Source: OCS155 cluster bacterium AG-426-D23 (lineage in GTDB: Bacteria > Actinomycetota > Acidimicrobiia > Actinomarinales > Actinomarinaceae). From it: a stretch of 64,000 bases of DNA. Each line of letters opens with the position of its first letter. The first letter of the stretch is position 1. The notes under the pieces were generated by a model. That model did not search any database, was not told where the DNA came from, and saw only the letters and a program-made list of their open reading frames with translations. A program made the position numbers and the translations under genes. Below are positions 1 through 64,000 of the stretch, in pieces. The DNA lies in NCBI GenBank assembly GCA_003213165.1, contig QCNO01000001.1, positions 1 to 64,000 of the forward strand, in the 5' to 3' direction.

Positions 1-867
1 AATATTGATTTGAATAATGTAGTTGGTACAGGTCAAAATGGAAGAATAAAAAGAGAAGATATTGAAAATTACATTTCATCGGGAAATCAAGGCTCTACTA
101 CATCAACTATATCAGAGGATTCAATCAAGAAAGAAACTACTCAATCAGCTGATAAAAATAAATCAATATCTAGATTGAGAAAAAGAATCGCAGAAAATAT
201 GGTTTTATCAAAACAAACATCTGCTCATGTAATGACTTCTATCGAAGTAGATTATGAAAATGTTGAAACAATCAGATCAAAACAAAAAGTTAAATTTAAA
301 GAAGAAAATGGTTTTTCGCTAACCTATTTGCCATTCATTTCATTAGCAACAATTTCTGCATTAAGAGAATTCCCATCCGTCAATAGTTCTTTTGACATAG
401 AGAAAGGCATTCATGATATTCATAGTCATGTAAACCTTGGTATTGCTGTCGATTTAAATCAAGAAGGGTTATTGGTTGGAACTATAGCAGAAGCTGATTC
501 CTTCAACTTAAAAGGATTAGCAAGAAAAATTTCAGAAACATCAAGGTTATTAAGAGATGGTAAGTATGGTTTAGAGGATGTAACAGGAAGTACTTTTACA
601 ATATCAAACAATGGTTCATTTAACTCTTTCATCACATCACCAATAATAAATCAACCAAATGTAGCTATTTTATCAACAGAATCTGTCAAGAAACGACCTG
701 TAGTAATACAATCACAAGATGGTTCTGATTCAATAGCTATAAGACATACAGGAGTTTTAAGTTTAACTTGGGACCATCGAGTATTTGATGGTTCTATTGC
801 TTTGTTATTTTTAAATCATATAAAGGATAAATTAGAAAACCCTGATTGGTCACAGGGATTAGATTGA
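1..867 (+). CDS. 2-oxo acid dehydrogenase E2 component (dihydrolipoamide acyltransferase), 5'-truncated by window edge
   Basis: Frame open from base 1: NIDLNNVVGTGQNGRIKREDIENYI (E3-binding domain) followed by catalytic domain ending in DHRVFDG. Confidence 0.9.
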   Translation, partial: NIDLNNVVGTGQNGRIKREDIENYISSGNQGSTTSTISEDSIKKETTQSADKNKSISRLRKRIAENMVLSKQTSAHVMTSIEVDYENVETIRSKQKVKFKEENGFSLTYLPFISLATISALREFPSVNSSFDIEKGIHDIHSHVNLGIAVDLNQEGLLVGTIAEADSFNLKGLARKISETSRLLRDGKYGLEDVTGSTFTISNNGSFNSFITSPIINQPNVAILSTESVKKRPVVIQSQDGSDSIAIRHTGVLSLTWDHRVFDGSIALLFLNHIKDKLENPDWSQGLD

Positions 868-2492
868 GAGATTTAAATATACGATGGTTGGGTAAATTAC
901 CTTATTCTGAAGCTTATGATTTACAGCTCGGATTACATAGATCAGTCTCACAAGAAGAATCGAAAGATGATTACCTTCTCTTATTAGAGCATAATAATGT
1001 AATTACATCCGGCAGGTCCAGCAAAGAAAATAATTTACTAGCTTCAAAAGGTCAACTACATGAACTTGGGATTGAGTATTTTGAAACTGATAGAGGCGGT
1101 GATATCACTTATCATGGAGACGGACAATTAATTGGATATCCAATAATTCGGCTTTCTGATCCTAAGAAAGTTATTCCATTTGTTCGAAACATAGAAAATG
1201 TAATAATTGATTCGTTAAGAAAATTTAAAATAGATTCTTTTACTAAAGAAAATGATACAGGTGTTTGGACTGCAAAAGGTAAAATTGCTTCTATAGGTAT
1301 TAAAGTCAGTAAATGGTCAACATACCATGGTTTTTCACTGAATATTTTTGATTCATTAGAGGGGTATCAATTAATTAACCCTTGTGGAAACCAATCAGAA
1401 CAAATTACATCCATTCACCAATTTAATCCAGATATATCATTTGAAGAAGTTGCGAGTGAAATATCAGATACCTTTGCAAAAGTTTTTAAATATACAAAGG
1501 TAGATAAACAGTTTTCTCAATTTACCCCTAGGCAACTAAAGAGAACTAAAGAATTCAATATTGATCAAATGGTTAAGGACGGAGTATTTAAAATAAACCA
1601 AAATAAAATCCCAGTGACTGTTAGAGGTGTTTTGCCAAGTGAACCTACAAGACCTGAATGGATGAAAGTTAAGGCAAATTTGGGAAGTGATTATGTTTCA
1701 CTAAAAAATTTATTAAGTGAAAAAAAATTAAATACTGTATGTGAGGAAGCTTCATGCCCAAATATATATGAATGCTGGTCAATGGGAACTGCGACTTTTA
1801 TGATTATGGGTGACGTTTGTACTCGTGCATGTGGTTTTTGTGATGTAAAAACTGGTAAGCCTGGTGAACTTGACTTAGGAGAACCACTTAGAGTTGCAGA
1901 AAGTGTCCAAGCAATGAATCTCACTCACGCTGTAATTACGTCAGTCAATCGAGATGATCTTCAAGATGGAGGGTCCATGTTTTTTGCTGATACGATTAGA
2001 GCTGTTAAAGAGAAAAATAGTAATTGTGATGTTGAAGTATTAGTTCCTGATTTTAAAGGCTTGAGAACAGCAATACAAAATATAATTGATGCATCCCCAG
2101 AGGTTTTTAATCATAATTTAGAAACTGTACCGAGACTTCAAAGAGAGATTCGAACGGCTGCATCTTACGGAAGATCTCTTTCCCTACTTGAGTATGTAAA
2201 AAAACAGGGATTTATGGGTAAAACTAAAACTGGTTTAATTGTAGGGATGGGAGAGACTAAAGAAGAAGTTATATCAGTATTAAAAGATTTATCAAAAATT
2301 GAAGTGGATATTGTCACTATTGGTCAATACTTAAGGCCAACTGCAAAGCATAGACCAATAGACAGATATGCAACGATTGAGGAATTTGAAGATTATAAGA
2401 TCATTGGTGAATCATATGGCATTCCACATGTTGAATCTGGACCACTCGTTAGGTCCTCATATCATGCAAAAGATTCTTTTGCCTCTGCATAG
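864..2492 (+). CDS. Fused octanoyltransferase (LipB) - lipoyl synthase (LipA)
   Basis: N-terminal LipB motifs RGGDITYHGDGQLIGYP, KIASIGIKV, NPCGN; C-terminal LipA motifs CEEASCPNIYEC, CTRACGFC, RSSYHA in one uninterrupted frame. Probable TTG start at 864 overlaps the E2 stop; the track start is 846. Confidence 0.92.
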   Translation: MRDLNIRWLGKLPYSEAYDLQLGLHRSVSQEESKDDYLLLLEHNNVITSGRSSKENNLLASKGQLHELGIEYFETDRGGDITYHGDGQLIGYPIIRLSDPKKVIPFVRNIENVIIDSLRKFKIDSFTKENDTGVWTAKGKIASIGIKVSKWSTYHGFSLNIFDSLEGYQLINPCGNQSEQITSIHQFNPDISFEEVASEISDTFAKVFKYTKVDKQFSQFTPRQLKRTKEFNIDQMVKDGVFKINQNKIPVTVRGVLPSEPTRPEWMKVKANLGSDYVSLKNLLSEKKLNTVCEEASCPNIYECWSMGTATFMIMGDVCTRACGFCDVKTGKPGELDLGEPLRVAESVQAMNLTHAVITSVNRDDLQDGGSMFFADTIRAVKEKNSNCDVEVLVPDFKGLRTAIQNIIDASPEVFNHNLETVPRLQREIRTAASYGRSLSLLEYVKKQGFMGKTKTGLIVGMGETKEEVISVLKDLSKIEVDIVTIGQYLRPTAKHRPIDRYATIEEFEDYKIIGESYGIPHVESGPLVRSSYHAKDSFASA

Positions 2493-2511
2493 ATTCTTAT
2501 ATACTTAATCT

Positions 2512-4422
2512 GTGTTCGATAATGTAACTAAATCCATAAGAGTACTTTCTGCTGGTAGTGTAGAAAAAGCAAATTCTGGGCATCCTGGTATGCCATTAGG
2601 AATGGCAGATGTAGGAACTGTTCTTTACAAAAATTTTCTAAAAGTTTCTAACGATTGCCCAAGCTGGATTAATAGAGACAGATTTGTATTAAGTGCCGGA
2701 CATGGATCTGCATTGTTATATAGCCTATTGCATTTTAATGGATTCGATATATCAATAAATGACATGAAAATCTTTAGACAATTGAAATCAAAAACACCTG
2801 GGCATCCTGAGTTAGACACAAAATTAGGAATTGACATAACAACAGGTCCACTAGGACAAGGTTTTGCAACTGGAGTTGGACTAGCTTTAGCAGAATCATA
2901 TCTTTCAAATACATTCGGAGATAAAATTATTAATCATTTTACTTACGGAATTGTATCAGATGGGGACTTGATGGAAGGATTGTCTCAGGAGGCAGCAGAA
3001 CTTGCTGCTTTATGGGGATTAGGAAAATTAATTTATATATTTGACGATAACAATATTTCAATTGATGGAAATGTAGACAAGGTGTCAGTAACTAATCAGA
3101 AAACAAAATTTGAATCTTTTGGCTGGGATGTTCAATCTATAGATGGTCATAATGAGAATGAAATAATCAAGGCGGTAAACATTGCAAAAGCCAACACATC
3201 TCAACCTTCTTTAATTATTGCTAAGTCCACAATTGGTAAATTCTCACCTAATAAAGAAAATACAAGTGGTGTACACGGTTCACCACTTGGTGAGGAAGAA
3301 ATGAAACAATTTTTAGAAAACCTAGCCTGGTCGGCTGATCCTTTTGAACACCCAAAGTCAGTATATGAATATTTTGATGAGAAAAGACAAATAGATAATG
3401 AAGAATATAAAAAATGGAAACAAGAACTTGAAAAAAAATTATTGGAAGATTCAGAATTTAAACTTTTATGGGATCAATTTAACAAAAAAAACATAGCGAA
3501 TATCAATACAGCACTTAGTGGCAAGAAAGCAACACGTGTAGCTGGTAGTGAAGTCCTAAAAGAAATTGGTAAGTTTAATAAATTTATATTAGGTGGGTCA
3601 GCAGACTTAGCAGCATCAACAAAGCAAATTATTTCAGATGCAGTTTATTCATCTGACAATCAAACTGGACAAGTTCTTGAATATGGAGTCAGGGAACATG
3701 CTATGGCTGCGATTACTAACGGCATAACCCTCCACAGTTCATTAGTTGGGTTTGGGTCAACATTTTTGGTATTTTCAGATTATATGAGGCCAAGCATAAG
3801 GCTTGCTGCATTAATGGAACTAAACTCTGTTTTTATATTTACCCATGACTCCATTTATCTGGGAGAAGATGGACCTACACACCAACCAGTAGAGCATCTT
3901 ATGTCACTAAGACTTATACCAGGTGTTGACGTGATAAGACCTTCGAACAGTGAAGAAATAGTATATTCATATCAATACATTTTCTCAAAAACTAATAACC
4001 CTAAAGTTTTAGTTTTAACAAGACAAAATATTGACTATTTAGATACAAACGCTTCTTATGAAGATTTTAAAAAAGGGTATTATGAATTAGCTCATGGAAC
4101 TGATGCGACAATTTTTGCTTCGGGGTCAGAAGTTAATCTTGCTGTGGAAGTTAGTAAGTTGTTAAAAGGAAAATCAATACAGATAATTAGTACTCCAATA
4201 CTTAATAAATTGAAACCAGAGATAATCGACTCTCTATGTATTAATAATAAAGTTTTCACTATTGAGTTAGGAAGATCGATAGGCTGGCAAGACTATGTAG
4301 GACCAGTAACAAAAAGTTTTAGTATAGATTCCTTTGGGGCTTCAGCGCCAATTAATCAGTTAGAAGATAATTTCAACATGGAAGCAAAAAAAATATCTCA
4401 GCAGATTTTAGATCTAATATAA
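2512..4422 (+). CDS. tkt: Transketolase
   Basis: GHPGMPLGMADVG, TGPLGQGFATGVG, GDGDLMEG-like (SDGDLMEG), GVREHAM motifs; GTG start. Confidence 0.95.
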   Translation: MFDNVTKSIRVLSAGSVEKANSGHPGMPLGMADVGTVLYKNFLKVSNDCPSWINRDRFVLSAGHGSALLYSLLHFNGFDISINDMKIFRQLKSKTPGHPELDTKLGIDITTGPLGQGFATGVGLALAESYLSNTFGDKIINHFTYGIVSDGDLMEGLSQEAAELAALWGLGKLIYIFDDNNISIDGNVDKVSVTNQKTKFESFGWDVQSIDGHNENEIIKAVNIAKANTSQPSLIIAKSTIGKFSPNKENTSGVHGSPLGEEEMKQFLENLAWSADPFEHPKSVYEYFDEKRQIDNEEYKKWKQELEKKLLEDSEFKLLWDQFNKKNIANINTALSGKKATRVAGSEVLKEIGKFNKFILGGSADLAASTKQIISDAVYSSDNQTGQVLEYGVREHAMAAITNGITLHSSLVGFGSTFLVFSDYMRPSIRLAALMELNSVFIFTHDSIYLGEDGPTHQPVEHLMSLRLIPGVDVIRPSNSEEIVYSYQYIFSKTNNPKVLVLTRQNIDYLDTNASYEDFKKGYYELAHGTDATIFASGSEVNLAVEVSKLLKGKSIQIISTPILNKLKPEIIDSLCINNKVFTIELGRSIGWQDYVGPVTKSFSIDSFGASAPINQLEDNFNMEAKKISQQILDLI

Positions 4423-4423
4423 A

Positions 4424-7393
4424 TTAACAACCTGTATAAGATCGCATAGCGGATTTCGTCCTATTTCCAGCCACACCATCAGGTATTAAACCGACTTTTC
4501 TTTGAAATGCTTTTATGGCTTCTTTTGTATAAGAACCCATTTCTCCATCAATTATTCCAGGATTAAATCCGTTATTTGAGAGATATGTTTGGATATCTGC
4601 AACTGAATCTAATTTGGCTCCGGTATTATCTCTTGCATTACAAACATTAGTACTTCTGCAACCTGTATAAGCACGCATTGCACTTTTGGTTTTATTACCA
4701 ACGATTCCATCTGCTAAAAGGCCACTTTCTTTTTGGAATGCGATAACAGCATTTTTAGTTTTTGGCCCACTTTGTCCATCAATTGGACCAGGATTGAAAC
4801 CATTATTCGATAAGAATTGTTGTACATCTAATATTGAATTTATAACCAAACTTGAATTGTCTTTGGGAACACATGCATCGTTACCTGCATTCGGATTTGA
4901 AACTGCAGTTGCACTAGCATCTTCAACTTCCGAACCATTTGCAGACCACCCTTCTTGGAAAGGATTTGAATTAAATGTATCACTTGAAATTAAAGATTTA
5001 TTTACCATTTGGTTCACTATGTACGCAACTTCACCTATTGATATTTTTCTACTTGGACAAAATTTATCTTGCAGAGAACTACAAGCTGGAATAACATCAT
5101 TTGCAGCCAAAACATTAATTTCATTTGTCCATTTACTTGCACCCTCATCAGAGTATTTATCTATTGCTCCTGATAAATTTGTTGTAGATCCTGCTGTAAT
5201 GGCTTTGACAAGCATACATGCAAACTGATCTCTAGATATGGTTTCTGTTGGTTGAAACTGGAATGGGCTGCCTATACATACTTGTATTCCATAATAAGGT
5301 ATGCCATTAATTGCTTTTTGAAAAATGCTTTGATCATCATCACTGTATGCATTTGGTGCATCTAATGAAATTCCTCCGATAACTGTGACCACAGCAGCTG
5401 CTTCTTCTCTTGTCATAGTTTTAGCCTGACAAGCTGATGAAGTTTCAGTGCAGTTATTTAACAATCCAGCTCCAGATAAATAATTTAATCCTGCTGTAGA
5501 AGTTGCATACTGAGCAACATCGCCAGTAGTGCTTGTAACACTTGTACCATTAGTAGAAGTAGTGGGCGAAGTGTTAACTGTTACTGGTCCAACTGAAAGG
5601 TTTGACACATCTGATTGACTGGATGTTTTAAAATAATGAGAGGTAAATCCTAATTGAGATTTAATATTTCTTCCTGATTTTGTGACAGTTTTTGAAGAAC
5701 CATTTCTAAAACCTTTCATTGTTACTTCAATAGCCGCCCCAGATTCTGCCACGGATGAAATATATATATCTGTGATTGAATCAAAACAAGGAATGTCTCC
5801 ACACAGTATGTTTTTGGATAATTGATAAGTTGAGAAGTCATAAGACCATGCAGCTTTTGGATTTCCTACTCTGTTGTCAACTGACCAAGGATCATCAACT
5901 GTTTGAAGATATGGCCACGCAGTGGCAGAACCAAATCCAACTGCATTATTATTTGTTTTTCCACCAGTAGATGAAGAGTAGAACGCTTGAATTACAGAGC
6001 TTTGAGTGTAACCACCAGAGTATGTTATCACTTTTCCTGATGTGTTATTTACAGCTTGAACCCAATTAGGACCAGCTATTTCCTTTAAATACCCATAATA
6101 GTATTGACTTGATGCGGTTGAACCAATATGACACCAACAATATGCTTGCCTAGATGTAGATAAGCCCGCGTTCAGATCTGTAGATTGAGCTGGTATATTT
6201 TGTTTTAAATATTGATAAACTGCATAACTCCTACCAACAAGTGCTTGAGCTTCTAATGCTTTCACATTCCAGTGCGATGGCATTTCTGCAAGTCCATATA
6301 AATACTTTTCTATATTTACTGATAAAACAACATGAAATCCTGAAGAGACATTTTGTGAACGTAATTTAAGTACACCATGTTTGTGTTCACGAGGCCCAAC
6401 TCTAATTCTTCCACCGTCAGACCAACTGATACCAATATTACAACTAGCTGTTGTTCTATTAACAAGAGGATGACCATTAAAGTAGCATCCATTTCCATTT
6501 GAAATTACATTAACTGTTGCCCCACCACTTATTTTTAGCGGTCCAAATATAGATTCACATGAGCCATCTAAACTTGCCTCGGACTTGATTTTATTTAATG
6601 TTTCAGTATCAATACTCCCTGACTGACTCAGGCCAACGGATGCTTGGTAATTTTTTAAAGCATTTGATGTTTTATCACCAAAAGCACCGTCAACAGGACC
6701 GGGTTCGAAGCCTCTAGAAGTTAAGAATACTTGAACTCCTGCCACATCAGAAAGTCCATCTTGGCAAATAGAGAGTGTAGGTGGACTAGATGAAGGAAGT
6801 GTAGTCAGATTTATACTCCTAGCATTTCTTGCTAGACCAACCCACAAAGAATTGTTATCAGTTGCAATATCTGGAGATGATAAGTTAATTTCAGATAGTT
6901 TTTTTACGGTAGTGTCTTTGAAGTAATAATCAACAACCTCAGTAGATGTACATGAACTAGTATTATTGCAAAAACTTGCACCAAGTTCTGTTAAACCCTT
7001 GGCACCATATTGGCTAAGTCCAACACCATGACCCCAACCACTACCAGTGAAAGTAAAAGACACTGTACTATATGCTCTCATTGCTTGTTTTGTTGCTGGA
7101 CCAACAACGCCATCAGGTGTCAAACCAACTGATTTTTGAAAAGTTATAATTGCATTATTAGTTCTTGAGCCACTCAAGCCATCAATTGGTCCAGGATTAA
7201 ACCCATTACAACTAAGAAATGTTTGAATATCAAAGAGATTATCAAGCGGAGCCACTGCATTATCCACGCAGAACATATTTGAGTCATTTTTAATTTCAAA
7301 TGCTTTTGCTTCTTCTTCTGGTGATAGAACTAATGCGAAAGCTATTAAAAACGCAAAAATATAACTAAATTTCTTTAATAACCCCTGTTTCAT
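4424..7393 (-). CDS. Secreted SpoIID/LytB-domain protein with four peptidoglycan-binding repeats and an SLH-like region
   Basis: FTGSGWGHGVGLSQYGAKG and SpoIID core; four repeats of type DIQTFLSxNGFNPGPIDGxxGxxTxxAIxxFQ...GLxPDGVxGxxTKxAMRAY; SLH-like MTREEAAAVV.../ISRDQFACMLVKAI; N-terminal signal peptide. Confidence 0.85.
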   Translation of the reverse strand: MKQGLLKKFSYIFAFLIAFALVLSPEEEAKAFEIKNDSNMFCVDNAVAPLDNLFDIQTFLSCNGFNPGPIDGLSGSRTNNAIITFQKSVGLTPDGVVGPATKQAMRAYSTVSFTFTGSGWGHGVGLSQYGAKGLTELGASFCNNTSSCTSTEVVDYYFKDTTVKKLSEINLSSPDIATDNNSLWVGLARNARSINLTTLPSSSPPTLSICQDGLSDVAGVQVFLTSRGFEPGPVDGAFGDKTSNALKNYQASVGLSQSGSIDTETLNKIKSEASLDGSCESIFGPLKISGGATVNVISNGNGCYFNGHPLVNRTTASCNIGISWSDGGRIRVGPREHKHGVLKLRSQNVSSGFHVVLSVNIEKYLYGLAEMPSHWNVKALEAQALVGRSYAVYQYLKQNIPAQSTDLNAGLSTSRQAYCWCHIGSTASSQYYYGYLKEIAGPNWVQAVNNTSGKVITYSGGYTQSSVIQAFYSSSTGGKTNNNAVGFGSATAWPYLQTVDDPWSVDNRVGNPKAAWSYDFSTYQLSKNILCGDIPCFDSITDIYISSVAESGAAIEVTMKGFRNGSSKTVTKSGRNIKSQLGFTSHYFKTSSQSDVSNLSVGPVTVNTSPTTSTNGTSVTSTTGDVAQYATSTAGLNYLSGAGLLNNCTETSSACQAKTMTREEAAAVVTVIGGISLDAPNAYSDDDQSIFQKAINGIPYYGIQVCIGSPFQFQPTETISRDQFACMLVKAITAGSTTNLSGAIDKYSDEGASKWTNEINVLAANDVIPACSSLQDKFCPSRKISIGEVAYIVNQMVNKSLISSDTFNSNPFQEGWSANGSEVEDASATAVSNPNAGNDACVPKDNSSLVINSILDVQQFLSNNGFNPGPIDGQSGPKTKNAVIAFQKESGLLADGIVGNKTKSAMRAYTGCRSTNVCNARDNTGAKLDSVADIQTYLSNNGFNPGIIDGEMGSYTKEAIKAFQRKVGLIPDGVAGNRTKSAMRSYTGC

Positions 7394-7423
7394 GTAATCA
7401 TTGTAGATAAATTGATATTTTTA

Positions 7424-7804
7424 TCATAATCCCGCATTATTTTTCCAATTTCTAAACATACTTAATCCATAAGTAAAGAAAAGGTAAATGATAAAAATTC
7501 CATAAGTTAATGGAAATAACTTTCCTGCAAATTCAGGAAAAATCACTGGGGGTAAAAATAATAAAGAAAAAGACATCAATAATCCTAAGATTTTATTTTT
7601 ATCTAATGCATCAAGACAAATTGAAAATAATATTAAATACATTACAAATGTCAGAAAAAATTCAGGTGAAAAAAAGTTAATTGAACTACTTTCTTCAAGA
7701 AAATAAATTATTCCAATAAAAGCAAAACTTAATAATGTGGCTTTTTTGAAATTTTTTTTCAATATCAATAAAAACATATATATTATTGTAAAGAATATAT
7801 GCAA
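7424..7804 (-). CDS. Small multi-pass membrane protein, unknown function
   Basis: 126 aa, strongly hydrophobic segments; TTG start. Confidence 0.6.
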   Translation of the reverse strand: MHIFFTIIYMFLLILKKNFKKATLLSFAFIGIIYFLEESSSINFFSPEFFLTFVMYLILFSICLDALDKNKILGLLMSFSLLFLPPVIFPEFAGKLFPLTYGIFIIYLFFTYGLSMFRNWKNNAGL

Positions 7805-8461
7805 TTGAGTCAGTTTACCTACATCTTTTTAACACTATGTGTACCATTTTTTGCTTATATCATTAAAAGCACTGAACCGAAAAAGGGTTTTAGTATTCTA
7901 TTTTCTGCAGTGATTGCAATGAATATTTTTCTTTATATGAATCAATTTTCTTATATTGGAGCATTTTTTCTCGCAATGTATCTTAATTTCTTTAAAAGGT
8001 CAGAAAAATTTTATCTTCTACTGCTTAGCTTTATTAGTTTTTTAGTTGGAGCTTTCACTTTGGTAGGCCAAACCTTATTTATGTCTGCATTGCCAATAAT
8101 GATGGTATCTTCTGTATTTTCTTTAATGATGATAGGACATTGGTTTTTGGTAGATCCTACAATAAGCAGGGATGGCATGAAAAACACAGCCTTATTCTCC
8201 ACCTATTTATCAATTGGAATTTCAATTCTGGTATTTTCTGGTTTGTACGAGAGTTCATCAAGTTTATTTAATTTAATTTCTACAAATATGATTGATAATA
8301 TCATTATATTTTTATATTTATCTGCAGCAATACTGTCTTTTGGTTCATACAAATCTTTAAAAGAAACGTCTTATACAGGAGTAATGGCCAGTACAGGGCT
8401 GAGTTATCTATCATTAATCGTATCGATGGGTGCATCTGGTACATTAATACTTTCTATATAA
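7799..8461 (+). CDS. Multi-pass membrane protein, unknown function
   Basis: 220 aa, about 6-7 hydrophobic segments. Confidence 0.65.
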   Translation: MQLSQFTYIFLTLCVPFFAYIIKSTEPKKGFSILFSAVIAMNIFLYMNQFSYIGAFFLAMYLNFFKRSEKFYLLLLSFISFLVGAFTLVGQTLFMSALPIMMVSSVFSLMMIGHWFLVDPTISRDGMKNTALFSTYLSIGISILVFSGLYESSSSLFNLISTNMIDNIIIFLYLSAAILSFGSYKSLKETSYTGVMASTGLSYLSLIVSMGASGTLILSI

Positions 8462-8476
8462 CACTAATCTAAGAGT

Positions 8477-9019
8477 ATGAAAATTTATACAAAGAAAGGT
8501 GACAAAGGAGATACCAGTCTTCTATATGGCGATCAGGTCTCAAAAGATAATATTGCACCAGAAGCATACGGATCAGTTGACGAACTTGTTGCTGCACTTG
8601 GTTTGATTAGATGTGAAGATAAGTTACCAATTGAAGTGAAAGATACAACTCTTCGAATTCAGAGAGAATTATTTATTGTTGGTGCAGAGTTAGCAACAGA
8701 CAAAGAAAAGAGAAATAAATTAGAAGATGGTAAAACAAGGGTAACTGAATCTATGATTGAAACTCTTGAGAAAGATATCGACTTCCTTACTGAAAAAAAT
8801 GGTATACCTACGTATTTTGTTGTTCCTGGTGAAAATGTAATATCGGCAAAATTTGATTGGGCAAGGGTGGTTTCCAGAAGAGCTGAAAGGAAATGTGTTA
8901 CATGGTATAAAACTTTACAAATTGAAGACACAAAAGTTGTAACGTACCTGAACAGGTTGTCGGACTTTCTTTGGATGATGGCACGTGAATTTGAAGAAGA
9001 TTGGACACCAAGTAGCTAA
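8477..9019 (+). CDS. Cob(I)yrinic acid a,c-diamide / cob(I)alamin adenosyltransferase, PduO type
   Basis: MKIYTKKGDKGDTSLLYGDQVSKD...YGSVDELVAALGLIR; RVVSRRAERK and LNRLSDFLW motifs. Confidence 0.92.
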   Translation: MKIYTKKGDKGDTSLLYGDQVSKDNIAPEAYGSVDELVAALGLIRCEDKLPIEVKDTTLRIQRELFIVGAELATDKEKRNKLEDGKTRVTESMIETLEKDIDFLTEKNGIPTYFVVPGENVISAKFDWARVVSRRAERKCVTWYKTLQIEDTKVVTYLNRLSDFLWMMAREFEEDWTPSS

Positions 9020-10401
9020 TGAAAGAATTATCTATCTTTTTTGTAGACTCCATGAGTGAAAGTTTGTTGGATAACTTTAAAGATACTGAGCAAATAAAAG
9101 ATTATTTTGAAATTAATAAATTTAAAGCAAACAAAAAAGAAATATTGATTGTACCAAAACTCTATTTAAAAAATGAAATAGACGTGATTCTAGTGTCGAT
9201 AGATAATTCACTAAGCAAGAGTGAACTGTGTGAGCTCGGCTCTAAAGTAAGAAATAAAATTCCTTTTGATTGTAATATAAGCTACCTCTTCAGTCTAAAA
9301 ACAGAAGTTGATATTAATGAATTCACACTTGGGTTAATTCTATCAGGTTATAAATTTCAAAAATATGTTGAGAAAGACTCTGAAGAAAAAAATATTCAAT
9401 TTGATAAGTCTATAGATATAGATGAGCAACAATTTATCAGAGATTCAATCTATTTTGTTAGAGACCTAGTAAATTTACCAGCACTCGATAAAACGCCAGA
9501 TTATTTTATTGATAAAGTCAAAGAACTTATTGGTAGTGAAAAAATAAAATTAACTGTATTTGATAAGAAATGGTTATTGAAAGAAAATTTTGGTGGTGTA
9601 ATCGGTGTTTCTCAAGGTTCTGCAAAAGAGCCATATTTTTTAGTAGGGGAATACAACACAAGTGCAGATTTTCAAATAGCACTTATTGGCAAAGGTGTAC
9701 TTTTTGATTCAGGGGGGCTCTCACTAAAGTCTCCATCTGGAATGGAAACTATGAAAACAGATATGGCTGGTGCTGCAACTGCTTGGGCTGTTATAAAACT
9801 TGTGTCTTCATTAGGGTTAAACGTTGGTTTGAAAGTTTATACACCATTGGTAGAAAATATGCCAAGCAGTACAGCAATAAGACCTGGTGATGTTCTAAAA
9901 ATGAGAAATGGAAAAACTGTAGAAGTTTTAAATACTGATGCAGAAGGAAGATTAATAATGGCTGACGCCCTTGCTTTTGCTGCAGAAAAAAAACCAGATT
10001 TGATTTGCGATGTAGCAACGCTGACAGGTGCAGCGTATGTTGCATTGGGAGTTGATATAGGTGCCGTTATTTCAAATTCAGAAAAATACTCAGGTGAGTT
10101 CATAAAGTCTAATAAAAATCAAGTTGAGTCTTATCACGAACTTCCATTGTTCCAAGGCTATAAATCTTTAATAAAATCAAGTATTGCAGACATGAAAAAT
10201 ACAGGAGGAAGATTTGGAGGAGCAATAACTGCTGCATTAATACTTGAAGAGTTTGTTGATGAAACTCCTTGGGTACATTTGGACATAGCTGGTCCGGCAA
10301 GAGCGCGAAGTGGTTCAGCTTTAAACCCAGAAGGCGGTACCGGTTTCGGAGTTATTGGTTTTCTAAATTTCTTTAAATTATTGTCTAAGAATTATCAGTA
10401 A
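9019..10401 (+). CDS. pepA: Leucyl aminopeptidase (M17)
   Basis: GKGVLFDSGGLSLKSPSGMETMKTDMAGAA and NTDAEGRLIMADAL motifs. Confidence 0.93.
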   Translation: MKELSIFFVDSMSESLLDNFKDTEQIKDYFEINKFKANKKEILIVPKLYLKNEIDVILVSIDNSLSKSELCELGSKVRNKIPFDCNISYLFSLKTEVDINEFTLGLILSGYKFQKYVEKDSEEKNIQFDKSIDIDEQQFIRDSIYFVRDLVNLPALDKTPDYFIDKVKELIGSEKIKLTVFDKKWLLKENFGGVIGVSQGSAKEPYFLVGEYNTSADFQIALIGKGVLFDSGGLSLKSPSGMETMKTDMAGAATAWAVIKLVSSLGLNVGLKVYTPLVENMPSSTAIRPGDVLKMRNGKTVEVLNTDAEGRLIMADALAFAAEKKPDLICDVATLTGAAYVALGVDIGAVISNSEKYSGEFIKSNKNQVESYHELPLFQGYKSLIKSSIADMKNTGGRFGGAITAALILEEFVDETPWVHLDIAGPARARSGSALNPEGGTGFGVIGFLNFFKLLSKNYQ

Positions 10402-13267
10402 ATCTACTTATTACAAAAACCAAAGTATCACCTGTAGTCATAACCGAACCTTGGGGAACATTTGTTCCAATAATTTTTCCATTACAATTGTCTAACTCAT
10501 TTTCTTCAAATTCCTCTTTTAGGAACAAGATAACATTATTGTCCCTCATGAAATCTCTAATGAGACTTTCACCTTCTTCAGGGGTTAGAGTGCAGGGTGC
10601 AATACTTGGAATTGCTGCTGAAAACTTGTTTCCAGAAACCTCAAGAATCACTTCAGTGCCTTCTGGTAATTCCTCACCATTTTCTATATCTTGTGTGAGC
10701 ACTAAACCGGGTGCTTCTTCAGAATCTACTAAATTAATTGTTGGTAAAATATAAGACGAAAACGCAATTTCTTCTGCATCTAAAATATTTAAACCAACCA
10801 ACTGTGGTATCTCTATCGTTGGTATTTCATAGTACTTATCAATATCACTTGGATCTGATGGCCAGTTTTCAATTGGCAAGTCTTTGACTACTTCAGACAT
10901 AAATTCTTTCCACATAGGTGCTGGCACTCTTCCTCCAGAAACATTTTTGATAATTTCTCCTTTTATTTCTACGTCTGTCAAAGGTAATTGTTCTTCTGCA
11001 AAACCAACCCATACTGAGGACGTATATTGTGGGATAAATCCAATAAACCAAGCTTCTCTAAAACCTTGATGAGTTCCTGTTTTTCCAGCAATTTGTCTGT
11101 CGTCAAGAACCGCTCTTGTACCTGTACCATATTGCGCTGCTACTTCAAGAGTTTTACGTACTGCAGCTGCTGCTCCAGGGTCAGGGATGCTAGTTCTTGG
11201 AGACACAATATGTCGATATAAAATATTACCGTCATCATCTTCGATTTTTTCAATTAAGTATGTTGGTGCCAAAATACCATTTGTGGCAAAAGAAGAGTAT
11301 GCAGAAGCCATTTCAATAGGTGTTGCAGCCCCAGCACCTAAAGTCAGAGAAATAACTGGATCTAATTCTGAATTAATTCCAATTCTTTGTGCTGTAGAAG
11401 CCAATTTTTCACCACCAAGTTCAGATGCGAGTTGTGCAAATACAGTATTTATGGATCTCCTTGTTGCTTCCTCCAAAGATATCATTCCTGATGTATCTAG
11501 TAATTTGATAGACCTGTTGTATTCAGCTTTATCTTGACATGGTTTAAATATATATTGAAATTCTGATTCTATGTCAATTTGAGTAAGGTTTAATTGATTT
11601 TCAATAAGTACGGGATCGAAAATTATAGTTTGGTCTTCTGGTATCTCTTCATCCTCTCCTATCTCTCTGTAAATGATTAAATTACCTTCTGAATCATATT
11701 GACCTAATATTTTTGCTATTTCCATAATTTTTTCTTCCTCAGTTTCAAAATCATCAAGATTTAATCCGAGTGGAAATTGTTTAATAAAGTCTTTATTTTT
11801 AATTTCTTCAACATGAAAATCAAAGCATTGGAGTTCAATTGCTCTATCCTGAGCATCAATTTTGTTCAAATATCTATCTGCAGTAATTGATGTTCCATAG
11901 TTCCTAACTACCCATTTTTCACCGACACCGTCCGGCGCACAAGGATAACCACAATTAATTTCAACTGGACTACGAGAATCTCTATAGCTATATAATTTTG
12001 CACCGGATTCAAGTGCGGCTAGAAGTGTTATTGGTTTAAAAGCTGATCCTGGATTTCTTTTACCTTGCGTAGCTAAGTTATATTGTTCTTCATCAAAAGG
12101 CAACCCAGAAGCCATGACTTCAATCGCACCGGTATAGTTGTTGATTAATGTAATTACACCAGTGGGTTTTGGTTCATCAGGGTTTTCCTCATTTGGATCA
12201 GGAGGAACCCAAGTATTTAGTACGGTATTTGCGTGTTGTTGTAATTCTAAATTAATAGTTACATAAACCTTTAGCCCTCCACCTCCGTAGCATGATGTGT
12301 CATCAGAAGGACAGCCAAAAACAGCTTTTTTTCGTTCTTCTTTTGTATTTCCTAAAACTGCAAATTGAGGATCATTTAGTAATTGCCTTTTAACTTCTGC
12401 AACCACGTGCTCCGCTTGTGCTACGAAATTTTTTGATTCCACCACATTTAAGGGAGCTAATTTTGCAGATCTTGCCTGTACATCGACTATGAACCCTTCT
12501 TTGAGCATTATATTAATTACATCATTTCTTCTCTCAAGAACTCTGTCTGGATATTTTCTTGGGTTGTAATAGGCTGGACTTCTAATAATTACAACTAAAG
12601 TAGCTGCTTCATCAAGTGTTAATTCTTGAATAGTTTTATCAAAATATTCAAATGCTGCTGATTGAATTCCGTAAGCACCTGAACCCCAATATATTGAATT
12701 TATATAATATTCAAGAATTTGGTCTTTTGTGTATCTTCTTTCTAATTCGGCAGCAACAACAGCTTCGGCAACTTTTCTTCTAATTGATATCTCGTCGCCA
12801 ACAAATGACTGTTTTGCCACTTGAGAAGTTATAGTTGATCCACCTCTAGTCACACCTCTTAAATTATCAAGAACCGCACTAAGGATTGCTATAAAATCTA
12901 CTCCTTCATGCTGATAGTAATTGCTGTCCTCTGCAGCTAACAACGTATTTATGACGAAAGGTGGTACCTCTGATAAAGCAATCGGATCTCTGTTCAATCC
13001 ATCATGCAATTCATCAAGAACTTTATTGTCAGAAGTAATAATTAGAGATGGTTCTGAAAGTGAAACAAAATTTAGCACCATACCCTCAGCCCTTGGAAGA
13101 AATCTTTCTTCTAGATCAGTTACAACTGACATTGCGGATTTTATAGGAAGGAAGACAAAAAACCCCACCCATGCAGCAAAAAGAAAACTGCTAAGTAACA
13201 ATAAAAATCCAGCTATATACCTAGAACCAAATCTGGTTTTGTTTTCAAGATTATGTATTTCTGCCAT
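10385..13267 (-). CDS. Class A penicillin-binding protein (transglycosylase/transpeptidase) with C-terminal PASTA-like domains
   Basis: AAEDSNYYQHEGVD, RGGSTITSQVAKQ, KRNPGSAFKPIT, GKTGTHQGFREAWFIGF; PASTA-like IPQLVGLNILDAEEIA. Confidence 0.93.
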   Translation of the reverse strand: MAEIHNLENKTRFGSRYIAGFLLLLSSFLFAAWVGFFVFLPIKSAMSVVTDLEERFLPRAEGMVLNFVSLSEPSLIITSDNKVLDELHDGLNRDPIALSEVPPFVINTLLAAEDSNYYQHEGVDFIAILSAVLDNLRGVTRGGSTITSQVAKQSFVGDEISIRRKVAEAVVAAELERRYTKDQILEYYINSIYWGSGAYGIQSAAFEYFDKTIQELTLDEAATLVVIIRSPAYYNPRKYPDRVLERRNDVINIMLKEGFIVDVQARSAKLAPLNVVESKNFVAQAEHVVAEVKRQLLNDPQFAVLGNTKEERKKAVFGCPSDDTSCYGGGGLKVYVTINLELQQHANTVLNTWVPPDPNEENPDEPKPTGVITLINNYTGAIEVMASGLPFDEEQYNLATQGKRNPGSAFKPITLLAALESGAKLYSYRDSRSPVEINCGYPCAPDGVGEKWVVRNYGTSITADRYLNKIDAQDRAIELQCFDFHVEEIKNKDFIKQFPLGLNLDDFETEEEKIMEIAKILGQYDSEGNLIIYREIGEDEEIPEDQTIIFDPVLIENQLNLTQIDIESEFQYIFKPCQDKAEYNRSIKLLDTSGMISLEEATRRSINTVFAQLASELGGEKLASTAQRIGINSELDPVISLTLGAGAATPIEMASAYSSFATNGILAPTYLIEKIEDDDGNILYRHIVSPRTSIPDPGAAAAVRKTLEVAAQYGTGTRAVLDDRQIAGKTGTHQGFREAWFIGFIPQYTSSVWVGFAEEQLPLTDVEIKGEIIKNVSGGRVPAPMWKEFMSEVVKDLPIENWPSDPSDIDKYYEIPTIEIPQLVGLNILDAEEIAFSSYILPTINLVDSEEAPGLVLTQDIENGEELPEGTEVILEVSGNKFSAAIPSIAPCTLTPEEGESLIRDFMRDNNVILFLKEEFEENELDNCNGKIIGTNVPQGSVMTTGDTLVFVISRFTDNS

Positions 13268-13314
13268 GAGAAAATTCTAATCCTTATACGTAACAATATT
13301 GTAGAATTAGTTAT

Positions 13315-14376
13315 ATGGAATTTTCACCTGGACTAAGAGGAGTTATTGCTGGGGAAACCTCTATTTCAACGGTTGGTAAAGAAGGCACTTCGTTAAGATA
13401 TAGAGGTTACGATGCAATTGAATTAACTAAAAATAATACTTATGAAGAGGTCGCATCACTTATTATTAAAGACTCTTTAGATGGAGATGAGTTCAAAGAA
13501 GCATTTTTAAAACATTACAACAATAAAGCACTTGAGGATGAAACACTTTCAAAAAATATAGAGAATCTAAAATCAATTCATCCAAAAGGTATGCATCCAA
13601 TGGATTTATTAAGAACTATCGTATCTGGTGGGGAAGAAATGGACTCTGATACCGAAATTGAATCAATAGCTAGAATCAGTGCAACTGTCTGTTTCGCAAT
13701 TGCCTCATATCATAAAGCTGATACAAATTCTCTTTCAGATAAGTATTTAGTTGCCAGCTCACTTTTACCAAATGATGCAAGCGATGAAATGCTTGAAGCA
13801 TTAGATGATATGCTTATCCTTTATGCAGAGCATGGTTTTAATGCATCAACTTTTGCAACAAGAGTTACTGCATCTACAAGAGCCGATTTAACTGGTGCAA
13901 TTGTTTCTGGTATAGCAACTTTAAAAGGAGAATTACATGGTGGAGCAAATGAAAGAGCAGTTGAGTTAATTAACAGTTTTAATACAGTAGAAGAGGCTGA
14001 AAAAGGAATTTATTCACTTCTTGATGAAAAGAAAAAAATTATGGGATTTGGACACGGAGTATATAAAGTTCAAGACCCCAGAAGCCCAGTTGTGAAAAAC
14101 TGGGTGGATCAGTTAGTTGATAATGATTTTTCTAAAAATAGGTTTGAAATTGCAAAGAAAATTGACCAAATTATGGATGAAGAAAAAAATCTCTTTCCAA
14201 ATGTCGACTTTTATGGAGGTCTGCTTTTAGCTGAATTAGGATTTGAAGTGGACCTGTTTACTCCAATATTTGTAGCAGGAAGGTCTATTGGATGGGCTGC
14301 GCATTACTTTGAACAAAGGGAACAGGATATTTTAATAAGACCTGCGGCAAAATATATTGGGCCTTCTGAAAGATAG
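13315..14376 (+). CDS. Citrate synthase / 2-methylcitrate synthase
   Basis: GLRGVIAGETSISTV...LRYRGYDA; LHGGANERAVE; GFGHGVYKVQDPRSP. Confidence 0.9.
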   Translation: MEFSPGLRGVIAGETSISTVGKEGTSLRYRGYDAIELTKNNTYEEVASLIIKDSLDGDEFKEAFLKHYNNKALEDETLSKNIENLKSIHPKGMHPMDLLRTIVSGGEEMDSDTEIESIARISATVCFAIASYHKADTNSLSDKYLVASSLLPNDASDEMLEALDDMLILYAEHGFNASTFATRVTASTRADLTGAIVSGIATLKGELHGGANERAVELINSFNTVEEAEKGIYSLLDEKKKIMGFGHGVYKVQDPRSPVVKNWVDQLVDNDFSKNRFEIAKKIDQIMDEEKNLFPNVDFYGGLLLAELGFEVDLFTPIFVAGRSIGWAAHYFEQREQDILIRPAAKYIGPSER

Positions 14377-14379
14377 TTT

Positions 14380-15762
14380 TTGCAAAATAAGAATTTAGAT
14401 AAACAAATATTTAACTTTCTTTCCACTCCTTTGAAAAGTGATGACCATTTTACTTCTGCCAAGCTTGCAATCCTTGATACCCTTGGTTGCATAATTGAAG
14501 CAAGTACTCATGACGAAGTCAATAATTTTGCTATAGAAGATAAATCATTTGAATTATTTTCAAACCCTTTCTTAAATGTTAGGAAATTAAATTCCTACCA
14601 AGAAGTTGCATGGTATTTAACTGTATTAACTAGATGGTTTGACTACAACGACACTTTTCTTGCAAAAGAGTGGGCCCACCCATCAGACAACTTTGGGTCG
14701 ATATACAGTTATTTTTATTCGAATCCAAATTACAAATTTATTGATTTTACGACAGCTTTAACAAAAGCTTACGAAATCCAAGGTTCTTTATGTCTTGGGA
14801 CTTCATTAAACCAACTAGGTTACGATCATGTGTTTTATGTGAAGTTAGCATCTGGAGCTGTTTTCTCATCTTTATTAAGTAAGGGAAATGAGAAAATTGT
14901 TCATAGAACTATAAATCATATTTTACTTGATGGTCCTTCCCTCAGGTCCTATAGACACTTTCCTAACGTAGGAAAAAGAAAAAGCTGGGCAGCAGCAGAT
15001 GCATCAAAACGAGGGATTGAACTCGCTAAAATCAGCCAATTAAATGATGAAGTTTATAGCTCGATCCAAGACGACAAAAATTGGGGATTTGAAAAAAATT
15101 ATCTTAATGATACTGAAATTAAATTTGGTAAAGAATTAAATGATTGGGTTATTCAAAATGTATTATTTAAAGTTTTATTTCCAGCTGAATTTCATGGGCA
15201 GTCAGCAGTAGAAGGTGCAATCAAATTAAGTAAAGAATTCAATCAAAATATTGATAAAGTAAAAAAAATTAACATTTTTACACATGAACCTGCAATAAGG
15301 ATAATCGCAAATAAAGAAAATTTATCTAACGCATCTGATAGGGATCACAGTCTCGAATACATGGTTTCAGCTGCTCTTCTTTTTGGAGAATTAAAATACG
15401 AAATGTACGGAAACGACTTCTCTGGATTAAACAAAATAGAAAGTTTAAGAAAAAAAATTGTTGTCAGTGAAGACTCAAATTTTACTAAAAATTACTATGA
15501 ATTTTCAAAGAGACATATATCAAATTCCATAGAAATTGTTTATGATAATAACTCCACTTCTAAAAAAATCACCATTGAAAATCCTATAGGGCATCCATCT
15601 AGAAGAGAGGAAGCCATTCCACTATTAAAAGAAAAATTCATAAGAAATGTACAAAACGTTCTTTCTTTAGAAAAATCAATGTCATTATGGAAACAGGTTA
15701 TCAATTTAGAAAAAGATGACGAATTAACTAAATTCTTTAATATCCTACAAGATGATGAATGA
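14380..15762 (+). CDS. MmgE/PrpD family protein (2-methylcitrate dehydratase-like)
   Basis: AKLAILDTLGCIIEA, RWFDYNDTFLAKEWAHPSDN, RSYRHFPNVGKRKSWAAADASKR, FPAEFHGQSAVEGAI; TTG start. Confidence 0.85.
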   Translation: MQNKNLDKQIFNFLSTPLKSDDHFTSAKLAILDTLGCIIEASTHDEVNNFAIEDKSFELFSNPFLNVRKLNSYQEVAWYLTVLTRWFDYNDTFLAKEWAHPSDNFGSIYSYFYSNPNYKFIDFTTALTKAYEIQGSLCLGTSLNQLGYDHVFYVKLASGAVFSSLLSKGNEKIVHRTINHILLDGPSLRSYRHFPNVGKRKSWAAADASKRGIELAKISQLNDEVYSSIQDDKNWGFEKNYLNDTEIKFGKELNDWVIQNVLFKVLFPAEFHGQSAVEGAIKLSKEFNQNIDKVKKINIFTHEPAIRIIANKENLSNASDRDHSLEYMVSAALLFGELKYEMYGNDFSGLNKIESLRKKIVVSEDSNFTKNYYEFSKRHISNSIEIVYDNNSTSKKITIENPIGHPSRREEAIPLLKEKFIRNVQNVLSLEKSMSLWKQVINLEKDDELTKFFNILQDDE

Positions 15763-16633
15763 AATATTTCTTCTTGTTGGGGGAGAGGCAACTAGGCTTC
15801 AACCATTATCTACTGGGATTCCAAAAGCACTTCTAAAAATAAGAGGTGAAAAGATAATTGATAAGATAATTACTCAGTTTTCACAATTTTCTGATTTTAC
15901 ATTTAATCTAATTTGCTCAGAAAAGCACAGACAGCATTGGAATGATTATGAAGCGTCATCAAGCAACAATATAAATCTATTATTTGAGCAAAAAAAATTA
16001 GACACAGCTGGTTATATCATTGAAAATATTCAAACGATGCCTAATAAATTTCTATGCATGAACGGAGATCTATTATTAGACGTTGATTTAGTAAATTTCA
16101 TTGATTCAGCACGTAGCTGTACAAACTCATTAATCGGTTCATTTGAAGTTGAAAATCCATCAAGATATGGAGTTTTAAAAGTAAATGAAAAAATGGAGGT
16201 TGAAGCTTTCATAGAAAAGCCAGAGGATGACAGATTTGGAAATAAAATTAGCTTAGGACTCTATCATCTTTTCAAAAAAGACATTATGTCCATCCTTCCT
16301 TCACTTGATGTTCCATGCTCTTTTGAGAGAGATGTATTTCCTCGACTGTCAACAAACCAATTATTGAATACGTATACCGTTAAAGGAAATATGATTGATG
16401 TTGGAACTAGAGAGGCATTTATTCAAGCACACCTTGATGAGGGTAAAGAAAATTGGATATCTCCAAACAATACAAAAATAAATCATGATTCAATTATTAA
16501 AAACAGTGTAATTTTGGATGGTTGCAAAATTGGAGAAAACGTTACAATAGAAAATTCAATTATTTCCAATAATTCAACAATTGAAAGTGGAAGTATAATT
16601 AAAAACAAAATAGTTAGAACAAATTCAAAATGA
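15752..16633 (+). CDS. Sugar-phosphate nucleotidyltransferase
   Basis: LLVGGEATRLQPLSTGIPKALLKIRGEKIID, CMNGDLLLDVD; hexapeptide-like C-terminus. Confidence 0.88.
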   Translation: MMNEIFLLVGGEATRLQPLSTGIPKALLKIRGEKIIDKIITQFSQFSDFTFNLICSEKHRQHWNDYEASSSNNINLLFEQKKLDTAGYIIENIQTMPNKFLCMNGDLLLDVDLVNFIDSARSCTNSLIGSFEVENPSRYGVLKVNEKMEVEAFIEKPEDDRFGNKISLGLYHLFKKDIMSILPSLDVPCSFERDVFPRLSTNQLLNTYTVKGNMIDVGTREAFIQAHLDEGKENWISPNNTKINHDSIIKNSVILDGCKIGENVTIENSIISNNSTIESGSIIKNKIVRTNSK

Positions 16634-17553
16634 AAATTTTAATTACGGGTGGGGCAGGTTTTATTGGCTCACACTTATTAGAAGATCTTTTATCATCTGA
16701 CAATGAAATATTAGTATTTGATAACTTCTTAACTGGAAAAAAAGACAATATTGAATTCGAGGGTAACTTTAAATTTATTGAAGATAATTTTGGCACTCAA
16801 AATTCATTAAATTTAATTAAAGAATTTAATCCTCAAATTTGTTTTCACTTGGCAGCCCAATCTTCTGTTGTAGTTTCTGTGGATGACCCTTTACTTGATT
16901 TCGAGCATAATATCTTACAACCAGTCCAACTTATAAAAACTTTATTAACGACTGATTGTAGTAAATTTGTTTTTACCTCTTCTGGTGGAACAATATTTGG
17001 TGAGCCAGACATTTTACCAACTAGCGAAGAAGATTTTGCAGGTGAACCTGAGTCACCATATGGTATTGGTAAAAAGAAACTAAACGAAATTATAACAAGT
17101 ATGACTATTAATACACATATGTCATATTCAATTTTGAACCTTTCGAATGTTTACGGACCACGTCAGGATCCTCACGGCGAAGCAGGAGTAGTATCTATAT
17201 TTTCAAATAAAATTTTAAATAATGAAAAACCAATTATTTATGGCGACGGAAAACAAACAAGAGACTATATATATGTAAAAGATGTTGTAAATGCATTAAT
17301 TTTATCATCAAAGATTGAATCTAATTTATTTCTTAATATAGGTACGGGGATAGAGACATCTGTCAATCATTTGTTAGAAACGATAAAATCTGAATTTGCA
17401 TCTGATATAGAACCAATATATCAGGAGTCAAGAAAAGGTGAACTTCTACGAAGTGTTTTGAATAGTTCTAAGGCACAAAAAGAATTAAATTGGGAATCTC
17501 AATTTTCACTAAATAAGGGCATAAAAGAAGTAGTAAGCTGGTTAACAACTTAA
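16630..17553 (+). CDS. NAD-dependent epimerase/dehydratase (UDP-glucose 4-epimerase-like)
   Basis: MKILITGGAGFIGSHLLEDL; SSGGTIFGEP; SPYGIGKKK; NVYGPRQDPHGEAGVV. Confidence 0.9.
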   Translation: MKILITGGAGFIGSHLLEDLLSSDNEILVFDNFLTGKKDNIEFEGNFKFIEDNFGTQNSLNLIKEFNPQICFHLAAQSSVVVSVDDPLLDFEHNILQPVQLIKTLLTTDCSKFVFTSSGGTIFGEPDILPTSEEDFAGEPESPYGIGKKKLNEIITSMTINTHMSYSILNLSNVYGPRQDPHGEAGVVSIFSNKILNNEKPIIYGDGKQTRDYIYVKDVVNALILSSKIESNLFLNIGTGIETSVNHLLETIKSEFASDIEPIYQESRKGELLRSVLNSSKAQKELNWESQFSLNKGIKEVVSWLTT

Positions 17554-18248
17554 AGAAAAAAATCTTCTTGATCGTCTCTAATTAGTATCTCCGCATTTTC
17601 ATTTGAGGCTTCATATTTAAGTCCTCTTATGATAGCTATTGGAATATCAATCGACTTTTCCATGACTAATTCTGCTGCACTGGCAATTTCGTCAATTGTT
17701 GCAATTTCTGTTGCAAATAGTTCATTATTAAATGAGTCGTATTTCCCAATGTAATTTGTAATAGGAGAAATACCAGAAGACCCTATTGCAAAATTAACCT
17801 GGCCTTTTCTCCACGCTCTTCCAAATGTATCAGAAATCACGACAGCTACTCTTTTTCCACTTATAGTTTCTATTTTATTTCTAAATTTATGAGCTGATTT
17901 ATTTGGATCTTCGGGTAAAAGAAGAGCTTTGTTTTTCTCAATATTCGATTTGTCTATTCCTGCATTTGCACATATGAAACCGTGTTTTGTTTTTGCAATT
18001 ATTAAATCCCCTCGTTTTCTAATAATTTGTTTCGCTTCACTTTTAATTAAATCTTCAAATTTATATTTATTTAAATCTCTCTCCATGCCTTCACTCTTCG
18101 AAACAATTTTTTGTGTAATTACAAATACATCATTATCTTTAATCTCATTTCCTGACTTATTTATCAGGTCAAAAGTCATCGAAGCTAGATCATCACCTTT
18201 TTTGACTTCTGGCAATCCTTTTACGGGAATAATTAAGATTTCATTCAT
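17550..18248 (-). CDS. cofE: Coenzyme F420-0:L-glutamate ligase
   Basis: VKGLPEVKKGDDLASM, VITQKIVSKSEG, VVISDTFGRAWRKGQVNFAIGSSGISPI. Confidence 0.93.
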   Translation of the reverse strand: MNEILIIPVKGLPEVKKGDDLASMTFDLINKSGNEIKDNDVFVITQKIVSKSEGMERDLNKYKFEDLIKSEAKQIIRKRGDLIIAKTKHGFICANAGIDKSNIEKNKALLLPEDPNKSAHKFRNKIETISGKRVAVVISDTFGRAWRKGQVNFAIGSSGISPITNYIGKYDSFNNELFATEIATIDEIASAAELVMEKSIDIPIAIIRGLKYEASNENAEILIRDDQEDFFL

Positions 18249-19137
18249 AATTAAGTAATTTTGTAGCTAATTTCTTTGAATCTTCAATTGTTTTAAAAAG
18301 AATGTTCTCTTCGTAAGTATTGCTTAAATTATCAGAATCTCCAAAATGTACGATATATTTGTTTGCTACGTTTTTATAAAATTTCTTAATCCCTCTAATA
18401 TCTGCAGTGAGGCCCATATCTATGAAGTTTTTTTTCGACGGTCCTTTTATGGCATTGTTATTAATAAATGGGCTGATAACTATAACATTTTCATGTTGAA
18501 TTAATGCATCCTTTATTTTTCTTAGAGACAAAATTGGACCGATTGATAAATAAGGATTAGAGGGGCCAATGATAATCGTATCGCTTTTTTTAATTGTTCT
18601 TATTAGTTTGCTACTAACTTTTGCTTGACTTGATCCTTTATATGTTATATTTTTTAATCTTGGCTTTCCTTTTTTTTGGACAAAATAGTTTTGAAAATCA
18701 AGCCTCTCACCTTGCTTTGTAATTAATTTTGTACTTACCTTATCATCAGTCATTGGAATAATTTCACAAAGAATGTTGAATTTAGATTTTATTTCATTGG
18801 TAATTTCTGTCAAAGTTTTTCCCTCATGCAGCATTTGGTTTCTAAATAGATTGGTAGCCAAATCTTTATCGCCAATCATGAAATTGGTATTTAAAAATTT
18901 ATTTAAATGTTGATGAACTGTAAATTTATCTTTTTTTATTCCCCATCCGAATTCACCTTCAATTCCAGCTAGACCATATATTACAGTATCTATATCTGGA
19001 GAAAGTGATACACCGTTAATATGCTCATCATCACCAGTGTTAACAATTATTGAAAGTTTGTTCAAACTTGTTTTATATAAGCCTTTAGCAAATTTTGCAC
19101 CCCCTACACCACCACTTAAATATGTAACTTTTTTCAA
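18241..19137 (-). CDS. cofD: 2-phospho-L-lactate transferase (F420 biosynthesis)
   Basis: LSGGVGGAKFAKGL, NTGDDEHINGVSLSPDIDTVIYGLAG, IIGPSNPYLSIGPIL. Confidence 0.93.
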   Translation of the reverse strand: MKKVTYLSGGVGGAKFAKGLYKTSLNKLSIIVNTGDDEHINGVSLSPDIDTVIYGLAGIEGEFGWGIKKDKFTVHQHLNKFLNTNFMIGDKDLATNLFRNQMLHEGKTLTEITNEIKSKFNILCEIIPMTDDKVSTKLITKQGERLDFQNYFVQKKGKPRLKNITYKGSSQAKVSSKLIRTIKKSDTIIIGPSNPYLSIGPILSLRKIKDALIQHENVIVISPFINNNAIKGPSKKNFIDMGLTADIRGIKKFYKNVANKYIVHFGDSDNLSNTYEENILFKTIEDSKKLATKLLNYE

Positions 19138-19182
19138 TTTTAAGAACCTATTATTTTTGACCTTTCAACTAACATTTTAATA

Positions 19183-19431
19183 ATGATAGATAAAGATATT
19201 CTAGAAGGTTTAGCTGAACTAAACGAAACAGACTTAAAGAGAATAAAGCTTCTAGTTGATAATAAATTAAATCTACATAAAGATGTTAACGTCTCATATA
19301 GGTCAAAAAATATTAAATGTGGCAAAGAATCGTGCCAAAAATGTCCACACGGTCCATATTGGTATGCTGAATGGACAGAAAATGGAAAAAGAAGAACAAA
19401 ATACTTGGGAAAAACCTTAAGTGAAGTTTAA
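19183..19431 (+). CDS. Small Cys-motif protein of unknown function
   Basis: 82 aa with KCGKESCQKCPHGPYWYAEWTENGKRRTKYLGK (CxxxxCxxC plus GPYWYA). Confidence 0.65.
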   Translation: MIDKDILEGLAELNETDLKRIKLLVDNKLNLHKDVNVSYRSKNIKCGKESCQKCPHGPYWYAEWTENGKRRTKYLGKTLSEV

Positions 19432-21607
19432 CTTTCAATCAAATAAAATTGTGAATGTATTTCCGTTTGCAATTCTCTTAATTTTTTTAAGAATTGATTT
19501 AATACTTCTTAATACACTCCCAACAGGTGGTGATATGGGTGCTCATATCGTACCAACTAAATTTTTTGTTGAAGAGCTTTTTTACAATTTTAAAATTAGT
19601 GGTTGGTCAAATGATTGGTTTGCAGGATATCCAGCATACTATTTCTATTTTCCATTACCGCCTTCTATTGTTGCAATTTTAAATCTTATTCTTCCCTTCA
19701 ATATCTCATTTAAAATTATGGTCTTAATTGCTTTAGTTCTTCTAGTTATTTCTATAGAAAAGTTAATAAACTTCAAAATTGGTACTTTATCTTATATCGG
19801 GTTTGCTGGGGGGTTGTTATATTTATTAACTGAGTCTTTTACTATTTTTGGGGGTAATCTAGCATCGTCTCTTGCAGGCCAGTACTCATTCACATATTCT
19901 CTAGCATTTGCAAATTTATCAATTTATTACATACGTAATAACTTGATCAAGCACTCAGTCATTAAAGGGTCTGTATTGTTGGGATTATCTTTGCTTTCTC
20001 ACATAATTCCATTTTTAATCTACACACCGCTATTTTTTATTTATTTTTTGTCTTCAAAATCTATAAATCTTGAGAAATTAACTGGGTCATTAATTTTTTT
20101 GTTTCTAACCTTGAGATTCTCTACATCTTTGTTTCTAAATCTAGAATTTACAACAAATATGACATACTCTCCTTACACAAAAATTAAAGATTTAATAAAG
20201 CCTGATATCCTACCTTTTGCAATTGCAATATTTTCTTATGGAATTTTTACAGCAGGGAGAAATTTGAAAAATATATTTTTATCTACCGAAATGTACTTAA
20301 TTTTTGTATCAACATTGTTATTTTTTTATGGGCCAGAGGGTGCTTTATGGAATGGAAGATTAGTACCTTTTTTTAATTTGGGTCTAATTATTTTATTTTT
20401 CAAAATCTTTGAAGAGAAAATGGACTTATTAATTGATAGAATAAAACAAAAATATTTGATTATATTGTTTTATCTAATATGTTCATCATTCTTTATTTTT
20501 AATTATGTTCAAAAATGGCAAGAAAGATATGAAATTACAGTTTATTTTATCGCTCTTATAATTTTGCTTTCGTTCATAATTACTATTTATAAACCTAAAT
20601 ATGGATTAGGAATAACTCTAATTGCATTAGTTCTTTCTTCAGTAAATTTCTTACCACATTGGTTGAATTGGAATTTTACGGGATATGATCAAAAAGATGA
20701 CTGGAGCGACATTACAAATTTATACTCTGGATTGAACCAACTTGAGCCTGGAAGAATAATGTGGGAGCCAAATTCAGATTTAAACAAATATGGCACACCT
20801 ATGGTTCTAATGACAATTCCTATGTTTACAAATCATGAAAGTGTAGAGGGTCTTTATTTTGATTCGAGCATAACTACTCCTTTTCACTTTGTGACTGTAT
20901 CTGGTGTTGCAGAAAGTCCATCGAACCCAGTAGGAGGGCTAAGTTATATAAATGGTGACTTTGATAGAGGAGTAAGATACATGAAAGAGTTAGGAGTTGA
21001 TTATTTTATTTCTTATACAGATTCGATTACTGACAAAGCAATAATGTCAGACGAGTTAGAAAATTTATTCCAGAGCTCTCCATTTACAGTTTTTAAAATC
21101 TATTCTGACAAGGTTCAAGTTGTTAATGCTGAAGTAGTAAACTTCAGTCAGCCAGAATTAGTTGAAAGAATTTCTAATTCGATATTTAAACAGGAAAAAA
21201 CTGATAGTTTTTTCAATCTTGCAATGAAAGAATTCAAGTTAGATAATAAAAAAAGAATTATTGAAGGGATAGATATTGAAGAATCTCAAATTCAAAACAG
21301 AATTCCTAGCAAAAAAAGTGATATTAATAATGTCAGAATTTCAAACAACGAAATAACTTTTGAAACAGATCACCCTAACGAACTTCACATTGTCAAAGTA
21401 TCATATTTTCCAAATTGGAAAATAAAAAATGGTTCCGGCCCATATAGATTGTCACCATCATTTATGGGTGTTATACCTTATTCTAACGAAGTAAGTATTA
21501 CGTTCGAAAATACGTTTTTAGAGAAATCCTTAAATATTATTTCGTTAATTATTTTTTTACTTACAGCATATCTTTTTGTATTTAGAATTAAAAAATATGC
21601 TGAATAA
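19421..21607 (+). CDS. Large multi-pass membrane protein, glycosyltransferase/oligosaccharyltransferase-like
   Basis: 728 aa; GGDMGAHIVPTKFFVEEL near the N-terminus, many TM segments, soluble C-terminal domain with KVSYFPNWKI motif. Confidence 0.7.
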   Translation: MKFNFQSNKIVNVFPFAILLIFLRIDLILLNTLPTGGDMGAHIVPTKFFVEELFYNFKISGWSNDWFAGYPAYYFYFPLPPSIVAILNLILPFNISFKIMVLIALVLLVISIEKLINFKIGTLSYIGFAGGLLYLLTESFTIFGGNLASSLAGQYSFTYSLAFANLSIYYIRNNLIKHSVIKGSVLLGLSLLSHIIPFLIYTPLFFIYFLSSKSINLEKLTGSLIFLFLTLRFSTSLFLNLEFTTNMTYSPYTKIKDLIKPDILPFAIAIFSYGIFTAGRNLKNIFLSTEMYLIFVSTLLFFYGPEGALWNGRLVPFFNLGLIILFFKIFEEKMDLLIDRIKQKYLIILFYLICSSFFIFNYVQKWQERYEITVYFIALIILLSFIITIYKPKYGLGITLIALVLSSVNFLPHWLNWNFTGYDQKDDWSDITNLYSGLNQLEPGRIMWEPNSDLNKYGTPMVLMTIPMFTNHESVEGLYFDSSITTPFHFVTVSGVAESPSNPVGGLSYINGDFDRGVRYMKELGVDYFISYTDSITDKAIMSDELENLFQSSPFTVFKIYSDKVQVVNAEVVNFSQPELVERISNSIFKQEKTDSFFNLAMKEFKLDNKKRIIEGIDIEESQIQNRIPSKKSDINNVRISNNEITFETDHPNELHIVKVSYFPNWKIKNGSGPYRLSPSFMGVIPYSNEVSITFENTFLEKSLNIISLIIFLLTAYLFVFRIKKYAE

Positions 21608-22058
21608 TATCATTAATAAACTTACAAAAAGTGACAGCTCATTTGCTGAATTATTTAGAACATATATTGTTGGAGCATTTAATTTAATATTTGGTCTTTT
21701 TTTGAATTATATTTTTCAATTTTTAATTTTAACTATGGTTAGTTTTCCTCTTAGAACTTATTTAACTAATACATTTTCATTTGCAGTAGGTGTTGTAGTT
21801 TCATATTTTTTATCAAGAAAAATTATTTTTCAACTTTCATATCGTGATGGCTCATGGAAGGAGTTCATAAAATATATTTCTGTTAGCTTACTTAATTTAG
21901 GAATCCCAATTCTTGTTTGGTTTTTAATTAATTTATGGAATCCTGAATTTCAAAAAAACGAGTTGTATTACTTGTTAATTACAGTTTTAATTCATGGATC
22001 AATACTTCCAATCAAGTATTTGATTTATAAATTTTTTGTTTTTAAAGACTCTCTATAA
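21600..22058 (+). CDS. GtrA-like membrane protein
   Basis: RTYIVGAFNLIFGLFLNYIFQF... FAVGVVVSYFLSRKIIF; probable start at MLNNIINK inside the longer ORF 21576-22058. Confidence 0.8.
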   Translation: MNNIINKLTKSDSSFAELFRTYIVGAFNLIFGLFLNYIFQFLILTMVSFPLRTYLTNTFSFAVGVVVSYFLSRKIIFQLSYRDGSWKEFIKYISVSLLNLGIPILVWFLINLWNPEFQKNELYYLLITVLIHGSILPIKYLIYKFFVFKDSL

Positions 22059-22759
22059 AAAGCAATTTTTAGTTTAAATAAGCTCTTTAAAGTTCTTGGA
22101 ATTCTTTTATATATAACTGAAACACTTGGTCTTATTTCGTTAATTTTGGCAGGAATTTCTTTAAATTCATTTCCAGTTTTTTCAATTCGAAGTAGTAGCT
22201 CTGTATCAAATAAATCTTGCGTCGAAATCACTGAATTAATATGATTATTTACAGAACTTTTCCTGACTGCTTTCATACCGTGTGTATCAGATAATTTAGT
22301 TTGAAATAAAATTTTTAAAATATAAACAAAAAAATTAGTTGCCAATTTTCGTATTAATCTTCTTCCATCTTCAGAATTGCTCAATCTTTTTGAAGCAATT
22401 AAACCTGCATATTTTTCTTCAAGCAATAAACACTCTTTTAAAAAACTCTCAGAATAATAGTCAATATCAAATGAAATAATCATTTCATTTTTGCATTTCA
22501 AAAACCCTCTTTTAAGTGCTTCACCATAATTTGGATAATCACTTTCAATTAAAATTACATTGGGATTAGATTGTTCAAATTCTCTAGCGAGATTTTTTGT
22601 ATTATCAGTAGACCCATTTTCTGAGATTATAATTTCAAAGTCGACAGATGTTCTTTCACAAATAGAGAGAATATTATTTATTGATTCTGTAAGAATATCT
22701 TCCTCATTATAAATAGGAATCACAATTGAAAAGTTATTAAAACTAGAGTTTGAATCCAT
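22025..22759 (-). CDS. Glycosyltransferase family 2
   Basis: SIVIPIYNEEDILTESI, IISENGSTDNT, ISFDIDY; tail overlaps the GtrA gene. Confidence 0.87.
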   Translation of the reverse strand: MDSNSSFNNFSIVIPIYNEEDILTESINNILSICERTSVDFEIIISENGSTDNTKNLAREFEQSNPNVILIESDYPNYGEALKRGFLKCKNEMIISFDIDYYSESFLKECLLLEEKYAGLIASKRLSNSEDGRRLIRKLATNFFVYILKILFQTKLSDTHGMKAVRKSSVNNHINSVISTQDLFDTELLLRIEKTGNEFKEIPAKINEIRPSVSVIYKRIPRTLKSLFKLKIAFYRESLKTKNL

Positions 22760-22780
22760 GAACAGTACAATAATTGAGTA

Positions 22781-24115
22781 ATGACAAAAAATAAACTAGA
22801 TTTAATTTTTAAATCTTATGATATAAGGGGCATTTATGGTGACAGCATAGACCAAGAGATAGCTTATAAAATTGGCAAAGCTTTTGCAGAATTTGTTCCA
22901 GAGGACAATATTATTGTTGGTCATGACGGGAGAATTTCAAATATTGAAATGCTTGATGCTTTTACTTCTGGAATTAAGCCCACTAATAAAGAAATTATTT
23001 ATGTTGGGTTAGTCCCAACAGATACTGTCTATTCACTATCTGGCTTACTTAAAAAACCAGGGGCAATAATTACCGCTTCACATAATCCAAAAAATTATAA
23101 TGGCTTAAAACTCTGTAATGCTGGCGCAATACCAATAGGTGAAAACTCTGGCCTAATGGATATCAAAAAATTAGCCGATAGAAATGTTGAAATACGTATT
23201 GAGAAATTTCAAAATAATGACAAATACTTAGGTAATGAATATTATGAACATCTCAAAAACTTAGTATCTCCAGAGAGTATTTCACAAAAATTAAATTTTG
23301 GTATTGATGGAGGAAACGGTGTATTTGGTGCAGTATTTGATACTTTAAATAATATATACAAATTTAATGTGAAGTCTATATATTTAGAAGTTGATGGAAA
23401 TTTTCCTAATCATCCTGCTGACCCATCAGACGAAACAAACTTAACCGATTTAAAAAATCTAGTAATAGATAACGACCTAGATTTTGGAATAGCATTTGAT
23501 GGAGATGCCGATAGGGGTGTATTTATAGATAATCTTGGGAGAGTTATTTCAGGGAGTATGATGACAGTGTTAATATCAGAATTTTTATCTACACAAAAAA
23601 ATCAATTTAGAGTAGTCCACAATGTAAACGTCTCTCCGCATGCATTAAATATGATGAAAAACAACAATATTGAATTATATAAATGTAAAGTTGGTCATTC
23701 CAATATAAAAAAAATGATGCGTGATGTAGATGCTGATTTTGGGGGGGAACATAGCGCACATTTTTATTACAGAGATAACTTTTATGCTGATTCTGCAATT
23801 CTCACACTTTTGATATTTATGAAATTGCTCTCCAATAATAAAGATAAACTCAGCTTAATAATTGATAACTATAACTTTCCACCAAGTTCTGGTGAAATAA
23901 ATTTTGCTGTTGAAGATATCAATGAGTCAATTAGTAAAATTGAAAGAATTTTTGAAGGGGAGTTTGATCATACTGATGGACTTAGTTGTCTGCATAAAAA
24001 CTTTTGGTTTAATGTTAGGGGTTCAAATACTGAAAATAAGTTAAGAATTAATATTGAAGCTGATACTCAAGAAATTCTTGACCAAGTTTTAGAAAAAATT
24101 TCGAGTAGTATTTAG
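22781..24115 (+). CDS. Phosphomannomutase/phosphoglucomutase
   Basis: KSYDIRGIYGDSID, GAIITASHNPKNYNGLKL, GIAFDGDADRGVFID, FGGEHSAHFYYRD. Confidence 0.93.
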   Translation: MTKNKLDLIFKSYDIRGIYGDSIDQEIAYKIGKAFAEFVPEDNIIVGHDGRISNIEMLDAFTSGIKPTNKEIIYVGLVPTDTVYSLSGLLKKPGAIITASHNPKNYNGLKLCNAGAIPIGENSGLMDIKKLADRNVEIRIEKFQNNDKYLGNEYYEHLKNLVSPESISQKLNFGIDGGNGVFGAVFDTLNNIYKFNVKSIYLEVDGNFPNHPADPSDETNLTDLKNLVIDNDLDFGIAFDGDADRGVFIDNLGRVISGSMMTVLISEFLSTQKNQFRVVHNVNVSPHALNMMKNNNIELYKCKVGHSNIKKMMRDVDADFGGEHSAHFYYRDNFYADSAILTLLIFMKLLSNNKDKLSLIIDNYNFPPSSGEINFAVEDINESISKIERIFEGEFDHTDGLSCLHKNFWFNVRGSNTENKLRINIEADTQEILDQVLEKISSSI

Positions 24116-24121
24116 TTGTAA

Positions 24122-25111
24122 ATGTTAGAACACGTTTTAAATTTAGGGAATCAGTTAAAAACTGATTTAGATACTTCAGAGGGATTTACATCAGTTGATT
24201 ATGAGAAAATCGTTATTGTGGGCATGGGTGGTTCTGGAGTAGCAGGTGATGTTCTTAAACTTATATTAAATCAATATACCAACATAGATGTAGAAGTTAG
24301 GAAAACATACAATTTAACAAAAACCCAAATTGCAGCCCGACCTTTCTGTTTATTCATTTCATATTCTGGAAATACAGAAGAAACAATAAGTGCTGCTAAA
24401 AATGCAATTGATGAAAATTTGGAATGGGCAGCAATATCAAGTGGGGGAGAGCTTCTAGATTTGGCAACTAAACATAATAAAAAGTTTGTCAAAGTTCCGG
24501 ATGGGCTTCAGCCTAGGGCTGCATTTGGTCTCATGACCAGAGCAGTTGTTAATTATTTACCAAATCAAACTAAAAAGATTTTTATTGATGCATGTGAGGA
24601 AGCTGGAAATTATTTAAATAATTTAACAGAAGACGCTTCAAATGAAGTTTTTGAAATTTCTAAGGATATTGCTAATCAAATAGGAGCGAAAACAGCTGTA
24701 ATTTACGCTGGTTCAGATTTAACGTATTTAGTTGCTCAAAGATGGAAAACACAAATAAATGAAAATTCTAAATCTAAAGCTTATGTTGGATTCATGCCAG
24801 AAGTACACCATAATGAAATACTTTCATGGGAAGCAGACCACGAGGGTTCAAAAAATAATTTTATCTTAATTCTTCTCAGAGGAGACGATCACGAAAAGAT
24901 AGATAATAGATTCGAATTTACAAAGGAGCTAATAGGCTCAAAAGTAGACACCATTGATGTCAGAAATATTTCTTCAGACAATTTAATTATAGATTTATTT
25001 CATTTAGTCTTAATAGGTGATTTAGTAAGTGTTGATTTAGCAAATCAATTAGATATTGATCCGTTTGATATTAAAGCAATTGAAAATTTAAAGAAAAAAT
25101 TAAAAGGGTAG
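24122..25111 (+). CDS. Bifunctional phosphoglucose/phosphomannose isomerase-like SIS protein
   Basis: VIVGMGGSGVAGDVL, FISYSGNTEETISA, LQPRAAFGLMTRA, PEVHHNEILSWE. Confidence 0.88.
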   Translation: MLEHVLNLGNQLKTDLDTSEGFTSVDYEKIVIVGMGGSGVAGDVLKLILNQYTNIDVEVRKTYNLTKTQIAARPFCLFISYSGNTEETISAAKNAIDENLEWAAISSGGELLDLATKHNKKFVKVPDGLQPRAAFGLMTRAVVNYLPNQTKKIFIDACEEAGNYLNNLTEDASNEVFEISKDIANQIGAKTAVIYAGSDLTYLVAQRWKTQINENSKSKAYVGFMPEVHHNEILSWEADHEGSKNNFILILLRGDDHEKIDNRFEFTKELIGSKVDTIDVRNISSDNLIIDLFHLVLIGDLVSVDLANQLDIDPFDIKAIENLKKKLKG

Positions 25112-25114
25112 GTA

Positions 25115-26359
25115 ATGTCAACCATAAAAGATTCAAAATTAGCAAAAATAGGACATGAAGAAGTAAGTTGGGCAAGCAGACAGATGCAAGTTCTAGAAGA
25201 AATAAAAAATGAATTTTCATCAACTAAACCTCTAAACGGCTTAAGTATTGGTGCCTGCATGCATGTAACAAAAGAGACTGCTAACTTAATGCTTACTTTA
25301 AAAGAAGCTGGAGCAAATGTAGCTTTGTGTGCATCCAATCCACTATCTACAAAAGATTCAGTTGCGGCTTATCTTGTCGAAAATGATGTAGAGGTTCATG
25401 CTGTACATGGAGTCTCTAATGAAGAATTCTTTAAACACCTTAACTCTGTTTTAGATACAAAACCTGATATTACGATGGATGATGGGGCAGATCTAGTCAC
25501 ATTATTGCTTACCGACAGATCAGACATTCCAATAATGGGTTCAATGGAAGAAACTACGACTGGAGTAATAAGACTAAAGTCCATGGAAAAGAATAATAAA
25601 CTTCGATTCCCAGTTGTGGCCGTAAATGACTCTGACACAAAGCATTTATTTGATAACAGATTTGGTACAGGTCAAAGTGCAATGGACGGTGTTGTTAGGG
25701 CTACAGATCTTTTAATAGCTGGCTTAAATGTAGTTGTGGTTGGCTTTGGTGATTGTGGAAAAGGGGTTGCAGAGAGAGCCTATGGTATGGGAGCAAAAGT
25801 TACTGTTGTTGAACCAAACTCGGTACGTGCACTAGAAGCTTTAATGCATGGATATGAAGTTAAAAATAGTATTAATGCTGCAAAAATTGCTGATGTTGTT
25901 GTTTCAGTAACTGGAAATATGCATGCACTTGACAAGCAACATTTTGATGTAATGAAAGACGGTGTTGTTTTGGCCAATGCAGGACATTTTGATGTAGAAA
26001 TAAATCTAGAAAGATTAAAAGAAGATAGTTCAGAGGTTGATAGAGTAAGAGAACATGTTGAAAGTTATAAATATGATGGAAAAGAAATATTGGTACTTGC
26101 TGAAGGAAGACTCGTAAATTTAGCTGCTGCTACTGGGCATCCAGCATCCGTTATGGACATGTCATTCGCAAATCAAGCTTTGGCTGCTGAGTGGATTAAA
26201 GAGAACCATAAAACATTGGAAGCAAAAGTATACACCCTTCCAAGTGAAGTTGATTTGAAAATTGCTGCAACAAAATTAGGACTCATGGGTGGAGAGTTAG
26301 AAATACTCACAAAAGAGCAAATTGAATATCTCGACTCTTGGGAGCATGGCACCAGCTAA
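25115..26359 (+). CDS. ahcY: Adenosylhomocysteinase
   Basis: TMDDGADLV, VAVNDSDTKHLFDNRFGTGQSAMDG, VVVGFGDCGKGVAERAYGMGAKVTVVE, MDMSFANQALA. Confidence 0.95.
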   Translation: MSTIKDSKLAKIGHEEVSWASRQMQVLEEIKNEFSSTKPLNGLSIGACMHVTKETANLMLTLKEAGANVALCASNPLSTKDSVAAYLVENDVEVHAVHGVSNEEFFKHLNSVLDTKPDITMDDGADLVTLLLTDRSDIPIMGSMEETTTGVIRLKSMEKNNKLRFPVVAVNDSDTKHLFDNRFGTGQSAMDGVVRATDLLIAGLNVVVVGFGDCGKGVAERAYGMGAKVTVVEPNSVRALEALMHGYEVKNSINAAKIADVVVSVTGNMHALDKQHFDVMKDGVVLANAGHFDVEINLERLKEDSSEVDRVREHVESYKYDGKEILVLAEGRLVNLAAATGHPASVMDMSFANQALAAEWIKENHKTLEAKVYTLPSEVDLKIAATKLGLMGGELEILTKEQIEYLDSWEHGTS

Positions 26360-26361
26360 AT

Positions 26362-28956
26362 TTGAATTTATTTAAAAAAGCACTTTCAGTTGGTAGTGGG
26401 AAGTTAACTTCTGAGCTGAATGGGATTGTTGAAGAGATAAATAAAAAAGAACAATCTTTTGAAAAGTTATCTGATGAAGAAATAAAAATTAATTTTCAAA
26501 ATCTTTCTGAAAAAATTGTTGAATCACCCTCAGATATTGAGGTAGAAGCATTTGCATATATAAGAGAGGCTGCAAAAAGAACACTTAATCAAAGACATTA
26601 TGATGTTCAAATATTCGGAGGACTGGTTCTTCTTAGAAATAAAATATCTGAAATGAAAACTGGTGAAGGCAAAACTCTTGTTTCAACCTTACCAATTTCT
26701 TTAATGGCTTTATATAAAAAAGGAGTTCATGTAGTAACAGTTAATGAATACCTCGCTAAAAGAGACGCAGAGTGGATGAGCCCAATTTATAATTTTTTAG
26801 GTCTTGAAGTAGGTTTAATTTATTCAAATCAAGATTATGAAGAAAAGATTGAAGCATACAAAAAAGACATTACATATGGCACCAACAATGAATTTGGTTT
26901 TGATTATCTCAGAGATAACATGGCAATTTCAAGTGAACAATTAGTTCAAGGAGATTTGTTTTACAGTGTTATTGATGAGGTAGATTCAATACTAGTTGAT
27001 GAAGCAAGAACTCCTTTAATTATCTCCGGCAAGGTAAGTGATTCAACAAAATGGTATACAGAGTTCACCAAGATTGTAAAAGGAATGAAAAGAGATGTTC
27101 ACTATGATATTGATGAAGCTAAAAAACAAGTCCATCCTACTGAATTAGGAATTGAATATGTTGAGTCAAAACTAGGCATCTCAAATTTATACGAAAACTC
27201 TCAAACAAACTTTATTCATTATTTAACAGCATGTCTAAGAGCTAAAACAATATTTGCAAAAGATGTAGATTATATTGTCTCAAATGGCCAAATCAATATT
27301 GTTGATGAATTCACTGGTAGAGTTCTTGAAGGCAGGAGGTATTCAGACGGTTTACATCAAGCATTAGAAGCTAAAGAAAATGTGAGAATTCAAGATGAAA
27401 ATCAAACACTAGCATCAATAACTTATCAAAACTATTTCAGAATGTATGAAAATTTGGCAGGAATGACTGGTACTGCAAAAACTGAAGAAGAAGAGTTTAT
27501 TCAAATATACAATCTTGAGGTTGTTGAAATTCCTACCAACCTACCGATACAAAGAATGGATCAACAGGATGCTGTATATAAAACGAATGAAGCAAAACTA
27601 AACGCAGTTATTGAAGATATTATTGAAAGAAACAAAAAAGGACAACCAATATTATTAGGAACTGTATCTGTTGAAGCTTCAGAAGAAGTATCTAAACAAT
27701 TAACTAGTAAAGGTATTGTCCACAATGTTTTAAATGCAAAAAATCATGAACAGGAAGCGCAAATTATTGCACAGGCGGGAAGATTAGGTGCTGTTACAGT
27801 TGCGACAAACATGGCTGGTAGGGGTGTTGATATAAAATTAGGAGGAAATCCTGAGGAAATAGCATTTCAGTACCAAATAAAAGAAAATAAATTAGACGAC
27901 CCAATGTATTTAGATTCAAAGATACATGAATTGGAGTTTCAAGTATTGGAAGAAAAAAATAAAGTATTAGAACTTGGTGGATTGTACGTCTTAGGTACAG
28001 AGAGGCATGACTCAAGAAGAATTGATAATCAGCTAAGAGGAAGATCTGGTAGGCAGGGGGATCCAGGAGAGTCAAGATTTTATATTTCACTCCAAGATGA
28101 CTTAATGAGAAGATTTCAAGGTGAAAGAATTGAATCAATAATGAATAAACTCAATCTACCAGATGAAGAAAGAATAGAACAATCAATGGTGACTAAAAGT
28201 ATAGAAAGGGCACAAGCTCAGGTTGAATCACTTAATTTCGAAATTAGAAAAAATGTACTTAAATTCGATCAAGTTCTAAATCAACAGAGAGAAGTTATTT
28301 ACAAATGGAGAAGACAACTTCTTAGGTCTGATAGTATCGAAAATTTAATTTCAGAATGGTTTGATGACGTTGTCAGAACTATTTCAAATAATATTGAACT
28401 ACATAAAAAAAATTATGAAAACTTAGAGCATTTTAACCAATTAATTTCTGATGAACTCAGTAATTTATTAAGTGATGGAGTTAAAAAAGAATTTGTAAGA
28501 AATATCGAAATCAATGATCAATTGCAAATTGATAATGAGCTGGAGAAACTTTTTAATAATAATGAATCACAAGATTATGATACATTTTGGAATTTAGCAA
28601 GAGGTTCATCTTTATCATTTGTTGATCAATCCTGGAAGGACCATTTAGCTGAAATGGACTATTTAAGATCTGGAATTGGATTAAGGGCAATGGGTCAAAG
28701 AGATCCTCTTGTTGAGTATCAGAATGAGGGGTATACACTTTTTGAAGACTTAATTGAGAATGTTAAGTTTTCAGTAATTAGAATTCTTATGAATTTTGAT
28801 AAGAGTTTTATCATACAAAATCAAGAAAACAAGGATAATGTAAAGACTACACAAATAATTAAAGATAAGATTGGTAGGAACGATCCTTGCTATTGTGGTT
28901 CAGGTATAAAGTATAAAAAATGCGGAATGGTTGATAAATGTATAAAGAAATCTTAA
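26362..28956 (+). CDS. secA: Preprotein translocase subunit SecA
   Basis: KMKTGEGKTLV-type motif (SEMKTGEGKTLVSTLP), ATNMAGRGVDIKLGG, GRSGRQGDPGESRFY, C-terminal SEC-C RNDPCYCGSGIKYKKC. Likely TTG start at 26362; the track start is 26338. Confidence 0.96.
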   Translation: MNLFKKALSVGSGKLTSELNGIVEEINKKEQSFEKLSDEEIKINFQNLSEKIVESPSDIEVEAFAYIREAAKRTLNQRHYDVQIFGGLVLLRNKISEMKTGEGKTLVSTLPISLMALYKKGVHVVTVNEYLAKRDAEWMSPIYNFLGLEVGLIYSNQDYEEKIEAYKKDITYGTNNEFGFDYLRDNMAISSEQLVQGDLFYSVIDEVDSILVDEARTPLIISGKVSDSTKWYTEFTKIVKGMKRDVHYDIDEAKKQVHPTELGIEYVESKLGISNLYENSQTNFIHYLTACLRAKTIFAKDVDYIVSNGQINIVDEFTGRVLEGRRYSDGLHQALEAKENVRIQDENQTLASITYQNYFRMYENLAGMTGTAKTEEEEFIQIYNLEVVEIPTNLPIQRMDQQDAVYKTNEAKLNAVIEDIIERNKKGQPILLGTVSVEASEEVSKQLTSKGIVHNVLNAKNHEQEAQIIAQAGRLGAVTVATNMAGRGVDIKLGGNPEEIAFQYQIKENKLDDPMYLDSKIHELEFQVLEEKNKVLELGGLYVLGTERHDSRRIDNQLRGRSGRQGDPGESRFYISLQDDLMRRFQGERIESIMNKLNLPDEERIEQSMVTKSIERAQAQVESLNFEIRKNVLKFDQVLNQQREVIYKWRRQLLRSDSIENLISEWFDDVVRTISNNIELHKKNYENLEHFNQLISDELSNLLSDGVKKEFVRNIEINDQLQIDNELEKLFNNNESQDYDTFWNLARGSSLSFVDQSWKDHLAEMDYLRSGIGLRAMGQRDPLVEYQNEGYTLFEDLIENVKFSVIRILMNFDKSFIIQNQENKDNVKTTQIIKDKIGRNDPCYCGSGIKYKKCGMVDKCIKKS

Positions 28957-30042
28957 GCAAAGTTAATACCTTTTATGAAAGATTGATTTCTGCGAAGGAG
29001 TATCTTTGACTTTGAAAATAAAACAAAGAAGCTTGATCAATTAAATCTTGAGATAAACAAAAAAGGATTCTGGGACAATCCGCAGTATGCACAAAAGGTA
29101 TCAATTGAAGCTTCTACTATAGAAAAATTGATAATGTCTTTAAGTAGTTTAGAAAATGACCTCAAAGAGCTTAAAGAATTAATTGAACTTACTGAAGAAG
29201 AAAATATCAATGAAGCAGACTATCAAGATGAAATCAGCAAATTAGAAAATATGATTGAGGAGATTGAAGACGAAGCGCTTTATTTTGATAAGTACGATGA
29301 CTTGAATGCAGTTTTGAGTATAAATGCGGGTGCTGGCGGAGTTGATGCGCATGACTGGGCTGAGATGCTCTTAAGAATGTATACAAGACACCTTTCAAGG
29401 AATAATATAGATCATCAAATTGAAGAAATATCTCAAGGCGAAGAAGCAGGAATTAAGTCAGCATCAATAAGGGTCAATGGATTTAGAGCGTATGCAAATT
29501 TAGAGAGTGAAAGAGGAGTTCATAGATTAGTGAGAATTAGCCCTTTTGATAGTAATAAAAGAAGACACACTAGTTTTGCAGGGGTAGATGTAATCCCTTT
29601 AATTGAAAATAATGACGAAATTAATATTCAAGATGATGAAATAAGAATTGATGTTTATAGATCTTCTGGAGCTGGAGGACAGCATGTAAATACTACTGAT
29701 TCAGCTGTACGAATTACACATATTGATACTGGAATAGTTGTGGCTTGTCAGGCAGAAAGATCTCAGCTTCAAAATAAAACAAGAGCATTAGAACTTTTAA
29801 AGACAAAATTATTGTTAAAAAAAAGAGAAGATGAATTGAAAAAATTAAATGAAATAAGAGGAGATCAGTACGAGGCCGGATGGGGTAGGCAAATTAGGTC
29901 TTATGTACTTCAACCATATCAGCAAGTAAAAGATGCTAGAAACAGTGTCGAGGTAGGCAATGTGCAAAATGTTCTTGATGGAGATATTTCCATATTTATT
30001 AAAGAGTACCTAAAATGGCGTAGACAGGGAATAAATGATTAA
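28938..30042 (+). CDS. prfB: Peptide chain release factor 2, expressed by +1 programmed ribosomal frameshift
   Basis: ATG 28938 frame: MYKEILSKVNTFYERLISAKEYL then TGA (29007-29009); +1 frame continues DFENKTKKLDQLNLEINKKGFWDNP... with GAGGQHVNTTDSAVRI. Slip site AAGGAG TAT CTT TGA C. Confidence 0.95.
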
Positions 30043-30718
30043 GTTAGATAATGTCTCATTAGTATTTCAAGGTGGAAGTGTTGCACTTTCAAATATAAGT
30101 ACGACTATAAACGAAGGAGAATTTGTTTATCTTGTTGGTCATTCTGGAAGTGGAAAGTCTTCTTTTCTTAAACTTTTATATAAGGAGTACATTTCTACTA
30201 AAGGAAGTATTGAAGTTGCAGGACTCGATGTTGTTCAACTGCCTAGATGGAAGACACCACTGTTAAGAAGAAAACTTGGAATTGTTACTCAAGAACCTCA
30301 ACTATTAGAAAAGAGAAATACCTACGAAAATATAGCCTTTGCTTTAGAAGTTATGGGAACTCCAAATGATGAGATCGAATCTAAAACAAATACTTTATTA
30401 GATCTTGTAGAGCTGAATGAAAATGCTTTTAAATATCCGGACCAACTTTCCGGCGGTGAACAAACAAGAGTAAGTATTGCAAGGTCATTAGCTAACAATC
30501 CTCTAGTCCTCTTATGTGATGAGCCAACAGGAAATCTTGATCCTGAATTGAGTATCCAAATAGTTTCTTTGCTTGAAAAAATTAATAGAGCCGGAACAAC
30601 AGTTGTTATGGCTACACATGATTCTTCAATCGTGAATAGAAGAAAAAAACGAGTTATTGAACTTGCAAATGGAAAAATTGCTAGAGATGAAAGTGAAGGA
30701 AGTTATATCCTCAGGTAA
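30035..30718 (+). CDS. ftsE: Cell division ATP-binding protein FtsE
   Basis: VGHSGSGKSSFLKLL, QLSGGEQTRVSIARSLANNPLVLLCDEPTGNLDP; followed by ftsX. Confidence 0.94.
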   Translation: MIKLDNVSLVFQGGSVALSNISTTINEGEFVYLVGHSGSGKSSFLKLLYKEYISTKGSIEVAGLDVVQLPRWKTPLLRRKLGIVTQEPQLLEKRNTYENIAFALEVMGTPNDEIESKTNTLLDLVELNENAFKYPDQLSGGEQTRVSIARSLANNPLVLLCDEPTGNLDPELSIQIVSLLEKINRAGTTVVMATHDSSIVNRRKKRVIELANGKIARDESEGSYILR

Positions 30719-30721
30719 ATC

Positions 30722-31597
30722 ATGAACAAATTTTCATATGTAATAAAAAATACAATTCTAAATATGAGAAGAACTCCTTTACTGGTTTTTGCAACAATAA
30801 TTGCTGTATTGGTATCCAGCTTTTTAGTTTTTACAACCCTTTCTGCAAGGTCTATTGTTCAAAACAACACAGTTAGATGGCAAAACGGTACACATGTTGT
30901 AATTTTTCTTGATGATAGGGTTACCACTACAGCACATAAACAATTACAAGAGTCACTAGAAACTTACCCGGAGATTAGAACTGTTGAATATTTTACTAAG
31001 TCTGAAGCAGAGGAAGAATTTAAAATATTATTCAAAGATCAACCAGAATTATTAAGTGAAGTAGATTATGAAAAACTACCTTCGTCTTTAAGAGTAAATC
31101 TTAATGATCCATCTGATTATGAACTAATAATTGAGAGGATGGATGGTAATCCAGCAGTTAAGGAAATAAGGACAAGTGGTGAAGCAATAGAAAGGTTATT
31201 AAGCTTGACCAATACCTTAGTAATTTCAGCATCAACATTTGCACTACTTATTGGCTTTGCAGCATTTATTCTTATTATCAATACATTAAGGCTTGCTGCG
31301 TATTCGAAGAAAAAAGAAATAAAGATAATGAGATTGGTTGGTGCATCTTCGACTTACATTAGATTGCCATTTATTTTTGAAGCAGTTTTCGAATCTTTAA
31401 TTGGAACTAGTATTGCTGTTGGTCTTGGGTGGGGAATAATTGAGTATTCTAAAAATTCGATAGTTGCTGAAAGCATTTTCGACATAACAATTTCTGATAG
31501 TTATTTAATTTACTTAACTTTGGTTCTACTATTGTCCTCAATAATTTTTGGATTGTTTGCTTCTTTTGTGGGTATAAGGAAAGTATTAAATGATTAG
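30722..31597 (+). CDS. ftsX: Cell division protein FtsX
   Basis: Permease-like topology, adjacent to ftsE; KEIKIMRLVGASSTYIRLPF motif. Confidence 0.93.
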   Translation: MNKFSYVIKNTILNMRRTPLLVFATIIAVLVSSFLVFTTLSARSIVQNNTVRWQNGTHVVIFLDDRVTTTAHKQLQESLETYPEIRTVEYFTKSEAEEEFKILFKDQPELLSEVDYEKLPSSLRVNLNDPSDYELIIERMDGNPAVKEIRTSGEAIERLLSLTNTLVISASTFALLIGFAAFILIINTLRLAAYSKKKEIKIMRLVGASSTYIRLPFIFEAVFESLIGTSIAVGLGWGIIEYSKNSIVAESIFDITISDSYLIYLTLVLLLSSIIFGLFASFVGIRKVLND

Positions 31598-32963
31598 AAG
31601 GTTTTTAACTCTTTCACTGCCAATATTTTTGGTTTTGACTTTAATGTTTCCAACAAATTCGATGGCAATAACCGCAGAGGATAGATTGATAGAAGTTGAA
31701 AGACAACTTCAGGCAATTGCTGAGCAAATAAGTAACTACGAAGGACAACTTACTGATCTTGAAAATGCTATTTTGGAAAACGATAAAGATTTGCAACAAG
31801 TCAATCAAGAACTTGCAGAAGTTCAATCAAGGCTTACTGCTGCTGAAAGAGAATTAGAAAAAGCATTAGAAAATTACGACGGAACTTTAAATGACTTGGC
31901 TGAAGTTCAGCAGACTATTGTTCAGGAACAAACAAAACTTGGAAAAATTAAAAATGAAATATCTGATGTATCTGACGAATTGTTTGAAACTCAAAAAAAC
32001 TTGGTAGAAGCAGATGATAAATTACAAGAACAAGCTGTAAGCCTTTACATAAATGGTGTTATGAGTCCCACAACAGCATTATTTGTAGAATTAAATGAAT
32101 TATCTAGGTTTTTAGTTGCCCTAGGATATGCCTCCACAATTGTTGACTCTGCTTATGAGATCGTTGAACAATTAAATGCTTTAAAAAATCTTGCTTCAAC
32201 TCAGACAGTATTTTTGACTGAAAGAGAAGAGGAAAGAGAAGAAATAGTTAATCTCTTACAAAATGAGGAAACAAGAAAAACTGAAATTTCTATTGAAGCG
32301 GAAGAATTTGCTGAAGAAGTTGAAGAGAAAAAAGAAACTGTAGAAAGAGAAAAAAGGCAAGTTGAGGCTAAAAAATCTCAGGTTCTTAGAGCTAGGCAAA
32401 ATGCTCAAAGTTTATTGAACCAAGCCAATAAAGAGTTAGAAAAGCTAGATAAAGAACATGCTGATCTAGAAAAACTTGAAGACGCAATACAGGCTGATAT
32501 AGAGAGGCTTAGTAGTGTAGGAGGTGTAGCTCCAAATAAACTGAGTTGGCCTGTAACTACGGGGTATGTTTCTAGTGGATACAAATGGAGAAGGCTCGGA
32601 GGAACAACCAGTTTTCATGGTGCTATTGATATAGCAGCAAGTAGAGGCACACCAATTAAAGCTGCTGCAGGTGGTGTAGTTATTCTCGCAAGATACTACG
32701 GTCTAGCTGGAAGGACTGTATTCATTGATCATGGTGGAGGAATGACTACTTTATATTTCCATATGGATAAAATTTTAGTTTCAGTTGGTCAAACCGTAGT
32801 TACAGGTGATCAAATTGGAACAGTTGGCTCTACAGGTCGTTCTACAGGACCACATTTACATTTTGAAGTAAGATTAAAAAATCCAAGTTCGGCAAATTGT
32901 TCACTACCATATCTAGATCCAACTTCTAGAGGTAGAGTGAATCCATATTGTTTTCTAGATTGA
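31590..32963 (+). CDS. Coiled-coil M23 family murein hydrolase (EnvC-like)
   Basis: Signal peptide, long coiled coil, then HGAIDIAASRGTPIKAAAGGVVI, HGGGMTTLYFHMD, STGPHLHFEVR. Confidence 0.92.
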   Translation: MIRRFLTLSLPIFLVLTLMFPTNSMAITAEDRLIEVERQLQAIAEQISNYEGQLTDLENAILENDKDLQQVNQELAEVQSRLTAAERELEKALENYDGTLNDLAEVQQTIVQEQTKLGKIKNEISDVSDELFETQKNLVEADDKLQEQAVSLYINGVMSPTTALFVELNELSRFLVALGYASTIVDSAYEIVEQLNALKNLASTQTVFLTEREEEREEIVNLLQNEETRKTEISIEAEEFAEEVEEKKETVEREKRQVEAKKSQVLRARQNAQSLLNQANKELEKLDKEHADLEKLEDAIQADIERLSSVGGVAPNKLSWPVTTGYVSSGYKWRRLGGTTSFHGAIDIAASRGTPIKAAAGGVVILARYYGLAGRTVFIDHGGGMTTLYFHMDKILVSVGQTVVTGDQIGTVGSTGRSTGPHLHFEVRLKNPSSANCSLPYLDPTSRGRVNPYCFLD

Positions 32964-33394
32964 TGAAAGTATTTGCAGAAAATAGAAAAGCGAGAAATTC
33001 TTATGAATTTCAAGAGTTTTATGAATCTGGAATTGTCCTAACTGGCCCAGAAACTAAGAGTGTCAGAACTGGCGCGGTTTCAATTGTTGACGCGTTCGCA
33101 ATAATTGAAAATGAGGAGGCATTTATTATGGAGATGAATATTGAGCCATATAAATATGCGGATCAGATTGACTATAATCCAAAAAATCAAAGAAAACTTT
33201 TACTTCACAAAGGTGAGATAAAAAAACTAATCGGTCTAACTTCCCAAAAAGGATTTACATTAATCGCTACAAAAATTTTTGAAAAAAATGGTTACATAAA
33301 AGTTGAGCTTGCTCTCGCCAGAGGTAAGAAAGATTACGATAAAAGAAAGAAACTTATTGAAAAACAGCATAGAAAAGAAATTAAAAACTATTAA
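32963..33394 (+). CDS. smpB: SsrA-binding protein SmpB
   Basis: MKVFAENRKARNSYEFQEFYESGIVLTGPETKSVRTGAVSI...LARGKKDYDKRKKL; track ORF starts upstream at 32948. Confidence 0.95.
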   Translation: MKVFAENRKARNSYEFQEFYESGIVLTGPETKSVRTGAVSIVDAFAIIENEEAFIMEMNIEPYKYADQIDYNPKNQRKLLLHKGEIKKLIGLTSQKGFTLIATKIFEKNGYIKVELALARGKKDYDKRKKLIEKQHRKEIKNY

Positions 33395-34910
33395 AAACTT
33401 TCTCAGTACCTACTCTTACATCACAAACACCTTCAAAATTTCCATCATTTTTTTTATAAATAATTGAAATAGGACCATAAGCTTTGTTAAATTTATTTTC
33501 TACTTCAACTTCATGCCCTTTCTGAAGTAAAATTTTTAAATCCTCGTTATTAATTTTTTCGAATCTTAATTTTGATAATGTGTCATTAGAAAAATTTTCT
33601 ATTACCCATCTAGGCTCTTTAATTATTTCTTCAAAGGAATCTGATTTTTGAATATAAGGCAGTATTGTTTGAATTAATAGTTGAGGTTGGTATCTTCCTC
33701 CTCTGGTTCCAGCTATAAATTCTAGATTTCCATTTTTAGACCAAATTGTTGGTGATAGAGTATGAAGTGGTTTTCTTCCAGGTGTTAAATAATTTGGATG
33801 TCCTGAGTCAAGATTAAATCCACATCCTCTGTTATGTAGGAAAAATCCAAAACTTCCTACGCCTATCCTGCTTCCAATTCCGTGAAAATTAGATTGTATA
33901 AGTGATACGCCTAATCCGTTTTTATCAACAGTGTTCATATACGCTGTTCCGCCACCATGTGGTTTAGGAAAATTAAATTTTTCGGAATGATTGGGATTAA
34001 ATAGCTTTATTTTTTCTTGTATGTAATCTAAATCAACTCCTTTGAAATCATTTATATTTTTTCCATAATCGTAAGTAATATTGTCTCGATCAGCGGCAAA
34101 AATCCTATATGTCTCAATAACTCTATGTATATCATTGTGCTCAGCACCTAACATCTCAATTGCTTTCAATGTTGATAAAGTAAGATAACCCTGAGTAGAT
34201 GGTGGTGATGTCCAGCCATCGAATCCGTAAATTTTTGAGTGTAGAGGCTTTTTCCATTCAGCTTTGAAATTTTTCAAATCATCAAACGATAAGATTCCAT
34301 TAACACTTGAAGAAATTGATTTAGTAATGTCACTATCATAAAAATATTCCAGGCCATTTCTTTTTAAGAGCTCTAGAGTCTTTCCTAATTGAGGACGTCT
34401 AATCATCTTACCTGTTTCAAAAGGTTGGTTATCTCTGTAAAATCCATAACCCGATGTCTGGCCACTGAGCTCTTCTTTGTGTAAATTTAGAGAATTATAA
34501 AGTTCTTCATTGATTTCAAAACCTTCGTGACATAGTTCTATTCCAAGATCTAAAATTTCTTCTATTTTTAAATTACTATATTTTTTACTCAGCTCTATCC
34601 ATCCTGCAACTGCACCAGGAACAGTTACAGATATTGGATGATTTAATGGTATTGACTCCATATTTTGCAAATCATCAGGATTTGCAAAAGAACCAGCATA
34701 ACCAGAAGCATCTAGAAAATCGGGTTCATTTTTTGATGGATCCCAAACTAACGCAAATAGGTCCCCCCCTATACCACAAGTTTCTGGTGCTACGATACCT
34801 TGAATAAGATTAGTAGCAATAGCAGCATCAACTGCATTTCCACCTTTGTGATATATTTGAGATGCAATATCAGTAGATAAATGGTGAGGGGAGACGATTA
34901 TATTATTCAT
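33381..34910 (-). CDS. Gamma-glutamyltransferase family protein
   Basis: GGNAVDAAIATNLIQGIVAPETCGIGGDLFALV, GGGTAYMNTVDKNGLGVSLIQSN, NRGCGFNLDSGHPN. Confidence 0.9.
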   Translation of the reverse strand: MNNIIVSPHHLSTDIASQIYHKGGNAVDAAIATNLIQGIVAPETCGIGGDLFALVWDPSKNEPDFLDASGYAGSFANPDDLQNMESIPLNHPISVTVPGAVAGWIELSKKYSNLKIEEILDLGIELCHEGFEINEELYNSLNLHKEELSGQTSGYGFYRDNQPFETGKMIRRPQLGKTLELLKRNGLEYFYDSDITKSISSSVNGILSFDDLKNFKAEWKKPLHSKIYGFDGWTSPPSTQGYLTLSTLKAIEMLGAEHNDIHRVIETYRIFAADRDNITYDYGKNINDFKGVDLDYIQEKIKLFNPNHSEKFNFPKPHGGGTAYMNTVDKNGLGVSLIQSNFHGIGSRIGVGSFGFFLHNRGCGFNLDSGHPNYLTPGRKPLHTLSPTIWSKNGNLEFIAGTRGGRYQPQLLIQTILPYIQKSDSFEEIIKEPRWVIENFSNDTLSKLRFEKINNEDLKILLQKGHEVEVENKFNKAYGPISIIYKKNDGNFEGVCDVRVGTEKVFNSF

Positions 34911-35009
34911 ATTGATAATTATAAGTAATTTTTACTATATATTTCCTTTTGAAAGTTACTCGTATAAATTCAACAACTATAAACTTATAAAACAATAAGG
35001 AGTGAATTA

Positions 35010-35318
35010 ATGAAAGATATAAATGCTCAAGAGTATAGCGAATTACTTAATTCTGAATCGCCAGTTGTTATTGATTTTCACGCGACATGGTGTGGTCCAT
35101 GCAAAGTTTTAAGTCCAATTCTTGAAGAGTTATCAAGTGAAGTTGAAGGAGTCGAATTTGTTAAGCTTGACGTCGATCAACATCCAGATATTGCTGGAGC
35201 CAACGGAGTTATGGGAGTACCAACAGTTGTTATGTTAAAAGGCGGAGAAGTCAAAGAACGCTTTGTCGGTGTACAGCCAAAAGAAGTAATTAAAGAAAAA
35301 GTTTCAGCCTTAATCTAA
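35010..35318 (+). CDS. trxA: Thioredoxin
   Basis: VIDFHATWCGPCKVLSPILEEL, GVMGVPTVVML; upstream AAGGAG Shine-Dalgarno-like sequence. Confidence 0.95.
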   Translation: MKDINAQEYSELLNSESPVVIDFHATWCGPCKVLSPILEELSSEVEGVEFVKLDVDQHPDIAGANGVMGVPTVVMLKGGEVKERFVGVQPKEVIKEKVSALI

Positions 35319-35319
35319 G

Positions 35320-35601
35320 TTGCTTCGAGTAGTTTTATTTTTACAAGTCTTAACCCTATCATTACTAATAGGTGCAGGGATTTATCTTTATAATTATGTA
35401 CAGGTAATCAATTCTGAAATTGAGACTGTAATATCTGTAATTCAAGATATTCAAGCATTACTTCCAAAACTAAATGCTACTGCGGATGCTGTTTCTTCAT
35501 TACAATCACAATTTGGAGAAGCATTCAAAACTTTAAGTGATTTGTCATTATTTTTTAATAACTTTCTTGAGTTATTTAGTCAATTACAAGGAAATTCCTA
35601 G
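35320..35601 (+). CDS. Small single-TM membrane protein, unknown
   Basis: 93 aa, N-terminal hydrophobic helix, packed between trxA and a glutaredoxin-like gene. Confidence 0.55.
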   Translation: MLRVVLFLQVLTLSLLIGAGIYLYNYVQVINSEIETVISVIQDIQALLPKLNATADAVSSLQSQFGEAFKTLSDLSLFFNNFLELFSQLQGNS

Positions 35602-35603
35602 AT

Positions 35604-35852
35604 ATGAAAATCAAATTCTACACAACTGACTGGTGTGGGGATTGTGTACGATCTAAAGCTCTACTCAACAAGTTGAATGTAGATTTTGAAGAAATCAATG
35701 TAGATATCAACTCAGAAGCAAATGAATACATTACAAAATTACAAAACAATCAGAGAAGAATTCCAACTATTGTATTTGAGGATAATAGTTTTCTGGTTGA
35801 GCCATCTGATGTTGAATTAGAGTTAAAACTAAAACAATTAAATTACATTTAA
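35604..35852 (+). CDS. Glutaredoxin / mycoredoxin-like protein
   Basis: KFYTTDWCGDCVRSKALLNKLNVDFEEINVD...RRIPTIVFEDNSFLVEPS. Confidence 0.87.
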   Translation: MKIKFYTTDWCGDCVRSKALLNKLNVDFEEINVDINSEANEYITKLQNNQRRIPTIVFEDNSFLVEPSDVELELKLKQLNYI

Positions 35853-35931
35853 CCCTTATTGTTAAAACTTTGTTAATTAACCATATGAATTGATACTTCA
35901 GATAGAATTACATTTAGTTTAATTGGTATTC

Positions 35932-36711
35932 ATGGTTGATAATAGAACAAATGATTTTGAAATATTTGTAAATGATATTTTAGACAATACAGGAAAAATT
36001 GCTTTGAAATATTTTCGTGATTTAAAAGATTTGTCACTTAAAAGAGATATGAGTCCGGTAACCAAGGCAGATAAAGAGATAGAAAAATATATCAGAACAC
36101 AAATTCTTAATCATTACCCAAATCACAACATTGTTGGAGAAGAATATAAAGAGGTTATTGGTACAGAAAATATCACTTGGTACATTGATCCTATTGATGG
36201 GACTAGGAGCTTTCTAGCTGGTAAACATGATTTTGGTACATTAATTTCATTAGTCATTGAAGAACAGTTAGTTGCTGGAGTTATAGATTGTCCGGCCTTA
36301 AGTGAAAGATGGTCTTCATTCCAACCTGACCTTACAAAAGTAAATAACCAGCCAACTATCTGTAAATCAGTTGAAAAATTAGAAGATGCAGTAATGGCCA
36401 CGACCTCTAGTCATGAATTTGGAATGAAAAAATGGAGAGCTTACCAGTCCCTTGAACAATCTGTAAAAGTTACTACTACTGGAAGTGATTGTTACAACTA
36501 CGGACTTCTAGCTAGTGGTCATATAGACATTGTTGCCGAGCGATTATCTTTTCCACATGATTATTTGCCACTAATTAAAATTGTTGAGGGCGCTGGTGGT
36601 ATCATGACAGATTGGGAGGGTAAAAAATTAAATTTTGATGAAAGCAATGTTTATGTACTTGCATCTGCATCAAAGCAAATTCACGAACAGGCATTATCAA
36701 AACTTCAATAA
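35932..36711 (+). CDS. Inositol monophosphatase family protein (histidinol-phosphatase-like)
   Basis: VTKADKEIEKYIR, NIVGEEYKE, WYIDPIDGTRSFLAGKHDFGTLI; track ORF 35923-36711, ATG at 35932. Confidence 0.87.
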   Translation: MVDNRTNDFEIFVNDILDNTGKIALKYFRDLKDLSLKRDMSPVTKADKEIEKYIRTQILNHYPNHNIVGEEYKEVIGTENITWYIDPIDGTRSFLAGKHDFGTLISLVIEEQLVAGVIDCPALSERWSSFQPDLTKVNNQPTICKSVEKLEDAVMATTSSHEFGMKKWRAYQSLEQSVKVTTTGSDCYNYGLLASGHIDIVAERLSFPHDYLPLIKIVEGAGGIMTDWEGKKLNFDESNVYVLASASKQIHEQALSKLQ

Positions 36712-36716
36712 ATAAA

Positions 36717-37640
36717 ATGAAAATACTTATCTGTGATAACTTGAATCAACAAGTTTATAAAGAGCTTGAAACAATCGGTGATTGTGTAGATATATCTAAA
36801 TCTAATTCAAAAGATAAAGACTTAGCTAATCATATAAAAGACTGTGAAATTGTTGTAATACGGAGTTCTACAAAATTAACAAAAGAAGTTTTAGACAAAG
36901 CAGAACAACTAAAAATAATAGCTAGGTGTGGTGTTGGGATAGATAATGTTGATTTAGATTTTGCAAAATCTAAAAATATTTTTGTTACTAATTCCCCCTC
37001 AGCTAATTTAATATCTGTTGTTGAGTTAACAGTTGCTTTAATAATCAGTGTATCTAGAAAATTAAGCCTTGCTGATTCGCATCTTAAGAAAGGTGAATGG
37101 AACAGATCTCAATTTCTAGGCAATGAACTATATGGAAAAACATTAGGAATAGTTGGCTTTGGCAAAGCTGGTCGTTTAGTCGCAGAGAGAATGAAAAGTT
37201 TTGGTATGTCAATTGTATTTTATGATCCATATGTTACGGCCTGGAATGGTTCAGAAGAAAGTATCAAGCTTGATGATTTACTAAGAACTGCAGATGTAGT
37301 ATCAATTCATGTAATTAAGACTAAGGATACAGAAAATTTGATTTCTAAAGATATGCTTGATTTACTCAAACCCAGTTCAGTTATTATAAATACTTCAAGA
37401 GGTGGTGTTTTGGATGAAGATTATTTATTTGAACTTCTAGAATCAGAGAAAATTTTTGGAGCTGGGTTGGATGTATATTCAAATGAACCACCAAAAAATG
37501 TTGATCGATATAATGGCTTAAATCTGGTTACCACTCCACACATTGGAGCATCTACAAACGAAGCTCAACTAAAAGCAGGTTTAGAAACTATTGAAAATAT
37601 AAAAAAGATTTTAGCTGGGGATGAATCTGTAGCTCTTTAA
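36717..37640 (+). CDS. D-3-phosphoglycerate dehydrogenase-like (short form, no ACT domain)
   Basis: RCGVGIDNVDLDFAK, LGIVGFGKAGRLVAERMKSFGM, INTSRGGVLDEDYLFELL, TPHIGASTNEAQ. Confidence 0.87.
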   Translation: MKILICDNLNQQVYKELETIGDCVDISKSNSKDKDLANHIKDCEIVVIRSSTKLTKEVLDKAEQLKIIARCGVGIDNVDLDFAKSKNIFVTNSPSANLISVVELTVALIISVSRKLSLADSHLKKGEWNRSQFLGNELYGKTLGIVGFGKAGRLVAERMKSFGMSIVFYDPYVTAWNGSEESIKLDDLLRTADVVSIHVIKTKDTENLISKDMLDLLKPSSVIINTSRGGVLDEDYLFELLESEKIFGAGLDVYSNEPPKNVDRYNGLNLVTTPHIGASTNEAQLKAGLETIENIKKILAGDESVAL

Positions 37641-37727
37641 ATTATAAAAAAACTATTGTAATAAAAACAAAACAACACGATAATAAAATAACAATTTAGT
37701 TATTAAGGCTGGCACCAATAAAATTAA

Positions 37728-38873
37728 CTAATCATCAAAATTGGCTTTTATAATTTCGTAAATAGGCCAACCATATGGAATACATCCATCAGTACCTTTA
37801 CTTTGTTGCATCATTACTGGTGCAATTGCACCTTCTTTAGGACAACTTGTGTGCCCCCAACCTAAAATATGGCCAGTTTCATGATTGATGAGATACAGTC
37901 TGTAAGTTTCTAAATCTCTTAAAAAATCCCAAGCACCATTTTTCCATCTAAAGTCATTGATAACTATCTCTCTTTCATTTCTACATGAATATATCCCATT
38001 TGTTTGCAAGGGGTAACAAAGTTCGTCAGTAGTTTCAGGAGAAGCAAATATATAGACGAAATCACTGTCTTCAACGTTTGTATGATAGAAAGCTTTATCA
38101 GTTACATTTATCCAGCCTTTTTCGTGATTCAATATCAAATCTAATAATTTTTTTATACACTCAGGATCGATATTTAAAGAAGATTCAACCTTTATTCCAT
38201 AATTAAACTTTTTGTCATCTCTTGAATTTAGAGTTTCAACTTCAATCAGTTCAGGATTCTCTATAGGAACATCTAAATTCTCTAGATAACATCCAATTTT
38301 CAGGTCTTCTGTTTCTAACTCCTTGGATTTTGCGACAGATTCGTCTGATAAAAATATAGATGTAATATTGTCATCTTGATTTTCTTTTATTCTTATTACT
38401 TCCTCAACTTCTTTTAATTGTGACGAAAAGAAATTTACTTTCTCATTAATTGTTAAAGTTGAAACAATATACAAAAATGTATCTTCATCTACATTGGAAT
38501 AATTATTTTTAAAATAATTCAAGGTGTATTCATAATGTTTTAGGTAAGTATCTTTCTTGCTATCGATAATTTTTAATGAATTTTCCCATTCTGCAAGACA
38601 CTCTTTTGTTAAGCTGAACCAGTTTCCTGTTGTGTAACATAAGTCACTTATAGATTCCAGCGAAGATGTTGTTTCCTTTTCAAAATCAAAACTTGGATAA
38701 GCATATTTTTTAATATTAACTTCGGGGGATGTTGTTGTGGTAGCTTCAAATAGTGTTGTTTGAGTTACTTCTAAACTTTCTTCAGAAGCATTATTGTTGA
38801 AAAAGTTTATACCAAATACACTTAAGGAAATTAAAAATACAAAAAGGAGTAAACCTTTAGTGTTTTGTTGCAT
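37728..38873 (-). CDS. Secreted metzincin-like putative metalloprotease (DUF3152-like)
   Basis: LINHETGHILGWGHTSC (HExxHxxGxxH) with downstream VMMQQS Met-turn-like segment; N-terminal hydrophobic segment. Confidence 0.75.
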   Translation of the reverse strand: MQQNTKGLLLFVFLISLSVFGINFFNNNASEESLEVTQTTLFEATTTTSPEVNIKKYAYPSFDFEKETTSSLESISDLCYTTGNWFSLTKECLAEWENSLKIIDSKKDTYLKHYEYTLNYFKNNYSNVDEDTFLYIVSTLTINEKVNFFSSQLKEVEEVIRIKENQDDNITSIFLSDESVAKSKELETEDLKIGCYLENLDVPIENPELIEVETLNSRDDKKFNYGIKVESSLNIDPECIKKLLDLILNHEKGWINVTDKAFYHTNVEDSDFVYIFASPETTDELCYPLQTNGIYSCRNEREIVINDFRWKNGAWDFLRDLETYRLYLINHETGHILGWGHTSCPKEGAIAPVMMQQSKGTDGCIPYGWPIYEIIKANFDD

Positions 38874-38913
38874 ATATATATGTTATAAGTACTTTAAATT
38901 CTTACAAGGTACT

Positions 38914-39474
38914 TTATTTTTTATAACCTTTTTCGTCAATAAATTCCTCAGGCTCCAAACCAAGTCCATCGGCAACTCTATTGATGTAATTAAAGTAGGA
39001 AATTACTTGAACTATTTCTGATATCGCTTTGTCATCAAAATTATTTTTTTGTAATTCTTTGTAATCTAATTGTGTTATCTCACCCGGTTTCAAAGTCAAT
39101 TTTTCCGCAAAATTACATAAAGCATTTTGTTCTTTTGTTAAGCTACTTTTTTTCCAATCATTAGCAATCTCATCAACTAATTTTTGGTCTTTTGTCTCCG
39201 ACCGGAGATCATATAAATGTGCTCGAATTCAATATTCGCATTCATTGGAAATTGAAGTGATTACTGCGAGTAATTCTCTATCAAAACGAGATATTTCTAA
39301 ATTTCCAAACATTGTTGAATTATATAATCGCATTGAATCTCTTAAAATTTCTGGGGTTTGAGATTGAATTGTCAGAATGTTCCAAATTCTTCCAGCTCTT
39401 CTCATGCCTTTCTCATACTCTTTTTTCAGAAGACCAGTAGAGTCTTTAAATTTGAACAATTTAATAAATGCCAT
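38914..39474 (-). CDS. AhpD-like / carboxymuconolactone decarboxylase family peroxidase-related protein, candidate selenoprotein with Sec at TGA 39231-39229
   Basis: Single frame across two track ORFs: MAFIKLFKF...RFDRELLAVITSISNECEY[TGA]IRAHLYDLRSETKDQKLVDEIANDWKKSSLTKEQNALCNFAEKLTLKPGEITQLDYKELQKNN...EKGYKK. The TGA occupies the second Cys of the family CxxC-x3-H motif. Confidence 0.85.
39193..39211 (-). promoter_or_regulatory. Candidate bacterial SECIS hairpin
   Basis: Minus strand UG(A)UCUCC-GGUC-GGAGACA: 5-bp perfect stem extended by 2 bp past a bulged A, GGUC apical loop starting 25 nt after the UGA. Confidence 0.65.
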
Positions 39475-39504
39475 ATTTATAATTTTTACTTAAAATAAGG
39501 GTGT

Positions 39505-39948
39505 ATGCAACTTCCTAATGAACTTAAGCAAGCAATTGATAACAATGCTTTTTGTGCATTATCAACCAAAATCAATGAAAAAGAGATGCAGAATCATTTA
39601 ATGTGGGTTGATTACAAAGATAATAAAATTCTTATCAACACAGAGCAAGGAAGAAAAAAAACAGTAAACATTAGGAAGGTACCATATATTTCACTCGTTA
39701 TATTTCATCCATCTGATATGTATACATGTTGGGAGATAAGAGGCGTTGTTGGGAATATTGTTCAAGATTCAACTGCAAATGACCACATAGATTATTTATC
39801 AAATAGATATTCAGGTAAACCATACGGTAGAACAAAAGATGTCACTTGGGAGCAAGCTGGATTCAAATCAAGAGAAATATGGGAAATTGATGTTAATAAG
39901 GTTATATCTATGGTCAGCAGAGCTCAGGCAAAATCAGCGTCAGAGTAA
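39505..39948 (+). CDS. PPOX-class (pyridoxamine 5'-phosphate oxidase fold) F420-dependent-like protein
   Basis: FCALSTKINEKEMQNHLMWVDYKDNKILINTEQGRKKTVNIRKVPYISLVIF...WEIRGVV. Confidence 0.8.
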   Translation: MQLPNELKQAIDNNAFCALSTKINEKEMQNHLMWVDYKDNKILINTEQGRKKTVNIRKVPYISLVIFHPSDMYTCWEIRGVVGNIVQDSTANDHIDYLSNRYSGKPYGRTKDVTWEQAGFKSREIWEIDVNKVISMVSRAQAKSASE

Positions 39949-40568
39949 AACTTTAAAAAAGGATTGTTCTCAAAAGATACCTGATCTGCTCCTAGAAATT
40001 CTTTAATTAAATTTTCCGCATTTAATGAGATATCCCCACCTCTAGATTCGGTGTGTCCTGATTTTCTAAATAAATCTTCAGGAATTTTTTTCATAAATCT
40101 TTTAAAGTTTTCCTCGGATATTCTCAGATACTTTGCAAGTGATAATTCAACTTTTATTGATTGTGGTAAGACATTGCAACTAAATACATATAGAGAAGCA
40201 AACATAGCCCAATCTAATGGCGAAGGCCTTCTGCCTTTTTCAAAAACTGTAAAATCGTAATTAGGGAAAAATTTGTAAGGAGAGTAAGCTAATCCAGACT
40301 TGTCAGATAGAACTTTATAAATATATCGATCAAGTAACTTAATATCCATATTTGGAATATTGTTTTCAATTGTTAATTTACCAAGTTGGAATTCACTCTC
40401 AGTAGGATGAATAACTAACTTACAAATTACAATTTTTCCAAAATAGTTTTCTACATCTACATCAAGTTGAATATTTTTTGGTATATATATTAACCCATCA
40501 TTATCATTTGAATCAATTACCAATTGTAATTGTTCGTTTAGTTCAAAGCTATTGTTATTAATTTTCAT
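39924..40568 (-). CDS. Hypothetical protein
   Basis: 214 aa ORF, no recognised motif; convergent overlap with the upstream + strand gene. Confidence 0.6.
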   Translation of the reverse strand: MKINNNSFELNEQLQLVIDSNDNDGLIYIPKNIQLDVDVENYFGKIVICKLVIHPTESEFQLGKLTIENNIPNMDIKLLDRYIYKVLSDKSGLAYSPYKFFPNYDFTVFEKGRRPSPLDWAMFASLYVFSCNVLPQSIKVELSLAKYLRISEENFKRFMKKIPEDLFRKSGHTESRGGDISLNAENLIKEFLGADQVSFENNPFLKFYSDADFA

Positions 40569-40592
40569 ATTTTAAATAATCTAATTCTCAAG

Positions 40593-40598
40593 TATAAT
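40593..40598 (+). promoter_or_regulatory. Consensus -10-like TATAAT upstream of tmRNA
   Basis: Exact TATAAT hexamer 22 nt upstream of the tmRNA 5' end; no clear -35. Confidence 0.35.
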
Positions 40599-40620
40599 TT
40601 TAGAACTAATAAAACTGTAT

Positions 40621-40958
40621 GGGGGTGAACTGGCTTCGACTTTGAAGCGAGTCTCTCAGTAGCGAGTCGAGGGTCCTAGGGCCTCGTAAAAAACGTAGGA
40701 AAACAATATAACTGCCAAACCTAAGTTGGCTTTAGCAGCCTAACCGCTGCTCGTCACCTATCGGGGCTCCCACCTCGGATAGCAATGGCGTCGAAATGTG
40801 GGATGCTGAGTTGGGTTACCGACTGACTCTTAAGATTTAGGTAAACCTGTTAGGTTATAGGTTCCGATGACTTGCCTAATAGTAAACCATCGGATGCACT
40901 CGGAGAAGCTGTTTGATAGCTTGGAAGGACCGGGGTTCGACTCCCCGCACCTCCACCA
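40621..40958 (+). ncRNA. ssrA: tmRNA
   Basis: 5' GGGGGUGAACUGGCUUCGACU..., 3' ...CCGGGGUUCGACUCCCCGCACCUCCACCA; acceptor GGGGGUG/CACCUCC pairing; tag ORF ending ..TTG GCT TTA GCA GCC TAA (LALAA*). Confidence 0.97.
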
Positions 40959-42137
40959 ATGAATAAAATATATGATGTTGCAATTGTAGGGGCTGGTATT
41001 GTTGGTCTCTCAACGGCTCTAAAATTACAAGAACAAGGTAAAAATGTTCTTGTATTAGATAAAGAAAAATCTCCAGGGACCCACCAGTCTGGTAGAAACT
41101 CAGGAGTTATTCATTCTGGAATTTATTACAAACCTCAGTCTTTCAAATCAAATCTTTGTATTAGAGGCAGAGAACTATTAATTGATTTTATGAATTCGGA
41201 AAGCATCCCATTCAGAATTGAAGGAAAAATTGTAGTCGATCATGATATAGAAAAAATTACTCATTTAAACAATAGAGCTAAAGAGCTCAACATGGATGGT
41301 GTAAGGCCTTTGGAAAGAAATGAGATACTAGATTTAGAACCAAATTGTAAATTTGAATCAGCATTATATGTTCCTCAGGCTGGAGTAGTTGACTATAAGT
41401 TAGTAACAGAGACAATTGCGAAGAAATTTGAGACTTTAGGGGGAACTGTTAAATATTTTCAAAAAATAAAATCAATAGATTCAAAAAATGATTTAAAAAT
41501 TCTTACTAGTGATAAGGAAACATTCACTTCAGAATATCTGATAAACTGTGCAGGCTTATTTTCTGACACGGTTGCTTTAATGGACAATATTAAGCCCAAT
41601 TTAAGAATAATTCCTTTTAGGGGTGAATATTTTGTATTGAATCAAGAGAAATCTCATTTAGTAAATAATATGATTTATCCAATAAGTGATCCAAACTTAC
41701 CATTTTTGGGAATTCATCTTACCAAAACAGTTGATGGTCAAATTGAAGCTGGTCCAAATGCAGTTTTAGCATTTGCTAAAGAGGGGTATAAATGGAGCAA
41801 CATCAATGTTTTTGAATTTAGTAAAACAATTTCATACAAAGGAATGTGGAAGTTAGGCAAGAAATACTTTGGTACAGGAATTTCTGAGATGTATAGATCT
41901 TTAAATAAGAGAGTATTTCTAAAGGAAATATTAAATTATATTCCTAATGTTGAGTTAAAAGATTTAGAACCCCGAGTAGCTGGAGTAAGGGCGCAAGCTG
42001 TAGGTTCTAACGGCGACTTGATTGACGATTTTGTTTTTGAAGAGGGTAATAATTCTCTTCATGTTCTAAATGCACCAAGCCCTGCAGCAACAGCTTCTTT
42101 AGCTATTGGTGAGTATATTGCAGAAAAGATTAACTAA
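40959..42137 (+). CDS. lhgO: L-2-hydroxyglutarate oxidase/dehydrogenase family FAD protein
   Basis: YDVAIVGAGIVGLSTALKLQEQGKNVLVLDKE, GTHQSGRNSGVIHSGIYY, GVRAQAVGSNGDLIDDF. Confidence 0.9.
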   Translation: MNKIYDVAIVGAGIVGLSTALKLQEQGKNVLVLDKEKSPGTHQSGRNSGVIHSGIYYKPQSFKSNLCIRGRELLIDFMNSESIPFRIEGKIVVDHDIEKITHLNNRAKELNMDGVRPLERNEILDLEPNCKFESALYVPQAGVVDYKLVTETIAKKFETLGGTVKYFQKIKSIDSKNDLKILTSDKETFTSEYLINCAGLFSDTVALMDNIKPNLRIIPFRGEYFVLNQEKSHLVNNMIYPISDPNLPFLGIHLTKTVDGQIEAGPNAVLAFAKEGYKWSNINVFEFSKTISYKGMWKLGKKYFGTGISEMYRSLNKRVFLKEILNYIPNVELKDLEPRVAGVRAQAVGSNGDLIDDFVFEEGNNSLHVLNAPSPAATASLAIGEYIAEKIN

Positions 42138-43893
42138 TTTTTTCTCCAGTTTGAACTGACCATAGCTTTGAGTAAACCCCATTGATTTCTAAAAGACTTT
42201 CGTGGTTTCCAGATTCAACAACTTTTCCTTCTTCTAAAACGTAAATAATTTCAGCATTTCTTATAGTGGATAAACGATGCGCTATCGCAATAACAGTCCT
42301 TCCTTCTTTTAAGGTATTAATAGACCTCTGTATTGCAGCTTCAGTTTCATTGTCAACTGCTGAAGTTGCTTCATCTAAAATTAATATTTCTGGATTTTTA
42401 AGTATTGCTCTTGCTATTGAGATTCTTTGCCTTTGTCCGCCTGATAGTTTTTGCCCTCTTTCTCCAACGATTGTATTTTCTTTATTTGGCAACAGATTTA
42501 TAAATTTGTCAGACTCTGAAAGTCTTGCTGCTTCCCAAACTTCTTCATCTTTTGCATCTAGATTTCCATATGCAATATTTTCAAAAACTGTACCTTCAAA
42601 TAAGAATATATCTTGGCTTACCAATCCAATTTTATTTCTCAAACTGTCTAGTTCTAAATGTCTTATATTCTTGCCATCAAATTTAATTTCTCCAGAAGTT
42701 GAATCATATAATCTTAAAACAAGTTTTATTAGAGTAGATTTCCCAGAGCCTGTACTTCCAACAATCGCTGTAGTTTGACCTTTATTTATATCTATAGAAA
42801 TGTCATTTAAAACTGGAAAATTTTTTACATATTCAAAATTTAGATTAGATATCTCAATTTTCTTATCAAAACTTGTGAGTTTTTCGGTTCCATTATCGAT
42901 TGTGGGTGAAGTATTTTTTAAATTTATAATTCGTCTAAATGATGCCATTGCTTTTTGATAAGAATCAAAAATCACTCCAAGCTCAGTTAATGGCCACAAT
43001 AATCTTTGTGTTATAAATAGCATTACTGAATAGGTTGCTACTTTAATTTCTCCGTCCAGGGCTAAAAAACCACCAATTAAAAGTGTCGCTGTAAATCCAA
43101 ATAGTATTGCAATTCGAATTATGGGAATAAATGCTGCAGATAGTCTTATTGCATGGTAATTTGCACTTTTAACCTCATTTGATGAAAGAGTAATTCTTTC
43201 GCTTTCTTTTTTTTCTCTGTTAAAACTTTTTACTGTGAGTATTCCTGTAATAGAGTTAGAAAGATTGGCATTTAAATTTTCTATATCATTTCGAATCTTT
43301 GTATACCTTTCTGCAATTCTGTTAGTAAATCTAAGTGAGCCAAAAATAATAATTGGAATGGGTATGAAGGCAAACACTGCAACAAGCGGTGAAATATATA
43401 AGAATGTTCCACCAATAACAAGAACGGTTGTAGCAGTTTGAACTAGCCTGTTTGCACCGTTATCCAAGAAAGTCTCTAGTTGATTTACATCATCATTAAG
43501 GATTGCCATCAATCTTCCAGAAGATTTATTTTCAAAAAAAGCCAAATCAAGACCGAGGACATTGTTAAAGGCATCTGTTCGCAAAGAATGTTCGATATCT
43601 TGGGAGATGTTTCTCCAAGTAACAGCCGCAATATAATCGAATGCCGATTCTAGTCCCCAAATTATAAACGTTAAGACGGCAAGTATAATTAACTGCTGTC
43701 TTCTGTCGCTATATCCAAGATTTCCTATGAAGGAATCAGATCCTTCTACCACTATGTCTATTGCAATACCAATTAAAACAGGAGGAGCTAAGTCAAATAT
43801 TTTATTTAGTATTGAATAAATTATCCCTCTACGAACCTTAGTGTCTTGCTCAAGAGCGTAGTTAAATAAATCTCTTAAATTATTTTCTTTCAT
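42130..43893 (-). CDS. ABC transporter, fused permease/ATPase (MDR/lipid exporter type)
   Basis: IVGSTGSGKSTLIKLVLRLYD, KLSGGQRQRISIARAILKNPEILILDEATSAVD; N-terminal 6-TM domain. Confidence 0.92.
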   Translation of the reverse strand: MKENNLRDLFNYALEQDTKVRRGIIYSILNKIFDLAPPVLIGIAIDIVVEGSDSFIGNLGYSDRRQQLIILAVLTFIIWGLESAFDYIAAVTWRNISQDIEHSLRTDAFNNVLGLDLAFFENKSSGRLMAILNDDVNQLETFLDNGANRLVQTATTVLVIGGTFLYISPLVAVFAFIPIPIIIFGSLRFTNRIAERYTKIRNDIENLNANLSNSITGILTVKSFNREKKESERITLSSNEVKSANYHAIRLSAAFIPIIRIAILFGFTATLLIGGFLALDGEIKVATYSVMLFITQRLLWPLTELGVIFDSYQKAMASFRRIINLKNTSPTIDNGTEKLTSFDKKIEISNLNFEYVKNFPVLNDISIDINKGQTTAIVGSTGSGKSTLIKLVLRLYDSTSGEIKFDGKNIRHLELDSLRNKIGLVSQDIFLFEGTVFENIAYGNLDAKDEEVWEAARLSESDKFINLLPNKENTIVGERGQKLSGGQRQRISIARAILKNPEILILDEATSAVDNETEAAIQRSINTLKEGRTVIAIAHRLSTIRNAEIIYVLEEGKVVESGNHESLLEINGVYSKLWSVQTGEKIS

Positions 43894-43904
43894 AAAGTTT
43901 TTTA

Positions 43905-44306
43905 TTATTTACTAATCTTATTTATTCCATCTCTAATTTCTTTTAGCAATAATACCTCTTTTGATTCTGCAGCTGCCGCTTCAGTTTCTTCGTCAGAAAC
44001 AATGTCTTCAAAATGGTTATAAGCTTTTATTACTAAAAACATTACAAAGGCAATAATTGTATAGTTTATTACTTCTCCTAAAAAAGCTCCAAAAGAGCCT
44101 GCAGAAGTACCAGATGCAGGATCTATATCTCCAAACATTCCTAGCTTATCTAAATTAGGAAGATTTATTATTAAACCAATCAATGGCTCAACTAATCTCT
44201 TGGTAAAAACATCAACCAATGACTTAAATGAAGCACCCATAACGAACGCTACTCCAAGTTCAACAACATTCCCTCTATTGATAAAATCTCTAAATTCTTT
44301 AATCAA
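43905..44306 (-). CDS. mscL: Large-conductance mechanosensitive channel
   Basis: MIKEFRDFINRGNVVELGVAFVMGASFKSLV...INYTIIAFVMFLVIKAYN. Confidence 0.94.
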   Translation of the reverse strand: MIKEFRDFINRGNVVELGVAFVMGASFKSLVDVFTKRLVEPLIGLIINLPNLDKLGMFGDIDPASGTSAGSFGAFLGEVINYTIIAFVMFLVIKAYNHFEDIVSDEETEAAAAESKEVLLLKEIRDGINKISK

Positions 44307-44358
44307 AATTCCTCCTATTGTTTTTATAAATAATAGAATACATGTAATCTAGTAACCT

Positions 44359-45759
44359 ATGAGAAGATTTTTACTTACTTTATTATGTTTAATTTTAATA
44401 ACCTGTTCACCAGGAACTACTGAAGAATCTGTTTCTGAAATCCAATTAGAAGAAACTACAACTACTGAAAGTACAACAACTACATCTACCTCTACAACAA
44501 CAACTGTTTATGAAGAGCCCCCGTTTGCAATTGATGAGTTTGGGTTAGAGATTCAAGAACCGCCGACGGAAATCAAAGAGCAATTAGCTGAATTAATGAA
44601 TTTTATTGAGAGAAGAATAGGTTTAGAGTTTATAGAAGAACCTCTTTATGATTTTTATACTCTTAATGATTATCAAGAATATAATGCTCTTTCTTTTCTA
44701 GACGATTTTGAAGAAGATTATGAAGAGGGTGAATGGGAAAGAGCTGTACTCTCAGAGAATATGTGGGGTTTAAACGATTTCTCACCTGACCAACTTTTAA
44801 ATTTACAAGTAGAATTTCAACGATGTTTTTCAGCTGGTTCATATAATTTATTAGATAAAACACTGAGAGTACCTATAAAATCTGGTCAAAAAAAGCTTAA
44901 TTTCTACGAACAGAGAGTTGTACTCCATGAACTAGTTCACTCACTTCAGGGTATGCATTTTCAAATATCTGAGTGGTATCAAGAAATGGATGACTTAGAT
45001 GATTTCTCAAATTATCCAGGATTGAGGGCTTTAATGGAAGCTCAAGCAGAATGGGTGGAGGATAAATGGGTTTCAGGATTAGATGCTTACGATCGTCAAA
45101 CTATGCAATCCCAAATCCCTAACATCTCATGCAGGGTACAACTACCTAACTATTTCTATATACCTGCAGATCTTTATTACACCTATGGACCAATACTCTC
45201 AAGAGAAATAATAAGTAAGGGAAAAATGGCGGCTTTGAATGATGCATTGTCTGAATATAAAAATACAGGTCTTTCAAACCTTCCTACCTCAGAGCAGATT
45301 TACAATTCAGATAAATATTTTGCAAATGAAAGATACGATAATATTGATATATCTACAATCACCATTCAAAACTTTGAATTAATAGATGAAGGAACAATTG
45401 GTTCGTTAGATTTAGTATATCTTCTTCAAGATACGATAGGCCCAAGACCTGCAATACAATCTGCAGTTGGAATTGGTGGTGGTTCTTGGAAAGATTATGT
45501 TGATTCTGATGGAAACTTAGTTATGACATTAAAAATTAGTGGTGATACTGAAAAGGACTTAAATGAGATATATGATGCATTTATTTTGTGGGGTGACACC
45601 CAAAAAAGGTTTACAGGGTTAGTTGAACAGTACAATGGAGTCATTTATTTAGGCTCTACCAATGTCTGGATTTCAAAACAAAATGGTTATGTAAAAATGG
45701 TTTTGTCACAAAACATTAACATAATTGATGAAATTTCATCTCAGTTAGGTGAATTATAA
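44359..45759 (+). CDS. Putative lipoprotein with zinc-metallopeptidase-like motif
   Basis: Lipobox-like LITC; Thr-rich linker TTTTESTTTTSTSTTTT; VVLHELVHSLQGMHF and downstream EAQAEWVED. Confidence 0.7.
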   Translation: MRRFLLTLLCLILITCSPGTTEESVSEIQLEETTTTESTTTTSTSTTTTVYEEPPFAIDEFGLEIQEPPTEIKEQLAELMNFIERRIGLEFIEEPLYDFYTLNDYQEYNALSFLDDFEEDYEEGEWERAVLSENMWGLNDFSPDQLLNLQVEFQRCFSAGSYNLLDKTLRVPIKSGQKKLNFYEQRVVLHELVHSLQGMHFQISEWYQEMDDLDDFSNYPGLRALMEAQAEWVEDKWVSGLDAYDRQTMQSQIPNISCRVQLPNYFYIPADLYYTYGPILSREIISKGKMAALNDALSEYKNTGLSNLPTSEQIYNSDKYFANERYDNIDISTITIQNFELIDEGTIGSLDLVYLLQDTIGPRPAIQSAVGIGGGSWKDYVDSDGNLVMTLKISGDTEKDLNEIYDAFILWGDTQKRFTGLVEQYNGVIYLGSTNVWISKQNGYVKMVLSQNINIIDEISSQLGEL

Positions 45760-45764
45760 ACAAA

Positions 45765-46580
45765 GTGGGTACTTTATATATTTGCCCAACCCCAATTGGA
45801 AATTTAGATGACGTATCAAAAAGACTGATTGATGTATTAAGCGATGTTAATTTAATTTATTGTGAGGATACTAGACGTGCAAAAATACTTTTAAATCACT
45901 TGGGCATTAAAACAGAAATAGAGTCCTACTTTATTGGTAATGAAGTCAGCAAAATTGAAGATATCAAAAATCATTTAGGAAATAATTTGAACATAGCTCT
46001 TATTTCTGATGCAGGCACGCCTTTAATTTCAGATCCAGGTAATAAACTAATAGAGAACTTAATCATGGAAGGATTTAATGTTAAATCAATACCTGGTCCC
46101 TCAAGCGTCTTAGTAGCTCTTACTCTTTCTGGATTTGACATCTCAAATTTTCAATTTTTAGGATTCATACCTAAATCAGGAAAAGAAAAAAGCGAATTTT
46201 TAACAAAGTTATTAAATGCTCAAATGCCGAGTGTATGTTTTACTTCTCCAAAACGTGTATTAAAAGATCTTGATTATTTTGAAAAAAATGGATTGAATTC
46301 ACAAATAACAGTTTGTAGAGAATTAACAAAAAAATTTGAAACAATTCACCGTGGCGATATCTTAGAAGTAAAAGAAAAGCTTAGATTAGATAATCTCAAA
46401 GGTGAAATAACGCTTGTCATTGCTTCGAGTGAATCAAATACGAATGTAAATTTTGAACTAGATACTGCATTAAAAATATTATTAGATCACGGTGTTCCTA
46501 AAAGAGATTTAGCAAAAGCAGTATCCCTAATTGCTGACATTCCTACTAACGAAATATACGATAAAATTAAAGATTCTTAA
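45765..46580 (+). CDS. rsmI: 16S rRNA (cytidine(1402)-2'-O)-methyltransferase
   Basis: LYICPTPIGNLDDVSKRLIDVL, CEDTRRAKILLNHLGI, SDAGTPLISDPG. Confidence 0.94.
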   Translation: MGTLYICPTPIGNLDDVSKRLIDVLSDVNLIYCEDTRRAKILLNHLGIKTEIESYFIGNEVSKIEDIKNHLGNNLNIALISDAGTPLISDPGNKLIENLIMEGFNVKSIPGPSSVLVALTLSGFDISNFQFLGFIPKSGKEKSEFLTKLLNAQMPSVCFTSPKRVLKDLDYFEKNGLNSQITVCRELTKKFETIHRGDILEVKEKLRLDNLKGEITLVIASSESNTNVNFELDTALKILLDHGVPKRDLAKAVSLIADIPTNEIYDKIKDS

Positions 46581-46806
46581 TATCGTTTATACAGCTAGAA
46601 CATAGAAATTTATCTTTGAGTTGGTAAGTAACATCTTTTGATCCACAAATAGAACAATTTTGATGGCCCTTTGTAATTATTAGCTTTGTATCTTCGACAT
46701 ACATTGAGATTTCACTATTAGCTTCAACATCAAGAGCTTTTCTAATAGATTTTGGAATTACAACCCTTCCTAGATTATCAATTTTACTTCTGTTACCTTT
46801 ACTCAT
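46567..46806 (-). CDS. AbrB/SpoVT-like transition-state regulator with C-terminal zinc-ribbon-like Cys4 motif
   Basis: KIDNLGRVVIPKSIRKALDVEANSEISMYVEDTKLII then CSICGSK...FLCSSC. Confidence 0.85.
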   Translation of the reverse strand: MSKGNRSKIDNLGRVVIPKSIRKALDVEANSEISMYVEDTKLIITKGHQNCSICGSKDVTYQLKDKFLCSSCINDIKNL

Positions 46807-46836
46807 AAATGAATTTAATCCTATGCTTATATAGTA

Positions 46837-47616
46837 GTGAATAAAAGTAAAACATTAGAGCAATTCAAATGGGTAGATACACATTGTCATCTTCAGCTTT
46901 GGAGTAATGAAATCGATGAAAATGATTTATTTAACTTAGAGTATGTAGTGATTCCAGGTATAGATTTAGAGTCTTCATTAAAAGCAAAGCAAGTTTCGGA
47001 CAGTTTAAAAAAATTATCCTTTTGGTCAGCGGGCCTGCACCCACATCAAGCTAATGAATTTAAAATGTTAAAACAATCACTTGATAATTTATTTGTTGAA
47101 GCAGACTTGATTGGCGAGACTGGACTCGATTACTATCGTAATTTGTCATCAAAGGAAGATCAGATAGACAGCTTTCTTTACCATCTTGAAGTTGGTGACA
47201 AACTTTCTAAACCAGTAATTGTTCATTGCAGAGATAGTTTTTCTGATATTTATGAAATTCTTTATGAGAGAGAAAGCAACAATAAAATTATTTTACATTC
47301 TTGGACTGGGGGTAATAAGTGGACTAAAAAGTTTGCTGAGCTTGGCGTTTATTTCTCTATATCAGGAATCGTAACGTATGAAACTGCTCAAGATTTGCAG
47401 CTAGCAGTTAATAATATCCCATTAAACAAAATTTTAATTGAAACAGATATTCCTTATCTAGCTCCAGAACCCTATAAAGGACAAAAAAATAAACCATCTT
47501 ATATTATGTATACTGCTGAAAAAATTTCAAAAATATTAGATGTATCTCTAAATGAGTTTTCAGAACTGACTAAAGAAAATACTGATAGATTATTATCTCT
47601 GGATTTAAATGAGTGA
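46837..47616 (+). CDS. tatD: TatD family hydrolase
   Basis: WVDTHCHLQL, GETGLDYYRN, PVIVHCRDSFSDI, LIETDIPYLAPEPYKGQKNKPSY. Confidence 0.93.
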   Translation: MNKSKTLEQFKWVDTHCHLQLWSNEIDENDLFNLEYVVIPGIDLESSLKAKQVSDSLKKLSFWSAGLHPHQANEFKMLKQSLDNLFVEADLIGETGLDYYRNLSSKEDQIDSFLYHLEVGDKLSKPVIVHCRDSFSDIYEILYERESNNKIILHSWTGGNKWTKKFAELGVYFSISGIVTYETAQDLQLAVNNIPLNKILIETDIPYLAPEPYKGQKNKPSYIMYTAEKISKILDVSLNEFSELTKENTDRLLSLDLNE

Positions 47617-48400
47617 ACAAGAATGGGTTGATAAATTAGTATTAAAACCTAATTATAAATTAGGCCAGAACTTTTTAATTGATACAAATATATCTAGAAA
47701 AATTACAAAATTAGTTCAGGGACAATTAGCAGATCCAATAATTGAAGTTGGACCTGGAACGGGGTCTTTAACTGGTGAATTGTTGAAGGATAATTACAGA
47801 ATTAAAGCTATAGAAATTGATCGTAAGCTTGCAGAAATTCTAAATGAAAGATTTATAGATGTACCTAATCTAGAAATCTTCAATGAAGATGCTATGGAAT
47901 TTGACTACACACAACTTCAAGGTCCATGGTGGATTTTTGTATCTAATTTGCCTTACAATATCGGAACAAGACTGTTAGTTAAATTGATAACTGAAGTTCC
48001 AGTTATTCATAGATATGTTGTCATGGTTCAGAAAGAGGTAGGAGAGAGAATTGTTGCAAATCCTGGTGGAAAAGAATATGGTGCTTTATCAGTTTTGTTT
48101 AAATTATTTACTGAATCTAAGATTCAATTTGATGTTTCAAAGAATTGTTTCTATCCACCTCCAAAAGTCACTTCCTCTGTTCTAACTATTCAAAGAGAGA
48201 CTATTTTGGATGAAGAAACAAGAATTCATGCATTTGAAATATCAAAAATTGCTTTTCAACAAAAAAGAAAAAAAGTTAGAACATCACTTAATTCAATAAT
48301 CTCTGAAGAAAGGCTTATTGAATTAGGAATAGATCCTAATAATCGCGCAAATAATTTAACTCCTGAAAATTATTATGATATTGCAAAGGACATATTGTGA
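47609..48400 (+). CDS. rsmA: 16S rRNA dimethyladenosine transferase
   Basis: LGQNFLIDTNISRKI, IEVGPGTGSLTGELL, VSNLPYNIGTRLLVKL. Confidence 0.94.
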   Translation: MSEQEWVDKLVLKPNYKLGQNFLIDTNISRKITKLVQGQLADPIIEVGPGTGSLTGELLKDNYRIKAIEIDRKLAEILNERFIDVPNLEIFNEDAMEFDYTQLQGPWWIFVSNLPYNIGTRLLVKLITEVPVIHRYVVMVQKEVGERIVANPGGKEYGALSVLFKLFTESKIQFDVSKNCFYPPPKVTSSVLTIQRETILDEETRIHAFEISKIAFQQKRKKVRTSLNSIISEERLIELGIDPNNRANNLTPENYYDIAKDIL

Positions 48401-49218
48401 AAATATTAACTTCAGCAAAAATCAATCTTAACTTAACAATTCACAAGGGCTTAGAAGACAATTTTCATAAGATAGAATCAGATATTATTCCTATTGGTAT
48501 TTTTGATGAAATAGTAATTAAAGAAAGTGGAAAAGATCAAATCTATTTTAATAAAGACAAATTAAATGATGCTTTAACAACGATTCATAAATCCTTATCA
48601 ATAATAAGAAATTACAATCCCTCTTTTGATAAATCCTTTGAAATCAAAGTTGATAAGCAGATACCAATAGAATCTGGTCTTGGTGGAGGAAGTTCAAACG
48701 GTGCTGCAATAATCAATTTTCTTTGTTCAAATTATGAGTTATCAATGCCTTCCTATATTGATGTTGTAAAGCATGTTGGCAGTGATGTTCCATTCTTCAT
48801 AAATAAACAACCAGCCACAATATCAGGCATTGGTGAAAATGTTGTAAATTTGAATGACACTCAACCAATTAAAATGATTATTGCTGTTCCAAAAAAAGGT
48901 TTAAGCACTAAAGAGATTTTCGAAAAATATGACGAAATGAAACCAAAGGACACTGAGAAGTATTTTTGGAATGATATTTCACTTTTTAATGATCTATGGA
49001 ATACATCTGTAGAAATCTACCCAGAGCTTAATACAATAAAACAAAACCTTGAAGACAGGTATAACAAAAACTTTTTTATGTCTGGCAGTGGATCGGCACT
49101 TTTTTCATTGTTTGAAGAGAATGAAGAGATTGAAGAGATTGATTCTGAGGAATTCAATCTTAAATATTTTTCAATAACTAAGAAAATTGATTGTAGTTTC
49201 TCTCAAAATGATGATTAG
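48397..49218 (+). CDS. ispE: 4-diphosphocytidyl-2-C-methyl-D-erythritol kinase
   Basis: SAKINLNLTI, IPIESGLGGGSSNGAAI, GSDVPFFI, FMSGSGSALFSLF. Confidence 0.92.
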   Translation: MKILTSAKINLNLTIHKGLEDNFHKIESDIIPIGIFDEIVIKESGKDQIYFNKDKLNDALTTIHKSLSIIRNYNPSFDKSFEIKVDKQIPIESGLGGGSSNGAAIINFLCSNYELSMPSYIDVVKHVGSDVPFFINKQPATISGIGENVVNLNDTQPIKMIIAVPKKGLSTKEIFEKYDEMKPKDTEKYFWNDISLFNDLWNTSVEIYPELNTIKQNLEDRYNKNFFMSGSGSALFSLFEENEEIEEIDSEEFNLKYFSITKKIDCSFSQNDD

Positions 49219-49237
49219 AATATATTTGCAAAACAAT

Positions 49238-49312
49238 TGGGGGATGGTGTAATTGGCAACACAATGGGTTTTGGTCCCATCGTTGAGGGTTCGAGTCCTT
49301 CTCCCCCAGCCA
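49238..49312 (+). tRNA. tRNA-Gln (anticodon TTG), CCA encoded
   Basis: TGGGGGA/TCCCCCA acceptor, ATGGG-TTTTGGT-CCCAT anticodon arm, GGTTCGAGTCC T-arm, GCCA end. Confidence 0.95.
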
Positions 49313-49323
49313 TCAATATTAAA

Positions 49324-50688
49324 ATGAATGTATCAGGAGTAATATTAGCCGCAGGTAAAGGGACGAGAATGAAGTCCAACATACCAAAGGTATTACATCC
49401 CGTTTCAGGAAAAAAATTAGTTCTGTATGCTTTAGAAGTTATTGAAGATATAAATACTAAATATATCGTAGTAGGGCACGAAGCTGAAAAAGTTATAGAA
49501 GCAGTACCAGATTCACTCAATGTTGTAATTCAAGAGGAACAAAAAGGTACAGGGCATGCAATTTCCATTCTTTTAGATGATAAAAAATTTGCTAATGATA
49601 CATCTGAATATATTCTTGTTCTTCCAGGTGATGTTCCAATGATTAATAGAGATGATATAAAAAATCTAATTAAAAAAGTGATTGATTCGAATTCGTCAAT
49701 AGGCTTTCTTTCATCTAAAGTTTCTAATCCATTTGGATATGGAAGAGTCATTCAACAAGAGGGTCAAATTAAAATTGTTGAAGAAAAAGACTGCACGGAA
49801 GATGAGAGATTGATAAATGAAATCAATTCAGGGATATATTGTTTTGAAAAAAAATTTCTACATGAGCATATAAATAACTTGAATACATCTAATGCCCAGG
49901 GAGAATTTTACATAACTGATTTAATAGGTATTGCAAATAATGAAAAAAAAGATATTGTTATAGTACAAGTAGATGAAGATTCGATACGAGGAATAAATTC
50001 TATGGGCCAACTAAATGAAGTTGAAGATGCTCTACTAAAGCAAACAATACAACAATTTATGGATGAAGGCGTTTATTTCCAAGATCCAACTTCTACTTAT
50101 ATTGATTCAACAGTAAAGATATCTTCTGGTACAAAAGTTTTTGCTAATAGTCACATTAAAGGTGAAACAGAAATTGGCTCTGATTGTGAAATTGGACCAA
50201 ATGCCCAAATAAATAATTCAAAGATTGGTCAAGGTTCAAAAGTATTAAATTCAGTTGTAGATGATTCAATTATTGATTCGGGTGGACAAATTGGGCCTTT
50301 TGCCCACATTAGACCTGGATCGGAACTAGGAGAAAATGTAAAAGTAGGCGCATTTGCCGAAACAAAAAAATCAAAGATTGGTAAAGGAAGTAAAATTCCT
50401 CATCTTGCATATGTCGGTGATGCAGAATTAGGAACAGGAGTAAACTTTTCTGCAGGCTCAATAACTGTTAATTATGATGGTAAAAATAAACATAAAACAG
50501 ATATTGAGGACGGTGCTTTTATTGGTTCAGACGTCATGCTTGTTGCCCCAGTAACAATTGGAAAAGAATCAATGATAGGCGCTGGATCAGTAATTACAAA
50601 AGATGTTCCTTCGAAAGCATTAGGCATCGAACGAAATGACCAAAAAAATATTGAAGGCTACGTGGACAGAAAGAAAAAAAATGATTGA
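49324..50688 (+). CDS. glmU: Bifunctional UDP-GlcNAc pyrophosphorylase / glucosamine-1-P acetyltransferase
   Basis: MNVSGVILAAGKGTRMKSNIPKVLHPVSGK; hexapeptide repeats; ...LGTGVNFSAGSITVNYDGKNKHKT. Track start 49237 lies in front of the tRNA; ATG 49324 is the credible start. Confidence 0.95.
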   Translation: MNVSGVILAAGKGTRMKSNIPKVLHPVSGKKLVLYALEVIEDINTKYIVVGHEAEKVIEAVPDSLNVVIQEEQKGTGHAISILLDDKKFANDTSEYILVLPGDVPMINRDDIKNLIKKVIDSNSSIGFLSSKVSNPFGYGRVIQQEGQIKIVEEKDCTEDERLINEINSGIYCFEKKFLHEHINNLNTSNAQGEFYITDLIGIANNEKKDIVIVQVDEDSIRGINSMGQLNEVEDALLKQTIQQFMDEGVYFQDPTSTYIDSTVKISSGTKVFANSHIKGETEIGSDCEIGPNAQINNSKIGQGSKVLNSVVDDSIIDSGGQIGPFAHIRPGSELGENVKVGAFAETKKSKIGKGSKIPHLAYVGDAELGTGVNFSAGSITVNYDGKNKHKTDIEDGAFIGSDVMLVAPVTIGKESMIGAGSVITKDVPSKALGIERNDQKNIEGYVDRKKKND

Positions 50689-51658
50689 ACAACCTGGAAA
50701 GAAAAAAATGCTTCTTTTTTCAGGTTCATCAAATGTTGAACTTGCACAAAATGTAGCATCAAATCTGGGAACTGAGTTGTCAGAAGTAGAGAGAAAAGAA
50801 TTTGCTAGCGGCGAAATATATTTGAGATTAGGTGAAAGTGTAAGAGGTGCAGATTGTTTTGTTTTACAAAGTCATTCTGGTGATATAAACAGAACAATCA
50901 TGGAACAGTTACTAATGGTAGATGCATTAAAACGTGCGTCAGCAAAACGTATCACCGCTGTACTTCCCTTTTATCCGTACTCAAGACAAGATAAAAAAGC
51001 ACTCCCCAGAGAACCAATATCAGCAAGATTAATTAGCGATATGTATGTTGCTGCAGGGGTTAATAGGATGGTTTCTATAGACTTACATACTCAGCAGATA
51101 CAAGGATTTGTAGATCAACCTTTTGATCATTTAACTGCAATGCCACTTTTTGTTGATTACTTTAAAGAAAAAGTCGATGGGCCAATCTCAATCATTTCAC
51201 CTGATGCAGGAGGAGTTAAAAGAGCAACAATATTTGCTAAACATCTTGAAGCATACGTTGGATTTGTTCATAAAAAAAGAGACCCCAAGGTTCACAACGA
51301 AGTCAAATCCTTCACTGTAATTGGTGAAGTAGAAGATAGACATGCAATCCTATTAGATGACATTATTGATACGGGTGGAACAATAGCAGCAGCATCAAGG
51401 ATTTTGAAAGAAAGAGGTGCTCTATCTGTAAATGTTGCCGCTACCCATGGAATATTTTCTGAGGGTTCTGTAGAAAAATTACAAGACGCTCCAGTAGACA
51501 AAATAGTCGTCACTGATACTTTGCTTCAGAATGGAAATCCTGACAAAATAGGAAATGTTGAAGTCTTGAGTGTTTCACCAATAATCGCAAATGCACTAAC
51601 ATCTATATTTACTGATGACTCTGTGTCAGCATTATTTATGGGTGAAAACGTTTTATAA
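50681..51658 (+). CDS. prs: Ribose-phosphate pyrophosphokinase
   Basis: LFSGSSNVELAQNVASNLGTELSEVERKEFASGEIYLRL, PYSRQDKKALPREPISARL, LLDDIIDTGGTI. Confidence 0.95.
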   Translation: MIEQPGKKKMLLFSGSSNVELAQNVASNLGTELSEVERKEFASGEIYLRLGESVRGADCFVLQSHSGDINRTIMEQLLMVDALKRASAKRITAVLPFYPYSRQDKKALPREPISARLISDMYVAAGVNRMVSIDLHTQQIQGFVDQPFDHLTAMPLFVDYFKEKVDGPISIISPDAGGVKRATIFAKHLEAYVGFVHKKRDPKVHNEVKSFTVIGEVEDRHAILLDDIIDTGGTIAAASRILKERGALSVNVAATHGIFSEGSVEKLQDAPVDKIVVTDTLLQNGNPDKIGNVEVLSVSPIIANALTSIFTDDSVSALFMGENVL

Positions 51659-51667
51659 GGAGAATAA

Positions 51668-51907
51668 ATGGCAGAAACTTTAAAAGCTAAGATTTATATG
51701 GTTGGCTCCACTTCGGCGATCGAGGTAGATATTAAAGATAAAGATAAGTTTTTAGATGAAATTACAGGTCTAACTGCATCTAACAGATTTTATATCCATA
51801 AAGATGATGAAGGTGAAATTGCCATCAATGCGTCTCTTATTCAGATAATTGAATTTTCGGATGAAGGTGATAGCAAAAGGGGAGCAGGCTTAGTATCTAA
51901 CCAGTAA
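51668..51907 (+). CDS. Small conserved hypothetical protein (possibly DUF3107-like)
   Basis: 79 aa, Shine-Dalgarno-like AAGGAG upstream, adjacent to whiB; family assignment uncertain. Confidence 0.55.
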   Translation: MAETLKAKIYMVGSTSAIEVDIKDKDKFLDEITGLTASNRFYIHKDDEGEIAINASLIQIIEFSDEGDSKRGAGLVSNQ

Positions 51908-52256
51908 TAACAAGACCAGTTTTTCGGTACTGTCGTCTAATTGATTTTCTTTCATCCTCCGTTGTTCCACCCCAGATGCCTGAATCTTGATTAGTTCTTA
52001 TAGCGTATTCTAAGCATTCGGTTACAACAGGGCACTCCATGCATATTGCTTTTGCTTCATTAGCTTGTTTCATGGCTTTCATAGAAGAACCCACAGGGAA
52101 AAAGAGGTCTGTTTCTGAATAGGCGCAACTACCTTCCAGCATCCAATCTTCTTGTTCAAATTCCATTTTTAACATTTGCACATTCTCCATTACTTTGTGA
52201 AATATTTCACAAGCTAGACATTTAATAGTACTAAACTTGAATTTATATGGAGGCAT
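51897..52256 (-). CDS. WhiB-family Fe-S transcriptional regulator
   Basis: GSCAYSETDLFFPVG...ICMECPVVTECLEYA...DSGIWGGTTEDERK: four Cys and GIWGG turn. The real start may be internal. Confidence 0.92.
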   Translation of the reverse strand: MPPYKFKFSTIKCLACEIFHKVMENVQMLKMEFEQEDWMLEGSCAYSETDLFFPVGSSMKAMKQANEAKAICMECPVVTECLEYAIRTNQDSGIWGGTTEDERKSIRRQYRKTGLVITG

Positions 52257-52914
52257 TTTGAAAAAAATTTTTGGACATAGAGGTTTACCTTTAACTTATA
52301 TGGAAAATTCAATAACAAGCCTAAATGCAGCACTTGAATACTGTGATTATGTAGAAACTGATGTGCGCATCACAGCAGATAGTAATTTAATTCTATTTCA
52401 CGATCCTGATTTAAATGAAAGATTTATTAAAGAACTCACCACAGAAGAGATATTTAGTCAGTTAGACAATGTTAAAAAAGATGAATTGATTTTATCATCT
52501 AGAGACCAAATTAAAGGAAAGGTTAATTTTGAAATCAAAACAGATAGTTTATTGCAACCTCAAATAGACATATTATTTCAAAAAATGCTACCTATTTTGC
52601 ACCCCGAAGATATTGTTACTTCATTTAATTGGAAATCTATACAAGATTTTAAAGAATTATTTTCTTGCCGGTATGGCATCATACTTGATCACGAGGATGC
52701 GTTGTTTGAGGCAAAGTCTTTATCAATACATGACGAAGATATGCTTTTTATGGTTGAAAGAACACTTTTGGATAGTCGGAATTTTGACTTACCACTTAAT
52801 CGAACAGTTATCTGGACGGTAAATGAGAAAAATGACTTTGTTCATTTTCTGGATATGGGTGCATTCGGAGTAATTACTGATATTCCTGATACAATGCATA
52901 TATATAGAAAGTAA
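52237..52914 (+). CDS. Glycerophosphodiester phosphodiesterase
   Basis: FGHRGLPLTYMENSITSLNAALEYCDYVETDVRITADSNLILFHDPDL; true start probably around 52258-52260. Confidence 0.88.
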   Translation: MNLYGGILKKIFGHRGLPLTYMENSITSLNAALEYCDYVETDVRITADSNLILFHDPDLNERFIKELTTEEIFSQLDNVKKDELILSSRDQIKGKVNFEIKTDSLLQPQIDILFQKMLPILHPEDIVTSFNWKSIQDFKELFSCRYGIILDHEDALFEAKSLSIHDEDMLFMVERTLLDSRNFDLPLNRTVIWTVNEKNDFVHFLDMGAFGVITDIPDTMHIYRK

Positions 52915-52917
52915 ATT

Positions 52918-53364
52918 ATGGCATTAGTTGATGATTTAAGTGCTGCTTTAAAAGAAGCAATGAAAGCAAAAGACAAACCCAAGTTAGATGCAATTAGACA
53001 GGTTCAAACAGAGATAGCAAAGAAAAAATCTGAAAAAGGCGAAGAAGCAACTGATGAGTTAGTTTTAGCAGTAATCTCGTCTTATGTTAAGAAGATGACA
53101 AAAGCAGTAGAAGAATACCAGACACTTGGTGACCGAGGTACTGAAATGGCTGAAAAAATTCAATTTGAAATCGATTTTTTGAGTGAGTGGTTACCTGAAC
53201 AACTAAGTGAAGAGGAAGTTGAAAAAATTGTCGATGCAGTTCTCTTTGAAATGGGTGATATTGATATTTCTCAAATGGGCAAAGTGATTGGTGCTGTCAT
53301 GTCAAAAGGCGATGGAATAGATGGCTCTCTTGTTAGTAAAATTGTGAAATCAAAATTAACTTGA
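52918..53364 (+). CDS. GatB/YqeY domain protein
   Basis: LSAALKEAMKAKDKPKLDAIRQVQTEIAKKK...FLSEWLPEQLSEEEVEKIV...MGKVIGAVM. Confidence 0.9.
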   Translation: MALVDDLSAALKEAMKAKDKPKLDAIRQVQTEIAKKKSEKGEEATDELVLAVISSYVKKMTKAVEEYQTLGDRGTEMAEKIQFEIDFLSEWLPEQLSEEEVEKIVDAVLFEMGDIDISQMGKVIGAVMSKGDGIDGSLVSKIVKSKLT

Positions 53365-53405
53365 AGATTCCGTAAAACTTTAATTTTTAAATTAACATTC
53401 GTTAT

Positions 53406-54398
53406 GTGAAAACTTTTAAGGTAGTTATTTTTGTTTTTCTTTCAATAAATATTTTTATTTGGCTGGTAACTTATTTTTTGAACATAAATTTATTCTCAAT
53501 ATTAAGAATACAGGCACCGAGCATAGCAATAGCTGAACCTTCATACAAACTTTCATCAAATACCAAAATTAACGATCCCTACAATGTGGCATTTATTCTT
53601 TATGATTCTGAATGCAATAATTTTGGCCCTTTTGATTATCAAGAAGCATTGGTTAAGCTCTCCGAGGGCCTAACTACCCAATGCAATTCGGTAGTAAATG
53701 AGAATGATGTTTCTATCAATCTTCATGAAATCACAGATGATAGCGATACTAGTGTCAAAAATAACATTACAAATTTTCTCTATTCTGTGATTGAATCTCC
53801 AAATATCGGTATTGACGAACCTACATATAAATTAAACTCCAACCAAGAAAATAATGTTTCATATCCTGGATTTGAGGGAGACGTTGAATCAAATCTTAGA
53901 ATTCAGCTCGTACTCTCTCAATTACCTGAACCACTCAGAAAAATAGTAACCACCAAAGTAGATGTAATAAATGGCTGCCATCCTTATGGCGAAGCTTTAT
54001 TTAATAGATGTGTTTATGGTGTTTTCGATCCAGTAGGTTATGGTGCTGATGGCAACTATGGAAATGAATGGGCTATGACAATTTGGATATCTGATAGAGG
54101 GATAGAATCTGGAAAATTAAATGATATAGTCGTTCATGAAGTTGCACATGCTTATTCCTACCTTGTTATGAAAGAATGCATTTTGCAAGATGGTACATCT
54201 TTTAGGGAGCTTGCTCACGACAGATATGGTGATGATGAAAACTTAGCAGATGTTTTTGTTTATTACTTTGGTGGTAAATGGACCAACTATTACAAGCTTG
54301 AATACTTGCCTGAGCAAGATCGTAAATGGATGACAAACATGATTGATTACTGTGGGATTTACCAAGAAGCTGTTGCATCACTTACTGTGTCTTCTTAA
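53406..54398 (+). CDS. Membrane-anchored putative zinc metallopeptidase, unknown family
   Basis: N-terminal TM segment; DIVVHEVAHAYSYLV (HExxH) and NLADVFVYYFGG downstream. Confidence 0.65.
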   Translation: MKTFKVVIFVFLSINIFIWLVTYFLNINLFSILRIQAPSIAIAEPSYKLSSNTKINDPYNVAFILYDSECNNFGPFDYQEALVKLSEGLTTQCNSVVNENDVSINLHEITDDSDTSVKNNITNFLYSVIESPNIGIDEPTYKLNSNQENNVSYPGFEGDVESNLRIQLVLSQLPEPLRKIVTTKVDVINGCHPYGEALFNRCVYGVFDPVGYGADGNYGNEWAMTIWISDRGIESGKLNDIVVHEVAHAYSYLVMKECILQDGTSFRELAHDRYGDDENLADVFVYYFGGKWTNYYKLEYLPEQDRKWMTNMIDYCGIYQEAVASLTVSS

Positions 54399-54452
54399 AA
54401 TCATCAAAATTAGTTGTTGTTTGGCTCAAAATAACATTTATCCTTACTAATT

Positions 54453-55712
54453 ATGAAAAATAAATCATATAATGTTGCAGTTTTAGGTGCAGGAAATATT
54501 GGGTCTGCAGTTATATCTCGATTATTACATCTAGATAAAGAACTCCTAGACATAAACCTCTCCAAGGTTTTAGTCAAAGATGCAACAAAAGACAGAGATT
54601 TTGACAAGAATCTTTTAACTGAAGATTTCAATGAAATTGCTAATGATGAAAATATTGATTTAATAATAGAGGTTCTCGGTGGCGTAGAACCGGGAAAAGG
54701 ATACATCAATACATTATTACAAAAAGGAAAATCTGTAATCACAGCAAACAAGGACATCGTTGCTGATTGCGGTGAGGAGTTGATTAAGGCTGCTCAAGAG
54801 AATAATTCGAGTTTATATTTTGAAGCAGCAGTTGCTGCTGGCATACCTGTGTTAAAACCACTAATTGAAAGTTTAAGGGGAGAAGAGTTAACAAGGGTTG
54901 CAGGCATTATTAATGGAACGAGTAATTACATTTTAACTGCAATGGAAGAAGGCAGTACCTATGAAGATGCATTACAAAACGCACAAGATTTAGGTTATGC
55001 AGAACCCGATCCTACAAATGATGTAGAAGGTATTGATGCAAAATATAAAGCTATGATATTATCGCTTCTTTGCTTTGGTGTATCACCATCAACTGATGGA
55101 GTGTATACAGAAGGTATCTCTCAAATAACTAAAGATGATTTCGATTGGGCAAAAAGACTAAATAAAACTATCAAACTTGTGGCACAAATAGATAACAGCG
55201 AAGACGGCTTTAATGCCAGAGTCTACCCAGTACTTGTTGACAACAAGCACCCACTTGCTGCAATAAGAGGCGCATTGAATGCTGTACTTGTTGAAGGTGA
55301 AAATATTAATCAACTAGTATTTTCAGGACCTGGTGCTGGTGCTGCCCCAACTGCAAGTGCAATTATTGGTGACGTTCTCAGTGCATGCCATCAAATGGCA
55401 AGTAATCAAACTAATTGGTATCCATTACGTTCACCAAAAACTGGTGATAAAGCAATGAAAGATGTTTATTCAAGTTGGTTTATCAGGCTATCAGTAAAAG
55501 ACGAACCTGGAGTTCTGGCCACAATTGCGAGCCTATTTGGAGATAACAATGTGAGTATAGAAAGCGTTATTCAAGAAGGAAGAGGAGATAACGCAGAGTT
55601 AGTTCTAGTTACTCATGAGGCTGTAGAAGAAGATTTAACTAGCTCTATAGACAGTATTGCAAACCTTGAAAGCGTTAGCTCTGTAACATCTACAATCAGA
55701 GTGTATTTATAA
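54453..55712 (+). CDS. hom: Homoserine dehydrogenase
   Basis: VAVLGAGNIGSAVISRL, VITANKDIV, GIINGTSNYILTAM, YAEPDPTNDVEGIDAKYK; ACT domain. Confidence 0.95.
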   Translation: MKNKSYNVAVLGAGNIGSAVISRLLHLDKELLDINLSKVLVKDATKDRDFDKNLLTEDFNEIANDENIDLIIEVLGGVEPGKGYINTLLQKGKSVITANKDIVADCGEELIKAAQENNSSLYFEAAVAAGIPVLKPLIESLRGEELTRVAGIINGTSNYILTAMEEGSTYEDALQNAQDLGYAEPDPTNDVEGIDAKYKAMILSLLCFGVSPSTDGVYTEGISQITKDDFDWAKRLNKTIKLVAQIDNSEDGFNARVYPVLVDNKHPLAAIRGALNAVLVEGENINQLVFSGPGAGAAPTASAIIGDVLSACHQMASNQTNWYPLRSPKTGDKAMKDVYSSWFIRLSVKDEPGVLATIASLFGDNNVSIESVIQEGRGDNAELVLVTHEAVEEDLTSSIDSIANLESVSSVTSTIRVYL

Positions 55713-55716
55713 ACAA

Positions 55717-57042
55717 GTGATCACATACCATTCAACACGTGGAAGTAACTCAACCCTTTCTTTTAAAGATGTTGTCTTATCAGGTGTTGCAGATGATAAA
55801 GGATTGTTTTTACCTAACGGAACCACACTTGAAAATTTAAGCAATCTAACTCAAGAAGATTTAAGTTACGAGGATTTCGTAAAGACAATATTTATTGCCT
55901 TAGATAAAAACTCTTCCAACTACATTGATGATTTATCAATTTATTCAGGTTTTGAAAACTCACCGGAGCCAGTACTTAGAGAGATTGAAAAAAATAAATA
56001 TGTTATGGAACTATTCCATGGTCCTACAAAATCATTTAAAGATTATGCACTTCAACCACTTGGTGCAATTGCAGATAGAAGATTAGAAGAAGTCGGTGAG
56101 AGAGGATTAGTAATTGTTGCAACAAGTGGAGACACAGGAAGTGCAGCAATTCAAGCTGTTAAAGATTCAAAAAATATAGATATTGTTGTACTACACCCTC
56201 ACAATAAAGTAAGTGAATATCAAAGACGTCAGATGACAGAGGTTATTCAAGACAATGTATTGAATATTGCAATCGATGGCTCTTATGATGACTGTCAACA
56301 AATTGCAAAAACTCTTTTGCAGGAAAATGTTTTTAATAGAAGAGTAGTCTCATTGAATTCAATTAACTGGCTGAGAGTAATGGGTCAGACAGCCTATTAT
56401 GTATGGCTTACAAAACAATTTACAAATCCTATCAATATCTCAATTCCTTCTGGTAACTTTGGAAATGCTTATTCAGCGTGGTTTGGAAGAAGCAGAGGCC
56501 TTCCAATAAATGAAATATATTGTGCATCAAATATGAATGATGTACTTACAAGATTCATTGCAAGTGGCACATTAGAACCAAAGGAAACCATGCCAACTGT
56601 CGCACCGAGTATGGATATACAGATACCATCTAGTTTAGAGAGATTGATTTATGATTTAGAGGGAGATACATCATCATTTTATAATCAACTACAAAATGAA
56701 AAAGTTGCAACATTAAGCGAAGATGCAACAAAGAAATTACAAAGTATCTTTTCTTCAAGATCGTTTGATGATGAAATGATTTTGAGAGAAATTAAAGACT
56801 TCAATAAAAATTATGACTGGATTGTCGATCCTCATACTGCAACAGCTGTTTCAAAGAAAGTTACTTTCGATTCGAATCTTCCAGTTGTTGGAGTAGCGAC
56901 GGCATCTCCCGAAAAATTTAGTAATGTAATTTCCTCCGTGATTTCATCATTTTCAGTAAAAAACTCTGAAAATACTGAGGATTATATTGTTTGTAGATCC
57001 GATTCTTCTACAGTTGAAAATGCAATAAATGAGTATTTTTAA
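55717..57042 (+). CDS. thrC: Threonine synthase
   Basis: YHSTRGSNSTLSFKDVVLSGVADDKGLFLP, ELFHGPTKSFKDYALQPLG, VATSGDTGSAAI. Confidence 0.94.
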   Translation: MITYHSTRGSNSTLSFKDVVLSGVADDKGLFLPNGTTLENLSNLTQEDLSYEDFVKTIFIALDKNSSNYIDDLSIYSGFENSPEPVLREIEKNKYVMELFHGPTKSFKDYALQPLGAIADRRLEEVGERGLVIVATSGDTGSAAIQAVKDSKNIDIVVLHPHNKVSEYQRRQMTEVIQDNVLNIAIDGSYDDCQQIAKTLLQENVFNRRVVSLNSINWLRVMGQTAYYVWLTKQFTNPINISIPSGNFGNAYSAWFGRSRGLPINEIYCASNMNDVLTRFIASGTLEPKETMPTVAPSMDIQIPSSLERLIYDLEGDTSSFYNQLQNEKVATLSEDATKKLQSIFSSRSFDDEMILREIKDFNKNYDWIVDPHTATAVSKKVTFDSNLPVVGVATASPEKFSNVISSVISSFSVKNSENTEDYIVCRSDSSTVENAINEYF

Positions 57043-57084
57043 AAAAATTTTCAATTCTTAAATTAATTAATGTAAGATGCCCAT

Positions 57085-57705
57085 ATGGCTGATATCCAAC
57101 AAGACGGTAGAGCAAGACGGCAGCAAGATATTTTTGACCTTAATAGGATAAAACTTATCAACACAGCTGTTGATGTCATAAATGAAGTTGGAGATATTAG
57201 AGAAGTTACTTTGACACAAATTGCAAAAGAAGCAGGTGTTTCGCCTGCAACAGCATACAATCATTTTCCCGACAGAATGGAAGATGTGTTTTCAGCGATT
57301 GTTCACTCAAAAATGGATGTAGCTGCAAACATGGGTGCTACTCTTGCAGACAAATCTTTGAGTGTTGTTGATAAATTAAAACAGATTCCAATTACATATG
57401 CAGAGAACCTCATCAGCCTCGGATACACTGGAAAAGTTTTAATCATTCAGATGTTTAATTTAGTCAATGTAAACAAATGGCTAGACCAAGATCCAGTACA
57501 AGCAATTACAGCTTTACTGAGTAATTCTGATGAATATCGGGACAGAGCAGATGAAATTGCTGTGAATATGGCAACCGCATTTAGGGGAGCAATGTTTGAA
57601 TATGCACTAAACATTGGAGATCATGAGCTATTTAATAGGTATTCAGAGGAGTTTTTCTTAAAAACTTCCGAAAATTTAGTAGAAAACATACTAAAACAGT
57701 ACTAA
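57085..57705 (+). CDS. TetR-family transcriptional regulator
   Basis: LINTAVDVINEVGDIREVTLTQIAKEAGVSPATAYNHFPDRMEDVFSAIV HTH region. Confidence 0.88.
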   Translation: MADIQQDGRARRQQDIFDLNRIKLINTAVDVINEVGDIREVTLTQIAKEAGVSPATAYNHFPDRMEDVFSAIVHSKMDVAANMGATLADKSLSVVDKLKQIPITYAENLISLGYTGKVLIIQMFNLVNVNKWLDQDPVQAITALLSNSDEYRDRADEIAVNMATAFRGAMFEYALNIGDHELFNRYSEEFFLKTSENLVENILKQY

Positions 57706-57740
57706 ATTTTTTAAAAATAACATTTACTTTAAATCAATTC

Positions 57741-57783
57741 CAGTTAAACTGAAGTTAAGTTAATTAGAATTAAATCTAATTAA
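57741..57783. promoter_or_regulatory. Palindromic candidate operator(s) between the TetR gene and the giant gene
   Basis: TTAATTAGA-ATTAAA-TCTAATTAA (57760-57783, perfect 9-bp arms) and CAGTT-A-AACTG (57741-57751). Confidence 0.45.
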
Positions 57784-57799
57784 AAAAAAGTTGTTGTGT

Positions 57800-60700
57800 G
57801 TGATAAATAAATTTTATTTTATATTGTGTTGTCTTAGAGTAAAGTCGTTTTTTCACGCCATCAACTATAAAAAAATCACAACAACAACACTTCATGTCCT
57901 TTTATTTGCATTAGTATTTATCTCTTCTTGGGCCACACCACAAGAAGAAGCATATGCAAATACGACATGGGAATGTAACGATGCTTCAGAGAGAGCGTAT
58001 TTCTATAAACTTGACTGGGAGTTTACGGACAACTTTTTTACAATCTCTCAATATGTTGCCACATCAACATCAACAGTTAACTTAAATGAGACACAAGTTA
58101 GTTTATCTGGCTTAGCGGTAGGCGGAACAAGCATAACTGGTGTAAAAGGTATTAATGGTTTAGCCATGTCACCTGATGGAAAGATGTATGTAACAATCAC
58201 ATCTTCAGCAAATGGTACTGATCTTTTCCAAATTAATACTAATGGTTCACTCACACACTTAAAAAATATGGGAGCATATGGAACTATTGGTCAGTTAGAT
58301 TTCTATCAGCTACCAGGCGGTGGTGGTCACTATGGTTTCTCATCTGGTGAGTATGTTTCTAAAGATGGCATAGATAGAATTTATTTCTCACAGGGTGCCT
58401 TTGATACTGACTCTGATGGAAATGGTTCAGATATAGCACGACCAAATTCAAATATGATCTACAACGTATCAAACGGTACAACAACTACCTTTCCAGATCC
58501 AGGTTTCGTTAGCCCGATTAATGCTGCTGACTTTGCCTATGTAGGGGACTGGGACGGATATGAGTTGATAACATATGATGCAATCAATAACAAAATACAC
58601 AGATTTGATATCGATAATCCATCAAGCTCATCTTCAATTGACCCACAAACAAGTGCTTTTTCTGGAGCAAGTACTGTACTTTCAGCATTCTCTTATAAAA
58701 CACCCGAGGGTGAGATTCGATTTATTGTAGATGACACAAACGGTATGCGTTTTGAGATTGTAAGAAATGGAACAAATAACTATAGCGTTACACAAAAAGG
58801 AAGCTCTTTCTTAACAAACAACTCTGATGGTGCCTCTTGTGGACCTAATGCATTTGATCCATTTTCACCAACATTTAAAGCTACTCTTACAGCATGTTCA
58901 AATGGTTTCGCGACACCACAACTTAAAATCACAAACAACAAATCCAGCACACAATTCTTTGATGTTGATGTCAGTGTAGATGGAGGTTCGTTTACAAATC
59001 TTGTTGATGGGCAGTCGGTGGCTCCAGGTAATGACGTAACGCTTTCGGCCAATCCGGAATATGATGGCAGAACAATACAATTCCGTATGCGCTATAACTC
59101 ATCTAATCCATCTAATTCTGCAACTTCCTACAATGTAGGTCAACAATTAACTGTCAGTGGTTGTGGAAACTACACTCTAGCAACTGGTTCTGTTGCGACT
59201 GCAAATGGAACATGTTTAGGTGATGGTACAGCAAAGCCTACAATTACTCTTACAGCAACTGGTAACACAACAGTATTTTTTGATGTTGAGTACAAGGTAG
59301 GAAGTAGTGCCTGGCAGGCATTAAAAGATGGTGAACAAGTTGCAGTTGGCTCTCCAGAGACTTACGAGATAACGTCAGCAGTAGCACACGGCTCTACAGT
59401 TACTTTTAGATATATTGTTGGCGCTAGTAATCCTTCTGGTACGAACTGGACAGAGTCTTCTTCTGTATCTGTTAACTGTCCTGTGTTCAGTATGACTGCG
59501 AGTCTAAACTCACCTTCATGTACAACTAATCAACCATATAAGACCTACACAATGACAGTGCAAAATACAGGTAACCAAACGCACTTTGTTCACATTAAAG
59601 GAAATATAAATCAAAATGGTCAGTCTGGGACTGAAGGTTTTATTGAATATGGTAGGAATATAAGTGCTAATTCTTCATATACGTTTAGTTTTCAAATGTG
59701 GCATGGTGTAACACCACAAATTAGATGGTTTCATTCCACTAGTTATAACAGTTATACACTTTTCGATAATGGTGTTAATGGATCTTTGACCTCTAGTGCA
59801 AGTTATGGATCCAATGTTAAATCTGGGGATTCTTTTCTTACGCTTACTGACTCAGAGGTTGACTGTTTCTATGTAGGTCAAGGTGGTGCCTCTAATAACT
59901 CAAGTAGCAATTATGCCAGCACGACTAAAACCATATCACAGGTTTGTGATGCTCAGGGAAGTGCTATTGCAAGATTTACTATTAAACAAAGAGATGCAGC
60001 AAACGATAGCTTTAATGGTTTTATCGATGTTGATTACTCAACAAATGGTTCAACGTGGTCAACTCTGGCTGATGGGGTAGCATTTAATGATGGAGTAACG
60101 TTAACGTATGACTCTCCATCTACATTATCCTCTGGATCAACTGCGTATTTTCGATTTAGAATTGATGAAACAGATCCTGATAGTACAGCAGCATGGGGTA
60201 TCTATACCCAGGCAATAAATTGTCAGGCTAATTTTAGTGTTTCACAAACAGTAACTTCATGTTCAGCATCTGGTCAAACTACAACACTAACAATTACTAA
60301 TAACGAATCTCAGACAATTTACTTTAGAGCGGTACCTTCAAAAATTGGTGCAAGCAATAGTGAAACAAGCTCATCTAATTACGAAGATGATGATATACAG
60401 TTATTCTCCATTGCTGCAAATACTACCTACTCACACACAACAACAAAGACTTATACATATGGTGTCTCCAGTTATATTTACTGGAAAGTCCAGGGTTCTT
60501 TTACACAAAATCCAGATTGGACCAATACAACATTACATAACTTTAATTACACTTCAGAAGTACAAACAAATTGTAATCCTTCAACTACTGGAGTGTATGC
60601 AATGAGTACTTGTACTATCACAGGAAAAACATCAACACTTACAATAACAAACAATGAGTCAGCAACAATCTATGTCAGGGTTCAGCCATCAGAGGATAAA

Positions 60701-63700
60701 CTCACAACATCTAGTTATCAGGACTCTTCCTATTACGACACTTCACCAGCACCAATTGTTTATGCCATACCTGCAAATACGACAGTAACGTATGATGCAA
60801 GTGCTAGGCCTGGATTTCAAGAAACCTACTCATCAGACTCCGGGCAAATTTATTATGCTCACTGGAGATATCAAGTTTCCTATGTTGAAAATGTAAGCTG
60901 GCAGGCTCAAGCATTTCCTTACGTCTATGTAAGTAGAGCAAGAAACACGGGTGATCTCACAAGTGGTTCGTATGTAATTGATTGCAATAGATATGAGACT
61001 AGCCCAACCACATCGAATTTTCAACAATATCAATTTGAAGACAATACACATCCAAATGCCTGTATAAATGATTCAGCTTGGGTGACAAATGAGTTTTACG
61101 ATAATGCTTACAACAACAACGCAGATTATAACAAGATGTGGTGGATTTTTGAGTACTCAATCGATGATGGAAATAACTGGTCAAATGCAAATATTTTTTA
61201 CAGAAGACATGCGAATTCTAACACTTTAGATTCTGGCACTAACTTTAGATCCCCATCTTCACAACCCACAAATAATGGATGGTTAGCAACTACAACTACA
61301 GGAACTCTTATTAATACTGCTAATTATAGTTATAGATATTTTACTATCGGAACAAGAGTTGCCGATGGCTCCGTTGTTAAATTGAGATATAAAAAGGCAT
61401 TTACTCAAGCAGAATTGGCGAATGTAAATTACATAGAACTTGGCTCACAAAATAAATCACAGGCAGACAGAACTGCAGAATGTGATGTCGATTTAACAGA
61501 TTTTATCGAGGGTAGTGGAGGTACTGATGTGACCGTAAATGGTACCGTCGTTTCCAATTTGCTAACACAAGGTACCTGTCAAAACAATTCTAGTACTGGA
61601 TTTGCTGACACACTATTTTCAATCAAATCAGATTCTGGATCAGCTATATATTATATGAAGTTAGAGAAAAAAGTTGATGGAGCTAATGACTGGACAACGG
61701 TTTACTCAAATTATCAATTAAATGCTAACACGCTACTTCAAGAATCTGTACAGCTTAATCATGGACAAACCATTCAATACAAACTACATCTCTCACCAGA
61801 TACTGGAGACTTTTCGAATGTGACTGCATATACCACACCAGTTCTGACAGTTAACTGTCCAAGTACTGGTGCAGAGTTAGTTTTTGCATTAGGAGACTGT
61901 GTCTCTGGTGGTAACAAACCAATAGTAACAATAACTAATACTGGTTACCTGACAGCCCATTACGATGTCGATTACTCCATTGATCAGGGCAGCAACTGGC
62001 TTGATACATTCGGTACAGATGTATATCAAACTGTTCTACCAGGTGAAACAAGCACATTTACCTTTACGCCAACTATCACACAGGGTCAGACTGTGACTTT
62101 AAGATATAGGCATTCTCCAACATCACCAGTTAGTTCAGGTGCATTCACAACAGTGAATAACACAGTTCTTGTTGATTGTGATGTCAATGCAACTATAGGT
62201 GATGTGTTACAAGTATCTACAGCTGCAACATGTTATGGAGGAAATCAGCGATTTAAGGTCAAAGTAGATAATGATGAAACTACTTCAATACAGCTTCAGT
62301 ATAGAGCTTCAGAAGATGGAGGTACCTCATGGCCACATACAGGAAGTGTTACTGTAAACGCATCTTTTGATGACTATGTAACAATACCTGTCGATTTTCA
62401 ACACAATGAAAGCATAACATTTGAGCTCAGAACAGAACTTACACCAACATCTTCATACACCACATATACTACAAAAGGTCCTTTTACAGTTGATTGTTCT
62501 GTAGACAATTACTTAGCTTTTACAGCAACGTATGACGGATGTTCCTCAATGGGACCCGATATATTGGAATTTAGAGTAGCTAAATCATCTGGAAATATTC
62601 CAGGTGCAAATTATTACCAGTATTTACACTTTGATATTGAGATTTCTCATGATGGTAATACATGGAATCCATTCGGACCATGGATCAAAAATCATCTCAA
62701 TAGTACTAACTATATGTCTAATAGTTATTACAACGCAAGTTATCCAAGTCACTCAGGGTTTATTGATGTGGGTACTTATTCTGGTAGCAATGCCTATTGG
62801 AGTGCATATCATTTCACAGACTCTACTCACGATTACAAAATACGTTATCGATACTACAACTCTACAAGTTCAAGTCATGACCATGGTTCTTTATCAAATC
62901 TTCCGTGGACTGTAATGGATGTAGATAAAGATTTAGGTTGTGAATCGAATGATATTGAACCAGTTACTTTAGTTTCTACACAACAACAATGTCAGGAAAA
63001 TAGAGGAAAAGTTGAGTTTACATTTACTGATACTACCGTTTCACATAATACCCCTTACGAAGCCGCAACATTATTTTATAGATACTCAATAAATGGAGGA
63101 ACGACGTACTCGGCTCATCAGAAAGTATCTCCTCTGAATAACACGACTTCGTTTTTGCTTCCCGATAATACAACATTACCAAACACCACAGTAATTACTG
63201 TTCAGTGGGGATACATTAGAGATTTTTACCAATTAATTACTTATTTTGACCATATTGGCACAACAGACAAAAACGGTCTTTATACAAGAATGCCAACTAG
63301 TTCTCAAAATACATATGACACCACTTTGTCGACAAACTTCAGAACAGTAGTATATGAAAATACTACAAATATCTCTGTAGACTGTGATCCTGATTCTACA
63401 TATTCGCAGACTGTAACTGAGTGTGTGTGTAGTGATGGCGGTGCTAACTCAACATTAACTATTAATAATAACGAAAACTATACAACCTATTACAAGGTTA
63501 TGTATTCATTGGATGGTGGTCTAACATGGCAGTACTCTAATCCTAATATTGAGTCGGCTTACGACATATCGGTTGCGGCGGGGGCCCAAGACTCATCGCA
63601 GACAGTATTTGTACCTGATGGACAAACAATTACGTGGAGAATAAAAGACACTACTAATGGTGGTGACTTTGTTGGTCAAGACTGGGAATCTGTAGATGCA

Positions 63701-64000
63701 AGTGAGACTGTTGACTGTGGTTGTTCTGGTGGTGTTGTAGATCTTACTCTTGGTTCTTGTGGAAATGGTGCTGCTACACCAACAGTAACTTTGGATGTGA
63801 ATTCCACAGATACAACATATTTCAAGATTGAGTACAAGAGAAGTACTGACAGTGATTGGATAGTGTATAGATCACAGGAAACCGTTACGGGTGGTAATGA
63901 TGCTCAGTTACAGTTAAATGTCACTGTTCCACACTCTGCATCTATACAAGTTAGATATAGAATCAGCAAAAGCACTTCTACGTTAGCAACTGCAGATTTA
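57800..64000 (+). CDS. Giant secreted multidomain surface/adhesin-like protein, 3'-truncated by window edge
   Basis: My manual translation from GTG 57800 is open for 2067 codons to base 64000 (no stop, so absent from the ORF track): MINKFYFILCC...LHVLLFALVFISSWATPQEEAYANTTWECND..., a propeller-like N-terminal region (GLAMSPDGKMYVTITS...), then about 14 Cys-bracketed beta-rich repeats. Confidence 0.88.
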   Translation, partial: MINKFYFILCCLRVKSFFHAINYKKITTTTLHVLLFALVFISSWATPQEEAYANTTWECNDASERAYFYKLDWEFTDNFFTISQYVATSTSTVNLNETQVSLSGLAVGGTSITGVKGINGLAMSPDGKMYVTITSSANGTDLFQINTNGSLTHLKNMGAYGTIGQLDFYQLPGGGGHYGFSSGEYVSKDGIDRIYFSQGAFDTDSDGNGSDIARPNSNMIYNVSNGTTTTFPDPGFVSPINAADFAYVGDWDGYELITYDAINNKIHRFDIDNPSSSSSIDPQTSAFSGASTVLSAFSYKTPEGEIRFIVDDTNGMRFEIVRNGTNNYSVTQKGSSFLTNNSDGASCGPNAFDPFSPTFKATLTACSNGFATPQLKITNNKSSTQFFDVDVSVDGGSFTNLVDGQSVAPGNDVTLSANPEYDGRTIQFRMRYNSSNPSNSATSYNVGQQLTVSGCGNYTLATGSVATANGTCLGDGTAKPTITLTATGNTTVFFDVEYKVGSSAWQALKDGEQVAVGSPETYEITSAVAHGSTVTFRYIVGASNPSGTNWTESSSVSVNCPVFSMTASLNSPSCTTNQPYKTYTMTVQNTGNQTHFVHIKGNINQNGQSGTEGFIEYGRNISANSSYTFSFQMWHGVTPQIRWFHSTSYNSYTLFDNGVNGSLTSSASYGSNVKSGDSFLTLTDSEVDCFYVGQGGASNNSSSNYASTTKTISQVCDAQGSAIARFTIKQRDAANDSFNGFIDVDYSTNGSTWSTLADGVAFNDGVTLTYDSPSTLSSGSTAYFRFRIDETDPDSTAAWGIYTQAINCQANFSVSQTVTSCSASGQTTTLTITNNESQTIYFRAVPSKIGASNSETSSSNYEDDDIQLFSIAANTTYSHTTTKTYTYGVSSYIYWKVQGSFTQNPDWTNTTLHNFNYTSEVQTNCNPSTTGVYAMSTCTITGKTSTLTITNNESATIYVRVQPSEDKLTTSSYQDSSYYDTSPAPIVYAIPANTTVTYDASARPGFQETYSSDSGQIYYAHWRYQVSYVENVSWQAQAFPYVYVSRARNTGDLTSGSYVIDCNRYETSPTTSNFQQYQFEDNTHPNACINDSAWVTNEFYDNAYNNNADYNKMWWIFEYSIDDGNNWSNANIFYRRHANSNTLDSGTNFRSPSSQPTNNGWLATTTTGTLINTANYSYRYFTIGTRVADGSVVKLRYKKAFTQAELANVNYIELGSQNKSQADRTAECDVDLTDFIEGSGGTDVTVNGTVVSNLLTQGTCQNNSSTGFADTLFSIKSDSGSAIYYMKLEKKVDGANDWTTVYSNYQLNANTLLQESVQLNHGQTIQYKLHLSPDTGDFSNVTAYTTPVLTVNCPSTGAELVFALGDCVSGGNKPIVTITNTGYLTAHYDVDYSIDQGSNWLDTFGTDVYQTVLPGETSTFTFTPTITQGQTVTLRYRHSPTSPVSSGAFTTVNNTVLVDCDVNATIGDVLQVSTAATCYGGNQRFKVKVDNDETTSIQLQYRASEDGGTSWPHTGSVTVNASFDDYVTIPVDFQHNESITFELRTELTPTSSYTTYTTKGPFTVDCSVDNYLAFTATYDGCSSMGPDILEFRVAKSSGNIPGANYYQYLHFDIEISHDGNTWNPFGPWIKNHLNSTNYMSNSYYNASYPSHSGFIDVGTYSGSNAYWSAYHFTDSTHDYKIRYRYYNSTSSSHDHGSLSNLPWTVMDVDKDLGCESNDIEPVTLVSTQQQCQENRGKVEFTFTDTTVSHNTPYEAATLFYRYSINGGTTYSAHQKVSPLNNTTSFLLPDNTTLPNTTVITVQWGYIRDFYQLITYFDHIGTTDKNGLYTRMPTSSQNTYDTTLSTNFRTVVYENTTNISVDCDPDSTYSQTVTECVCSDGGANSTLTINNNENYTTYYKVMYSLDGGLTWQYSNPNIESAYDISVAAGAQDSSQTVFVPDGQTITWRIKDTTNGGDFVGQDWESVDASETVDCGCSGGVVDLTLGSCGNGAATPTVTLDVNSTDTTYFKIEYKRSTDSDWIVYRSQETVTGGNDAQLQLNVTVPHSASIQVRYRISKSTSTLATADL

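Follow-up and report, generated by a model that had tools for sequence, protein, structure and literature searches.

The question raised by this locus is whether a TGA triplet, lying in frame at the second cysteine position of the CxxC motif of an AhpD-like gene, ends the gene or encodes selenocysteine. The window, i.e. the whole stretch of 64,000 nucleotides that was analysed, has a G+C content of 33% and comes from a draft assembly of 'Candidatus Actinomarina' (Acidimicrobiia) comprising 964 kb in 18 contigs, with 86% completeness. Sequence comparisons make it almost certain that UGA codon 82 encodes selenocysteine in an AhpD-like thiol/selenol oxidoreductase. Computation shows a conserved TGA, its pairing with cysteine in homologs, constraint on a hairpin behind it, the decoding machinery in the host, and an AhpD fold with its active-site residues. 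The features concerned, all on the minus strand of the window, are as follows.

38914..39474, minus strand: predicted AhpD-like selenoprotein gene of 186 residues, with ATG at 39474, TAA at 38916-38914 and one in-frame TGA.
39274..39276, minus strand: codon of Glu67, the glutamate expected in the proton relay, 15 residues ahead of U82; invariant in 20 homologs and matching the Glu118-to-Cys133 spacing.
39238..39240, minus strand: codon of Cys79, the partner cysteine of the CxxU motif; invariant.
39229..39231, minus strand: predicted selenocysteine codon 82, an in-frame TGA at the second position of CxxC; TGA in 33/33 genus copies, TGA or TGC/TGT in homologs from the class.
39217..39219, minus strand: codon of His86, the expected active-site histidine of CxxUxxxH; invariant.
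39194..39210, minus strand: putative SECIS hairpin GAUCUCCGGUCGGAGAC, based on its fold, frozen codons 91-93, a compensatory change and the bSECIS rules.

With TGA read as U, residues 1-186 correspond to 39474-38917 of the minus strand, and the only TGA falls at residue 82 in the context NECEYUIRAHLYDLRSET (translation of 39474-38914), the read-through protein including NECEY-U-IRAHLYDLRSET. The preliminary description had joined two minus-strand ORFs, 39229-39474 and 38914-39099, into one 186-residue protein by reading through this TGA, and had expected gene callers to split or truncate the gene. Both ORFs lie at these coordinates and in one frame, the translation bears out the single protein, and standard gene calling does divide the gene into two ORFs, the second of which has a mechanical TTG start past the TGA, while true downstream coding begins at 39228. 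The read-through protein belongs to the TIGR01926 'peroxidase-related' family (137.7 bits against a curated cut-off of 81.8, E-value 3e-40) and is also matched by the Pfam CMD profile. Two related AhpD-domain models were considered and rejected, the selenoprotein model NF041238 AhpD_rel_CFYUT (58 bits, cut-off 175) and NF053654 GroundWater_YciW (seleno)protein (20 bits, cut-off 310). Mechanical read-through of TGA gives 16 candidates in the window including this gene, and no Pfam match was found for the ten others that were scanned.

In our comparison set the order of the host consists of one genus with 42 species. The gene was found in 33 of these, each copy carrying exactly one TGA and none lacking it; the CEYU column holds TGA in all 30 genus copies read directly. 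Public records of the gene carry the labels 'Candidatus Actinomarina' or OCS155 cluster and, to judge by isolate names, many of the source assemblies are probably single-cell ones. A sequencing or assembly error at the codon, for which the draft state of the genomes might speak, is vanishingly improbable and is refuted by independent assemblies, since assemblies made independently for 33 species, many of which are represented by single-cell genomes, have the identical TGA, as do 32 of 32 named public Actinomarina copies.

Splitting of the gene by standard callers would also fit a true stop or a nonsense mutation, in which case the locus would hold a pseudogene or a pair of independent short genes. 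This reading is extremely improbable, however, and is refuted by the conservation of the TGA, which persists in 33/33 species despite synonymous sites that are saturated between many of them. Moreover, Ka is much lower than Ks upstream as well as downstream of the TGA, there are no other stops or frameshifts, and no copy with cysteine is seen in the genus. The earlier claim of intact downstream coding is upheld, and the extra stops or frameshifts in close relatives that the preliminary description had named as evidence against its own reading are absent from the relatives. The checks it had proposed by alignment of homologs and by genome search all bear out its reading.

Conservation extends to the class, where one TGA is also carried by about 14 relatives with 46-52% identity and by several tens of others with about 30-40%; more TGA copies are seen in other parts of the phylum. 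The TGA lies within CxxUxxxH in 26 of the 27 class TGA copies read directly, 13 more distant class homologs have TGC or TGT at the same column, and six proteins from other phyla show the same motif with cysteine (NECEYC). An alignment of homologs therefore shows U or C in this column, as the preliminary description had proposed in placing the TGA exactly on the second cysteine of CxxC, and an in-frame UGA at a column occupied by cysteine in homologs is what is expected of a bacterial selenoprotein. In a quick tree with some long branches, the genus is nested in a strongly supported clade containing only selenocysteine forms, with two changes of state overall. The gene was not found in nine of the 42 genus genomes (G008, G009, G013, G014, G019, G024, G033, G036 and G041). 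Two of these, G019 and G036, are 90% complete and yet keep SelA, a TGA-containing SelD and tRNA-Sec, so that real gene loss is possible in them.

The host genome contains the whole selenocysteine system. SelA was detected by profile search (6e-95); SelB is full length and overlaps the end of selA, although its score of 200 bits is under the curated cut-off of 242; tRNA-Sec has the anticodon UCA and scores 75 bits against a cut-off of 47; and SelD scores 363 bits. The four genes selA, selB, selC and selD, for which a search had been recommended from the outset, are thus present in one genome, as expected for a bacterial selenoprotein. Across the genus, SelA is above its cut-off in 34 of the 42 genomes, TGA-SelD and tRNA-Sec are each found in 40, and the eight genomes that are at least 90% complete possess all three. 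SelD of the host is itself a TGA selenoprotein with the motif GAGUACK (L007:1498-2550; G000:C8:14298-15224), and every SelD match of the genus (40/40) has one TGA.

Decoding of the UGA as another residue such as Trp or Cys, by suppression or an altered code, would likewise preserve the reading frame, as read-through alone does. We consider it very improbable: TGA is an ordinary stop that ends 12 of the 48 long ORFs of the window, the full selenocysteine system is present, and the codon sits at the redox cysteine column with a constrained hairpin after it. For selenocysteine, the scheme would be that SelB and Sec-tRNA(UCA) decode UGA 82, guided by the hairpin within the coding region about 25 nt downstream.

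The predicted RNA fold of this hairpin is UCUCC-GGUC-GGAGA with one outer, bulged pair; the stem of 5 bp pairs 39208-39204 with 39199-39195, the loop GGUC occupies 39203-39200, and the distance from the TGA to the loop is 25 nt. Rules for bacterial SECIS elements call for a loop of 3-9 nt, a stem of 4-16 bp, G in the first two loop positions and a spacing of 16-37 nt, together with an energy of -7.5 kcal/mol or lower, the last being an empirical filter of prediction programs (PMC13188914). The putative hairpin agrees with the loop, stem, G-position and spacing rules, whereas its energy of -6.9 kcal/mol falls marginally short. Single-sequence folding compared with shuffled sequences is unremarkable (z of -0.29 for a 46-nt stretch and -1.97 for the 26-nt core), so that it is conservation and covariation that speak for the hairpin. 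Codons 91-93 (CGG TCG GAG) show zero synonymous change in 30 of 30 species, which is unique among 62 comparable columns. Stem pair 24-37 alternates between C-G and U-A in comparison with class relatives, with 11 cells altered on both sides and none of 500 shuffles reaching as high, and the genus lacks the two outermost pairs found in the stem of these relatives.

CGG is used for only one of the 530 Arg codons in window ORFs of 250 codons or more, and frozen CGG codons may mark SECIS elements in this genus. A second clade of AhpD-like proteins with predicted selenocysteine in Acidimicrobiia (L060-L071), with the motif CxxUxxHHRRGLR, has a longer hairpin nearer to the TGA, CCGGCGC-GGUCU-GCGCCGG, with compensatory changes of its own. 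An Rfam scan of the locus gave nothing relevant, and no SECIS motif common to selD was seen, the predicted folds past the selD TGA being variable.

The AlphaFold model (pLDDT 87) has the all-helical AhpD fold, and it resembles AhpD of D. radiodurans (6k40, TM-score 0.80) as well as related structures. The protein conforms to the pattern E-x14-C-x-Y-[CU]-x3-H, and E67, C79, Y81, U82 and H86 are invariant in 20 homologs except for U or C at position 82. These five residues map on the proton relay of the AhpD-like protein PA0269 (Glu36, Cys48, Tyr50, Cys51 and His55) and on Glu118, Cys130, His132, Cys133 and His137 of M. tuberculosis AhpD (PMC3141380). Because of this correspondence to both proteins, selenocysteine is placed where the relay has its second cysteine. 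In M. tuberculosis AhpD that cysteine, Cys133, is the one that attacks peroxide; the U82 selenolate would stand in for it, and E67, C79, Y81 and H86 would fill the proton-relay positions. U82 could then be oxidised by peroxide and resolved by C79 to a selenenylsulfide, to be re-reduced by a cellular dithiol, for which the likeliest donor would be the lipoyl-E2 of a 2-oxoacid dehydrogenase with Lpd.

The main job of such a selenocysteine enzyme could instead be electron transfer to a peroxiredoxin, as an adaptor, or other chemistry, rather than direct reduction of peroxide, and we give this somewhat less than an even chance. An adaptor role finds a precedent in mycobacterial AhpD, which hands electrons to AhpC (PMC6626918), and the host genome has three AhpC/TSA-family proteins without a TGA; other chemistry is suggested by the debrominase Bmp8 among the fold-search matches. 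On the side of a direct peroxidase, all five proton-relay positions of the peroxidase-active PA0269 are kept, with selenocysteine at the second cysteine, although an adaptor role is still compatible with this.

Gene order in relatives bears on the electron donor. In one family of the class (f10), no more than about 20 nt separate the gene from the E2 stop at six loci (L157, L158, L163, L164, L166 and L167). At a seventh (L165), E1-beta and E2 are followed by the gene after an interval of about 600 nt, and six of these seven loci have E1-beta in front of E2. E2 of this family has lipoyl, E3-binding and catalytic domains, and the arrangement spans several genera; adjacency of E2 and the selenocysteine AhpD is absent from the other class families looked at. 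In mycobacteria the E2 SucB and Lpd give electrons to AhpD (PMC6626918). Since the f10 gene stands directly behind E1-beta/E2, and mycobacterial AhpD uses E2 and Lpd, a lipoyl-E2 appears the likeliest donor and the best inference. The Actinomarina gene itself does not adjoin E2, and the donor is therefore extrapolated from relatives. The contig opens within the gene of a 2-oxoacid dehydrogenase E2, represented by its E3-binding and catalytic domains (window 1-843, plus strand), so the host genome has such an enzyme, though away from the AhpD-like gene. We tentatively suggest, at somewhat less than even odds, that the selenocysteine-only AhpD clade of Acidimicrobiia is a dedicated selenoenzyme to which 2-oxoacid dehydrogenases supply electrons through their lipoyl arms, and that it was kept in streamlined Actinomarina away from E2. 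If so, an operon of E1-beta, E2 and this AhpD would provide a direct coupling between central carbon metabolism and a peroxide defence that depends on selenium.

AhpD-like selenoproteins are known from marine metagenomes, as the preliminary description had correctly stated. A Sargasso Sea study of 2005 reported 27 sequences with CxxU (PMC1088965), the GOS survey of 2008 reported 299 sequences of 'AhpD-like 1', COG2128 (PMC2398784), and a 2026 review lists TIGR01926 with CxxU (PMC13188914). The present protein shares with them the TIGR01926 family, the CxxU motif, a hairpin just past the UGA and an origin in marine bacteria, and some of the published sequences may be this very gene. However, the metagenome members are mostly from short contigs without a host, whereas here a host genus, its selenocysteine system, conservation across 33 species and a class-wide clade are available. 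Cysteine-containing peroxidase-related AhpD-like proteins (PDB 6k40, 3c1l, 2oyo, 2pfx and 2prr) have the same fold and active-site motif, but carry Cys at the selenocysteine position and are about 22-32% identical in structural alignments. M. tuberculosis AhpD has its proton-relay residues at the same spacing as this protein, and the relatives' gene order suggests a similar E2/Lpd donor; it differs in its active-site Cys, in having His for Tyr81, in its two repeats and in its weak overall similarity. Phage records gave no match to the gene.

The protein family is thus already known. The present gene is a firmly supported member, and what is added here is the lineage that hosts it, the strictness of its conservation and an enzyme that is its probable partner. 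In the literature searched, no paper joins selenoprotein or selenocysteine with Actinomarina, selenocysteine with OCS155, or selenoprotein, AhpD and lipoyl. A family known mainly from metagenome reads, whose gene is split by standard callers, can be assigned a host lineage, and streamlined (about 1 Mb) ocean Actinomarina are seen to keep a whole selenocysteine system, which most species would use for an AhpD-like enzyme. The gene order in f10 is a clue to function that is possibly new, and E1-beta/E2/AhpD(Sec) offers a testable electron donor for an uncharacterised selenoprotein family.

In the genus the gene is flanked by an F420/PPOX-type protein (window 39505-39948, plus strand) at 30 of 30 loci and by a DUF3152 protein (37728-38873, minus strand) at 29 of 30, neighbours with no clear functional link. 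Near the locus there is also a tmRNA gene (window 40621-40958, plus strand) with the tag AKPKLALAA.
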